Assembly (NCBI GenBank): GCA_007694935.1
Contig: REES01000057.1
Location: forward strand, 1 to 42,555
Reading direction: 5' to 3'
DNA from: Rhodospirillales bacterium
GTDB lineage: Bacteria > Pseudomonadota > Alphaproteobacteria > Rhodospirillales > Defluviicoccaceae
DNA: 42,555 nucleotides
Program-made: the position numbers and the translations under genes
Shown: positions 1-42,555 of the stretch, one piece after another
How positions within the stretch are numbered: the first letter of the stretch is position 1
Layout: every line of letters begins with the position of its first letter
The notes under the pieces: model-generated
The model's input: the letters and a program-made list of their open reading frames with translations, nothing else
The model's database searches: none
Told to the model about the DNA's origin: nothing

Positions 1-260
1 TGCATCGGCGCCAGGGCGGTGTTGTAGACCCCATCGCGCACCCACATGACGCCGGGGGTGGCGCTGGCGATCACGGTACCGCCGTTGTCGAGCGCGGACG
101 TGGTGGTGGCGGTGAAGGTGCCCGCAGCGGCAGGGGGGGTGGTCAGCTCGGCCACGTCGCCAACGGTTGCCGGCCGATTCCGGAGAGCGGCGTAGCCGGT
201 GAGCTTGGATGCTTTGACCGCTTGGCCGAGCACACCCAAAACGTTGAGGGCGGCTTTCAT
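1..260 (-). CDS. Probable phage-derived structural protein, 3' end beyond window
   Basis: The reading frame starts at the ATG at 260-258 and stays open to the left edge, so only the first 86 residues are visible. The start overlaps the stop of the gene before it in an ATGA arrangement, which implies translational coupling. The visible part is rich in Ala, Thr and Gly and contains short hydrophobic beta-like stretches (for example GTVIASATPGVMWVRDG). It has no signal peptide or membrane segment. No family is recognised with certainty. Its composition and its pairing with a small protein resembling phage accessory proteins suggest a phage or prophage structural gene. That origin is inference. 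Confidence 0.5.
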   Translation of the reverse strand, partial: MKAALNVLGVLGQAVKASKLTGYAALRNRPATVGDVAELTTPPAAAGTFTATTTSALDNGGTVIASATPGVMWVRDGVYNTALAPM

Positions 261-547
261 CGGGATATGACGGCGAGCTTATGACCAGGGATCACATGAA
301 AAAATTCCACACTGTCGCCGGCGAGAGGAATGCTGGTATCGGTCGCCGTCGGCGCCGCGCCGAACTGGATGCGGCAAGGAACATCTGAGAAAACTCGGAT
401 GTAGTCTCCCTGGAAAGCTGCCGACACCGAGCCCGACTCGGTGATTGGCAGCACCTGACGCTCTCGTTCTCCATGGGCGACCTGGACGGAGCGGCCCATC
501 TTGTCCTGCCCGATGCCGGTATATTCAGTAATGTGCAGCTCTGCCAT
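257..547 (-). CDS. Small phage-like hypothetical protein (96 aa)
   Basis: This is a complete 96-residue protein starting with MAELHITEYTGIG at 547. It ends in a predicted beta-rich segment (GDSVEFFHVIPGHKLAVIS). Small proteins with a closing 'xxEYFxVxPGxKVAVI' pattern occur in phage head/tail gene clusters, which is the reason for the call; this is recollection of a family pattern, not a search. Its TGA overlaps the ATG of the following minus-strand gene by four bases. A longer frame runs upstream to 1039, but that part is antisense to the alcohol dehydrogenase and is not believed. The 195 bases between this start and the dehydrogenase must hold both promoters if each gene has its own; no clear promoter was seen. 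Confidence 0.55.
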   Translation of the reverse strand: MAELHITEYTGIGQDKMGRSVQVAHGERERQVLPITESGSVSAAFQGDYIRVFSDVPCRIQFGAAPTATDTSIPLAGDSVEFFHVIPGHKLAVISR

Positions 548-742
548 CAACCGGTCTCCGACTGGTGTGTTTTGCGAACGCCTCACGCGGTCTGCGAATG
601 TTCCTATGAAAGGATGAAATGCCGATCTTTTGCCGGTTGGCAAGGTCGGTGCAGCCGCGGCGCGCAAGGCCCCGCCACGATCTCGGTTCTTGGCGCTTGC
701 ACGGACGTTGTCGCCACCGGCCGCTTTGGTTAGCCTTGGCAC

Positions 743-1753
743 ATGGCGCACTCGGCTCGAATGACCGCCATGGTGCTGGACGCACCGGGGGCATCGCTGG
801 TGGCGAGGGAGGTGCCTCGTCCCGAGCCCGGCGCGGGTCAGGTTCTGGTGCGGGTATCGGCGTGTGCGGTATGCCGGACCGACCTGCACGTGGTCGATGG
901 CGAGTTGCCGCAGGTGAAGCGCCCGGTGGTGCCGGGCCACGAGATTGTCGGCCGGGTGGCCGTGCTGGGCGAGAGTGTGACGCGGTTTGCCCTGGGTGAC
1001 CGGGTGGGCATTCCCTGGCTTGGCTGGACCTGTGGGCACTGCCGCTTCTGCCGAACCGGGCAGGAGAACCTGTGCGAGCAGGCGCGTTTCACCGGCTGCA
1101 CCATCGATGGCGGCTATGCCGAGTTTGCCGTGGCGGATGCCCGCTACTGCTTTCCCTTGCCGGCTGTGGGCGCGGATGCGTCCCTGGCGCCGCTACTCTG
1201 TGCCGGCCTGATCGGCTATCGCTGCCTCGTTGCCTGCGGCGATGCCGAGCGCCTGGGCATTTACGGCTTCGGCGCGGCGGCGCATATCGTGGCCCAGGTG
1301 GCCAACCACCAGGGGCGCCGGGTGTTCGCGTTCACCCGACCCGGCGACGTGGCGGCCCAGGCGTTCGCCCGCCGCCATGGCGCCATGTGGGCAGGCGGGG
1401 CGGACGATGCGCCGCCCGAGGAACTGGATGCCGCCATCCTGTTCGCGCCGGTTGGGGCCCTGGTACCGTTGGCCCTGGCCGCAATCCGCCCCGGAGGTAC
1501 CGTGGTGTGTGGCGGCATTCACATGAGTGACATTCCGTCGTTTCCCTACGACCTGTTGTGGCGGGAGAAGCGGCTGGTCTCGGTCGCCAACCTCACCCGC
1601 CGGGATGGGGAGGCCTTCCTGGCCCTGGCGCCGCAGGTCCCGGTTCGCACCGATATCGAGGTGTTCCCGCTCGGTGAGGCAAACGCGGCGCTGAACCGGC
1701 TGCGCGCGGGGCAGCTCACCGGTGCGGCGGTGCTGATCCCGGGCGGCGTGTGA
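743..1753 (+). CDS. Zinc-dependent alcohol dehydrogenase family protein
   Basis: This is a medium-chain NAD(P)-dependent alcohol dehydrogenase of 336 residues, probably cytoplasmic. The catalytic zinc ligands are visible as Cys44 (CRTDLH), His66-Glu67 (PGHE) and Cys153. The structural-zinc loop is CGHCRFCRTGQENLC with Cys97, 100, 103 and 111. The cofactor-binding turn reads GFGAAA near residue 175, with Ala in place of the third glycine, which is tolerated in this group. Length and domain order (GroES-like N-terminal half, Rossmann C-terminal half) are normal. The ATG at 743 was chosen; an in-frame ATG at 761 would remove six residues. The end overlaps the next gene (GTGA), so the two are probably co-translated. 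The substrate cannot be told. Confidence 0.9.
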   Translation: MAHSARMTAMVLDAPGASLVAREVPRPEPGAGQVLVRVSACAVCRTDLHVVDGELPQVKRPVVPGHEIVGRVAVLGESVTRFALGDRVGIPWLGWTCGHCRFCRTGQENLCEQARFTGCTIDGGYAEFAVADARYCFPLPAVGADASLAPLLCAGLIGYRCLVACGDAERLGIYGFGAAAHIVAQVANHQGRRVFAFTRPGDVAAQAFARRHGAMWAGGADDAPPEELDAAILFAPVGALVPLALAAIRPGGTVVCGGIHMSDIPSFPYDLLWREKRLVSVANLTRRDGEAFLALAPQVPVRTDIEVFPLGEANAALNRLRAGQLTGAAVLIPGGV

Positions 1754-2736
1754 TCACGCGCCGGTCCGATACGGAACGCCGGTTGGTGTGGGTGCTGGCC
1801 GATGACCGCCCCGGCAACCGCAGCCAGTGCCTGGGTGTCGCCGAGGCGTTGGGGCTGCCGTTTCGGGTGGTGGATGTGACCTATGGCCCGCTGGCCGTGC
1901 TGCCCGATGCGCTGCTGTGGTCATCGCTGCTGGGCGTCAGCGCGGAGACCCGACGTCAGTTGATGCCGCCGTGGCCGGATGTCGCTGTCGGCGCCGGCCG
2001 TCGGGCGGCGCCGGTGGTCCGGGCGGTGCGGCGGCTGAGCCGCCGCCGCAGTTTCGCGGTCCAGCTGATGGACCCCGGCAGCCATCGCGGTGCCTTCGAC
2101 CTGTTGGCGGTCCCGGCCCATGATCGTCTGCGGGAACGGCGGAACCTGTTGGTGACGGCGGGGTCGCCGCACCGTGTCAGCGCGGCGGCGCTGGATGCTG
2201 CCGGGGCGATCTGGGCGCCCCGGCTGGCGGCGCTGCCGCGCCCCCGCATCGCCGTCCTGGTGGGCGGGACCACCCGCCATGCGGTGTTCACCCCGGCCAT
2301 GGCGCGGGACCTGGGGCGAACCGTCTCGGCGTTGGCAGCGGCGGCCGGCGGTTCGCTGATGGTCGTGACCAGCCGGCGAACCGGGGCCGCCGGCGACGCC
2401 CTGTTCGCCGAGATCGGCGGTCCTCACCACGGCTTTCGTTGGGGCGACCCCGCTGACAACCCCTACCTCGGCTATCTCGCGGTAGCCGATGCGGTGATCG
2501 TCACCGGCGACTCCGCGTCCATGTGTACCGAAGCCTGCGCGACGGCGGCCCCGGTCTACATCTATGCCCCCGACGGCCTGGCGACCGACAAGTTGAGGCG
2601 CCTGCACCGGACCTTGTTCGCCGCCGGCTACGCCCGGCCGCTGAGCGATGGCCTGGATTTCTGGCAGCACCCGCCGTTGCGTCCGGCCGATGTCGTGGCG
2701 GCGGAGATCCGGCGCCGCCGGTCCCTGCCAGGCTAG
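1750..2736 (+). CDS. ELM1/GtrOC1-family protein (DUF1022)
   Basis: This 328-residue protein has the opening WVLADDRPGNRSQCLGVAEA and the late motif VTGDSASMCTEA that mark the mitochondrial-fission ELM1-like family. Bacterial members are widespread in alphaproteobacteria and look like GT-B glycosyltransferases; their biochemical role is not established. The second motif resembles the nucleotide-sugar-binding region of GT-B folds. The start is GTG at 1750, overlapping the TGA of the alcohol dehydrogenase by four bases. The O-methyltransferase follows 32 bases later on the same strand, so the three probably form one transcription unit. No signal peptide or membrane segment is evident. Confidence 0.8.
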   Translation: MITRRSDTERRLVWVLADDRPGNRSQCLGVAEALGLPFRVVDVTYGPLAVLPDALLWSSLLGVSAETRRQLMPPWPDVAVGAGRRAAPVVRAVRRLSRRRSFAVQLMDPGSHRGAFDLLAVPAHDRLRERRNLLVTAGSPHRVSAAALDAAGAIWAPRLAALPRPRIAVLVGGTTRHAVFTPAMARDLGRTVSALAAAAGGSLMVVTSRRTGAAGDALFAEIGGPHHGFRWGDPADNPYLGYLAVADAVIVTGDSASMCTEACATAAPVYIYAPDGLATDKLRRLHRTLFAAGYARPLSDGLDFWQHPPLRPADVVAAEIRRRRSLPG

Positions 2737-2768
2737 CCGGTCACGCAACCCCGGAGGGAGTCCGCACC

Positions 2769-3464
2769 ATGTCCAGCCGAACCATCGCGCTTGACGACGC
2801 TTTGCATGCCTACCTGCTCGACGTTTCCCTGCGTGAGCCCGAGGTGCTGCGGCGGCTGCGGGACGAGACCCTGCGCCTGCCCGAACGGAACATGCAGATC
2901 TCGCCGGAACAGGGGCAGTTCATGGCGCTGCTGGTGCGCCTGATGGGAGCCCGCCAGATCCTGGAGGTGGGCACCTTCACCGGCTACAGCGCGACGGTGA
3001 TGGCGCTGGCCATGCCGGCAGGAGGGCGGCTGGTCGCCTGCGATATCAGCGAGTCCTGGACGGCGATCGCCCGGCGCTACTGGGCGGAAGCCGGGGTGGC
3101 CGACCGGATCGACCTGCGCCTGGGCCTGGCCTTGGAAACGCTGGACGGGCTGCTGGCCGGTGGCGCGGCGGAGACATTCGATCTCTGCTTCATCGATGCC
3201 GACAAGCCGGGGTATCGGGCCTACTACGAACGGGCGCTGGTACTGCTGCGCCCGGGCGGGCTGATCTGTGTCGACAACGTGCTGTGGGGTGGGCGGGTGG
3301 TCAACCCCACCAGCGACGACGACGACACCGCCGCCATCCGCGCGTTCAACCGGGCGATCAGGGACGATCCCCGCATCGATCTCAGCCTGGTGCCGATCGG
3401 CGACGGCCTGACCCTGGCCCGCAAGCGTTCCCCGGGCGACCGAGACCTGGGCCAGCCGACATAA
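2769..3464 (+). CDS. SAM-dependent O-methyltransferase (caffeoyl-CoA OMT type)
   Basis: This 231-residue cytoplasmic methyltransferase belongs to the family 3 O-methyltransferases. The SAM-binding motif I is ILEVGTFTGYSATVMALA, followed by the acidic motif LVACDIS. Then come the metal-binding segment DLCFIDADKPGY and DNVLWGGRVV, both hallmarks of the cation-dependent caffeoyl-CoA/catechol group. The start at 2769 is supported by a GGAGGG Shine-Dalgarno sequence at 2753-2758. A longer frame beginning at 2523 overlaps the ELM1 gene in another frame and is rejected. The methyl acceptor is unknown. The gene is convergent with the PEBP-family gene, 39 bases away. Confidence 0.9.
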   Translation: MSSRTIALDDALHAYLLDVSLREPEVLRRLRDETLRLPERNMQISPEQGQFMALLVRLMGARQILEVGTFTGYSATVMALAMPAGGRLVACDISESWTAIARRYWAEAGVADRIDLRLGLALETLDGLLAGGAAETFDLCFIDADKPGYRAYYERALVLLRPGGLICVDNVLWGGRVVNPTSDDDDTAAIRAFNRAIRDDPRIDLSLVPIGDGLTLARKRSPGDRDLGQPT

Positions 3465-3503
3465 ACGAACGCACCCGCGAAACGGTCAGAGCCGAGGGCT
3501 TGC

Positions 3504-4058
3504 TTACCGCTCGTAGACGCCCTGCAAGGTCGCCGTGCCGAGCGCATTGGCGTTGACGAGAAAGCCCGTCACCGCCTTGCTCGCGCCTTCCGGCACCTCA
3601 AGCTGGGCCATGGGCAGGGCGTAGAGCGTGAAGTTGTAGCGGTGCGGGCCATGACCCTGCGGCGGGCAGGGGCCACCCCAGCCGGCGATGCCATAGTCAT
3701 TGGGCAGCATCCGCGCGCCCGCGGGCATCGCCTCGCCGCCCGCCGCGCCGGCGCCCTGCGGCAGCTCATCCACCGCCGCCGGAATGTCGAGCACGATCCA
3801 ATGCCAGAATCCGGCGCCGCCCGTCGGCGCATCGGGATCGTGAACCATCAGCGCGAAGCTCTCGGTTCCCTCCGGTGCGCCGGACCATGTGAGCGCCGGC
3901 GAGACATTGTCGCCGGTGCAGCCGAAGCCATCGAAGATGAAGCGCTCCTCGAAGGTCTCACCCGCGTCGAAATCCGGGCTCGTCAGCTCGAAGGCCTGGG
4001 CGTGCGTGGCCAAGGCGACGACGGCGACTGCGAGAGGGGAGCAAAGCTTCATGAACAT
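3504..4058 (-). CDS. Exported YbhB/YbcL-type Raf-kinase-inhibitor-like (PEBP) protein
   Basis: This 184-residue protein belongs to the phosphatidylethanolamine-binding (PEBP) superfamily. The conserved ligand-pocket motifs are DPDAPTGGAGFWHWIVLDIP and GPHRYNFTLYAL, the usual DPDxP and GxHRY signatures of bacterial YbhB/YbcL proteins. The N-terminus (MFMKLCSPLAVAVVALATHAQA) is a signal peptide ending in AQA, so the product should be periplasmic. The start at 4058 has GGAGG at 4068-4064; an ATG six bases further in (4052) is the alternative. A longer upstream frame to 4265 overlaps the SOUL gene and is not believed. Bacterial function is poorly defined; a small-ligand-binding role is assumed. 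Confidence 0.88.
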   Translation of the reverse strand: MFMKLCSPLAVAVVALATHAQAFELTSPDFDAGETFEERFIFDGFGCTGDNVSPALTWSGAPEGTESFALMVHDPDAPTGGAGFWHWIVLDIPAAVDELPQGAGAAGGEAMPAGARMLPNDYGIAGWGGPCPPQGHGPHRYNFTLYALPMAQLEVPEGASKAVTGFLVNANALGTATLQGVYER

Positions 4059-4182
4059 TCGGTCCTCCAAGATAACATCGGCCCACGAGGTCCCTGTATC
4101 AGTCAAGTTTTGCCGTGGCGTGTCAACAACCGCCGCGCCGCACAAGCGTGTCCCCCAGCCTCTGCACTGCCGCGAGGCTGAC

Positions 4183-4205
4183 GGTGCCACATTGCCTGTG
4201 GCACC
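4183..4205 (-). terminator. Stem-loop after SOUL-family gene
   Basis: A perfect 8-bp inverted repeat, GGTGCCAC / GTGGCACC with loop ATTGCCT, begins 22 bases past the stop codon of the SOUL gene on its strand. There is no T-run after it, so it may be a weak or factor-assisted terminator or an RNA 3' end stabiliser. Confidence 0.5.
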
Positions 4206-4227
4206 GCCACCACGCCCCCGATCGGGT

Positions 4228-4896
4228 TCATTGGCGGGCGGGTTCGCAATCGGAGGCCGCCTCACACGTCACCGGAACGGCCACCTCGTTGCGGCGCAGG
4301 AAGGGGAGCGTCCACGGCGGATCGTAAAACAGGGTGAACGGCTCGCCAACGGCGTGCCAGCGCGACCCCTCGAGCGCGTGGCTCAGGTCGCTGGCATGGC
4401 GCGCCACGTTCTCCGAACGCCGTGATCCGCTGAAACGCCGGACGGCGATCGTCCGTTCCGGCAGTTCAGCGATGCGTACCGCCGGATTGGTCGGCTCCGG
4501 CACCGTTTCCCAAGTGTATTCTGCCGGCAGAAAGAACCGCATGGACCAGGTTTCCCCCGCTTGTGACGTGGTCTCGACCGGCACGGTCATCGCGATCGTC
4601 TCCGGCGCGGCAGCGGTTTCCACCGGTGCCGTCATCGCCACCGATGTCTTCGCGCGATTGTCGCCTGAGATGTAGTCGAAAAGGACCCGAAACGCCTGGT
4701 TGCGTCCGCTGCTCTCGTCCGACGCGGTGACCGATGTCTCGGCAACCAGTTGCGGCGGGTAGCGGCGCACCTCGGTCTTGTCATCAACATGGGCGATTAC
4801 CGTGTACGACGCCTGCTCGGTTCCCGAACGCACCCCGAACACCGAGCACCCCGTCAGCAGAATCGCGCTCATCACGACGGCCACCATCTGTTTCAT
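4228..4896 (-). CDS. SOUL-family haem-binding lipoprotein
   Basis: This is a 222-residue SOUL/HEBP-like protein. The family core is visible as KTEVRRYPPQLVAET near the start, the double block VAMTAPVE and IAMTVPVE in the middle, and WSMRFFLP followed by a RTIAVRRFSG segment. The N-terminus is a type II signal with lipobox LLTGC, so the mature protein is predicted to be lipid-anchored. The start at 4896 is preferred because it gives a normal lipoprotein signal and has AGGG six bases upstream; an ATG at 4914 is possible. SOUL proteins bind tetrapyrroles or haem; the bacterial role is not settled. A hairpin follows the stop, and the PEBP gene lies 169 bases downstream on the same strand. Confidence 0.88.
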   Translation of the reverse strand: MKQMVAVVMSAILLTGCSVFGVRSGTEQASYTVIAHVDDKTEVRRYPPQLVAETSVTASDESSGRNQAFRVLFDYISGDNRAKTSVAMTAPVETAAAPETIAMTVPVETTSQAGETWSMRFFLPAEYTWETVPEPTNPAVRIAELPERTIAVRRFSGSRRSENVARHASDLSHALEGSRWHAVGEPFTLFYDPPWTLPFLRRNEVAVPVTCEAASDCEPARQ

Positions 4897-5545
4897 CGAG
4901 AGCCCTGGCTCCATTCTGTAACAACCATCACCCGATCACCACAACCTAGTCTACGCCACCTGAGCGGGTTCCGGTTCACCAGGGCCAAGCTTTCGGACCA
5001 GGCGCGGGCAGGCCGGGGCGAGTGTCAACGTGCCCCATTTTCGGCAAACAGTCCCGAAAACGTTATGTCGCGGGTGGTGGCCTTGCCGCAGACGTCGAGC
5101 CGGGAGCGCGCCATGGCCGCGGGCGTATGCCGCCGCATGGAGAATGGCGAACCATGGCTCCGCGACAACCATGTTGGCCGGTTCCATGGCCACTGCGTCA
5201 AAGGTGTTCCCGTCCATGCTACGTAGGCTGTCCTTATCATGGATGGCATCGGCTTCGGCTTCGCCTCGCCATGACGACCACAAAATAACTTCGCCATGGC
5301 AAATTAAACCTCGTCAGCGTGAGCGTTTTTCTTATGACTCTTCGTCGCGGGCGCAGCGAATCGACAGCAATGCATGCGCTGATGGGCACTTGTGTTCTCC
5401 CGCTGGTTGCACACCTGTCAGATTACGCCTTGGGCTGGTCTGACCTGCCTCCGCATGAGGCCGCAGCTCCGCCCCCCCCATGCGTCAGACGTCACCTTCG
5501 GCTATTCTGGTCGGCCTGCCCGGGCTTGCCGAGGAGCCGCTGCCC
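4897..5545. other. 650-base stretch without a convincing gene
   Basis: Short frames exist on both strands, but none has a ribosome-binding site together with recognisable protein features. On the minus strand between 4951 and 5297, two overlapping frames could be remnants of one decayed gene, but no family is recognisable. The stretch includes a degenerate copy of a dispersed repeat (5237-5276) and presumably the promoters of the divergent SOUL and MscS genes. The 5280-5400 segment is more AT-rich than its surroundings. Confidence 0.6.
5237..5276 (-). repeat. Degenerate copy of dispersed REP-like repeat
   Basis: The element begins TCATGGAT and ends with CATGACG, matching in inverted orientation the better-preserved copy at 28884-28916 (CGTCATTGCGAGCC...GAAGCAATCCATGA). 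The middle is altered by a repeated GGCTTC unit. It lies in non-coding DNA, as do the other copies. Confidence 0.5.
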
Positions 5546-6961
5546 ATGTCCGAAACGATGCCCGCGCCGCTGTCCGACCTTCTCCGGGCCCTGCCCGTCG
5601 ACCGGATCGCCCTGGAAAGCCTGCAGATGCGCCTGGAGTACTGGTTCCTCACCGAGGTGCTGGTGTGGTCGACCCTGGGACAGCTGGCCGTCATCGCCGC
5701 GGCACTGCTGCTGGCGCGCCTCACGGCGCGGCCGCTGCGGGAAGCCCTGGTGCGCGCGATCGCCCGCCGCCGGCAGCCGGAGCAGTCGCTCCGGCGGCTC
5801 ACGCTCCTGGTGGCCGCCACTGCCTTCCCCATCGTCGCGGTGCTGCTGTTGTGGTTCGCGATGGCGGTTGCGGCGGGGCCGGACTGGCCGCGCCTGTTGA
5901 TCAGCACCGTCGCGCATCTGCTGACCGCCTGGATCGTCATCCACATCGCCGCCGCCCTGATCCACGACGAGACCCTGTCCCGCCTGGTGGCGCTGTTCGC
6001 GTTCGGGGTGGCGACCCTTGGCATCCTCGATCTGCTGGGCCCGGTGATGGCGGCGCTGGACCGGCTGGGGGTGGAAATCGCGGACGTCTACATCTCCGTG
6101 CTTTCGGTGCTCAAGGCGATGGTGCTGCTGGCGGTGCTGCTGTGGCTCGCCACCGTACTGGCCCGGGTGCTGGAGCAGCGCATCCATCACGCCCGCACGC
6201 TCACCCCCTCGATCCAGGTGCTGATCGGCAAGCTCCTGAAATTCTCGCTGATCGCCATCGCCTTCCTGGTGACGCTCAGGAGCATCGGCATCGACCTCAC
6301 CGCCTTCGCCATCTTCACCGGCGCGCTGGGCGTCGGCGTCGGGCTTGGCCTGCAGCGGACCGTCTCCAACCTGATCAGCGGCATCATCTTGCTGATGGAC
6401 AAGTCGATCAAACCGGGCGACGTGATCGAGATCGAGGAGACCTTCGGCTGGGTCTCCTCCCTCGGCGCCCGCTATGTCTCGGTGACCACCCGGGACGGCA
6501 AGGAATGGCTGATCCCCAACGAGGACCTGATCACCACCCGGGTGATCAACTGGTCGTTCACCTCCGACCGCCTGCGCCTGCCGCTGCCGTTCGGCGTCTC
6601 CTACAATTCCGATGTGCGGAAGGCCATGGATCTCGCCGTGGAAGCCGCCGGGGAGGAGCCGCGGGTGCTGAAGGAGCCCGCCCCGGTGTGCCGGGTGATG
6701 GGATTCGGCGACAACTCCGTCAATCTGGAGCTGCGCCTCTGGATCCGCGATCCGGTGGCCGGCGTGGTCAACGTGCGGAGCGCGGTGCTGCTCCGGATGT
6801 GGGACAAGTTCCATGCCAACGACATCCGCATCCCGTTCCCCCAGCGCGACCTGCACATCAAGGACGCCGACGACCTGGTGGCCGCGTTGGGACGACTGCG
6901 CCCAAATGCGTCCGCCGGCGGCGGAGAGACCGCCGAAATCGGCCGCCGGCCGGAACCCTGA
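5546..6961 (+). CDS. MscS-family mechanosensitive ion channel
   Basis: This 471-residue inner-membrane channel protein has several hydrophobic segments in the first 240 residues. The MscS core follows: a pore-lining helix rich in Gly and Ala (FAIFTGALGVGVGLGLQR), then VSNLISGIILLMDKSIKPGD and the beta domain with VIEIEETFGWV and WLIPNEDL. The C-terminal domain closes with IRIPFPQRDLHI, the normal end of MscS-like proteins. The start at 5546 has GAGGAG nine bases upstream; an upstream in-frame ATG at 5480 lacks this. These channels release solutes on hypo-osmotic shock. A gap of 105 bases separates it from tamA, so co-transcription is possible but unproven. Confidence 0.93.
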   Translation: MSETMPAPLSDLLRALPVDRIALESLQMRLEYWFLTEVLVWSTLGQLAVIAAALLLARLTARPLREALVRAIARRRQPEQSLRRLTLLVAATAFPIVAVLLLWFAMAVAAGPDWPRLLISTVAHLLTAWIVIHIAAALIHDETLSRLVALFAFGVATLGILDLLGPVMAALDRLGVEIADVYISVLSVLKAMVLLAVLLWLATVLARVLEQRIHHARTLTPSIQVLIGKLLKFSLIAIAFLVTLRSIGIDLTAFAIFTGALGVGVGLGLQRTVSNLISGIILLMDKSIKPGDVIEIEETFGWVSSLGARYVSVTTRDGKEWLIPNEDLITTRVINWSFTSDRLRLPLPFGVSYNSDVRKAMDLAVEAAGEEPRVLKEPAPVCRVMGFGDNSVNLELRLWIRDPVAGVVNVRSAVLLRMWDKFHANDIRIPFPQRDLHIKDADDLVAALGRLRPNASAGGGETAEIGRRPEP

Positions 6962-7066
6962 ACCGATCCGCCACATTTCCATTGCGAACCGGACAGGTTA
7001 TCAGAACCATGACGGCTTGATGACGGCGGCGGCGGCCGGCATGGTCGCGGGAAGCAACGAGAACGG

Positions 7067-9013
7067 ATGATCGAGGGCGGCCCCGGCATGGTGCAACATG
7101 CTTTCCAGCCTTGGCTCCGGCGCCGGCGGCTGCCGATGGTCTTGGTCGCGGCGGCCCTGGCGGTGGCGGTTGCCGCGACCGGACGCCTTCAATCCGCCGA
7201 CATCATGCCGCCCGGTGTGGATCCAGCGGAAATGGAGCCGCTGGAGCTGCAACCCCCCGACGCAGACGTGACACCGGCCATCGCCCCGTTTGACGAGGAC
7301 ATTCCCGGCCTCGACTACACCCTCACCATCACCGGCACGGAGGACCCGGATCTGTTGCGCATTTTCGATGGGGTCTCTCTGCTGCGGGAACTGCGCGACC
7401 GGCCACCCCGCACCTTCGCCGGCTTGCTGCGCCGGATCGAGGACGATCTCGATCGGTTCCGCACCGTGCTTCGCTCCGAAGGGTTCTATGACGGTACCGT
7501 CGACTACATGGTGGATGATGAGGCGGAGCCGATCGAGGTCATCGTCACCGTGACACCGGGGGAGCCGTTCGTCCTCTCCAGCTTTGATGTGACCTATGTC
7601 TCCGTGAACGACATCCCGCCGCCGACCACGCCGAGCCTGGAGGATTTGGGACTGACCATCGGGATGCGAGCCCGGGCGGCGCCCGTGGTCGCTGCCGGCC
7701 GGCGTCTGATCGATCACCTCATCAACGATGCGCGACCGTTCGCCGAACGCACCGACCGGCGTGCGGTCGTGGATTACCGGGACCGCACCATGACCGTGGA
7801 CGTATTCGTGGACCCGGGGCCGCCGGCGGGGTTCGGCCCGGTGACGTTCGAGGGACTGGATCGGACCAGGCTCGACTACGTGGAGCAGTGGATCGACTGG
7901 AGCGTCGGCGAGCCGTTCCGTCAGGACTCGCTAGATACGGTGCAGTCGGGTCTGGTCGGCACCGGGCTGTTCGCCTCGGTGGTGGTCACCCACGCCGAGG
8001 CCCTGGACGCGGACGGCAACGTACCCATCCAGGTGAGCGTGATCGAGGACAAGCCCCGGTCCATCGGCGCCAGTATCGGCTGGTCCACCGATCGCGGGTT
8101 CGGCGGCCGTGCGTTTTGGGAGCATCGCAACCTCTTCGGCCGGGATGAAGATCTCAGACTCTCCGCCGATCTCGATCAGCTCGAGCAAGGGGGCCGGATC
8201 GAGTTCGTCCGCCCGAATTTCAGGCGCCTGGACCGCCGGCTGTTCGCCACCGCGCAGGCGTCGCGGGTGGATACCGATGCGTTCGAGGGCTTCACGGCAT
8301 CGCTGGCAAGCGGCCTGGAGTGGCCGTTGGGCGGGAACTGGTTTGCCTCCGCCGGCGGCCTGATCGAATACAGCAACCTCGACGACGGCGACGGCCGGCA
8401 GTCCTCGGTCCTGGGTGGCATCCCCCTCACGGTCAGCTACCGTGGCGCAGATGACGACCTGGACCCGACCACCGGCGTGCGTTTCGACCTCGGCCTGACA
8501 CCTTTTGCTGGCCAGTCCGGGACTGCGACGTTCTTTCACCTTACCGACGTGGGACTGGCGGCCTACTACCCGATCGATGACCGCCGCCGCTACGTCCTGG
8601 CCGGGCGCACCCGTATTGCCTCGATCGTCGGCGAGGAAACGACCGACATCCCCGCCAACCGGCGGCTGTATGCGGGCGGTGCCGGCTCGATCCGCGGCTT
8701 CGGCTTCCAGCTGGTGGGACCGCTGGACGCGGCCAACGACCCCATCGGCGGTCGCTCGGCTCTGGAACTCACCGGCGAGGTTCGGGCACGGGTTTGGCGG
8801 GAATTCGCGGTGGTGCCGTTCGTCGCCGCCGGCAACGTCTACGACAGTTCGTTGCCCGATTTCTCCGAGCCGCTGCGCTGGGCCGCCGGGCTCGGCCTCC
8901 GCTACCACACCCCGATCGGCCCGTTGCGCCTGGATGTGGCCTTCCCGGTGAACCGTCGTCCGGATGTCGACGACCGCTTTCAGATCTATATCAGTATTGG
9001 ACAGGCGTTCTGA
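7067..9013 (+). CDS. tamA: TamA-like outer-membrane assembly protein (Omp85 family)
   Basis: This 648-residue Omp85 protein is the outer-membrane partner of TamB. A hydrophobic signal-like segment (about residues 22-37) is followed by POTRA-type repeats (one contains LRSEGFYDGTVDYMVDD). The C-terminal beta-barrel holds the family motif GGAGSIRGFGFQ, with the RGF tip of the L6 loop, and GGRSALELTGEVR. The barrel ends in a terminal Phe, as usual for outer-membrane proteins. The start at 7067 is tentative because no strong Shine-Dalgarno is seen; ATG at 7088 is an alternative. Only two bases separate its stop from the tamB start, so the pair is translationally linked. TamA was chosen over BamA because tamB follows directly. 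Confidence 0.9.
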   Translation: MIEGGPGMVQHAFQPWLRRRRLPMVLVAAALAVAVAATGRLQSADIMPPGVDPAEMEPLELQPPDADVTPAIAPFDEDIPGLDYTLTITGTEDPDLLRIFDGVSLLRELRDRPPRTFAGLLRRIEDDLDRFRTVLRSEGFYDGTVDYMVDDEAEPIEVIVTVTPGEPFVLSSFDVTYVSVNDIPPPTTPSLEDLGLTIGMRARAAPVVAAGRRLIDHLINDARPFAERTDRRAVVDYRDRTMTVDVFVDPGPPAGFGPVTFEGLDRTRLDYVEQWIDWSVGEPFRQDSLDTVQSGLVGTGLFASVVVTHAEALDADGNVPIQVSVIEDKPRSIGASIGWSTDRGFGGRAFWEHRNLFGRDEDLRLSADLDQLEQGGRIEFVRPNFRRLDRRLFATAQASRVDTDAFEGFTASLASGLEWPLGGNWFASAGGLIEYSNLDDGDGRQSSVLGGIPLTVSYRGADDDLDPTTGVRFDLGLTPFAGQSGTATFFHLTDVGLAAYYPIDDRRRYVLAGRTRIASIVGEETTDIPANRRLYAGGAGSIRGFGFQLVGPLDAANDPIGGRSALELTGEVRARVWREFAVVPFVAAGNVYDSSLPDFSEPLRWAAGLGLRYHTPIGPLRLDVAFPVNRRPDVDDRFQIYISIGQAF

Positions 9014-9015
9014 TC

Positions 9016-12000
9016 ATGGCTGAGCCCGAGATCCCGCAACCGGCCGATCCGGCCGAGCGCCCCAAGCGGCGGCGCTTCAGGCCATTGCGCTGGCTCGGCT
9101 GGACCCTGGCGGTGGTGCTGGCGGTACTGGTCGGCGTCGGAATCGCCGGCTACGCCTACCTCCAGACCGAAAGCGGACGGCAGACCCTGGCCGGGGCTCT
9201 CGAACGTCTGGTCTCGGATCCGGATCGCTTGGTTCTGAGCATCGGCGCCATCGGCCCCGGCCTGCCGACGCGTCTGCTGGTCGAGGACGTGGCCGTCGCC
9301 GATCCGGATGGCGCTTGGCTGACCGTTCGCCGAGCCCGCCTCGCTTGGTCGCCGCGGGCACTGCTGCGCCGTGAACTCCGCATCGTCGAGATCGCCGCAG
9401 ACGAGATCCACCTGCTCCGCCTGCCGCCACCGATGGAAGAACCGGAGCCGGCTCCACCGGAAGCTCCCGCTTTCGAACTTCCCATCCTGCCCCTCGGCGT
9501 CCGGGTGGACAGCATCGCGGTCCGTGGCCTCGCCCTCGGTGAGGCGGTGGCCGGGGAGGCGATGGTGCTCGATATCGCCGGAACCCTGGCGGCGCCGGTG
9601 GAATCCAGCGTGCGCTCGGAACTCCAGGTCGTTCGGACCGACGCGCCCGGGACGGTCGCCACGGTGGCCGCTGATTACCACCGGCCGACCGACTTCCTCC
9701 GGGTGGATGTCGACGTGTTCGAGCCCGAGGGCGGGCTGATCGTGCGCCTGGCCGGGCTGGAGCCCTATCCCGAGACCCGCCTCACCCTCAAGGGCGAAGG
9801 ACTTCTTAGCGACTGGCAGGGCGCCCTGGAGGCCGAGATCGGTACCCTGCTCAGCGCCGACGCCGACATCCGCATCCGCCGGGCCGACGGGCTGGTTGTC
9901 ACCGTGGATGGCGGGGCGCAGGTGGCCGGGCTGATCGATCCTCCGGTGCGCGCCCTGGTCGAGGACGGGATCGCTTTCTCTACGGAAGTGGAGCGCTTGC
10001 CGGACGGGGTCATCCGGGTGGTCCGCCTGACGGCGGAAAGCGCCGCGGTCGCGCTGTCGGGCTCGGCGCGCGTGGACCCGGCGGCCGGCTCGGTGGACGG
10101 GACGGTCAGCCTTCGCGCCCTGGACCTGGCGCGCTGGGAGGGGCTGATCGCGCCCGTCACCGTCGGTGCCCTGGCCCTCGAGGCGCGGGTCACCGGAACC
10201 CTGGCCGAGCCCGAGGTAGCGCTGGACGGCGCGCTGGCCGATCTCGAAATGCCGGACGTCCTTGCCGCTGCGGCGGTGGATCTCGCCGCCACCCTAAGCC
10301 CGGTTGCCGCGGATGGGCCGGCGGGCGAGCGACCGCTCGCCATAACCGTGGTGATCGACGGGCGCGATGTGGTCATGATGGACCCGACCCTGGCCGGGCT
10401 CACCGGCCCGCTGATGCGGGTGACGGCCGAGGGGGTGCTGGATCCGGTGACTCTCGACTTGGACCCCGTCGAGGCGACGATCGAGAGCGGGCCGTCCCGC
10501 CTGGCCGCCTCCGGCCGGATCAATCTCGGTGACGGCAGCATCAATGCCGTGGTCGACGCCGCCATCGGCGACTTGACCGGGCTTGGCGAGGCGCTGCAGC
10601 AGCCGCTGGCCGGGGCCGTTACCCTGAAGGTCGGTGCTCGGGGCAATATCTTCGACGCCACCCTGGCCGGCACGATCGACGGTGCGGTGTCCGATCTGTC
10701 GCTGGCGGACCCGGCGCAGGATGCCCTGCACGGCGGCGGTCTTACCCTCGAGGGCCGCTACGACCTGACCGCGGGTGAGACTCTCGTGCTGGAGGCAACG
10801 CTGGCGGCAGCGACGCCCGTGTCGCTGGCGGCATCAGCCACCTTAAGCGATGGCCTTGCGACGGTGGCGGCCGAGTACCGCCTGGAGATCACGGACCTGG
10901 CCGTGGCGGCGGATGTGGCGGGCACCGACCTGGGCGGGCGTTTGCAGGTGACCGGAACCGCGGAAGGGGCGGTTGCCGACCCCACAGTGACCGCCACCGC
11001 CACCCTGACCGACGCGGTCTTGGATGCCATCGCCGTGCCGGAGGCGACCCTGACGGCCACGGCCAGCCGGGTGGCCTCGGCGCCAGCCGGGACGCTGGCG
11101 CTTCGCGCCACCACCGACTTCGGCCCGGTGACGGCAGACACCGCGTTCGCCCAGCCGCAGCCGGAGCGGCTCCGGCTCACCGATCTGGCGGTGCGGCTGC
11201 CGGCGCTGAGCGCCCAAGGCGCCCTGGATGCACGGCTGGACCAGGGGCTGGTCGATGGTCGGGTTCAGGTGCAGGTGCGGGGCGGCCCGGCGGGGACCGA
11301 GCTTGCCGGCGTTCGCATCATCGGATCGGCCGACCTGGATGTTCGGCTGATCCCGGAGCGGGGCATGCAGACCGTCGCCCTCGACCTCTCGGCAGAGCGG
11401 CTCGGGGCGATTGTCGGCGATACCCGGATCGGTGCTCGCACCCTCACGGCCACCGGGCGCGTCGCGGATGCCTTCGACGCGCCGCGGCTCCAGGTGCGCC
11501 TGGATGCCGCGGGTGTCGGCACGCCCGACCTGACCGCCCGCTCGCTCGCCGCAACCCTGGACGGTCCGCTGACCGATGCCGCCTTCACCCTGGCGGTGGA
11601 GGAGGCCGGCGATCCGCCACTGACGGTGAGCACCGCCGGCCGCCTTTCCCTGGCGGATGCGGCAACCCGCGTCGCGCTCGATCGGCTGGAGGGACGAATC
11701 GGCGACGTTCCCCTGGCGCTCGATCGTCCGGCGGTCATCGCGGTGGTGGGCAGCGAGATCAGCGTGAGCAACCTCACGCTGGCCATCGCCGACGGGCGGA
11801 TCATCGCCGACGGCCGCCTCGGCGGCCCGGCCACCGCCGCCACCATCCGGATCGAGAGCCTGCCGGTGGCCTTGGTGGAACTGGTCGTGCCGGACTCGCG
11901 CTGGCAGGGCCGGATCGACGCGCTTGCCACCGTGCGTACGGAGCAGAACCTGCTCGCCGGCGACCTCGACTTCCGGGCGAGCGGCATAGCCCAGGAGCGC

Positions 12001-13476
12001 CGGCGGATCCGGGCCCCGGATCCGCTCTCGGCTGTTGTCACCGCGACTTGGCGGGGCGGCCGGCTCGACGCCGACGCCCGCGTCTCCGGTCTCGGCGCTA
12101 CCGACTTGACGGCCACCGCCAGCCTTCCCCTGGCGATGGACGCGCGCACCCTGGCGATGCTGCCGCGCCCCAATCAGCCGATCTCGGGCCGGGCCAACTG
12201 GCAGGGGGAAGTGGCCCAGCTGTGGGAATACCTGCCGCTGGCCGAACACAGCCTCGCCGGCAGCGGCCGGATCGACGTCGCCGTGGCCGGCACGCTGGCC
12301 AACCCGCGGGCCAGCGGCGAGGTGACGGTTCGGGACGGTACCTATGAGCACCTGATCTTCGGCACCTTGATCCGCAACCTTGACGCGACCGTTTCCGTTC
12401 CCGACGGGGAGACGGTACGGATCAGCCTTACCGGGACGGACGGGGCCACCGGCCGCATTCGCGCCGACGGCTCGGCCCGGCTGGATGATCTCGCCACCAG
12501 TCCCATCGAGGTGACCCTGCAGGCCCGCAACGCGATCCTGGTGCGGCGCGACGACGTCACCGCATCCGCCTCCGCCGACATCACCTACCGCGGCACGCCA
12601 CTGGAAGGCCGTCTGGAGGGCCGGCTGCAAACCGAACGGGTGGAAGCCCGCCTGATCGACCGCATGCCGCCCACGGTGGTCACCATCGACGTCATCGAGA
12701 TCCGCGATGATGATCTGCCGGTGCCGCCCGAGCCGGAAGCGCCGGCGCCAAGCGCCATACTCCTGGATCTGACCCTGGAGTTCCCGGGCCGGGTGTTCGT
12801 CCGCGGCCGTGGCCTGGATTCCGAATGGGCCGGCAGCTTTCGGGTGACCGGCACGGCTGATGCCCCGGTGGTGGTCGGCAGCCTCAACGTGGTCCGCGGC
12901 CAGTTCAATTTCGCGGCACGCCGGTTCGACCTGACCCGCGGCAGCATCTCCCTGGCGGGCGAGCGCGAAATCGATCCCAGGCTGGATATCCTGGCGACCT
13001 TCGATGGACGGGACATCACCGCGTTCGTCAATATCGGCGGCACCGTATCAGAGCCGTCGGTCTCGTTCAGTTCCCAGCCGCCGTTGCCGGAATCGGAGAT
13101 TCTGCCCAGGGTGCTGTTCGGCAAGGCGGCACGGGAGTTGACCGCAGGGGAAGCGGTTGAACTGGCCATAGCACTCGATACGCTTGCTCGGGGTGACGGC
13201 TTTGTGGAGGGCGTGCTGGGCCGGGTCCGAGGCGCCTTCGGCATCGACGTGCTGGCGCTGGAGCCGGGAGAGGAATTCGGGGCGCCCGGCGTTCGGGTGG
13301 GGCGATACATCGGCGATCGGATCTTCGTGGAAACGGTAGTCCCGACCGGCGCTGGTGGCCCGACGTTTCGGGCCGAGGTGGAACTCACCGACGATCTGTC
13401 CGTGCTCGGTGAAATCACCCAGGACCCCGACGACACCAGAGAGTTCTTCGGACTGAAGTGGGAACGGCGGTACTGA
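9016..13476 (+). CDS. tamB: TamB-like translocation/assembly module protein (DUF490)
   Basis: This is a very long protein of 1486 residues with a single N-terminal membrane anchor (about residues 29-50, WTLAVVLAVLVGVGIAGYAYL). It continues as a repetitive beta-rich periplasmic body typical of AsmA/TamB-like proteins. The C-terminal DUF490 region is recognisable from GSLNVVRGQFNFAARRFDL, through LDILATFDGRDITAFVNIGG, to the terminal EFFGLKWERRY. Length is at the upper end of the usual range for TamB. TamB-type proteins bridge inner and outer membranes and are implicated in lipid transport and assembly of some outer-membrane proteins. The gene follows tamA by two bases. A 595-residue antisense frame opposite it is a high-GC shadow. 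Confidence 0.92.
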   Translation: MAEPEIPQPADPAERPKRRRFRPLRWLGWTLAVVLAVLVGVGIAGYAYLQTESGRQTLAGALERLVSDPDRLVLSIGAIGPGLPTRLLVEDVAVADPDGAWLTVRRARLAWSPRALLRRELRIVEIAADEIHLLRLPPPMEEPEPAPPEAPAFELPILPLGVRVDSIAVRGLALGEAVAGEAMVLDIAGTLAAPVESSVRSELQVVRTDAPGTVATVAADYHRPTDFLRVDVDVFEPEGGLIVRLAGLEPYPETRLTLKGEGLLSDWQGALEAEIGTLLSADADIRIRRADGLVVTVDGGAQVAGLIDPPVRALVEDGIAFSTEVERLPDGVIRVVRLTAESAAVALSGSARVDPAAGSVDGTVSLRALDLARWEGLIAPVTVGALALEARVTGTLAEPEVALDGALADLEMPDVLAAAAVDLAATLSPVAADGPAGERPLAITVVIDGRDVVMMDPTLAGLTGPLMRVTAEGVLDPVTLDLDPVEATIESGPSRLAASGRINLGDGSINAVVDAAIGDLTGLGEALQQPLAGAVTLKVGARGNIFDATLAGTIDGAVSDLSLADPAQDALHGGGLTLEGRYDLTAGETLVLEATLAAATPVSLAASATLSDGLATVAAEYRLEITDLAVAADVAGTDLGGRLQVTGTAEGAVADPTVTATATLTDAVLDAIAVPEATLTATASRVASAPAGTLALRATTDFGPVTADTAFAQPQPERLRLTDLAVRLPALSAQGALDARLDQGLVDGRVQVQVRGGPAGTELAGVRIIGSADLDVRLIPERGMQTVALDLSAERLGAIVGDTRIGARTLTATGRVADAFDAPRLQVRLDAAGVGTPDLTARSLAATLDGPLTDAAFTLAVEEAGDPPLTVSTAGRLSLADAATRVALDRLEGRIGDVPLALDRPAVIAVVGSEISVSNLTLAIADGRIIADGRLGGPATAATIRIESLPVALVELVVPDSRWQGRIDALATVRTEQNLLAGDLDFRASGIAQERRRIRAPDPLSAVVTATWRGGRLDADARVSGLGATDLTATASLPLAMDARTLAMLPRPNQPISGRANWQGEVAQLWEYLPLAEHSLAGSGRIDVAVAGTLANPRASGEVTVRDGTYEHLIFGTLIRNLDATVSVPDGETVRISLTGTDGATGRIRADGSARLDDLATSPIEVTLQARNAILVRRDDVTASASADITYRGTPLEGRLEGRLQTERVEARLIDRMPPTVVTIDVIEIRDDDLPVPPEPEAPAPSAILLDLTLEFPGRVFVRGRGLDSEWAGSFRVTGTADAPVVVGSLNVVRGQFNFAARRFDLTRGSISLAGEREIDPRLDILATFDGRDITAFVNIGGTVSEPSVSFSSQPPLPESEILPRVLFGKAARELTAGEAVELAIALDTLARGDGFVEGVLGRVRGAFGIDVLALEPGEEFGAPGVRVGRYIGDRIFVETVVPTGAGGPTFRAEVELTDDLSVLGEITQDPDDTREFFGLKWERRY

Positions 13477-13510
13477 GCCGCCCTGCCACGTCGACCGACC
13501 GGGAGCGGGA

Positions 13511-14065
13511 ATGGTGATCTGTATCCTCCGAGGGGCACCGTCGGCCGAGGCGCGCCCCTACCTTGGCGCGGTTCTGGTGCGGGGTGATGCCGGCGGCCGC
13601 CTTCGGGCGGTGCTGGGCGGCCTCGCTCGCCAGGTTCCCCAGGCGATCGCCGTCGCGTCCGGTCCGGTTACCGTCCCGGATCTGTCCGGTATTGCTGCGG
13701 CGTCGGTATCGGTTCCCGCAAGCGGGACCCGAGCGCTGGTGCTGGCCGCCTTGGAGTGGACGGCTCAGCACGCCCGGGCCACCCCCTGGGTGGTGACGCT
13801 GCCGGTGGACATGGACCCGGTGCCTCCGGACCTGGTGGCGCGGTTTGGACTCGCTGTGAGCGAGGGCCGCGCCGACTTGGCGTGCGGCGTGGTGGCAGGC
13901 GCTCTGCACGACGGGCTCGGCCTCTGGCCGGTGCGCCTCCGCCGGGACTTGGCGCGGTTCATTCGCAGCGATCCGGCCGGGACGATCACGGATTTCGCCG
14001 GGCGCTACACGGTGGCTGCGGTTGCCTTCGATACCGCCCCCCCTGCGGCCGGCGTAGTGCCGTGA
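13511..14065 (+). CDS. Degenerate MobA-like (molybdenum cofactor guanylyltransferase-like) protein
   Basis: This 184-residue protein keeps the back half of the MobA fold. WVVTLPVDMDPVPPDLVARF matches the metal-site strand usually written as 'vlvlpcDxPflPxdLvxrL'. The segment GLGLWPVRLRRDLARFI matches the 'GLWPvxLxxxL' pattern. The N-terminal nucleotide-binding signature LAGGxSxRMGxDK is absent; the equivalent place reads ILRGAPSAEARPYLG. Guanylyltransferase activity is therefore doubtful, and a diverged binding or regulatory role is possible. The start at 13511 is preceded by GGGAG. It follows tamB by 34 bases on the same strand. No molybdenum-cofactor gene is nearby. The assignment is from motif pattern only. 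Confidence 0.5.
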   Translation: MVICILRGAPSAEARPYLGAVLVRGDAGGRLRAVLGGLARQVPQAIAVASGPVTVPDLSGIAAASVSVPASGTRALVLAALEWTAQHARATPWVVTLPVDMDPVPPDLVARFGLAVSEGRADLACGVVAGALHDGLGLWPVRLRRDLARFIRSDPAGTITDFAGRYTVAAVAFDTAPPAAGVVP

Positions 14066-14246
14066 GACGCCGTGGACGCCCGATGATTGCCCCGGCGCCG
14101 GCGTGGCTCACAGCGCCGCCCCGCCGGGACAGGCGCGATATCTTCAGGGTGCCGGCTGGATGCCGCCGCTGTGCGAAGGCTGGCAACTCTGCTGGCACCG
14201 TCCTCGGCAGCCCCCTCGTCGCCACCCGCATCGGGGCATGACGCTC

Positions 14247-14942
14247 ATGTCGGACCAGAACGCTCTGCTCGCGCTGGCTGCCGCCCGCTACCGGATGCTG
14301 GCTGCGGCCGATCCGGATCGCTGGCAGCCGCGGCTGCTGCGAACGCTGGAGGCGTCGGCCGAGAGCGGGGGAGATGACCGGGTTGCCTTGCTCGAGGAGG
14401 TCGTCGAGCTCCGGCGGCACATGGCAGATGCCGACCCGGCACGCCATGCCGCGGTGCTGGCGCCGGCGCTGATTGCCCTGTCGGTTGCGCGGTTCGATGC
14501 CGGCGATTTCACCGGTGCCGCCGCTGTCGCCGCCGAGGCCGCGGCCCTATGCCGGACCCTCAGTGCCGAAGGCGTGCACGGCGCAGCGTCGGCCCTGGTG
14601 GCCGCGCTCAAGCAGGAATCCCGGGTGCGGGCCGTGATCGCCGACTCGGAGGGGGCCTTGGCAGCGCTGACCGAGGCCGTCTCGGTGCACCGAAGCCTGG
14701 TCGGGTCCGAAACGCCGGGCGACAAGGCCGCCGCCCCGCTCCAAGACGGGCTCGCCTGGACTCTGGGGCTTCTCGGCATGCGCCTTCGGCTTGCCGGCCT
14801 CGATGACGAGGCGATCGCGGTCACGGCCGAAGCGCTCAGCCTTCTCGATCGGCATGGGGAAGGTGGGCGTGACGGCTTGTGGACAGCCGTCCGAGCCTAC
14901 TTGGTCTCGGAACTGGCCAATATGGAACGTCAGCGCCGATAG
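14247..14942 (+). CDS. Helical-repeat (TPR-like) protein of unknown function
   Basis: This is a 231-residue protein almost wholly of predicted alpha-helix, rich in Ala, Leu and Arg. Repeating helix pairs of about 34 to 40 residues (for example FDAGDFTGAAAVAAEAAAL and RLAGLDDEAIAVTAEALSL) resemble tetratricopeptide repeats, where Ala at helix-packing positions and 'A..A..L' patterns are usual. No catalytic motif, signal peptide or membrane segment is seen. ATG at 14247 is preferred because GGGG lies ten bases upstream; ATG at 14238 is possible. It is convergent with cobT, whose stop is seven bases away. The family is not recognised. Confidence 0.6.
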   Translation: MSDQNALLALAAARYRMLAAADPDRWQPRLLRTLEASAESGGDDRVALLEEVVELRRHMADADPARHAAVLAPALIALSVARFDAGDFTGAAAVAAEAAALCRTLSAEGVHGAASALVAALKQESRVRAVIADSEGALAALTEAVSVHRSLVGSETPGDKAAAPLQDGLAWTLGLLGMRLRLAGLDDEAIAVTAEALSLLDRHGEGGRDGLWTAVRAYLVSELANMERQRR

Positions 14943-14949
14943 CGACCGA

Positions 14950-16824
14950 TCAGCGCGCCCGGCCGGCCCGCCGGCCAGTGATCGGTGCCGGCGCCGCCGC
15001 GGGGAGGTCGGGGTCTTCGTCGAACAATTCAGTCAGATTCTGCAACATGGTGCCGCCGAGTTCTTCGGCGTCGACCAGGGTGACGGCACGACGATAGTAC
15101 CGGGTGACGTCGTGGCCGATGCCGATCGCGGTCAGTTGCACCGGCGACTGGGTTTCGATCCAGTCGATCACCTCCCGCAGGTGGCGCTCCAGGTAGTTGC
15201 CGGGATTGGCCGAAAGGGTCGCGTCGTCCACGGGCGCGCCGTCGGAGATCACCATCATCACCCGGCGGTGCTCGGGCCGGCCGATCAGCCGGTTGTGCGC
15301 CCAGATCAGCGCCTCGCCGTCGATATTCTCCTTGAGCAGTCCTTCGCGCAGCATCAGCCCGAGGTTGCGCCGCGCGCGCCGCCACGGCTGGTCGGCCTCC
15401 TTGTAGACGATGTGGCGAAGATCGTTGAGCCGCCCCGGGTTCTTCGGTTTGCCTTCGTTGACCCAGCGCTCCCGCGACAATCCGCCCTTCCAGGCCCGGG
15501 TGGTGAATCCCAGGATCTCGACCTTGACGCCGCAGCGTTCCAGCGTCCGCGCCAGGATGTCCGCGCTCATCGCAGCCACCGCAATGGGACGTCCGCGCAT
15601 CGATCCCGAGTTGTCGATCAGGAGGGTCACCACGGTGTCGCGGAACTCGGTCTCCCGCTCGCGCTTGAAGCTGAGCGGCCGCACCGGGTCGACGACGACA
15701 CGCGCCAGCCGGGCCGCATCCAGCAGGCCCTCCTCGAGGTTGAATTCCCAGGCCCGGGTCTGCTTGGCCAGCAGCCGGCGCTGCAGCCGGTTGGCCAGCC
15801 GGGCGACCACGCCTTCCAGGTTGGCGAGTTGCTGATCGAGCTGAAAGCGGAGGCGTGTCAGCTCCTCCGGATCACACAGGACTGCCGCCGGCACCACCTC
15901 ATCGAAACTCTGCGTATAGGGATGGTAGGTGATGCCGCGATCTTCGCCCGGGTCGGGACGGCGGGCTCGCCTTGCGGTCGGGCCGGCGGGCGTCACGCCG
16001 CCTTCGCCGGGCATCGGGGTCTCATCGACGGCGGCGTCGGGAACTACGTCCAGCGTCTCCAGCCCGGCCGAGCCTTCCACCCCCTCGGTCCCCTCGGTCC
16101 GGCCCTCCTGCCCCTCGGCATTCTGCTTGTCGTTCTGCTCGCTCTCCGGCGCGTCGTCGTTGCCTTCGTCGACATCCTCCTGCAGGGACGGGTCGTCGGC
16201 GTCGATCAGCTCGAGGGCATGGATGAGAGCCGCAGCAGCGGACGCGTAGCTCCGCTGATCACCGAACGAGTCGACCATGCGGCGGAATTGCGGCTGGCAC
16301 TTCTGGGCAATCACTGCCCGCCAGGGATCGACCACCGGAGAGGCCGACTCGGGCGGGCGCTCCCCGGTCAAGGTCTCCCGGATCAGCAGTCCGAGAGCAT
16401 CGGGAAGAAACGAGATGTCCGCCTTGGCAGCATTCTTATAGCCCCGGTTGGCACAGGTCTGGTCGATCAATGCGGTGATGTTGGCGGCGACACCGGTCAT
16501 GCGGCGGCTGCCGATCGCCTGGACCCGGGCACGCTCGACGGAGTCGAACACCTCCCGGGCGGAGCGCGCCACGGGTGCCCGGCGATGATGCAGGGCAGAA
16601 TCGTGATACCGGAGCAGCAGTGCCAAAGCGTCCGAGGCACCGCGGAGGTACGCCAGTTCCGCTGTGGTCATGTTGCTCGGCGGTGCCGGCAGGCGGACCC
16701 GGTCGCCGCGGATGTCGCCGACACCGGGGGCGTAGGTGACCCCGATATTCGGCTGGCCGCCGACCGCGCGCAAGGCTGCCGCGGTGACCCGCTTTACCAG
16801 CGCTGCTGCTTCCTCGTCCCGCAT
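14950..16824 (-). CDS. cobT: Cobaltochelatase subunit CobT
   Basis: This 624-residue protein is the large AAA-associated subunit of the aerobic CobNST cobaltochelatase, which inserts cobalt into hydrogenobyrinic acid a,c-diamide during B12 synthesis. Visible parts are a helical N-terminal region, an acidic central linker ([18 protein letters not shown]), and a C-terminal von Willebrand A domain with the MIDAS motif DNSGSMRG and the late [13 protein letters not shown] segment. Length matches known CobT. The start at 16824 (MRDEEAAAL) lies 20 bases after the cobS stop and fits the family N-terminus. Upstream in-frame residues overlap cobS. The cobN gene for the third subunit is not in the window. 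Confidence 0.93.
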
Positions 16825-16843
16825 TCCGGAAGCCCCGCTCGCG

Positions 16844-17851
16844 TTACCGGATGATCGCCCGGGCTGACGATTCCGGCAGCTCTTCACCGAAGCACCGCTG
16901 GTAGTATTCGGCAACGATCGGGCGTTCGACCTCGTCACATTTGTTGAGGAAGGTGAGGCGGAAGCCGACCCCGACATCTCCGAAAATCTCGGCGTTTTCT
17001 GCCCAGGTGATCACGGTTCGGGGGGACATGACCGTGGAGATGTCGCCATTGACAAACCCGGCCCGGGTCAAGTCGGCGAGGTTGACCATGGCGGCCACCG
17101 TCTGGCGCCCTTCGTGGGTGTTGTAGCGCGGCACCTTGGCGAGGACGATGGCCTGCTCATCCTCGCTGGGCAGGTAGTTCAAGGTAGCCACGACGTTCCA
17201 CCGATCCATCTGCCCCTGATTGATCTGCTGCGTGCCGTGATAGAGACCGGTGGTATCGCCGAGCCCGACGGTGTTGGTGGTGGCGAACAGGCGGAAGTAC
17301 GGATGCGGCCGCATCACCTTGTTCTGGTCAAGCAGGGTGAGCTTGCCGTCCACCTCCAGGACCCGCTGAATCACGAACATCACGTCCGGCCGGCCGGCAT
17401 CATACTCGTCGAATACAAGCGCCGTCGGATGCTGCAACGCCCACGGCAGAATGCCCTCGCGGAACTCGGTGACCTGCATGCCGTCGCGGATCACGATGGC
17501 GTCGCGGCCGACCAGGTCGATGCGGCTGATGTGGCTGTCCAGGTTGACCCGGATGCAAGGCCAATTGAGCCGCGCCGCCACCTGCTCGATGTGGGTGGAT
17601 TTGCCGGTGCCGTGATAACCCTGGACCAGGACGCGGCGGTTGTGGGCAAAGCCGGCCAGGATGGCCAGGGTCGTGTCATGATCGAAGCGGTAGGAATCGT
17701 CGATGTCCGGGACGTGGTCCTCGGCGTCGCTGAAGGCCGGCACCTCCAGGTCGCTGTCGATTCCGAACGTCTGTCTCACCGATACGCTGATATCGGGCGC
17801 GTCCAGGCGAGCGCTTCGCGGCGCATTGTTGGTTGAGCCCATTGCTGTCAT
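16844..17851 (-). CDS. cobS: Cobaltochelatase subunit CobS (AAA+ ATPase)
   Basis: This 335-residue AAA+ ATPase works with CobT to drive cobalt insertion by CobN. The Walker A motif is GYHGTGKST, Walker B is LVFDEYDAG, and the sensor region reads [12 protein letters not shown]. The N-terminal segment [17 protein letters not shown] is typical of alphaproteobacterial CobS. The start at 17851 (MTAMGSTNN) is chosen; ATG 17842 would also do. It lies 62 bases downstream of the J-domain gene and 19 bases upstream of cobT on the same strand. The dnaJ-like/cobS/cobT order next to bolA recurs in alphaproteobacteria, away from the other cob genes. Confidence 0.94.
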
Positions 17852-17913
17852 CGGGGTCGGTTCCGTTCGCTGTTGGACATCAGGTAGGCGGAGCAACGGC
17901 GGCACGCCAGAGG

Positions 17914-18435
17914 TCAGGCGGTCAGGCAGTTCATCACCGTGCGATATGCCGCGCTGATTTCCTTGAAGCGTTCCTCGGAAGCCTTGTCACCACCGTTGGC
18001 ATCCGGGTGGTGACGCTTCACCAGTTCCTTGTAGCGCGCCTTGACCACCGCCACGGTGACCGGTGGCCGCAGGTCGAGGATCAACAGCGCCTGCTCCTCG
18101 GCAGTGGCGGCGGGCTTGGCCTCGCGACCGTCGGTCGCTTGGCCGTCGTTGAAGAAAGCGAACCCGTCGCCGACGCGGACGGACTCGAACCGATAGGTGG
18201 CGAAACCCCCCAGTCGCCACGATGGGCGCTGCCACACGGTGTCGAACCGGATATCGGCCTCGACCTCAGCTTCGGTCATGCCGTCATAGTAGTTCCAGGA
18301 CGCGTTGTAGGCGCGGACGTGCTCAAGACAGAACCACCAGAACTCCCTCAGGTGCTGGCGCGACCGGGGCGCCCGGAATGACCCTTCGCAGGTGCATCCC
18401 GGCCAATCACATGGCTTGAAGCCGTTGGCTGACAT
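17914..18435 (-). CDS. J-domain molecular chaperone-type protein
   Basis: This 173-residue protein has an unusual layout, with the J domain at the C-terminus. The final 60 residues include [21 protein letters not shown], carrying the invariant HPD tripeptide that stimulates Hsp70 ATPase. The N-terminal half has CDWPGCTC and a [21 protein letters not shown] segment, possibly a small metal-binding unit. This is characteristic of the alphaproteobacterial J-domain protein found next to cobS. The start at 18435 has GGGGCGG upstream; ATG 18474 would add 13 residues and overlap the candidate promoter. It is divergent from bolA, and its promoter probably also serves cobS and cobT. Confidence 0.88.
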
Positions 18436-18457
18436 GGTGCCGCCCCGTGCACTTCCG

Positions 18458-18509
18458 TTCACATGACCCCGCATAGTGATACTATGGCCCCGCGCCGGAT
18501 GCCAGACAA
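18458..18509. promoter_or_regulatory. Candidate bidirectional promoter between bolA and the dnaJ-like/cobST genes
   Basis: A perfect palindrome CATAGT-GAT-ACTATG lies at 18472-18486. Read rightwards, TTCACA (18458-18463) and TACTAT (18480-18485) are 16 bases apart and point to bolA. Read leftwards, TTGTCT (complement of 18504-18509) and CATAGT (complement of 18481-18486) are 17 bases apart and point to the J-domain gene. The two -10 hexamers overlap within one symmetric element. This is by-eye evidence only. Confidence 0.45.
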
Positions 18510-18604
18510 GGCGGGTTGACCGCCCGGCGTCGGCCGACGCAATGACCCCAGGATCGGGCTGCATGGGGTGCTGCGGACCTCTTCGACTGGCAGGGAGATC
18601 GCTC

Positions 18605-18886
18605 ATGACGATGGCAGAGACCATTCACAGCAAGCTCACCGTTGCGCTGGCGCCGACGGCCCTGCGCGTCGTCGACGAGTCCCATCGCCACGCCGGACAC
18701 GCCGGCGCCCGACCGGATGGCGAGACCCACTTTCGCCTCACCATCGTGGCGGCGGCTTTCGCAGGGAAGTCCCGGCTGGAACGGCACCGTATGGTCCACA
18801 CGATCCTGGCCGCAGAGCTCGCTGACCGGGTCCATGCCTTGAGTGTCAGCGCGCTGGCACCGGACGAACCGGCTGCCGGGCCCTGA
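18605..18886 (+). CDS. bolA: BolA family protein
   Basis: This 93-residue cytoplasmic protein is of the BolA family. The core is visible as IHSKLTVALAPTALRVVDESHRHAGH, then FRLTIVAAAFAGKSRLERHRMVHTIL. His residues at the conserved H..HAGH and RHR positions are those that bind an iron-sulphur cluster together with monothiol glutaredoxins in BolA complexes. The start at 18605 has AGGGAG at 18592-18597, seven bases away; a second ATG lies six bases further in. It is divergent from the J-domain gene and convergent with the DUF2889 gene, with which it shares a hairpin spanning both stop codons. Confidence 0.93.
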   Translation: MTMAETIHSKLTVALAPTALRVVDESHRHAGHAGARPDGETHFRLTIVAAAFAGKSRLERHRMVHTILAAELADRVHALSVSALAPDEPAAGP

Positions 18887-18922
18887 GCCGGGCCCTCACC
18901 ACGTCGACCCCACGGCTCAGGG
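18881..18922. terminator. Bidirectional stem-loop between bolA and DUF2889 gene
   Basis: A perfect 10-bp inverted repeat, CCCTGAGCCG (18881-18890) and CGGCTCAGGG (18913-18922), spans the convergent gene ends with a 22-base loop. The TGA stops of both genes lie inside the two arms, as mirror images. No T-tract follows on either strand, so intrinsic termination is uncertain. Confidence 0.5.
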
Positions 18923-19465
18923 CTTGCGCCGGGCGTGCTCCGGCCATTGGCGGGCGACGATGGGCCCGTCGCCGGCGAACGCGTGGCAGCTGTCGATCAC
19001 CGCCGGCCGGTTGCCGTCACGACCTTCCCGGCGGGATCGGGCTGCATTCACGGTCAGCATGGCGGTGGCGCTGAGCGGCCCCAGCAGCAGTTCGGTCAGG
19101 TGCGTGCAGCCGCGCACCCCGGCCATCTTGGACGCGACCACTTTGCGCCAGCCGGGGCCGATCCGTTCGCCGACCAGCGACTGGAAGACCGGGGCGATGT
19201 CGCCGCAGATGGTGAACGGGCCGGCATCGGTTGCGGCCTCGGCCCCTTGGACCACCAGGTTCTCGTCCAGGGTGATGCGAATCCGCATGGCGTGAATCGG
19301 CTCGCCGCTTGCGATGCCGTCGCGGTCGAGGTTCGCGAAGGAATATGTCTTGGTGTCCTCAAGGGATGCCTCGATGTCCCATAGTCCATCGAGCCGGCGA
19401 AACCCGCGGCAGCGGATCTCGCGCGTGTGGATGTGATCGCGGGGCTGAGGTTTGCTGAGCGGCAT
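18917..19465 (-). CDS. DUF2889 domain-containing protein
   Basis: This 182-residue protein fills the DUF2889 family from end to end. Signature segments are HTREIRCRGFRRLDGLWDIE, then GEPIHAMRIRITLDENLVV, and GWRKVVASKMAGVRGCTHLT. Charged and aromatic positions are well kept, but the biochemical function of the family is not known to me. No signal or membrane segment is present. The ATG at 19465 gives the usual N-terminus (MPLSKPQPRDHIHTREI). It lies downstream of the corC-like gene, but a candidate terminator separates them. It is convergent with bolA. Confidence 0.85.
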   Translation of the reverse strand: MPLSKPQPRDHIHTREIRCRGFRRLDGLWDIEASLEDTKTYSFANLDRDGIASGEPIHAMRIRITLDENLVVQGAEAATDAGPFTICGDIAPVFQSLVGERIGPGWRKVVASKMAGVRGCTHLTELLLGPLSATAMLTVNAARSRREGRDGNRPAVIDSCHAFAGDGPIVARQWPEHARRKP

Positions 19466-19501
19466 GAGTCGGTGACCCGTTCCGAGACGTAACCTGACGC
19501 G

Positions 19502-19526
19502 GGCGGCCTATTCCGGTAGGGCCGCC
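19502..19526 (-). terminator. GC-rich stem-loop after the aroK-aroB-corC run
   Basis: GGCGGCC (19502-19508) pairs with GGCCGCC (19520-19526) around an 11-base loop, about 65 bases beyond the corC-like stop codon on the minus strand. There is no T-run. It could end the aroK-aroB-corC transcript before the DUF2889 gene. Confidence 0.4.
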
Positions 19527-19590
19527 GCACCCCGCCAATGTGGGGCGTTGCGACGATGGCGTCAAAGCCTCGGCCACGCCCCGCTTGTTC

Positions 19591-20874
19591 TCAGGCGTCC
19601 ACCGGTTCCGGCCCCGCCTTGTCCGGGGGCGGCGTCAGCCGGATGGAGGTGATCTGCTGGCGGTGCCGGCGCAGCACCTCGAACCGCATGCCGTGGAACA
19701 TGAACGCCTGACCCACCTCGGGGATCCGCCTTGCCTCGTGCAGCATCAGCCCGGCGATGGTGGCGGCGTCCTCATCGGGCAGGTTCCACCCGAACCGGCG
19801 GTTGAGATCCCGGATGGTCACGCTGCCCTGGACGATCAGGCTGCCGTCCGCCTGACGGACCACTCCAGGCGCCGGAATGTCATGTTCGTCGACGATGTCG
19901 CCGACGATCTCCTCGAGGATATCCTCGAGAGTGACGATGCCCATGAACGTCCCGTATTCGTCGACGACCAGGGCGAAATGCTCGCGGCGCCGGCGGAACG
20001 CCTGGAGCTGGTCGATCAGCGTGGTGGACTCCGGGACGAACCACGGCTTGGTCGCCAGCGCCACCAGGTCCAGGCCGTCGAGCCCGCCGGTGCGGGTGCC
20101 GATCGCCCGCAGCAGCACCTTGGCATGGAGCACGCCCACGATGTTGTCCGGCTGGTCACGCCATAGCGGGATGCGCGTATAGGGGCTTGCCAGCACCTGC
20201 GACACCACGGCCTCGGTCGGCAGATCGGCATCGATCATCGTCACGTTCTTGCGATGGATCATGATCTCGCCGACTTCCACCTCGGTGAGGTCGAGGATGC
20301 TCTTGAGCATCGCCCGCTCTTGTTCCGCGGGGCGCTCGGCGTCGGTGTGCAGCTCGATGGCGCCGCGCAGCTCCTCGGCGCTCGGCCCCATGCCCGCCTG
20401 TTGGTCCGGCTCCGCCCCGAACAGCCGGAACACCGCGTCGATCATCGCCTGGATCGCGGCCGTGAACGGCGAGAACAGCCGGACCACAATGTTCACCGGC
20501 CATGCCAACACCAGCGCCACCTTGTTGGCGTTGCGGTAGGCGTAGGTCTTGGGAAGGATCTCGGCGAACACCAGGACCAGGGTGGTCATGGCGATGGTGG
20601 CATACAGCACGCCGGCTTCCCCGAACAGGCCGATAAGCAGGCTGGTGGCCAGCGCGGAGGCCAGGATGTTGACCAGGTTGTTGCCGAGGAGAATCGCGCC
20701 GATCAGGCGGTCGGTCCGCTGGCGCAGCCGGTTGACGGCGGTGGCCCGCTTGTCGCCGGTCTGCTCCAAATGGTGCATCAGTGGCCGTGACGCCGCGGTG
20801 AGTGCCGTCTCCGATCCCGAAAAGAACGCCGACAGGACGAGCAGGATCAGGATGGCAAGAAGGATTTCCACCAT
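19591..20874 (-). CDS. HlyC/CorC-family transporter-like protein (CNNM + CBS + CorC_HlyC)
   Basis: This 427-residue inner-membrane protein has three usual parts. An N-terminal DUF21/CNNM domain carries several membrane helices (LLAILILLVLSAFFSGSETAL, LLGNNLVNILASAL, MTTLVLVFAEILPKT). A pair of CBS domains spans about residues 200-330 (including EHFALVVDEYGTFMGIVTLED). A C-terminal CorC_HlyC domain includes DLNRRFGWNLPDEDAATIAG. Relatives are linked to magnesium or cobalt efflux and sometimes misnamed haemolysins. ATG at 20874 lacks a clear Shine-Dalgarno but gives the standard N-terminus. It follows aroB by 49 bases on the same strand, a common alphaproteobacterial order. Confidence 0.9.
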   Translation of the reverse strand: MVEILLAILILLVLSAFFSGSETALTAASRPLMHHLEQTGDKRATAVNRLRQRTDRLIGAILLGNNLVNILASALATSLLIGLFGEAGVLYATIAMTTLVLVFAEILPKTYAYRNANKVALVLAWPVNIVVRLFSPFTAAIQAMIDAVFRLFGAEPDQQAGMGPSAEELRGAIELHTDAERPAEQERAMLKSILDLTEVEVGEIMIHRKNVTMIDADLPTEAVVSQVLASPYTRIPLWRDQPDNIVGVLHAKVLLRAIGTRTGGLDGLDLVALATKPWFVPESTTLIDQLQAFRRRREHFALVVDEYGTFMGIVTLEDILEEIVGDIVDEHDIPAPGVVRQADGSLIVQGSVTIRDLNRRFGWNLPDEDAATIAGLMLHEARRIPEVGQAFMFHGMRFEVLRRHRQQITSIRLTPPPDKAGPEPVDA

Positions 20875-20923
20875 GGGGGGGCGCGGTCCCGGGTCAGCCT
20901 ACGGCCACGATCGACCGCACGGC

Positions 20924-22066
20924 TCAGGCGGCAACTGCATCGCGAAGCAGGCGGTGAGCATCCTCGAGCCTGACGTCGTGCGCCGCGAAGGCGCGGCCGA
21001 TGCCGCGCGCGAGGATGAAGGTCACCCGGCCGTTTTGCACTTTCTTGTCCCGGGTCATGTGATGCAGCAGGGCTTCGGCGGAAAGCCGGCGGCCATTGGG
21101 CTGCGGCGGCCGGGTCGGCAGGCCCACCGCCGACAGGTGCCGGCGGACCCGCTCGGCATCCTCGGGCGGGCAGAGGTTGAGCCGCACCGACAGGTCGAAC
21201 GCCAGCACCATGCCGATGGCGACGGCCTCGCCATGCAGCAACACATCGCCATACCCGGTTTCAGCCTCCAGGGCGTGGCCGAAGGTATGGCCGAGATTAA
21301 GCAGGGCGCGCAGCCCCGACTCCCGCTCGTCGGCCGCCACCACCGCTGCCTTGGCCTTACAGCTCGTCAGCACCGCTCGCCGCTGGGCCGCAACGTCTCC
21401 GGCGATCACCGATCCGCCGGCCCGTTCCAGCCAGGTGAAAAAGCCCGGATCACCGATCAGCCCGTACTTCACCACCTCGGCATAGCCGGCGAGGCGCTGC
21501 CGCCGGTCCAGGGTGGCGAGCGTCGCGACATCGGCCAGCACCAGACGCGGCTGGTGAAACAGCCCAACCAGGTTCTTGCCATGGCGGCTGTTGATGCCGG
21601 TCTTGCCGCCGACCGCGCTGTCCACCTGAGCGAGCAAAGTCGTCGGCATTTGCACGTAAGCGAGGCCACGCAGCAGAATTCCGGCGGCGAAGCCGGTGAT
21701 GTCACCGACCACGCCCCCGCCCAGCGCCAGCATGGCGGTCGACCGCTCGATACCGCTGGCGAGGACGCGCTCGCACAGCATTTCGAGATGCGGGAAGTCC
21801 TTGGTCCGTTCGCCGGACGGCAACACGATCGCCTCGTGGGTCAAGCCGGCGCGCTCCAGGGACTCCTCCAGGGCCGGAAGGTAAAGCGGTCCGACCACCT
21901 CGTCGGTCACCACGATCAGTCGGGACGACGACAGGACGGGCTTCAGTCGGGCTCCCGCGGTGGCCATCAGGCCACTGCCGACCACAACATCATAGGCCCG
22001 GTCCGCCAGGTTGACGGTGAGCGTCGCCGCTTCCGTCGGGTCGGGATTGTCTGGTGTCGCGGTCAT
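20924..22066 (-). CDS. aroB: 3-dehydroquinate synthase
   Basis: This 380-residue cytoplasmic enzyme converts DAHP to 3-dehydroquinate, the second step of the shikimate pathway, using NAD and a divalent metal. Recognisable segments are LPSGERTKDF, then LGGGVVGDITGFAAGILLRG (NAD-binding loop), then PTTLLAQVDSAVGGKTGIN, and LNLGHTFGHALEAETGY, which carries metal-binding His residues. A further metal-site His lies in LHGEAVAIGM. Length is normal. The start overlaps the aroK stop by four bases (ATGA), so translation is coupled to aroK. Confidence 0.97.
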   Translation of the reverse strand: MTATPDNPDPTEAATLTVNLADRAYDVVVGSGLMATAGARLKPVLSSSRLIVVTDEVVGPLYLPALEESLERAGLTHEAIVLPSGERTKDFPHLEMLCERVLASGIERSTAMLALGGGVVGDITGFAAGILLRGLAYVQMPTTLLAQVDSAVGGKTGINSRHGKNLVGLFHQPRLVLADVATLATLDRRQRLAGYAEVVKYGLIGDPGFFTWLERAGGSVIAGDVAAQRRAVLTSCKAKAAVVAADERESGLRALLNLGHTFGHALEAETGYGDVLLHGEAVAIGMVLAFDLSVRLNLCPPEDAERVRRHLSAVGLPTRPPQPNGRRLSAEALLHHMTRDKKVQNGRVTFILARGIGRAFAAHDVRLEDAHRLLRDAVAA

Positions 22067-22659
22067 GGCTTGGCCTCGGCCGAGGCCCGCTGGGCCAGGG
22101 AGGGAGGCAGCCTGCCGCTCGCCACCAGCGCTGCCAGCACCCGCGACGCCGTGTCGTCCGGCGGCTCGGTGCCGGTATCCACCACCACGTCGGCCTCGGC
22201 ATAGATGGGGTGGCGTTCGGCCATCAGCTTCTCCAGAACCGGTCGGGGGTTGCTCCCGTTCAGGAGAGGCCGCTCGCCGGCACGGCGGGCGGTGCGCTGC
22301 ACCAGGGTATCGAGATCGGCGCGCAGCCAGACGGAGATGCCGCGCCGGCGGATCAGGGCCCTGGTCTCGTCGTTCATGAAGGCGCCGCCACCGGTGGCCA
22401 GAACCTGCGCGTCCGCGGAGAGCAACCGGGCAATCACCCGGCGCTCGCCATCGCGAAAGGCCGGCTCCCCGAAACGGGCGAAGATTTCCGGAATGGAGCA
22501 GCCGGCGGCCTCGGCGATCTCGTCATCGGAGTCGACGAACGCGAGGCCCAGTCGCTTGGCCAGCCGCCGCCCGACACTGGACTTCCCCGCCCCCATCAGG
22601 CCGATCAGTACGACTTGGTTGGCAGGTTGTGTCGGGGCTCCTGGATCGGACAGGGTCAT
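22063..22659 (-). CDS. aroK: Shikimate kinase
   Basis: This 198-residue P-loop kinase phosphorylates shikimate. The Walker A motif is GLMGAGKSSVG, followed by the shikimate-binding residues in DSDDEI and FRDGE, the GGGAF motif (LATGGGAFM), and the lid region RPLLNG. The start at 22659 (MTLSDPGAP) is taken because it leaves a short N-terminal tail before the P-loop. The frame is open to 22932, but the added residues have no family match and cross into the divergent xerD-side promoter region. aroB follows with a four-base overlap. Confidence 0.95.
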   Translation of the reverse strand: MTLSDPGAPTQPANQVVLIGLMGAGKSSVGRRLAKRLGLAFVDSDDEIAEAAGCSIPEIFARFGEPAFRDGERRVIARLLSADAQVLATGGGAFMNDETRALIRRRGISVWLRADLDTLVQRTARRAGERPLLNGSNPRPVLEKLMAERHPIYAEADVVVDTGTEPPDDTASRVLAALVASGRLPPSLAQRASAEAKP

Positions 22660-22726
22660 CGCGGCTGCGGAGACGAAGAGCGGTTTCAAGCCGGCGCTCG
22701 GGTGGAGGCTGCGTTGCAAGCCGTTG

Positions 22727-22754
22727 TTGAGGCCGGTACAGTCGCGGATATTAC
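22727..22754 (+). promoter_or_regulatory. Candidate promoter for the small membrane gene and xerD
   Basis: TTGAGG at 22727-22732 and TATTAC at 22749-22754 are separated by 16 bases and read towards the 46-residue gene at 22883. The elements agree moderately with a housekeeping promoter. This is a by-eye call in the 223-base divergent region between aroK and xerD. Confidence 0.35.
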
Positions 22755-22882
22755 GCACACTTCCCGTTCGCCGTAAACCACCGGCGGGCCCCCGCCCGGC
22801 GTTGTCATCGGCGGGGCACTCGGGGATCGACAGCATCGTGGCAGTGCGCGCCAGTTCCGTCCCCCGGCTTGCGAAGGGATCC

Positions 22883-23023
22883 ATGAAAACGCTTGTTCGC
22901 CTGTTCCTGGTCATCGTTGTGCTCGCCATCATCGGCGGCGTCGCCTTCCTCGCGACCTGGGATATCCCGCCGCCGACCGCACCGGTGGAGCGGGAGATAC
23001 CGACCGACCGCTTCCCGCGCTGA
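22883..23023 (+). CDS. Small single-pass membrane protein upstream of xerD (46 aa)
   Basis: This short gene encodes 46 residues: a basic start (MKTLVR), one hydrophobic helix of about 20 residues ([20 protein letters not shown]), and a proline-rich charged tail ([14 protein letters not shown]) ending in DRFPR. The ATG at 22883 has GAAGGGA at 22874-22880 just upstream. The xerD GTG comes seven bases after its stop, so the two are likely co-translated. The helix-then-DIPxPT layout resembles short hypothetical proteins I associate with alphaproteobacterial xerD genes, but no function is known and this resemblance is recollection. Confidence 0.65.
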
Positions 23024-23030
23024 CCCAGCC

Positions 23031-24002
23031 GTGACCCGCCGTCAACCGCTCCCCCGCACCGTCGAGGCGTTCTTGGAGATGATGTCTGCGGAACGGGGCG
23101 CCGCCCGCAACACCATCGACTCCTATCGCCGCGACCTCGCGGACTTCGGGGCGTTCGTGCAGGCCCGTGGCCAGGCGGTTGAACAGGCCGGCGCAGACAT
23201 GGTGCGCGCCTACCTGGGTGCTCTGGCCGGAGCTGGCCGCTCCGCCGCCACCGCCGCCCGCCGGCTGTCGGCGCTCCGCCAGTTCTTCCACTTCCTCCTC
23301 GCCGACGGCCTGAGGGCGGACGACCCCACCGGCACCATCGACAGCCCGGGCCGGCATCGCCCGCTGCCCAGGTACCTCAGCGAGGACGAGGTGTCGCGCC
23401 TGCTGGATGCCGCCCAGCACGGTGGCGGGCCCGAGGGGTTGCGGCTGGTCGCGCTGATGGAAACCCTGTACGCCACCGGCCTTCGGGTTTCCGAACTGGT
23501 GGGGCTGCCTCTGTCGGCCCTCGACCGGGACGGCCGGGTCCTGGTGGTGCGCGGCAAGGGCGGCAAGCAACGGATGGTGCCGCTGACCGATCCGGCCATC
23601 CGTGCCCTGGCCGCCTACCGGCAGGCGCGGCCGGCGTTTCTGATCGGCGGCCGGCGCCAAGGAGGGGTGGCCAGTCCGCTGGAATCGCCCTGGCTGTTCC
23701 CCTCCCGCTCTCGCGAGGGGCACCTGACACGGGTTCGCTTCGGCCAGTTGTTGAAGGCGCTGGCGGTGGATGCGGGCATCGATCCAAACCGGATATCGCC
23801 GCACGTGCTGAGGCATTCCTTCGCCAGCCATCTGCTGGCCCACGGTGCCGACCTCCGAAGCCTGCAACAACTGCTGGGCCATGCCGACATCGGCACCACC
23901 CAGATCTATACCCACGTCCTGGAGGCCCGGTTGCGGGCGCTGGTGGAACAGGCGCACCCCCTGGCCCGTGTCGAAAGCGTCGGCAAGCCCGAGACCGGGT
24001 AG
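23031..24002 (+). CDS. xerD: Tyrosine recombinase XerD
   Basis: This 323-residue site-specific recombinase resolves chromosome dimers at dif together with XerC. The N-terminal SAM-like domain contains [20 protein letters not shown]. The catalytic domain has the Arg in [12 protein letters not shown], the Lys in GKGGKQR, the HxxR box [12 protein letters not shown], the His of [10 protein letters not shown], and the nucleophilic Tyr in IYTHV. The start is GTG at 23031, directly after the small membrane gene, without a strong Shine-Dalgarno; coupling is likely. XerD rather than XerC is preferred because of the aroK-divergent position usual for xerD in alphaproteobacteria. It is convergent with trcR, 19 bases away. 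Confidence 0.93.
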
Positions 24003-24021
24003 CCTGCCGGCGTGTCGCCGA

Positions 24022-24564
24022 TCAAGCGCCGTGAACCGTGCCGGCTCGGGCCCGTGCCAGATTGATCTGCTTCTCCAGCTCGGCTTCCGAGCACAATCCC
24101 AGCCCGACCGGGTTCTGCGGCTTGATGTTGGGGGCGTTCCAATGGGTGCGGTCGCGGATCTTGTCGATGGTCGCCTTGGTCGTGCCGATCAGCTTGCAGA
24201 TCTGGCCGTCCGACAGTTCCGGATAGTTCTTGATCAGCCAGGCGATGGCATCAGGGCGGTCCTGACGTTTGGCGACCGGGGTATAGCGGGCGCCCTTGGG
24301 CCGAATCATCGGTTGCGGCACGCGGGACTGCGCCGGCTGCAGCCGCGCCTCGGGGTTGGCGGCGCAGCGCTCGATCTCCCCCCGGGTGAGTTCGCCGGCG
24401 ATGATCGGGTCGCGTCCCTGCATGCCGTGGCCGACCTCATCGTCGGCGATCGCCTGGACCTCGAGGGCATGCATGCCGCAGAACTCGGCAATTTGTTCGA
24501 AGGTCAGCGACGTGTTTTCGATCAGCCACACAGCCGTGGCCTTCGGCATGAGAGGATGCGCCAT
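24022..24564 (-). CDS. trcR: DUF1013 / TrcR-type cell-cycle transcriptional regulator
   Basis: This 180-residue protein is of the DUF1013 family, named TrcR (cell cycle transcriptional regulator) in alphaproteobacteria. The N-terminal part, MAHPLMPKATAVWLIENTSL followed by TFEQIAEFCGMHALEVQAIAD, and the second segment DAIAWLIKNYPELSDGQICK then LIGTTKATIDKIRDRTHWN, both read as helix-turn-helix-like units. They suggest a two-headed DNA-binding protein. The ATG at 24564 follows GGAACCCGGATC, a weak Shine-Dalgarno. A clear TATAAT lies about 57 bases upstream. It is convergent with xerD. Confidence 0.85.
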   Translation of the reverse strand: MAHPLMPKATAVWLIENTSLTFEQIAEFCGMHALEVQAIADDEVGHGMQGRDPIIAGELTRGEIERCAANPEARLQPAQSRVPQPMIRPKGARYTPVAKRQDRPDAIAWLIKNYPELSDGQICKLIGTTKATIDKIRDRTHWNAPNIKPQNPVGLGLCSEAELEKQINLARARAGTVHGA

Positions 24565-24620
24565 GATCCGGGTTCCGTTTGCTGCGAGGGTTACCGGGTC
24601 TCCGGCAGACCGCGAAGACC

Positions 24621-24626
24621 ATTATA
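24621..24626 (-). promoter_or_regulatory. Candidate -10 element for trcR
   Basis: The minus strand reads TATAAT, a perfect -10 hexamer, leaving a leader of roughly 50 bases to the trcR ATG. No good -35 hexamer is found 16 to 19 bases upstream (best is TTACGG), so an activator may be needed. By-eye call. Confidence 0.45.
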
Positions 24627-24698
24627 CGGCAACGACTTCATCGACCCGTAATATATCTCCGGCGTTCCCCCGGTCAAACCGTCGGGGCCCCGGAAATC

Positions 24699-25709
24699 TC
24701 ACCCGGACGCCACGGTCAGCACGATTTTGCCGATGTGCCGGCCCGATTCCATGATGCGGTGGGCTTCCGCCGCCTCGGCCAGCGGCACGGCGGCGTGGAT
24801 CACCGGCAGGATGGCACCTGCGGCGATCAGCGGCCACACCCGCGCCGCCAGCGCCGCCGCGATCTCTCCCTTGCGCGCCACCGACTGTACGCGGAGGGTC
24901 GATCCGGTCAGGGTCAGCCGTCTCAGCATGATCGGCATCAGGTCCAGTTCCACCTTGCTGCCTTGGCGGAAGGCGATGTTGACCAGCCGGCCGTCGCGGG
25001 CGAGGCAGGCGATGTTGCGGGCGACATAGTCGCCACCGACGATATCGAGGATGACGTCGACGCCTCGGCCGCCCGTCGCTTCCTTGATGATGGCAACGAA
25101 GTCCTCCCGGCTGTAGTCGATCGCCCGTTCCGCTCCCAGCCGCTCGCAGGCTTGGCACTTCGCTTCGCCGCCCGCGGTGGCAAACACCCGTGCGCCCAGC
25201 CGGTTGGCCATCTGGATGGCGGTGGTGCCGATGCCGCCGCCGCCGCCATGCACCAGAAAGGCTTCACCTTCCTTGAGCCCGCCACGCTCGAACACGTTGG
25301 TCCAGACCGTGAAGAAGGTCTCCGGCAGGGCCGCTGCCTGCACCAGGTCGAGGCCGGTGGGGACGGCGAGGCACTGAACGTGCGGGGCGGTGCAGTATTC
25401 GGCATAGCCGCCGCCGGTGACGAGCGCACACACCGAGTCCCCGGCCTTCCAGGTGGTGACGTCCGGGGCTACCCGCACCACCGTCCCCGCGACCTCCAGC
25501 CCCGGAATATCCGAAGCACCCGGCGGCGCCGGATACAGTCCCCGCCGCTGGAACAGGTCCGGGCCGTTGACGCCCGCCGCCGCCACTTGGATCAGCACCT
25601 CGCCAGGGCCGGGATCCGGCACCGGCCTGATGGTCGGTCGCAGCGCCTCCGGTCCGCCGGGGGTCTCGATCTCGATGGCGGTCATGGTCGGCGGCACGGT
25701 TTGATGCAC
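24699..25709 (-). CDS. NAD(P)H quinone oxidoreductase, PIG3/Qor type
   Basis: This 336-residue zinc-free medium-chain dehydrogenase/reductase is of the PIG3 quinone oxidoreductase group. Features are the N-terminal TMTAIEIETPGGPEAL, then VNGPDLFQRRGLYPAPPGAS, the cofactor-binding segment FLVHGGGGGIGTTAIQMA, and GRHIGKIVL at the end. No zinc-binding cysteine cluster is present, as expected. The start is placed at GTG 25709 because GGGAGGA lies immediately upstream at ideal spacing. This gives VHQTVPPTMTAIEIE, the N-terminal length usual in this group. ATG 25685 would drop eight residues and lacks such a site. It is divergent from the DUF1192 gene. Confidence 0.9.
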   Translation of the reverse strand: MHQTVPPTMTAIEIETPGGPEALRPTIRPVPDPGPGEVLIQVAAAGVNGPDLFQRRGLYPAPPGASDIPGLEVAGTVVRVAPDVTTWKAGDSVCALVTGGGYAEYCTAPHVQCLAVPTGLDLVQAAALPETFFTVWTNVFERGGLKEGEAFLVHGGGGGIGTTAIQMANRLGARVFATAGGEAKCQACERLGAERAIDYSREDFVAIIKEATGGRGVDVILDIVGGDYVARNIACLARDGRLVNIAFRQGSKVELDLMPIMLRRLTLTGSTLRVQSVARKGEIAAALAARVWPLIAAGAILPVIHAAVPLAEAAEAHRIMESGRHIGKIVLTVASG

Positions 25710-25912
25710 AGCTGTCCTCCCTTCGGGGATCCGGTTTGCGGCGGTGGGCCGGATGACTGTAGCGAACCCGGGCGGCGGGCGTCGACCGCCCTTGGAAGGC
25801 TTTCCCGGGCGGGGGTCCGATGCGTTAGGATGGCCTGTTGCCGAGGCCGTTGCGGTCGGCCATCCGGTTCCGGCCGACCGGCGGCATCTCAACCGGGATG
25901 GAGATCGCCAGT

Positions 25913-26095
25913 ATGGAGCCCGAGGACCTGGAGCCGCGCCTCCGAAAGCCCGACGTCAAGAACTTGGAGGTGATGTCGATCGCGGCACTGCAAGCCTACA
26001 TCGCCGATCTGGAGACGGAAATCGCCCGCGCCCGGGCGGAGATTGCCGCCAAGGAGAAGGCGCTCAACAGCGCCGCCGGCCTGTTCCGGAGCTGA
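25913..26095 (+). CDS. DUF1192 domain-containing small protein
   Basis: This 60-residue protein has a short acidic start (MEPEDLEPRLRKPDVKNLE). A single amphipathic or coiled-coil helix follows (MSIAALQAYIADLETEIARA then RAEIAAKEKALN) and the protein ends in LFRS. This is the standard layout of the alphaproteobacterial DUF1192 family, of unknown function. The ATG at 25913 has GGAG nine bases upstream and gives the usual length; an ATG at 25898 would add five residues. It is divergent from the quinone oxidoreductase gene. Confidence 0.85.
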   Translation: MEPEDLEPRLRKPDVKNLEVMSIAALQAYIADLETEIARARAEIAAKEKALNSAAGLFRS

Positions 26096-26545
26096 GGCCC
26101 CGCTCTCGCCTCGGTGCGGGTGCGCAACCGTGCCGGTGGGCGATTCGCCGCCGGTTGCCATGCCGGGCTCCGGAAGCATCGGCCGGGCCGCGGCCACCGC
26201 CCATGCCGATCCGGCGCGCTCCCGCCGGCAGCCGGGGTGCCGGGGAGCCGGCATAGAGCCCTGCCGCCGGGCCTCGGTCAGGCGAAAACCGTTCACCAGA
26301 ACGACTTTTTCGGCCTTGGCGCGTGGCAAACTGCGGTCTGCCGGGGAAAGCTGCCGGATTGGCTGGAAATCGCGCGGTGGCGATCGGTGTGGCCCGGCAG
26401 CAACAGGCGTGGCGCGATTGCCGAACGTCGGGCGGTTGCGTTTGCCGGTGAAGCCACGCCATGTCTAGCATGACTACAATAGTGACAGGGCTTCTCAACC
26501 TCGGCGGGGTATCGCGTGCGCAGTCCGGTATTGGGTGGCATCGGC
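26096..26545. other. 450-base stretch without a convincing gene
   Basis: Several frames are open through this GC-rich stretch, but they start at poor sites, lack recognisable motifs and contradict one another on both strands. A TACAAT at 26475-26480 could be a -10 element for the short downstream gene, but it has no matching -35. Otherwise no repeat or RNA gene was seen. Confidence 0.5.
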
Positions 26546-26701
26546 ATGTGGCTTACCATCAAGGTGGCTGCCCTCGCCGCCGTGTTTCTGCTGTTTTCCG
26601 GGTCAGAACCCGGCTCGCCGGGTTCGACCGAGCTTGCGTCGGCCGAGGCGGCGCTCTCGACGTTCGGGTCCGACCCGGTCCGCCTGGATTACCGGCCGTA
26701 A
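26546..26701 (+). CDS. Candidate small exported or membrane protein (51 aa)
   Basis: The frame encodes MWLTIKVAALAAVFLLFSG, a basic-hydrophobic signal-like helix, then a Ser/Gly/Ala-rich segment, and ends in DPVRLDYRP. A GGGTGG sits about seven bases upstream of the ATG as a possible ribosome site. GTG at 26516 would add ten residues. No family is recognised. It is kept because of the signal-like N-terminus and the TACAAT about 65 bases upstream, but it may be a chance frame. Confidence 0.35.
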   Translation: MWLTIKVAALAAVFLLFSGSEPGSPGSTELASAEAALSTFGSDPVRLDYRP

Positions 26702-26815
26702 GGCAGAGGGGGTGCGCCCCGAAAACGCTCGTTCCTCCTTGCATTTGATGATCCGATTCTGCGCAACCGGGCTATATTAAGTGTGTTGATGGTAGCGTGA
26801 CGGCTGGAGGCAACA

Positions 26816-26926
26816 ATGAACCCTTTGCGTCCGGTGAACCAGGCGATCGTGCTGTTGGTGGTGGCGGCGCTGTGGCTGACCATGCCGCGAGGTCGCGTTG
26901 TCCGCCCCGAGGTGGTCCGACCGTAG
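26816..26926 (+). CDS. Candidate 36-residue membrane peptide with strong ribosome site
   Basis: This short frame encodes MNPLRPVNQAIVLLVVAALW followed by LTMPRGRVVRPEVVRP and a TAG stop. One hydrophobic helix of about 13 to 16 residues is followed by an arginine-rich tail. The ATG at 26816 is preceded by GGCTGGAGGCAACA, with GGAGG five bases from the start. Upstream lies TATATT at 26773-26778, a good -10 hexamer, with TTGATG at 26745-26750 as a possible but too distant -35. No known family is recognised. Confidence 0.5.
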   Translation: MNPLRPVNQAIVLLVVAALWLTMPRGRVVRPEVVRP

Positions 26927-27083
26927 TCGCCTGACCGACAGTCCGGCCCGAGCCCGATCTGCCGGCCGATCCCTCTGGGCATCATTCCGGCCCGCTCCGG
27001 CCCAGTAAGGCTTGCGGGCAACACCCGGCAGACTATAACCGTCCTTGGGATCCGCTTCGGCAACGAGAGCCTTGGGGAGCATC

Positions 27084-27824
27084 TTGGCAGAAGTCCAATT
27101 CACGGGCGTGCGGGCGCTGGTGACCGGCGCCAACCGGGGGCTCGGTTTAGAAATCAGCCGCAGACTCGGCCTCCTCGGCATGACGGTGGTGCTCGCCGCG
27201 CGCAGCGGCTATGAGGCCCGGGACGCGGCCGACCGTCTGAAGCAGGCGGGCGTCGACGCCCACAGCACCATTCTCGATGTCACCGACGCCAAGACCGTCG
27301 CCGTGACCGCCCGCCTCCTGGACTCGCAGTTCGGCGGCCTGGACGTACTCATCAACAATGCCGGCATCATGGTCGACTCCTCGGTACCGCCCAGTGAACT
27401 GGACCTCGCAGCGCTGCGGGAGACGTTCGAGACCAACGTGTTCGGGGCTTTCGCGGTGATCCGGGCAGTGCTGCCGATGATCCGCGCGAGCCGGTTCGGG
27501 CGCATCGTCAACATGTCGAGTTCGCTGGGCTCGATGACGCTGATCGGCGATCGCCATTCGCCCTACGACGGGGCGGTCAGTCCCGCCTATCAGGCGTCAA
27601 AGGCCGCGCTGAACGCCATCACCGTGTTGTTCGCCAAGGAGCTGCGGGACACCGGCATCAAGGTCAACGCCGCCTGCCCGGGCTGGGTCCGTACCGCACT
27701 GGGCAGTGACCGGGCGCCGCTGTCGGTGGAAGAGGGGGCCGATACCCCGGTCTGGCTCGCCACCCTGCCCGATGACGGCCCCAGCGGCGGGTTCTTCAAC
27801 CAGCGCAAGCCGGTGCCGTGGTGA
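27084..27824 (+). CDS. Short-chain dehydrogenase/reductase (SDR)
   Basis: This is a classical SDR of about 246 residues. The cofactor motif is TGANRGLG, followed by the NNAG motif (VLINNAGIMV), the catalytic Ser region NMSSSLGSM, and the catalytic YxxxK as AYQASKAALN. The closing PGWVRTALGSDRAPL followed by SVEEGADTPVWLA resembles carbonyl-reductase-like members. No ATG is available at the expected N-terminus. TTG at 27084 has GGGGAG just upstream and gives a natural start two residues before VQFTG. TTG at 27045 is the alternative. The end overlaps the metallo-hydrolase start in a GTGA pattern, so the two are coupled. The substrate is unknown. Confidence 0.85.
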   Translation: MAEVQFTGVRALVTGANRGLGLEISRRLGLLGMTVVLAARSGYEARDAADRLKQAGVDAHSTILDVTDAKTVAVTARLLDSQFGGLDVLINNAGIMVDSSVPPSELDLAALRETFETNVFGAFAVIRAVLPMIRASRFGRIVNMSSSLGSMTLIGDRHSPYDGAVSPAYQASKAALNAITVLFAKELRDTGIKVNAACPGWVRTALGSDRAPLSVEEGADTPVWLATLPDDGPSGGFFNQRKPVPW

Positions 27825-28516
27825 GCCGGGCGACCGCCGGGGCTGCTGCTGCGGGGGCGGAGGGCAAGCGCCAACCGCCGCTCAAGGTCGCCGTGGTGCC
27901 GGTGACGCCGTTCCAGCAGAACTGCTCGGTGGTGTGGTGTGCGAAGACCCTCAAGGGGGCGGTGGTCGATCCCGGCGGCGATGTGGATGACATCCTCGCC
28001 GCAGTTCGTGCCAACGCCGTGACGCCGGAGCTCGTGCTGCTGACCCACGGCCATCTGGACCATGCCGGCGGCGCGGGGGCGCTGGCGCGCACCCTTGACG
28101 TTCCCATCGTCGGGCCGCATCCGGACGATCGGTTCTGGCTCGATGCCATGGCGCAGCAGGGCGCGATGTTCGGGGTCCGGTCCGCCGAGGCGGTTCGGCC
28201 GGACCGCTGGCTCCAGGCGGGTGACACCGTCGCGTTCGGCGCCATCACCCTGGAAGTCCGCCACTGCCCGGGGCACACCCCAGGGCACATCATCTTCTAC
28301 CATCCGGGCTCGCGTCTGGCTTTGGTGGGAGATGTGCTGTTCAACGGTTCCATCGGCCGCACCGATTTCCCGCGCGGCGACTATGACACGCTGATCCGGT
28401 CCATCCGGGAACAGTTGTGGCCGCTGGGCGACGACGTGTCGTTCATCCCCGGGCATGGGCCGATGTCCACCTTCGGCCACGAACGACGCACCAACCCCTT
28501 CGTGCGCGACCGGTAG
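27821..28516 (+). CDS. MBL-fold metallo-hydrolase (glyoxalase II-like)
   Basis: This 231-residue metallo-beta-lactamase-fold hydrolase carries the metal-binding motif THGHLDHAGG (HxHxDH). A further metal-site His lies in CPGHTPGHIIFY, the bridging Asp in LVGDVLFNGSIGRTDF, and the last His in FIPGHGPMSTFGHE. This pattern matches the YcbL/glyoxalase-II-like branch, which hydrolyses thioesters such as S-lactoylglutathione. The start is GTG at 27821, sharing four bases with the SDR stop. The first 20 residues are low-complexity Ala/Gly. It is cytoplasmic by sequence. Confidence 0.9.
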   Translation: MSRATAGAAAAGAEGKRQPPLKVAVVPVTPFQQNCSVVWCAKTLKGAVVDPGGDVDDILAAVRANAVTPELVLLTHGHLDHAGGAGALARTLDVPIVGPHPDDRFWLDAMAQQGAMFGVRSAEAVRPDRWLQAGDTVAFGAITLEVRHCPGHTPGHIIFYHPGSRLALVGDVLFNGSIGRTDFPRGDYDTLIRSIREQLWPLGDDVSFIPGHGPMSTFGHERRTNPFVRDR

Positions 28517-28527
28517 GTTAGACTGCC

Positions 28528-28558
28528 GCCCGGCTGACGGCACCGCCGGACGCCGGGC
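28528..28558 (+). terminator. Stem-loop after the metallo-hydrolase gene
   Basis: GCCCGGC (28528-28534) pairs with GCCGGGC (28552-28558), enclosing a second short stem CGGC-ACC-GCCG. It begins 12 bases after the stop codon. No T-tract follows, so this is a probable but not certain terminator. Confidence 0.45.
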
Positions 28559-28732
28559 ACGCAGGATCGCGCCGCCAGGACCCATTCCTCTTTCGGCATT
28601 GCCCGGCCGCGCGTATCGGCTTGTCCCGTCATGGCCGTGACAAGCGGGAGAATGTCAGCACCGGTCGGAACGGAACAGGCCCTATCGATCCGAACATTAT
28701 CCATGTAATTGGATCGCCGTAACTTTCACCTT

Positions 28733-28769
28733 CCCGTCCTTGAGAGCCGAAGACAAAGCGATCCATAGG
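28733..28769 (+). repeat. Degenerate REP-like repeat, copy A
   Basis: CCCGTCCTTGAGAGCC...AAGCGATCCATAG matches the pattern of the copy at 28884-28916 (CGTCATTGCGAGCC...GAAGCAATCCATGA) in the same orientation, with several substitutions. Confidence 0.5.
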
Positions 28770-28796
28770 ATCTGGGTGGAGAAAATATGATATACG

Positions 28797-28827
28797 ATTG
28801 CATCGCGACGCTGCGCTCGGGATGACA
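28797..28827 (-). repeat. Degenerate REP-like repeat, copy B, inverted
   Basis: GATTGCATCGCGACGC...GGGATGACA is the reverse-complement form of the same repeat (rightward form CGTCATTGCGAGC...GCAATCC). With copy A it forms an inverted pair around an AT-rich spacer. Confidence 0.5.
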
Positions 28828-28883
28828 AATCCTATAAGTTACTGTACAACTATTAATATGCACCATTTTTCTATAGTGCACGT

Positions 28884-28916
28884 CGTCATTGCGAGCCAGA
28901 GGCGAAGCAATCCATG
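28884..28916 (+). repeat. REP-like repeat, copy C (best preserved)
   Basis: CGTCATTGCGAGCCAGAGGC then GAAGCAATCCATG. It closely matches the 'GTCATTGCGAGC...GAAGCAATCC' repeat seen between genes in many bacterial genomes (recollection of a common pattern, not a search). Confidence 0.6.
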
Positions 28917-29143
28917 AATGCACGACTAATCTAAACATCGTCCGGCATCCTGAACGATTGCCGAGCCCCGAGACGAGGCTTCGACCGGCGGGGCCGAGTG
29001 GCGGCAGTAGCCGCCGGCTCGTTCGCAGCCGCAGCAGCGCACCTGCCGACGCCCCGGACACGCCGGTCCCCATGCCTGAGTGCCGGCCGGGAATCCGCTG
29101 AAGTGGCAACCATAAATTACGCATGAACAGGGTGAATCAGGCC

Positions 29144-29165
29144 TTGACATCGTGCTGCAATGCAA
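29144..29165 (+). promoter_or_regulatory. Candidate promoter element and PhaR-type operator
   Basis: TTGACA at 29144-29149 is followed by CTGC-AAT-GCAA at 29155-29165, one mismatch from the CTGC-N3-GCAG site bound by PhaR-type regulators of polyhydroxyalkanoate genes. Possible -10 elements (CTTAAA at 29171, TATAGT at 29181) are not ideally spaced. The leader to the downstream gene would be about 300 bases. Confidence 0.35.
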
Positions 29166-29495
29166 CGACCCTTAAAACGGTATAGTAGATTATCGGGTGG
29201 CGCCGTTTCGCACCTGAGGCGCTTCGGACGTGATTTGTGTGCGCCGCAGCAAGCCAACGGTACCCCCGAAGCAGGTGGCTTGCGTGTGTTCACCGCCCCG
29301 ATTGCGGATAGTATTCGGTTGCTTTGCGCGAGACTCTGGTGGTCTGCCTCAAGCATGCAAGGGCGTGATGAAATGTTACCGTTGATCCCTTCAGGTTGAT
29401 GGATTGTAAGGTGTGCACCCCCTACACAAACTGACGCTTTGGTGCTAAACTTGTTGAATACGATGGTTCAGACGGAGCTACAGGAGGAAGTTGAG

Positions 29496-31013
29496 ATGCT
29501 AGCGTTAACCAAAGAAATGCCGGAGATCCGGGCCCAGTGGATGCGCTACTGCTTGGCGTTCATGCGGGCAAGCAACCGTGAGTTCACCGAGTTTTCCGAT
29601 AGCTGCCTGATCGCGGCGCAGATCGCGGCCCAGGCGGCCAAAGACAACCCGTTGACCCTTTGGCAAACCCTGGAGGTGCTGGAACACCATCGGGAGTTGG
29701 TCACCAAGGGCCTGATGTCGGCCCAGGAGAAGCTCACCGGATTCGTGTTCGACCAGGTCGAGGAGGCCATTCAGGCCTACATGAACAGTACTCTTCCCAA
29801 CAGTCAGGGGGAGACGCTGTCCGAATTCATCGCTCGCGAAGCTTCGGTGATGGAATCGGTTGCCAACTTCACGCAGGAGATGGAGAAGATCAAGGACGAG
29901 TTCGGCTTCCACTTCAGCACGACCGGTTATGAGTTGGTCGCCGAGACCGATTGCTTCCAGCTCTACCAAGTCCTCCCGACCAAGAAGGACGTGAAGGTCC
30001 GCGACGACCTGAAGCCGATGATCCTGGTCCCGCCTTACATGCTGGGCGTCCACATCCTGGCCTTCCTTCCCGGCGAGGACAAGAGCTACTCCCACTCCTT
30101 TGCCAATGAGGGCATCCCCACCTACGTGCGTGTCGTCAAGGACATCATGAAGAACGAGAAGGTCCAGACGATGACGCCGGACGACGACTGCACCCAGACC
30201 CGGGAGCTCTGCCAGAAGCTGGTGGAGAAGCACGGCAAGAAGGTCACCCTCAACGGGACCTGCCAGGGCGGCTACGTCTGCCTGATGAACGTGCTGTCCG
30301 GCACGCTCAACGACGTCTGCGACGCCTTGATCACCAACGTGGCGCCCATCGACGGCACCTACAGCGCCGCCATCAACGGCATGCCGCGGATGCACCACGA
30401 CTTCATCACCACGACCCTGCCCAGCGGCAACCGGGTGGCCAACGGCTACATGCTCAGCCTCGGCATGCGGTTCGTTGCCATCGACCGGGAACAGCCGCTG
30501 GTCAAGGTGCTGGACCAGGCATCGCTGCACAAGGCGACCGACCTGAAGCCGGGCAAGACGGTGGCGGCGCTGTTCCGCTGGCTGCTGAAGGAGCGGGTGC
30601 ACCTGCCCTTGCCCATCGCTGCCATGAGCTCCAAGACCTTCCACGAGCCGATTGCCGAGGACGGAACCCTGCCGATCCAGCTCTACGGCAACCCGCTCAA
30701 CATCAAGGACTTGGCGAAGTTCAATGTGCCTTGGTACCAGAATTACGCGATCAAGGACGACTTGGTGACGCCGGCTTGTGCCACTGCCGCCAACAAGTAT
30801 CTGGAAGGCACCGGGGTGGTGGAGTCGGTGGCGTTCTTCGGCGGGCATGTGGCCATCCTGACCAGCCCGTATGCCAAGAAGGCGCCCGTCACCGGGACCT
30901 TCACCGACGCCCTCGGCAAGCCATCGCGCGGACCGGTGAAGTTCCAGCTCGACATCTCCGGGCCTCGGAAAGCGGTGGCCGCTGCCGACAAGACGGTTGC
31001 CGCTGCCGAATAA
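29496..31013 (+). CDS. Divergent PHA-synthase-like alpha/beta hydrolase
   Basis: This 505-residue protein has the PhaC-type nucleophile elbow LNGTCQGGYVCLMN (GxCxG, Cys256). A catalytic Asp candidate lies in KDDLVTPAC (about residue 422), and a His in FFGGHVAILTSP (His451), the order and spacing of the PhaC Cys-Asp-His triad. The first 140 residues form a helix-rich, charged segment unlike the classical PhaC N-terminal domain and somewhat phasin-like. Polymerising activity on hydroxyacyl-CoA is therefore possible but not shown. The start at 29496 has AGGAGG at 29482-29487, eight bases away. A strong hairpin follows the stop, so it is probably monocistronic. No phaA, phaB or phasin gene is adjacent. 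Confidence 0.7.
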   Translation: MLALTKEMPEIRAQWMRYCLAFMRASNREFTEFSDSCLIAAQIAAQAAKDNPLTLWQTLEVLEHHRELVTKGLMSAQEKLTGFVFDQVEEAIQAYMNSTLPNSQGETLSEFIAREASVMESVANFTQEMEKIKDEFGFHFSTTGYELVAETDCFQLYQVLPTKKDVKVRDDLKPMILVPPYMLGVHILAFLPGEDKSYSHSFANEGIPTYVRVVKDIMKNEKVQTMTPDDDCTQTRELCQKLVEKHGKKVTLNGTCQGGYVCLMNVLSGTLNDVCDALITNVAPIDGTYSAAINGMPRMHHDFITTTLPSGNRVANGYMLSLGMRFVAIDREQPLVKVLDQASLHKATDLKPGKTVAALFRWLLKERVHLPLPIAAMSSKTFHEPIAEDGTLPIQLYGNPLNIKDLAKFNVPWYQNYAIKDDLVTPACATAANKYLEGTGVVESVAFFGGHVAILTSPYAKKAPVTGTFTDALGKPSRGPVKFQLDISGPRKAVAAADKTVAAAE

Positions 31014-31045
31014 GCCGGCTCCTGCCGTCTGCAACCATCGTGGGA

Positions 31046-31070
31046 GGGGCGCGCATCGCGCCCCTTCTTC
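31046..31070 (+). terminator. Intrinsic terminator after the PHA-synthase-like gene
   Basis: GGGGCGCG (31046-31053) and CGCGCCCC (31057-31064) form a perfect 8-bp stem with a CAT loop, followed by TTCTTC. It lies 32 bases after the stop codon. Confidence 0.7.
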
Positions 31071-31159
31071 GCATCCGGCCCCCATCTGCACCGGGCGCGC
31101 CGGGCACCATTGATGCGTGCGCATTGCCTTCACGGCACGCCGGCCCTACCTAGCGGGCC

Positions 31160-32599
31160 ATGAGCACGCCCGTCATCGCCGCCGCGGCCCCGGCTGCCCC
31201 AGCCCTCGAGGCCATTCGCGAGCTCGTCGGCCCCAAGGGCTGGATCGACGACCCGGTCGATCTGGAACCCCATCTGGTCGAAGAACGCGGGCGCTTCCGG
31301 GGTCGCTGTCTCGCCGTGGTCCGGCCCGCCGATACCGCCGAGGTGGCGGCCGTGGTCCGGCATTGCGCCGCCGCCCTGATCCCGCTGGTGCCGCAAGGAG
31401 GCAACACCGGCCTGGTGGGGGGCGGCGTGCCCGATGGCGGCATCGTGCTGTCGACTGCCCGGCTCAACCGCATCCGCGCCCTGGATCCTGCCGACCGCAC
31501 CATCACGGTGGAAGCCGGCATGATCCTGGCGGACGTGCAGGCGGCGGCGGAGCAGGCGGGCCTGTTGTTTCCGCTGAGCCTTGCCGCAGAAGGCAGCTGC
31601 CGGATCGGCGGCAACCTCGCCACCAACGCCGGTGGTGTCACCGTCGTCCGATACGGCAATGCCCGGGACTTGGTGCTGGGGCTGGAGGTGGTGCTGCCCG
31701 ACGGGCGGATCTGGAACGGGCTGAGGGCGCTGCGCAAGGACAACACCGGATACGACCTGAAGCAACTGTTTCTCGGCTCGGAAGGTACGCTCGGGATCAT
31801 CACCGCCGCGGTCCTCAAGCTGTTCCCGCGGCCGCGGGCGACGGCCACCGCGCTGGTGGCGGTGCCGTCGCCGGCGGCGGCGATCGCGCTGCTCGCACGG
31901 GTGCAGGATCGTTGCGGCGACGTCCTTACCGCCTTCGAACTGATGGGCCGCCTCGCCGTGCTGTTCTGCTGCCGCCACCTCGCCGGCATCGTTGACCCGT
32001 TCGAGGCTCCGCACCCCTGGTATGTGCTGATCCACCTTACCAGCCCGCGCGCCGGGGACCCGCTCACCGAGACGCTGGAGGTGGTGCTGGGCGAAGCGCT
32101 TGAGTCAGACATTGTGACCGATGCGGTGATCGCCCAGAACCAGGGCCAGGCAGCGGCGATGTGGCGGCTCCGGGAGGGCATCCCGGAGGCCCAGAAGCCG
32201 GAGGGCGGCAGCATCAAGAACGACGTGTCCGTCCCCGTCTCCCGGGTCCCCGAATTCCTCGCGCTGGCCACCGGGGCGGTGGAAGCGGCCATGCCGGGGA
32301 TCCGGGTGGTGGCGTTCGGCCACGTCGGCGACGGCAACATCCACTTCAACCTGAGTCAGCCGGAAGCGGCCGACCGCGATGCCTTCCTCGCCGAGTGGGA
32401 CCGCTTCGATCGCCTGGTGGCCGACGTCGCCACCGGCCTCGGCGGCAGCTTCAGTGCCGAGCATGGCATCGGCCGGCTCAAGCGGGCGGACATGCGGCGC
32501 TACAAGGACCCGGTGGCGCTCGACATGATGCGCGCCATCAAGCACACCCTGGACCCGGTGGGCATCATGAACCCGGGCAAGGTGGTGGTGGACGCGTGA
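31160..32599 (+). CDS. FAD-binding D-2-hydroxyacid dehydrogenase (D2HGDH/GlcD family)
   Basis: This 479-residue flavoprotein is of the GlcD/D-lactate dehydrogenase family. The PCMH-type FAD-binding half contains PLVPQGGNTGLVGGGVPDGG, then SCRIGGNLATNAGGVTVVRY and FLGSEGTLGIIT. The C-terminal half contains VVAFGHVGDGNIHFN, whose His residues bind a metal in D-2-hydroxyglutarate dehydrogenases, and EHGIGRLKRADM followed by GIMNPGKVV at the end. These features favour D-2-hydroxyglutarate dehydrogenase over glycolate oxidase subunit GlcD, but the substrate is not certain. The start is ATG 31160 with a weak GCGGG upstream. It lies between a clear terminator and the phosphatase promoter, so it is likely its own unit. 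Confidence 0.9.
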   Translation: MSTPVIAAAAPAAPALEAIRELVGPKGWIDDPVDLEPHLVEERGRFRGRCLAVVRPADTAEVAAVVRHCAAALIPLVPQGGNTGLVGGGVPDGGIVLSTARLNRIRALDPADRTITVEAGMILADVQAAAEQAGLLFPLSLAAEGSCRIGGNLATNAGGVTVVRYGNARDLVLGLEVVLPDGRIWNGLRALRKDNTGYDLKQLFLGSEGTLGIITAAVLKLFPRPRATATALVAVPSPAAAIALLARVQDRCGDVLTAFELMGRLAVLFCCRHLAGIVDPFEAPHPWYVLIHLTSPRAGDPLTETLEVVLGEALESDIVTDAVIAQNQGQAAAMWRLREGIPEAQKPEGGSIKNDVSVPVSRVPEFLALATGAVEAAMPGIRVVAFGHVGDGNIHFNLSQPEAADRDAFLAEWDRFDRLVADVATGLGGSFSAEHGIGRLKRADMRRYKDPVALDMMRAIKHTLDPVGIMNPGKVVVDA

Positions 32600-32661
32600 A
32601 CGGTGCCGCCCCTGCCGGGGGCGCCGATCATCCCGGCGGTTCTCAACGAAACATCATGAAA

Positions 32662-32695
32662 TTGCAACAGGACTGTCATGACCGGCCGCTATGGT
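32662..32695 (+). promoter_or_regulatory. Candidate Pho-box promoter for the PhoX-type phosphatase
   Basis: CTGTCAT at 32673-32679 is a perfect Pho-box half-site. Eleven bases upstream lies a weaker half TTGCAAC, and a further partial half ACATCAT lies another eleven bases upstream. TATGGT at 32690-32695 follows the box by ten bases, the spacing expected of PhoB-dependent promoters, where the box replaces the -35. Confidence 0.45.
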
Positions 32696-32760
32696 CGAGA
32701 AGGCTTCGCCGTGCCCGGAGAGGCACGTTGACCGAGGCCTTCCGGGCAATCTCTCGACCA
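32692..32760. repeat. Nested inverted repeats in the phosphatase leader
   Basis: An outer pair TGGTCGAGA (32692-32700) and TCTCGACCA (32752-32760) encloses an inner pair TGCCCGGA (32712-32719) and TCCGGGCA (32741-32748). The structure ends right at the start of the ribosome-binding region of the next gene. It could be an RNA leader structure, a terminator of the upstream gene, or an operator. Confidence 0.5.
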
Positions 32761-32776
32761 GGAGGGGAGGGCAGGC

Positions 32777-34705
32777 ATGTCCCATCATTCCGAATTGGAT
32801 TCAAAAATCTGCAATGACTCCGATAACGAGACCATCTACCAGGTCATCGACAAAGCGGTCTCCCGCCGCCGGATGATCCAGGGCGGCTTCGGCGCCGCTG
32901 CGTTGGCGATGCTGGGCCCGTCGGCCGCGGCGCTGTTGGGCGGCACCGCCCAACCGGCTGCTGCCCGCAACTGGAGCCTGATCGGGTTCCAGGGCATCCC
33001 GGTGTCGGATACCGACGACATCCGGGTTCCCGCCGGCTACGCGTTCAAGGTGATCCAGCGCTGGGGCGACCCGGTGTCCGCCGATGGTCCCGCCTTCAAG
33101 GCCGATGCCTCGCAGACCTGGCAGGATCAGGAGCGGCAGATGGGCATGCACCATGACGGCATGCACTTCTTCCCTCTGCCCTATGGCTCCACCAGTTCGG
33201 AGCATGGCCTTCTGGTGATGAACCACGAGTACATCGACCAGAACATCCTGCACACCGACGGCACCGAAACGTGGACGCCCGAGAAGGTGAAGAAGGACTT
33301 GGCCGCCCACGGTGTCAGCGTCACCGAACTCCGCAGGAAAGGGAATGACTGGGTGGTCCAGACCTCGCCGCACGGCCGCCGGCTCACCGGCTACACGCCG
33401 ATGCGCCTGAGCGGACCGGCCGCCGGGGTGGATGCCGTGAAGACCGCGGCGGATCCGGAGGGCTTGACCGTTCTCGGCACCCTGAACAACTGCGCCCACG
33501 GCACCACGCCGTGGGGTACCTACCTGGCGTGCGAGGAGAACTTCCAGTCCTATTTCGTCAACACGTCCGGCGACGTTCCGGCGCTGCAGGATCGCTACGG
33601 CATCCTCACCCAGAGCCGCTACCGCTGGGAGGAGCACGAGGAGCGGTTTGACGCGGCCGCCCATCCCAACGAGCCCAATCGCTTCGGCTGGGTGGTCGAG
33701 TTCGATCCCTACGATCCCGAGTCGGTACCGGTGAAGCGCACCGCGCTGGGCCGCTGCCGGCACGAGTCGGCGACTGTCAGTGTCGGGCCCGACAACCGCT
33801 GCGCCTTCTACACCGGTGACGACGCCCGCTTCGAGTATATCTACAAGTTCGTCACCAACCGCCCCTACGATCCGGTCAACCGCGATGCCAACCGCGACCT
33901 GCTGGATGACGGCGTCCTCTACGTGGCCCGGTTCGATGCCGACGGCACCGGGCAGTGGATCGAACTCACCCACGGCAAGAACGGCCTCACCGCCGAGAAT
34001 GGGTTCCCGGATCAGGCCGCAGTGGTGATCAACGCCCGCGGCGCCGCCGATCACGTCGGCGCCACCAAGATGGACCGGCCGGAGTGGACGGCGGTGCATC
34101 CGGTGACCAGGGACGTCTACGTCACCCTGACCAACAACACCCGCCGCGGCAACGAAGGGCAGGTCGGCGCCGATCCCTCCAATCCCCGTAACAACAACGC
34201 CTTCGGACACATCCTGCGGTGGCGGGAGGCGGGCAACGATCCGACCGCAACCGAGTTCGTGTGGGACATCTTTCTGATGTGCGGCGACCCCGACAACCCG
34301 GACATCAACATGCGCGGCAACATCAACGGCGACATCTTCGCCGCTCCCGACGGGCTGTGGTTCGACGATCAGGGGCTGCTGTGGATCCAGACCGATGTCA
34401 GTGCAGGCTCGTTGCTGCGGACCAACCACATTCCCTTTGGCAACAACCAGATGCTGGCAGCGGACCCCAACACCGGCGAGGTCCGGCGCTTCCTCACCGG
34501 TCCGCTGGGGTCTGAGATCACCGGCGTCATCACCACGCCGGACCACCGCACCATGTTCATCAACGTCCAGCACCCGGGGGAGGGCGGCACCAGCCCGGAG
34601 AACCCGACCGAGCTGAGTTCCTGGCCGGACGGGCCTGAGGGCGGTCGGCCGCGCTCGGCCACTGTGGTGATCTGGAAGGAAGACGGCGGCATCATCGGCA
34701 CCTGA
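32777..34705 (+). CDS. PhoX-family phosphatase (DUF839), Tat-exported
   Basis: This 642-residue PhoX/DUF839 protein is predicted to be secreted through the twin-arginine pathway. The signal carries SRRRMIQGGFGAAALAML (Arg-Arg at about residues 30-31) and ends near AQPAAA. PhoX-type signatures include GTYLACEENFQSYF, then CRHESATVSV, FEYIYKFVT and WTAVHPVTRDVYVTLTNN. PhoX enzymes are calcium- and iron-dependent phosphomonoesterases expressed under phosphate limitation. The start at 32777 has GGAGGG five bases upstream. A candidate Pho box lies upstream and a structured leader lies between. The product's substrate is inferred from the family. Confidence 0.9.
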   Translation: MSHHSELDSKICNDSDNETIYQVIDKAVSRRRMIQGGFGAAALAMLGPSAAALLGGTAQPAAARNWSLIGFQGIPVSDTDDIRVPAGYAFKVIQRWGDPVSADGPAFKADASQTWQDQERQMGMHHDGMHFFPLPYGSTSSEHGLLVMNHEYIDQNILHTDGTETWTPEKVKKDLAAHGVSVTELRRKGNDWVVQTSPHGRRLTGYTPMRLSGPAAGVDAVKTAADPEGLTVLGTLNNCAHGTTPWGTYLACEENFQSYFVNTSGDVPALQDRYGILTQSRYRWEEHEERFDAAAHPNEPNRFGWVVEFDPYDPESVPVKRTALGRCRHESATVSVGPDNRCAFYTGDDARFEYIYKFVTNRPYDPVNRDANRDLLDDGVLYVARFDADGTGQWIELTHGKNGLTAENGFPDQAAVVINARGAADHVGATKMDRPEWTAVHPVTRDVYVTLTNNTRRGNEGQVGADPSNPRNNNAFGHILRWREAGNDPTATEFVWDIFLMCGDPDNPDINMRGNINGDIFAAPDGLWFDDQGLLWIQTDVSAGSLLRTNHIPFGNNQMLAADPNTGEVRRFLTGPLGSEITGVITTPDHRTMFINVQHPGEGGTSPENPTELSSWPDGPEGGRPRSATVVIWKEDGGIIGT

Positions 34706-34855
34706 CCGCCCCCTTCTTTCAGGGAGGCCGGGGAGGCTGGGGGCGTTTCGGCGTTGGGGACCGGAGCCGGTTTCGGGTCCGGTCCCATGACCGCTCCCTC
34801 CCAAGTGCCCCCCGGTCTCAATCCTGTCGACACTCGATCTTTGGGAGGTGAGAGC

Positions 34856-35149
34856 ATGCGGCAGCAGTCAGTGCCTCCGGTCTCACGCCGGGCGTTCCTC
34901 CTGCGGGTGGTGGCGGGCCTCACCCTCGGCTCTCTCACAACGCCTTGGGGAGGAGGGCGCGCCAAGGCGGATCCGGCAACGCAGCGCTGGATCTGCACCT
35001 TCGACCAGTGCACCCCCTACATCTACGATCCCGCGGTGGGTGACCCCGATAGCGGCGTCCCGCCGGGGACCCCGTTTCAGGACCTGCCAGACGACTGGTT
35101 CTGCCCGGACTGCGGCACCGGCAAGGCGGATTTCATCCCGTACGATTGA
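34856..35149 (+). CDS. Tat-exported rubredoxin with CX4C first motif
   Basis: This 97-residue precursor has a twin-arginine signal ([18 protein letters not shown], Arg11-Arg12) ending near AKA at residues 36-38, followed by a rubredoxin domain. The domain is clear from YIYDPAVGD, then [20 protein letters not shown]. The first iron-binding pair is Cys47-x4-Cys52 (CTFDQC) instead of the usual CxxC; the second, Cys83-x2-Cys86, is normal. Rubredoxins are normally cytoplasmic one-electron carriers, so an exported one is unusual. GGGAGG at 34843-34848 supports the start; an upstream in-frame ATG at 34754 has no such site. The gene lies 150 bases after the PhoX gene and is convergent with tlyA. Confidence 0.8.
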
Positions 35150-35155
35150 GGCCAC

Positions 35156-35893
35156 TCATCCGTCCCGACGGGCGGCGATCAGGTATTCCACGTTGCCCTC
35201 CGGGCCGGTGATCGGGCTCGGGGTGACCCCCAGCACCAGCCAGCCCGGCCGGGCGGCGATCCAGTCGCGGATGCGCGCACACACCGCCTCCCGCACTGCC
35301 GGATCGCGGACCACCCCTCCTTTGCCAACACTGCCGCGGCCAGCCTCAAACTGCGGCTTGATCAGCGCCACCAGTCGAGCGTGCGGCGCTGCCAGGGCCA
35401 GTGCCGCCGGCAAGGCCAGTTCCAGGCCGATAAAGCTCACATCGCAGACGATCAGCTCCACCGGTTCCGGCACCTGCTGCCGGGTGAGGTTGCGGACGTT
35501 GGTCCGTTCCAGCACCACCACGCGGGGGTCGGTGCGGAGTTGCCAGGCGAGTTGGCCGTGGCCGACATCGACCGCGTAGACCCGCGCCGACCCGCGTTCC
35601 AGCAGCACATGGGTGAAGCCGCCGGTGGAGGCGCCGACGTCCAGACAGACCCATCCCGCGGGGTCGATGGCGAAATGGTCGAGGGCGTGGACCAGCTTGA
35701 CCCCGCCGCGGGAGACCCACGGATGCGTCCGCCCGCGCACGTCCAGGGGTGCATCGGCAGGCAAGCGGTCACCCGCCTTGGCCACCCGCCGGTCGCCGCT
35801 GAACACCAGTCCGGCGAGGATCAGGGCCTGTGCCTTGGCCCGGCTCTCGGCCAGGCCGCGGTCCACCAGGAGTTGATCAACCCGATGGTTCAC
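35156..35893 (-). CDS. tlyA: TlyA-family rRNA (cytidine-2'-O)-methyltransferase
   Basis: This 245-residue protein has an N-terminal S4 RNA-binding domain (RVDQLLVDRGLAESRAKAQA followed by LILAGLVFSGD) and a FtsJ-like methyltransferase domain. The SAM motif is CLDVGASTGGFTHVLLERG; later motifs are VYAVDVGHGQLAWQL, IVCDVSFIGLELAL and LIKPQFEAGR. TlyA methylates 2'-hydroxyls of rRNA cytidines. The start is GTG at 35893. It is the last gene of the minus-strand cluster, 31 bases after dxs. Only six bases separate its stop from the convergent rubredoxin gene. Confidence 0.92.
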   Translation of the reverse strand: MNHRVDQLLVDRGLAESRAKAQALILAGLVFSGDRRVAKAGDRLPADAPLDVRGRTHPWVSRGGVKLVHALDHFAIDPAGWVCLDVGASTGGFTHVLLERGSARVYAVDVGHGQLAWQLRTDPRVVVLERTNVRNLTRQQVPEPVELIVCDVSFIGLELALPAALALAAPHARLVALIKPQFEAGRGSVGKGGVVRDPAVREAVCARIRDWIAARPGWLVLGVTPSPITGPEGNVEYLIAARRDG

Positions 35894-35924
35894 GCCGCGC
35901 CGTGCAGGCTCCGCTATAACCCCA

Positions 35925-37850
35925 TCAGGCCCGCGCCGCTTCCGCCGCCTCGCGGTCGAGCCCCAGCGCGTTCAGCGCGGTGGCGACGATGTGGCGGGCG
36001 TTGAGCCCGGCTTCGTCGTACTGGCGGTCCGGCGTGTCCTGATCGATGAAGCGGTCCGGCAGCACCATCGGCCGGAAGCGGAGGCCATTGTCCAGCAAGC
36101 CCGCCGTGGCCATGGACTGCATCACGTGTGCGGCAAAGCCGCCGGCCGATCCTTCCTCGATGGTGATCATCACCTCGTGCTCGGTGGCAAGACGGCGAAT
36201 CAGTTTCATGTCCAGCGGTTTGGCGAAGCGGGCGTCGGCCAGCGTCGCCGACAGGCCACGCGCAGCCAAGTCTTCCGCCGCCTTGCCGGCCTCCTTGAGC
36301 CGGCCCCCCAGGCTCAGCAGAGCAATCTTGGTGCCTTCGCGCAGAATCCGGCCGCGGCCGACTTCCAGCGGCACGCCGTGGGGTGGCAGCTCGACGCCGA
36401 GGCCCTCGCCGCGGGGGTAGCGGAAGGCGCTCGGCCGGTCGTCGATGGCCGCCGCCGTCGCCACCATGTTGACCAGCTCGGCCTCGTCACCCGGCGCCAT
36501 CACCACGAAGCCGGGCAGGCAGCACAGGTAGGCGAGGTCGAACGCCCCGGCATGGGTGGCGCCGTCGGCGCCCACCAGACCGGCACGGTCGATGGCGAAG
36601 CGTACAGGAAGTTGCTGGATCGCCACGTCATGCACCACCTGGTCATAGCCGCGCTGCAGGAACGTGGAATAAATGGCGGCGAACGGCTTGAAGCCTTCGG
36701 CGGCCAAGCCGGCGGCGAAGGTCACCGCATGCTGTTCGGCGATGCCGACATCGAAGAACCGCTCGGGAAACCGCTTGGCGAACAGGTCGAGCCCGGTGCC
36801 CGCGGGCATCGCCGCGGTGATGGCGACGATGCGGGAATCCCTCTCCGCCTCCCGGGTCACCGCCTCGGCAAACACCTTGGTGTAGGCGGGGGCGTTGGCC
36901 TTGGCCTTGACCTGCTCGCCGGTCACCACGTCGAACTTGCCGACGCCATGGAACTTGTCGGCTGACCGTTCGGCCGGCGGATAACCGTGTCCCTTGCGGG
37001 TGACCACGTGCAGCAGCACCGGTCCCGGCTGGCGATCGTCGCGCAGGTTGCACAGCACCGGCAGCAGGTGGTCGAAATTGTGCCCGTCGATCGGCCCGAC
37101 GTAGAAGAACCCCATCTCCTCGAACAGGGTGCCGCCGGTGACCAGGCCGCGGGCGTACTCCTCGGCCCGGCGTGCCGCCTCGCTCAGCCGGCGCGGGAAC
37201 TTGCGGGCGACGTCGGCGGCGAAGTGGCGGACAGACCGGTACGGCTTGGAGGAGATCAGCCGCGACAGGTAGGCGCTCATCGCTCCCACCGCCGGCGCGA
37301 TGGACATGTCGTTGTCGTTGAGGATAACCAGCAGTCGGGAATCCATCGAGCCGGCGTTGTTCATGGCCTCGTAGGCCATGCCGGCGCTCATCGCGCCGTC
37401 ACCGATCACGGCGATCACCTGGTTGTCGTCACCCCGGAAGTCCCGGGCCACCGCCATGCCGAGGGCGGCGGAGACGGAGGTGGAGGTGTGGGCCGCCCCG
37501 AACGGATCGTAGGGGCTCTCCGATCGCTTGGTGAACCCGGACAGGCCGCCGCCCTGGCGCAAGGTCAGCATGTGCTGGCGCCGCCCGGTGAGGATCTTGT
37601 GCGGATAGGCTTGGTGGCCGACGTCCCAGATCAGCCGGTCGGCCGGGGTGTCGAACACGTAGTGCAGTGCGATCGTCAACTCGACGACCCCGAGGCTGGC
37701 GCCGAGATGTCCGCCGGTGATGGAGACCACACGGATGGTCTCCTCACGGAGTTCCTTGGCCAGTCGCGGCAGCACGTGGGGATCGAGCGATTTCAGGTCG
37801 GCGGGATTGCCGATGCGATCAAGCAGTGCAGGCGTGACGTTCTGGGTCAA
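35925..37850 (-). CDS. dxs: 1-deoxy-D-xylulose-5-phosphate synthase
   Basis: This 641-residue thiamine-diphosphate enzyme makes DXP from pyruvate and glyceraldehyde-3-phosphate, the first step of the MEP isoprenoid pathway. The ThDP/Mg motif is [18 protein letters not shown] (from about residue 150) followed by [13 protein letters not shown]. The pyrimidine-domain segment is [18 protein letters not shown], with the conserved Glu. The start is TTG at 37850 ([13 protein letters not shown]), preceded by AAGGAG seven bases away, a textbook ribosome site. Length and domain order are normal. It lies 82 bases after ispA on the same strand, followed by tlyA. Confidence 0.97.
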
Positions 37851-37932
37851 CTCGTATCTCCTTAACCATCGGCCCCGGCGGGTGGAGCCCCTCGTGCTGC
37901 GACCTCTGTCGCACCTTGCGCCTGGATGACAT

Positions 37933-38820
37933 TCAGTTGCGCCGGTTCACCACGAAGCGCGCCAAGCCGCGCAATGGATCCGCATCGTCCGAGAACATGT
38001 CGAGATGGCGGATCGCCTGCTCCGCCAACATGGCGGATTGATGGCGGGCGCGCTCGGGGCCGAGCAGGGTGACGAAGGTGGCCTTGCCGGCGGCTTCGTC
38101 CTTGCCGGTGTTCTTGCCGACCTCCGACGGATCGCCTTCCACGTCGAGAAGGTCGTCGACGATCTGGAACGCCAAGCCGAGATCGTGGGCATAGGCGTGG
38201 AGCGCGGCACGGGCGGAATCGGAGGCCTTGCCGAGGATCGCGCCCGAGATGCAGGCGAAGCCGATCAGGGCACCGGTCTTCAGCCGCTGCAACCGGGTCA
38301 CCTCCTGTTCGCTCAGGCGGTGGTGCTCGGCCAGCAGGTCCAGCATCTGCCCGCCCACCATGCCCTCGGCCCCGGCGGCGCGGGCAAGCTCGACCACCAA
38401 GTCGCTGCGGACCCGCGGGTCCGAATGGGTTGCCGGTTGCGCCAGCACCTCGAAGGCGAGGGTCAGCAGTGCATCCCCCGCGAGGATGGCGGTGGCTTCG
38501 CCGAACTTGACGTGCACCGTCGGCAGGCCGCGACGGAGCTCATCGTCATCCATCGCCGGCAGGTCGTCATGCACCAGGGAATAGCAGTGCACCAGCTCCA
38601 CCGCGGCTGCGACCCTGAGTGCATAGGATGGGGTGACGTCGAATAGCGCCGCGCCCGCGGTGACCAGAAACGGACGGATCCGCTTGCCACCCGACATTGC
38701 GGCATACCGCATGGCCTCGATCACCCGTGCCTCCGGATCGGAGGTCATCGGCAAAAGACCGTCCAGGAAGTCATTCACGGCGCGCGCGTTGTCGGCGAGA
38801 GCCGACTTGATGTCGACCAA
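37933..38820 (-). CDS. ispA: Farnesyl (polyprenyl) diphosphate synthase
   Basis: This 295-residue trans-prenyltransferase condenses IPP with allylic diphosphates. The first Asp-rich motif is [17 protein letters not shown] (DDxxxxD type, as in short-chain bacterial enzymes). The second is [13 protein letters not shown]. The GGKRIRPFL and GQMLDLLAE segments complete the family pattern. Size and position before dxs favour farnesyl diphosphate synthase over geranylgeranyl synthase. The start is TTG at 38820 with a GAGGGGGG ribosome site close upstream; no ATG exists at the expected N-terminus. It begins 13 bases after the xseB stop. Confidence 0.93.
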
Positions 38821-38833
38821 AGGTCCCCCCTCT

Positions 38834-39085
38834 TTATTCCAGGTCCGCGGGACCCGAGGTGATCTTGCCGTCCGCGCCCAGCACGATCCGCTCGACCCGT
38901 GCTTCGGCCTCCTGCAGCTTCCCCTCGCAGTGGCGCTTCAGGGCTGCCCCGCGCTCGTAAGCGGCGATGGCCTCGTCGAGCTTGGCCGCTCCGCTCTCCA
39001 GCCGGCGGACGATGTCCTCGAGTTCGGCCAGAGCGTCTTCGAAGCTCAGGGTCTCAACCGCCCGTGGGGGCTGTTCGTCCGGCAT
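38834..39085 (-). CDS. xseB: Exodeoxyribonuclease VII small subunit
   Basis: This 83-residue helical protein forms the small subunit of exonuclease VII with XseA (not in the window). The family helix pair is visible as [20 protein letters not shown] followed by [25 protein letters not shown]. The start at 39085 ([11 protein letters not shown]) has AGGGGCGG just upstream; upstream in-frame residues to 39133 are not typical. It lies between the histone-deacetylase-like gene (90 bases upstream) and ispA (13 bases downstream) on the same strand, a conserved alphaproteobacterial order. Confidence 0.93.
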
Positions 39086-39175
39086 GTCCGCCCCTGCAAC
39101 TGATGCGCCGGAGAATACGGGCGCCGCTACCACCAGGCAAGGGGCGCACGGCCGGTTCCTTGCAGGCGGTGGTGC

Positions 39176-40105
39176 TCAACTGCCCATCAGCGCCTTGACA
39201 TGGACGGCGACGCTGGCGGCGAGCGCCTGCAGGTCGTAGCCGCCCTCCAGTGTCGACACCACCCGGCCGCCGCAACGCTTCTCGGCGATCGCCAGTAACT
39301 CCCGGGTGACCCAGGCGAAATCCTCCGTCTGGAGGCGAAGCTGGGCGAGTGGATCGCGGGCATGGGCATCGAACCCGGCAGAAATGAGAATCATGTCGGG
39401 GCGGAAGTTGTCCAGCGCCGGCAGGATGCGCTCGATGTACGCTTGGCGGAATTCCTCGGAGCCGGCACCGGGCCGGAGCGGGACGTTGCAGATGTTGTTA
39501 TAGACCCCGGTCTCGTGCTCCATGCCGGTGCCGGGGTAGCACGGCCACTGGTGGCTGGAGGCATAGAACAGGTCGCGGTACCGGAAGAAGTAGTTCTGGG
39601 TGCCGTTGCCGTGGTGGACGTCGAAATCCACCACTGCGATCCGTTCCAGGCCGTGCACGCGGCGGGCATGCTCGGCGGCGATGGCCACGTTGTTGAACAG
39701 GCAGAAGCCCATCGCCTGGGAGACCTCGGCGTGATGGCCGGGCGGCCGCACGGCGCAGAAGGCGTTCCGCACCGCGCCGCTCACCACCGCGTCCACGGCG
39801 GCGCAGATGCCGCCGACCGCGTGCAGCGCGGCGTTGCCGGAGGCGCTGTTCATCGCGGTGTCGGCGTCCAGATGCACGTGTCCCCGCTGCGGCACGTTCT
39901 CGAAGATCGCCTCCACATAGAAAGGCGCATGCACCCGTTCGATCTCGTCCAGAGGGGCGACGGGTGCCTCGCGACGGTCCAGGTAGGCGAACTCCTCGGC
40001 TTCCAGCGCCTTCATGATCGCCTTCAGCCGTTCGGGTGATTCCGGATGCCAAGCGCCCATCTCATGATGCAGGCAGATCGGGTGGGTATAAAGCGCTGTC
40101 GGCAT
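39176..40105 (-). CDS. Histone-deacetylase-family (class II-like) amidohydrolase
   Basis: This 309-residue zinc hydrolase belongs to the acetoin-utilisation/histone-deacetylase superfamily. Conserved segments are HPESPERL, then VRPPGHHAE (catalytic His pair), DFDVHHGNGTQ with zinc ligands, SAGFDAHARDPLA with the third ligand Asp, and LEGGYD near the end. Bacterial members of this class deacetylate small amides such as polyamines or act on protein acetyl-lysine; the substrate here is unknown. The start at 40105 has AGGA eight bases upstream. The gene lies 35 bases after the branching-enzyme-like gene and 90 bases before xseB. Confidence 0.92.
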   Translation of the reverse strand: MPTALYTHPICLHHEMGAWHPESPERLKAIMKALEAEEFAYLDRREAPVAPLDEIERVHAPFYVEAIFENVPQRGHVHLDADTAMNSASGNAALHAVGGICAAVDAVVSGAVRNAFCAVRPPGHHAEVSQAMGFCLFNNVAIAAEHARRVHGLERIAVVDFDVHHGNGTQNYFFRYRDLFYASSHQWPCYPGTGMEHETGVYNNICNVPLRPGAGSEEFRQAYIERILPALDNFRPDMILISAGFDAHARDPLAQLRLQTEDFAWVTRELLAIAEKRCGGRVVSTLEGGYDLQALAASVAVHVKALMGS

Positions 40106-40140
40106 CAGAGATTTCCTAAGCGGTCACCGGTTACCGACCC

Positions 40141-42555
40141 TTATGTGGTCGAACCGGCGGTTTCGGCAACAGCGGCGGCGGTTGTCGGTTGGGTCCCCAC
40201 GTATTCCAGCACCACCGCAGCATAGGGTGGCAGCACCACGGCGAGCGAGCAAGGCCGGCCGTGCGTCGGCTCAGGATCGCTCCAGATGCCACCCGCGTTG
40301 CCCACGTTGCTTCCACCGTATCGGGCCGAGTCGGTGTTGAGCCGTTCGGCATAGTAGCCGGCATGGGGCACGCCGATCCGATAGCCCTGGCGGACCACCG
40401 GCGTGAAGTTGCACACTACGGCGACCACCTGTTCGTCGTCCGCCCTCAGGCGGAGATACGAGATCACGCTCTGGTCGGTATCATTGCAGTCGATCCAGGC
40501 AAACCCGCTGTCCGCGCAGTCACCCTCATGCAGTGCCGGGATCGCCGCGTAGACCGCATTCAAGTCGGCGATCAGCGATTGCATGCCCTTGTGCAGCGGA
40601 TCGTCCAGCATGTGCCAGTCGAGGCTGACCTCATGGTTCCATTCGCGATATTGGGCGAATTCATTGCCCATGAAGAGAAGCTTCTTGCCCGGCTGCGTGT
40701 ACATCAGGGCGTAAAACAGACGAAGATTGGCGCATTTGTCCCAGTGGCTGCCCGGCATCCGGCCGATCAGGGGCCCCTTGCCGCCGGTGACCAAGCCGTG
40801 GGAGACCGGCGTCACGTGATTCTCCTGAAACACGTAGGACGGGCCGTGGGTCAGCTCCTCGTGATAGTATTTCCGGTGGATCGGGTTGCGCGCCATGTGG
40901 CGCAGCACCTCGTGCAGCCAAGCCTCGTTCCATTTGAAGCCGAAGCCGAGGCCGCCGACGAAGGTCGGCCGGGACACCATCGGCCACCCGGATTCCTCCT
41001 CGGCGACGGTGAAGGTGCCGGGTGCTTCCCGGTGGACCGCTTCGTTCAGGTGCCTGAGGAAGTCGATGGCCTCCAGGTTCTCATGGCCGCCGTAGCGGTT
41101 GTGCGACCACTGCCCGGGGGCGCGGCCGTAGTCGAGGTAGAGGATCGCGGCCAGTCCGTCGATCCGGAGGCCGTCGACGTGATACTGCTCCAGCCAGAAC
41201 AGCGCATTGCCGATCAGGTAGTTGGCCACCTGTGGGGAGGCGTAGTTGTAGAGCAGGGTGTTCCAGTGGGGATGGCGCTGCTGCCGCGGATCGGGATGCT
41301 CGTACAGCACCGAGCCGTCGAAGTGGGGGAGCCCGTCCGCCTCGTCGGGGAACTGCACCACCACCCAGTTGAGGATTACCCCGATGCCGGCCTGGTGGCA
41401 GCGGTCGATCAGCCGGCGGAGGCCATCCGGATCGCCGAACCGGCCGGTCGGGGCATAGAGGGCGGTCGGATGGTAGCCGAGCGATCCCTCGAAGTTGAAC
41501 TCGCTCACCGGCAGCAGCTCGATATGGGTGAACCCCAACTCCTTGACATAGGCCGGAAGCTCCTCGGCCAACTCGGCGTAGGTGAGCCAGCGGGCTCCTT
41601 CCTCCGGCTTGCGCCGCCATGAGCCGAGGTGCACCTCGTAGATGGCGATGGGGTCCTTGGCGGGTTGGCGGTCCTTCCGCGCCTGCATCCAGGCCTGATC
41701 GCCCCAGCGGTAGCGGTTGAGGTCGGTCACGATGGAGGCGGTGCCGGGCCAGCGCTCCGCCTGGAACGCCAGCGGATCGCTTCGCATCATCGGCCGCGCT
41801 TCGGGGGCGGTCTTGATCTCATACTTATAAAGTTGGCCCGTGCCGGCGCCCGGCACGAAGATCTCCCAAACGCCGCAGTCGTGGCGCAGCCGCATGCCGT
41901 GGCAGCGGCCGTCCCAGCCGTTGAAATCCCCCACCACCGCCACCCGGAAGGCATTCGGCGCCCACACCGCGAAGGTCACCCCGACGATGCCGTCGACCTC
42001 CGCCGGATGGGCGCCGAGCTTGGCGAAGGCGCGCCAGTGCTTGCCCTCGCTCAGCAGGCGGGTGTCGCGATCGTCCAGGATCGGCGGGAACCGGTAGGCG
42101 TCATCGACCACCGCCTCCCCCAGTTCGGTGACCACCGCGAGCCGATAGCGGAACGGGGCCGGCCGGCCCGAGACGGAACCGGCGAACAGTCCCGCCTCGT
42201 GCAGGCGGCGCATCGGGGCTACCCGTTCCCCCGTCGCGGCATCAATGATCGCCGCCTCCTGCGCCTGGGGCAGGAACGCGCGCACCACCAGATCCCCTTC
42301 CGGGGTCAGCGCATGCATGCCGAGGAAGCCGAACGGGTCGCGGTGGCTTGCCGCCACCACCGCGTGGATGTCGCCGTCCGCGGCCAGCGGCGGCAGCGGC
42401 TTGGCCGGAGCCGGTTTCGCAGCCGGTTTCGGGGCCGCCGGCTTGGCGGCCGCCGGTTGCGGTGGCGGAGTCGGGGCCGTTGCCGGCTTGGCTGCCGGGG
42501 CTGCCGGTTTGGTCGCTTCCGGCTGAGGCTTTGATTCGGTCCCGGGCTTGCCCGC
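40141..42555 (-). CDS. Glycogen branching enzyme homologue with altered active site, 5' end beyond window
   Basis: The frame is open from the right edge to the stop at 40141 and aligns throughout with GlgB, the 1,4-alpha-glucan branching enzyme (GH13 with an N-terminal CBM48). Recognisable parts are SHRDPFGFLGMH, then FAVWAPNAFRVAVVGDFNGW, HVDGLRIDGLAAILYLDYGR and the closing TDSARYGGSNVGNAGG. The nucleophile Asp (41158-41160) and acid/base Glu (AEEESGWP) are kept. Region I reads NWVVVQFP instead of DWVPxHFP, and region IV reads SHGLVTGGK instead of SHDEVVHGK, so the transition-state Asp is Gly (codon 40795-40797). Upstream of VVAASHRDPF lie about 50 residues rich in Lys, Pro and Ala. No start codon is certain; GTG 42360 is possible. 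Branching activity is doubtful. Confidence 0.85.
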   Translation of the reverse strand, partial: AGKPGTESKPQPEATKPAAPAAKPATAPTPPPQPAAAKPAAPKPAAKPAPAKPLPPLAADGDIHAVVAASHRDPFGFLGMHALTPEGDLVVRAFLPQAQEAAIIDAATGERVAPMRRLHEAGLFAGSVSGRPAPFRYRLAVVTELGEAVVDDAYRFPPILDDRDTRLLSEGKHWRAFAKLGAHPAEVDGIVGVTFAVWAPNAFRVAVVGDFNGWDGRCHGMRLRHDCGVWEIFVPGAGTGQLYKYEIKTAPEARPMMRSDPLAFQAERWPGTASIVTDLNRYRWGDQAWMQARKDRQPAKDPIAIYEVHLGSWRRKPEEGARWLTYAELAEELPAYVKELGFTHIELLPVSEFNFEGSLGYHPTALYAPTGRFGDPDGLRRLIDRCHQAGIGVILNWVVVQFPDEADGLPHFDGSVLYEHPDPRQQRHPHWNTLLYNYASPQVANYLIGNALFWLEQYHVDGLRIDGLAAILYLDYGRAPGQWSHNRYGGHENLEAIDFLRHLNEAVHREAPGTFTVAEEESGWPMVSRPTFVGGLGFGFKWNEAWLHEVLRHMARNPIHRKYYHEELTHGPSYVFQENHVTPVSHGLVTGGKGPLIGRMPGSHWDKCANLRLFYALMYTQPGKKLLFMGNEFAQYREWNHEVSLDWHMLDDPLHKGMQSLIADLNAVYAAIPALHEGDCADSGFAWIDCNDTDQSVISYLRLRADDEQVVAVVCNFTPVVRQGYRIGVPHAGYYAERLNTDSARYGGSNVGNAGGIWSDPEPTHGRPCSLAVVLPPYAAVVLEYVGTQPTTAAAVAETAGSTT

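Follow-up and report, generated by a model that had tools for sequence, protein, structure and literature searches.

The window, the whole stretch of 42,555 nucleotides that was analyzed, is the entire contig C138 of a 3.09-Mb genome (G000) and ends within a gene for a paralogue of the branching enzyme GlgB. Judged by its sequence, the paralogue is a GlgB by descent and domains that fails the catalytic definition of GlgB. In the Defluviicoccus family the paralogue forms a maintained clade in which every readable copy (10 of 10) has lost catalytic residues; relatives in gammaproteobacteria, which belong to the wider clade, retain the catalytic triad. Taking all analyses together, we consider it probable that the protein is a maintained noncatalytic, glucan-binding pseudo-branching enzyme that works like plant ISA2, as a glycogen targeting, scaffold, or regulatory subunit.

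RESULTS

The window gene encodes a complete GlgB core

The paralogue gene (Table 1) comprises 804 visible codons and a stop codon; its 5′ end is absent, as the contig ends at position 42555. No stop interrupts the minus-strand frame between 42555 and the stop codon at 40141, in agreement with the first-pass annotation, which had seen neither stop nor frameshift. That annotation had also let the gene start at a GTG at 42360. This GTG need not be the start, because the frame leaves the contig at 42555 and the copy in another genome of the same genus (G001) has 211 residues ahead of the core.

The GlgB_N, CBM48, GH13, and C-terminal beta domains were all present in the order found in GlgB, so that the proposed likeness to GlgB along the whole length held. 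The protein scored 869.4 with PRK05402 (equivalog cutoff, 741), 803 with TIGR01515 (cutoff, 463.95), and 779.6 with PRK12313 (cutoff, 577). These curated branching-enzyme models do not require the lost active-site residues, and since their cutoffs are exceeded, automatic annotation would name the protein a branching enzyme. Its best model and structure matches were by far branching enzymes, and it does not belong to the isoamylase group of GH13. A structural comparison with a known GlgB, suggested earlier, was made with an AlphaFold2 model of the core built with 38 related sequences (mean pLDDT, 92.3). The predicted core superposed on the E. coli branching enzyme 5e6z (VIA-align, Z 51.6, rmsd 1.6 over 594 residues). 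The many intact GlgBs in the alignment would lead one to expect such a fit, which does not establish function.

Table 1. Features of the degenerate glgB paralogue in the window, and loci of the fused GlgB proteins of the family
Feature	Coordinates	Strand	Basis or remark
Degenerate glgB paralogue	40141..42555	minus	Open frame; GlgB domains; clade of orthologues
Pro/Ala/Lys-rich N-terminal tail, visible part (~57 aa)	42385..42555	minus	Translation; composition
GlgB_N (PF22019), residues 62-154 of visible frame	42094..42372	minus	Domain match
CBM48 (PF02922), residues 179-261	41773..42021	minus	Domain match; invariant-site conservation
GH13 barrel, active site eroded (approximate bounds)	40498..41688	minus	Domain match; residue comparison
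Alpha-amylase_C (PF02806), residues 687-785	40201..40497	minus	Domain match
Asn replacing region I Asp (D335)	41368..41370	minus	Codon AAC
Gln replacing region I His (H340)	41353..41355	minus	Codon CAG
Nucleophile Asp (D405), kept in window copy	41158..41160	minus	Lost in 8/10 family copies
Acid/base Glu (E458), kept in window copy	40999..41001	minus	Asp in G010, Gln in G009
Gly replacing transition-state Asp (D526, region IV)	40795..40797	minus	Codon GGC; D526 lost in 10/10 family copies
Fused GlgB-GlgB protein	L061:5605-9264, L062:5469-9128, L063:5392-9123, L064:5532-9281, L065:5361-9125

Catalytic residues are lost in all readable copies of the family

In GH13 enzymes, D405 attacks the substrate, E458 donates a proton, and D526 helps to hold the sugar in the transition state (residue numbers are those of E. 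coli GlgB; K-12 b3432 served as the ruler). A check of the minus-strand codons confirmed the three replacements reported before, Asp to Asn and His to Gln in region I and Asp to Gly in region IV, as well as the flanking change, LVTG following the Gly where E. coli has EVVH. The nucleophile and the acid/base were indeed intact, and Y300, R403, and H525 were also kept, but the triad D405/E458/D526 is incomplete, as D526 is Gly.

The active site could be read in 10 family copies (Table 2); all 10 lacked D526, 8 lacked D405, and 2 lacked E458. The replacements were lineage specific; for the nucleophile D405, five different ones (Pro, His, Asn, Ser, and Ala) occurred among the eight copies. The first-pass annotation had proposed a search for a clade sharing the motif SHGLVTGGK. 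Of the 10 copies, only that of the window carries the exact motif; G001 shows SHGLVSGGK, and the same region is lost in the other genera by other changes. The concern that the loss might be confined to one sequence did not apply, since it is common to all readable copies. A sequencing or assembly error was ruled out by the occurrence of the loss in ten family genomes with lineage-specific residues, and a single-sequence oddity by the orthologues in other family genomes.

Table 2. Residues of the paralogue at Y300-D335-H340-R403-D405-E458-H525-D526, in this order
Genome	Motif string
Window (G000) and G001	YNQRDEHG
G002 and G007	FDHCSEYT
G004	YGHRHEHT
G005	YDHRPEHE
G006	YDHRNEHE
G008	LDHRPEHE
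G009	YDQRAQHE
G010	FDKRPDHG

The loss of D526, and of D405 in most copies, should put an end to branching, as far as the sequences tell. One might instead suppose that the two carboxylates kept in the genus of the window support slow hydrolysis or glucan transfer of a different specificity. Since D405 and E458 are retained in G000 and G001 and the full triad in the four gammaproteobacterial relatives described below, residual or altered activity is possible in these proteins. As an explanation of the paralogue, however, altered catalysis is quite unlikely, given the loss of D526 in every readable family copy and of D405 in eight, and as no common set of replacements hints at one new chemistry.

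Erosion is concentrated in the GH13 domain

A protein search revealed two further full GlgBs in the window's own genome, on C16 and C145, with all eight active-site residues intact; as judged by these residues, the second canonical glgB that had been asked about thus exists twice. All 16 ordinary GlgBs of the family in which the eight positions were readable showed YDHRDEHD; the partial copy G006:C219 shows Y300 only. G003:C284, one of these 16 and cut at the N terminus, was considered as a possible orthologue of the paralogue and rejected; its residues are intact, it groups with ordinary GlgBs, and it was counted as intact. In a scripted comparison of 100 GlgB frames from relatives and from a public-genome scan, 95 kept all eight residues (a few of the 95 being one gene under two locus identifiers; the named-genome part covered the best 80 of 580 relatives). 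The five exceptions were four copies of the same paralogue from named genomes and one gammaproteobacterial relative (L079). Loss of these residues is therefore not an ordinary trait of GlgB.

We next took the positions that are unchanged in 97% or more of 112 intact rows, in which some genes recur under two identifiers. On average, 9.91 of 10 paralogue copies kept such sites in the N1 domain, 9.68 in CBM48, and 9.47 in the C-terminal domain, but 7.86 in GH13. Sites kept by at most 5 of the 10 copies made up 26 of 133 in GH13 versus 2 of 54 elsewhere (Fisher P of 0.0057, a guide only, as it treats sites as independent, which they are not). For the most part, the eroded GH13 sites belong to the conserved regions I to IV or to the stretches that separate them, and many are located in the glucan-binding groove. 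The earlier count of "at least three" replaced residues was thus right about the three but understated the change, because many positions invariant in intact enzymes differ in several copies, mostly around the pocket.

The paralogue is present throughout the Defluviicoccus family

All 11 family genomes examined, among whose matching records are Defluviicoccus sp. SSA4 (G010) and Rhodospirillales MAGs, carry the paralogue, although G003 shows no more than a fragment at a contig edge. When 60 genomes including the window's own were searched, orthologues were found in 9 of the 10 other family genomes at 1037 bits or more, and all other matches except the query itself scored at most 967 bits; searching the 11 family genomes with a profile gave the same picture. 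G003 (79% complete) has an N-terminal piece only (locus L045), which is cut off by the contig edge and has glgP next to it, arranged as in the other genomes. This C228 fragment, holding the end of the tail and part of GlgB_N, was taken to be the G003 orthologue.

Among 49 genomes of the same order outside the family, 17 gave a match; the best hit was read in 16 of them and was intact in all 16, and the 17th match was weak and covered 58 residues. In a class-wide draw of 172 genomes, 30 matched at the strict threshold, one being the window's own, and the 11 loci read of the 29 others were all intact.

In each of the eight family copies whose tail is complete and readable, the core is preceded by 180 to 356 residues, whereas 11 of 11 measured intact GlgBs of the family have 17 to 23; the tail lengths are upper estimates, the first Met being taken as the start. 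The eight tails are of low complexity, with 8 to 24% Pro, 21 to 37% Ala, 3 to 13% Lys, and 4 to 12% hydrophobic residues. Their net charge varies, from +5 to +17 in seven and −15 in G005. In Defluviicoccus sp. SSA4 the stretch before the core (L038:6000-6740) is tail-like in makeup but is spread over several frames with stops, perhaps owing to errors of long-read sequencing or perhaps as a real breakage.

A second kind of dead GlgB domain appears, on sequence grounds, to exist in the family. A protein of 1,220 to 1,255 residues in five genomes (G002, G005, G007, G009, and G010) carries a partial degenerate GlgB half fused ahead of an intact GlgB (Table 1; domains checked in L061 only).

The paralogue evolves under constraint

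The pairwise dN/dS of the paralogue core was 0.100 for G000/G001 and 0.078 for G002/G007. For the intact GlgBs the values were 0.089 and 0.031 (G000/G001) and 0.082 (G002/G007), and the fused GlgB-GlgB protein gave 0.104, so that the paralogue lies at or slightly above the upper end of the intact range. Judged by these ratios, it is under purifying selection. A paralogue in slow decay, retained by chance or for residual binding only, would be expected to lose different residues in each lineage through relaxed constraint on the pocket, as observed, and the G000/G001 value is slightly above those of the intact pairs. Such decay is nevertheless very improbable in view of the dN/dS of 0.08 to 0.10, the presence in 11 of 11 family genomes (one as a fragment), the conservation of the domains outside GH13, and the open core in 10 of 10 copies, the tail of G010 being the sole broken region observed; long open frames exist in the four gammaproteobacterial genomes, too. 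The view that the gene is maintained and not a recent pseudogene was thereby upheld.

The most constant neighbor is a glycogen gene

In 8 of the 10 judgeable genomes (G001 to G008) the paralogue was divergent to glgP; in G009 and G010 a divergent glgP was absent beside it. The search for glgP gave one match in each of eight family genomes and two contig-edge pieces each in G005 and G006. No glgP was found in the assembly to which the window belongs; the contig breaks off within the paralogue gene, and an assembly gap at this end would explain the absence of glgP. Downstream on the same strand (window positions 35156-40105) follow genes for an HDAC-family protein, xseB, a polyprenyl synthase, dxs, and an FtsJ-type protein, and the order HDAC-xseB-ispA-dxs is found in both genomes of the window's genus. 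Elsewhere, hyp genes (G002, G004, G006, G007, and G010) or an alpha/beta hydrolase gene (G005, G008, and G009) lie downstream. With the downstream genes varying in this way, the most constant neighbor is the glycogen gene on the upstream side.

glgA follows glgP in G002, G003, G007, and G008 and, by coordinates, also in G005, G006, G009, and G010; in G000 and G001 it is on another contig. This arrangement bears on the idea that the paralogue regulates active GlgB or GlgA by hetero-oligomerization, with the tail serving only as a linker or for solubility and not for glycogen tethering. Intact GlgBs in the same genomes, the precedent of ISA1/ISA2, and the position of glgA after glgP in eight family genomes and directly facing the L079 gene speak for it. 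In G009 and G010, however, the glgP-glgA pair is away from the paralogue, and we regard this alternative as unlikely.

Tailed relatives in gammaproteobacteria keep the triad

Tailed relatives of the same clade occur in four gammaproteobacterial genomes, G060 to G063 (L079, L222, L223, and L224), with tails of 195, 285, 255, and 227 residues. A search of L079 relatives found this type, in long open frames, in 4 of 38 genomes including that of L079 itself. All four keep D405, E458, and D526, and all four have Phe for H340. At 13 positions that are otherwise invariant (12 in GH13), the usual residue is missing from each of the four and from 8 or more of the 10 family copies, and the exchanges T461S and H503Y are common to all 14. 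In a tree without the active-site columns, nine family copies and the four relatives formed one clade (support 100/100). The GlgBs that surround this tailed clade are mostly alphaproteobacterial, and the intact GlgBs of G060 and G063 lie elsewhere in the tree. The free tree nests the four weakly (87/65) among the nine alphaproteobacterial copies (AU P of 0.289). The simplest reading of these sequences would be lateral transfer between the Defluviicoccus family and gammaproteobacteria, in either direction.

The four genomes, in which no rRNA gene was found, might conceivably come from glycogen accumulators of the Competibacter type. In L079 (labeled Chromatiaceae bacterium MASpbin.6) the tailed gene is part of a glucan cluster with glgA, which directly faces it, glgE, a GT4 transferase gene, and an intact glgB. 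In G063 its neighbors are genes for a TPR-CHAT protein and cytochromes, with no glycogen genes; the adjoining same-strand gene (L223:4287-7856) encodes the TPR-CHAT protein of 1,189 residues.

Separate observations were made on GlgA. The GlgAs of the Defluviicoccus family are 68 to 71% identical to that of L079 (L079:3480-5000), and those in the other compared loci are about 31 to 37% identical; the L079 type also occurs in five other L079 relatives and in G035, at 56 to 63%. G019, a genome of the same order and another family (L017, G019:C227), encodes a GlgB that falls within the C16-type clade of the Defluviicoccus family; its GlgA shares 76% identity with the L079 protein. Contamination or transfer would account for both.

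DISCUSSION

If the paralogue is a noncatalytic glycogen-binding subunit, its N-terminal, CBM48, and C-terminal domains, together with the remodeled cleft, would bind glycogen without cutting it. The presumably flexible tail would hold or recruit a partner, be it GlgP, GlgA, an active GlgB, or some other component of the cell, and the protein would act on the glycogen particle in targeting, scaffolding, or regulation. The paralogue and glgP might perhaps be controlled together through a shared promoter region. The link to GlgP is the weakest step of this explanation. Because erosion has reached many sites of the glucan-binding groove, the cleft may simply bind more weakly and not have been repurposed. 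According to PMC10254366, E. coli GlgB has twelve binding sites for oligosaccharides, the seven found first being more than 15 Å from the active site; sites I, II, and VII are reported to be conserved in enterobacteria only and may not apply to the paralogue.

A bolder version can be offered tentatively, and we hold it to be possible but rather doubtful. Here the tailed dead GlgB would coat or tether glycogen particles and direct glycogen phosphorylase (or GlgA or GlgB) to them; it would have become fixed in the Defluviicoccus family and been passed laterally to or from gammaproteobacteria, where the intact-triad form survives, and bacteria would then have an equivalent of ISA2 that arose independently.

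Defluviicoccus live in phosphorus-removal plants, and passages of PMC9041414 describe the recycling of glycogen as a key feature of these bacteria. That comparative study tabulates glgB as present in 8 of 9 genomes, and a footnote at the glgE row records glgB plus glgB1 (in one genome glgB plus glgB2); the passages contain no mention of an inactive glgB copy. Within the open-access literature, as judged by titles and abstract openings, no report of a clade-wide dead bacterial GlgB was found. Should the paralogue be a glycogen scaffold, it would offer a testable handle on the bacterial control of glycogen particles and be another case, independent of the first, in which a dead GH13 paralogue has come to serve the control of storage glucan. 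The gammaproteobacterial relatives with an intact triad open the order of residue loss to experiment.

The paralogue resembles bacterial GlgB (GH13; E. coli b3432, PDB 1m7x/4lpc/5e6z) in domain order, predicted fold, and NCBIfam branching-enzyme models; unlike the E. coli enzyme, the family copies lack D526 (10 of 10) and mostly D405 (8 of 10) and carry the long tail where readable. With the tailed GlgBs of G060 to G063 it shares the clade, a long tail (195 to 285 residues there), T461S, H503Y, and the 13 lost invariant positions, but these proteins have D405, E458, and D526 intact and Phe for H340. Plant ISA2, as described in PMC12510319, varies at four or more of five conserved residues and is found in a heterotetramer with ISA1. 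Like ISA2, the paralogue is, by its sequence, a GH13 protein whose catalytic residues are substituted clade-wide and which stands beside a paralogue with an intact active site. It belongs to another GH13 group than ISA2 (GH13_11), and any partner of it would be hypothetical, whereas ISA2 is known to form a complex with ISA1.
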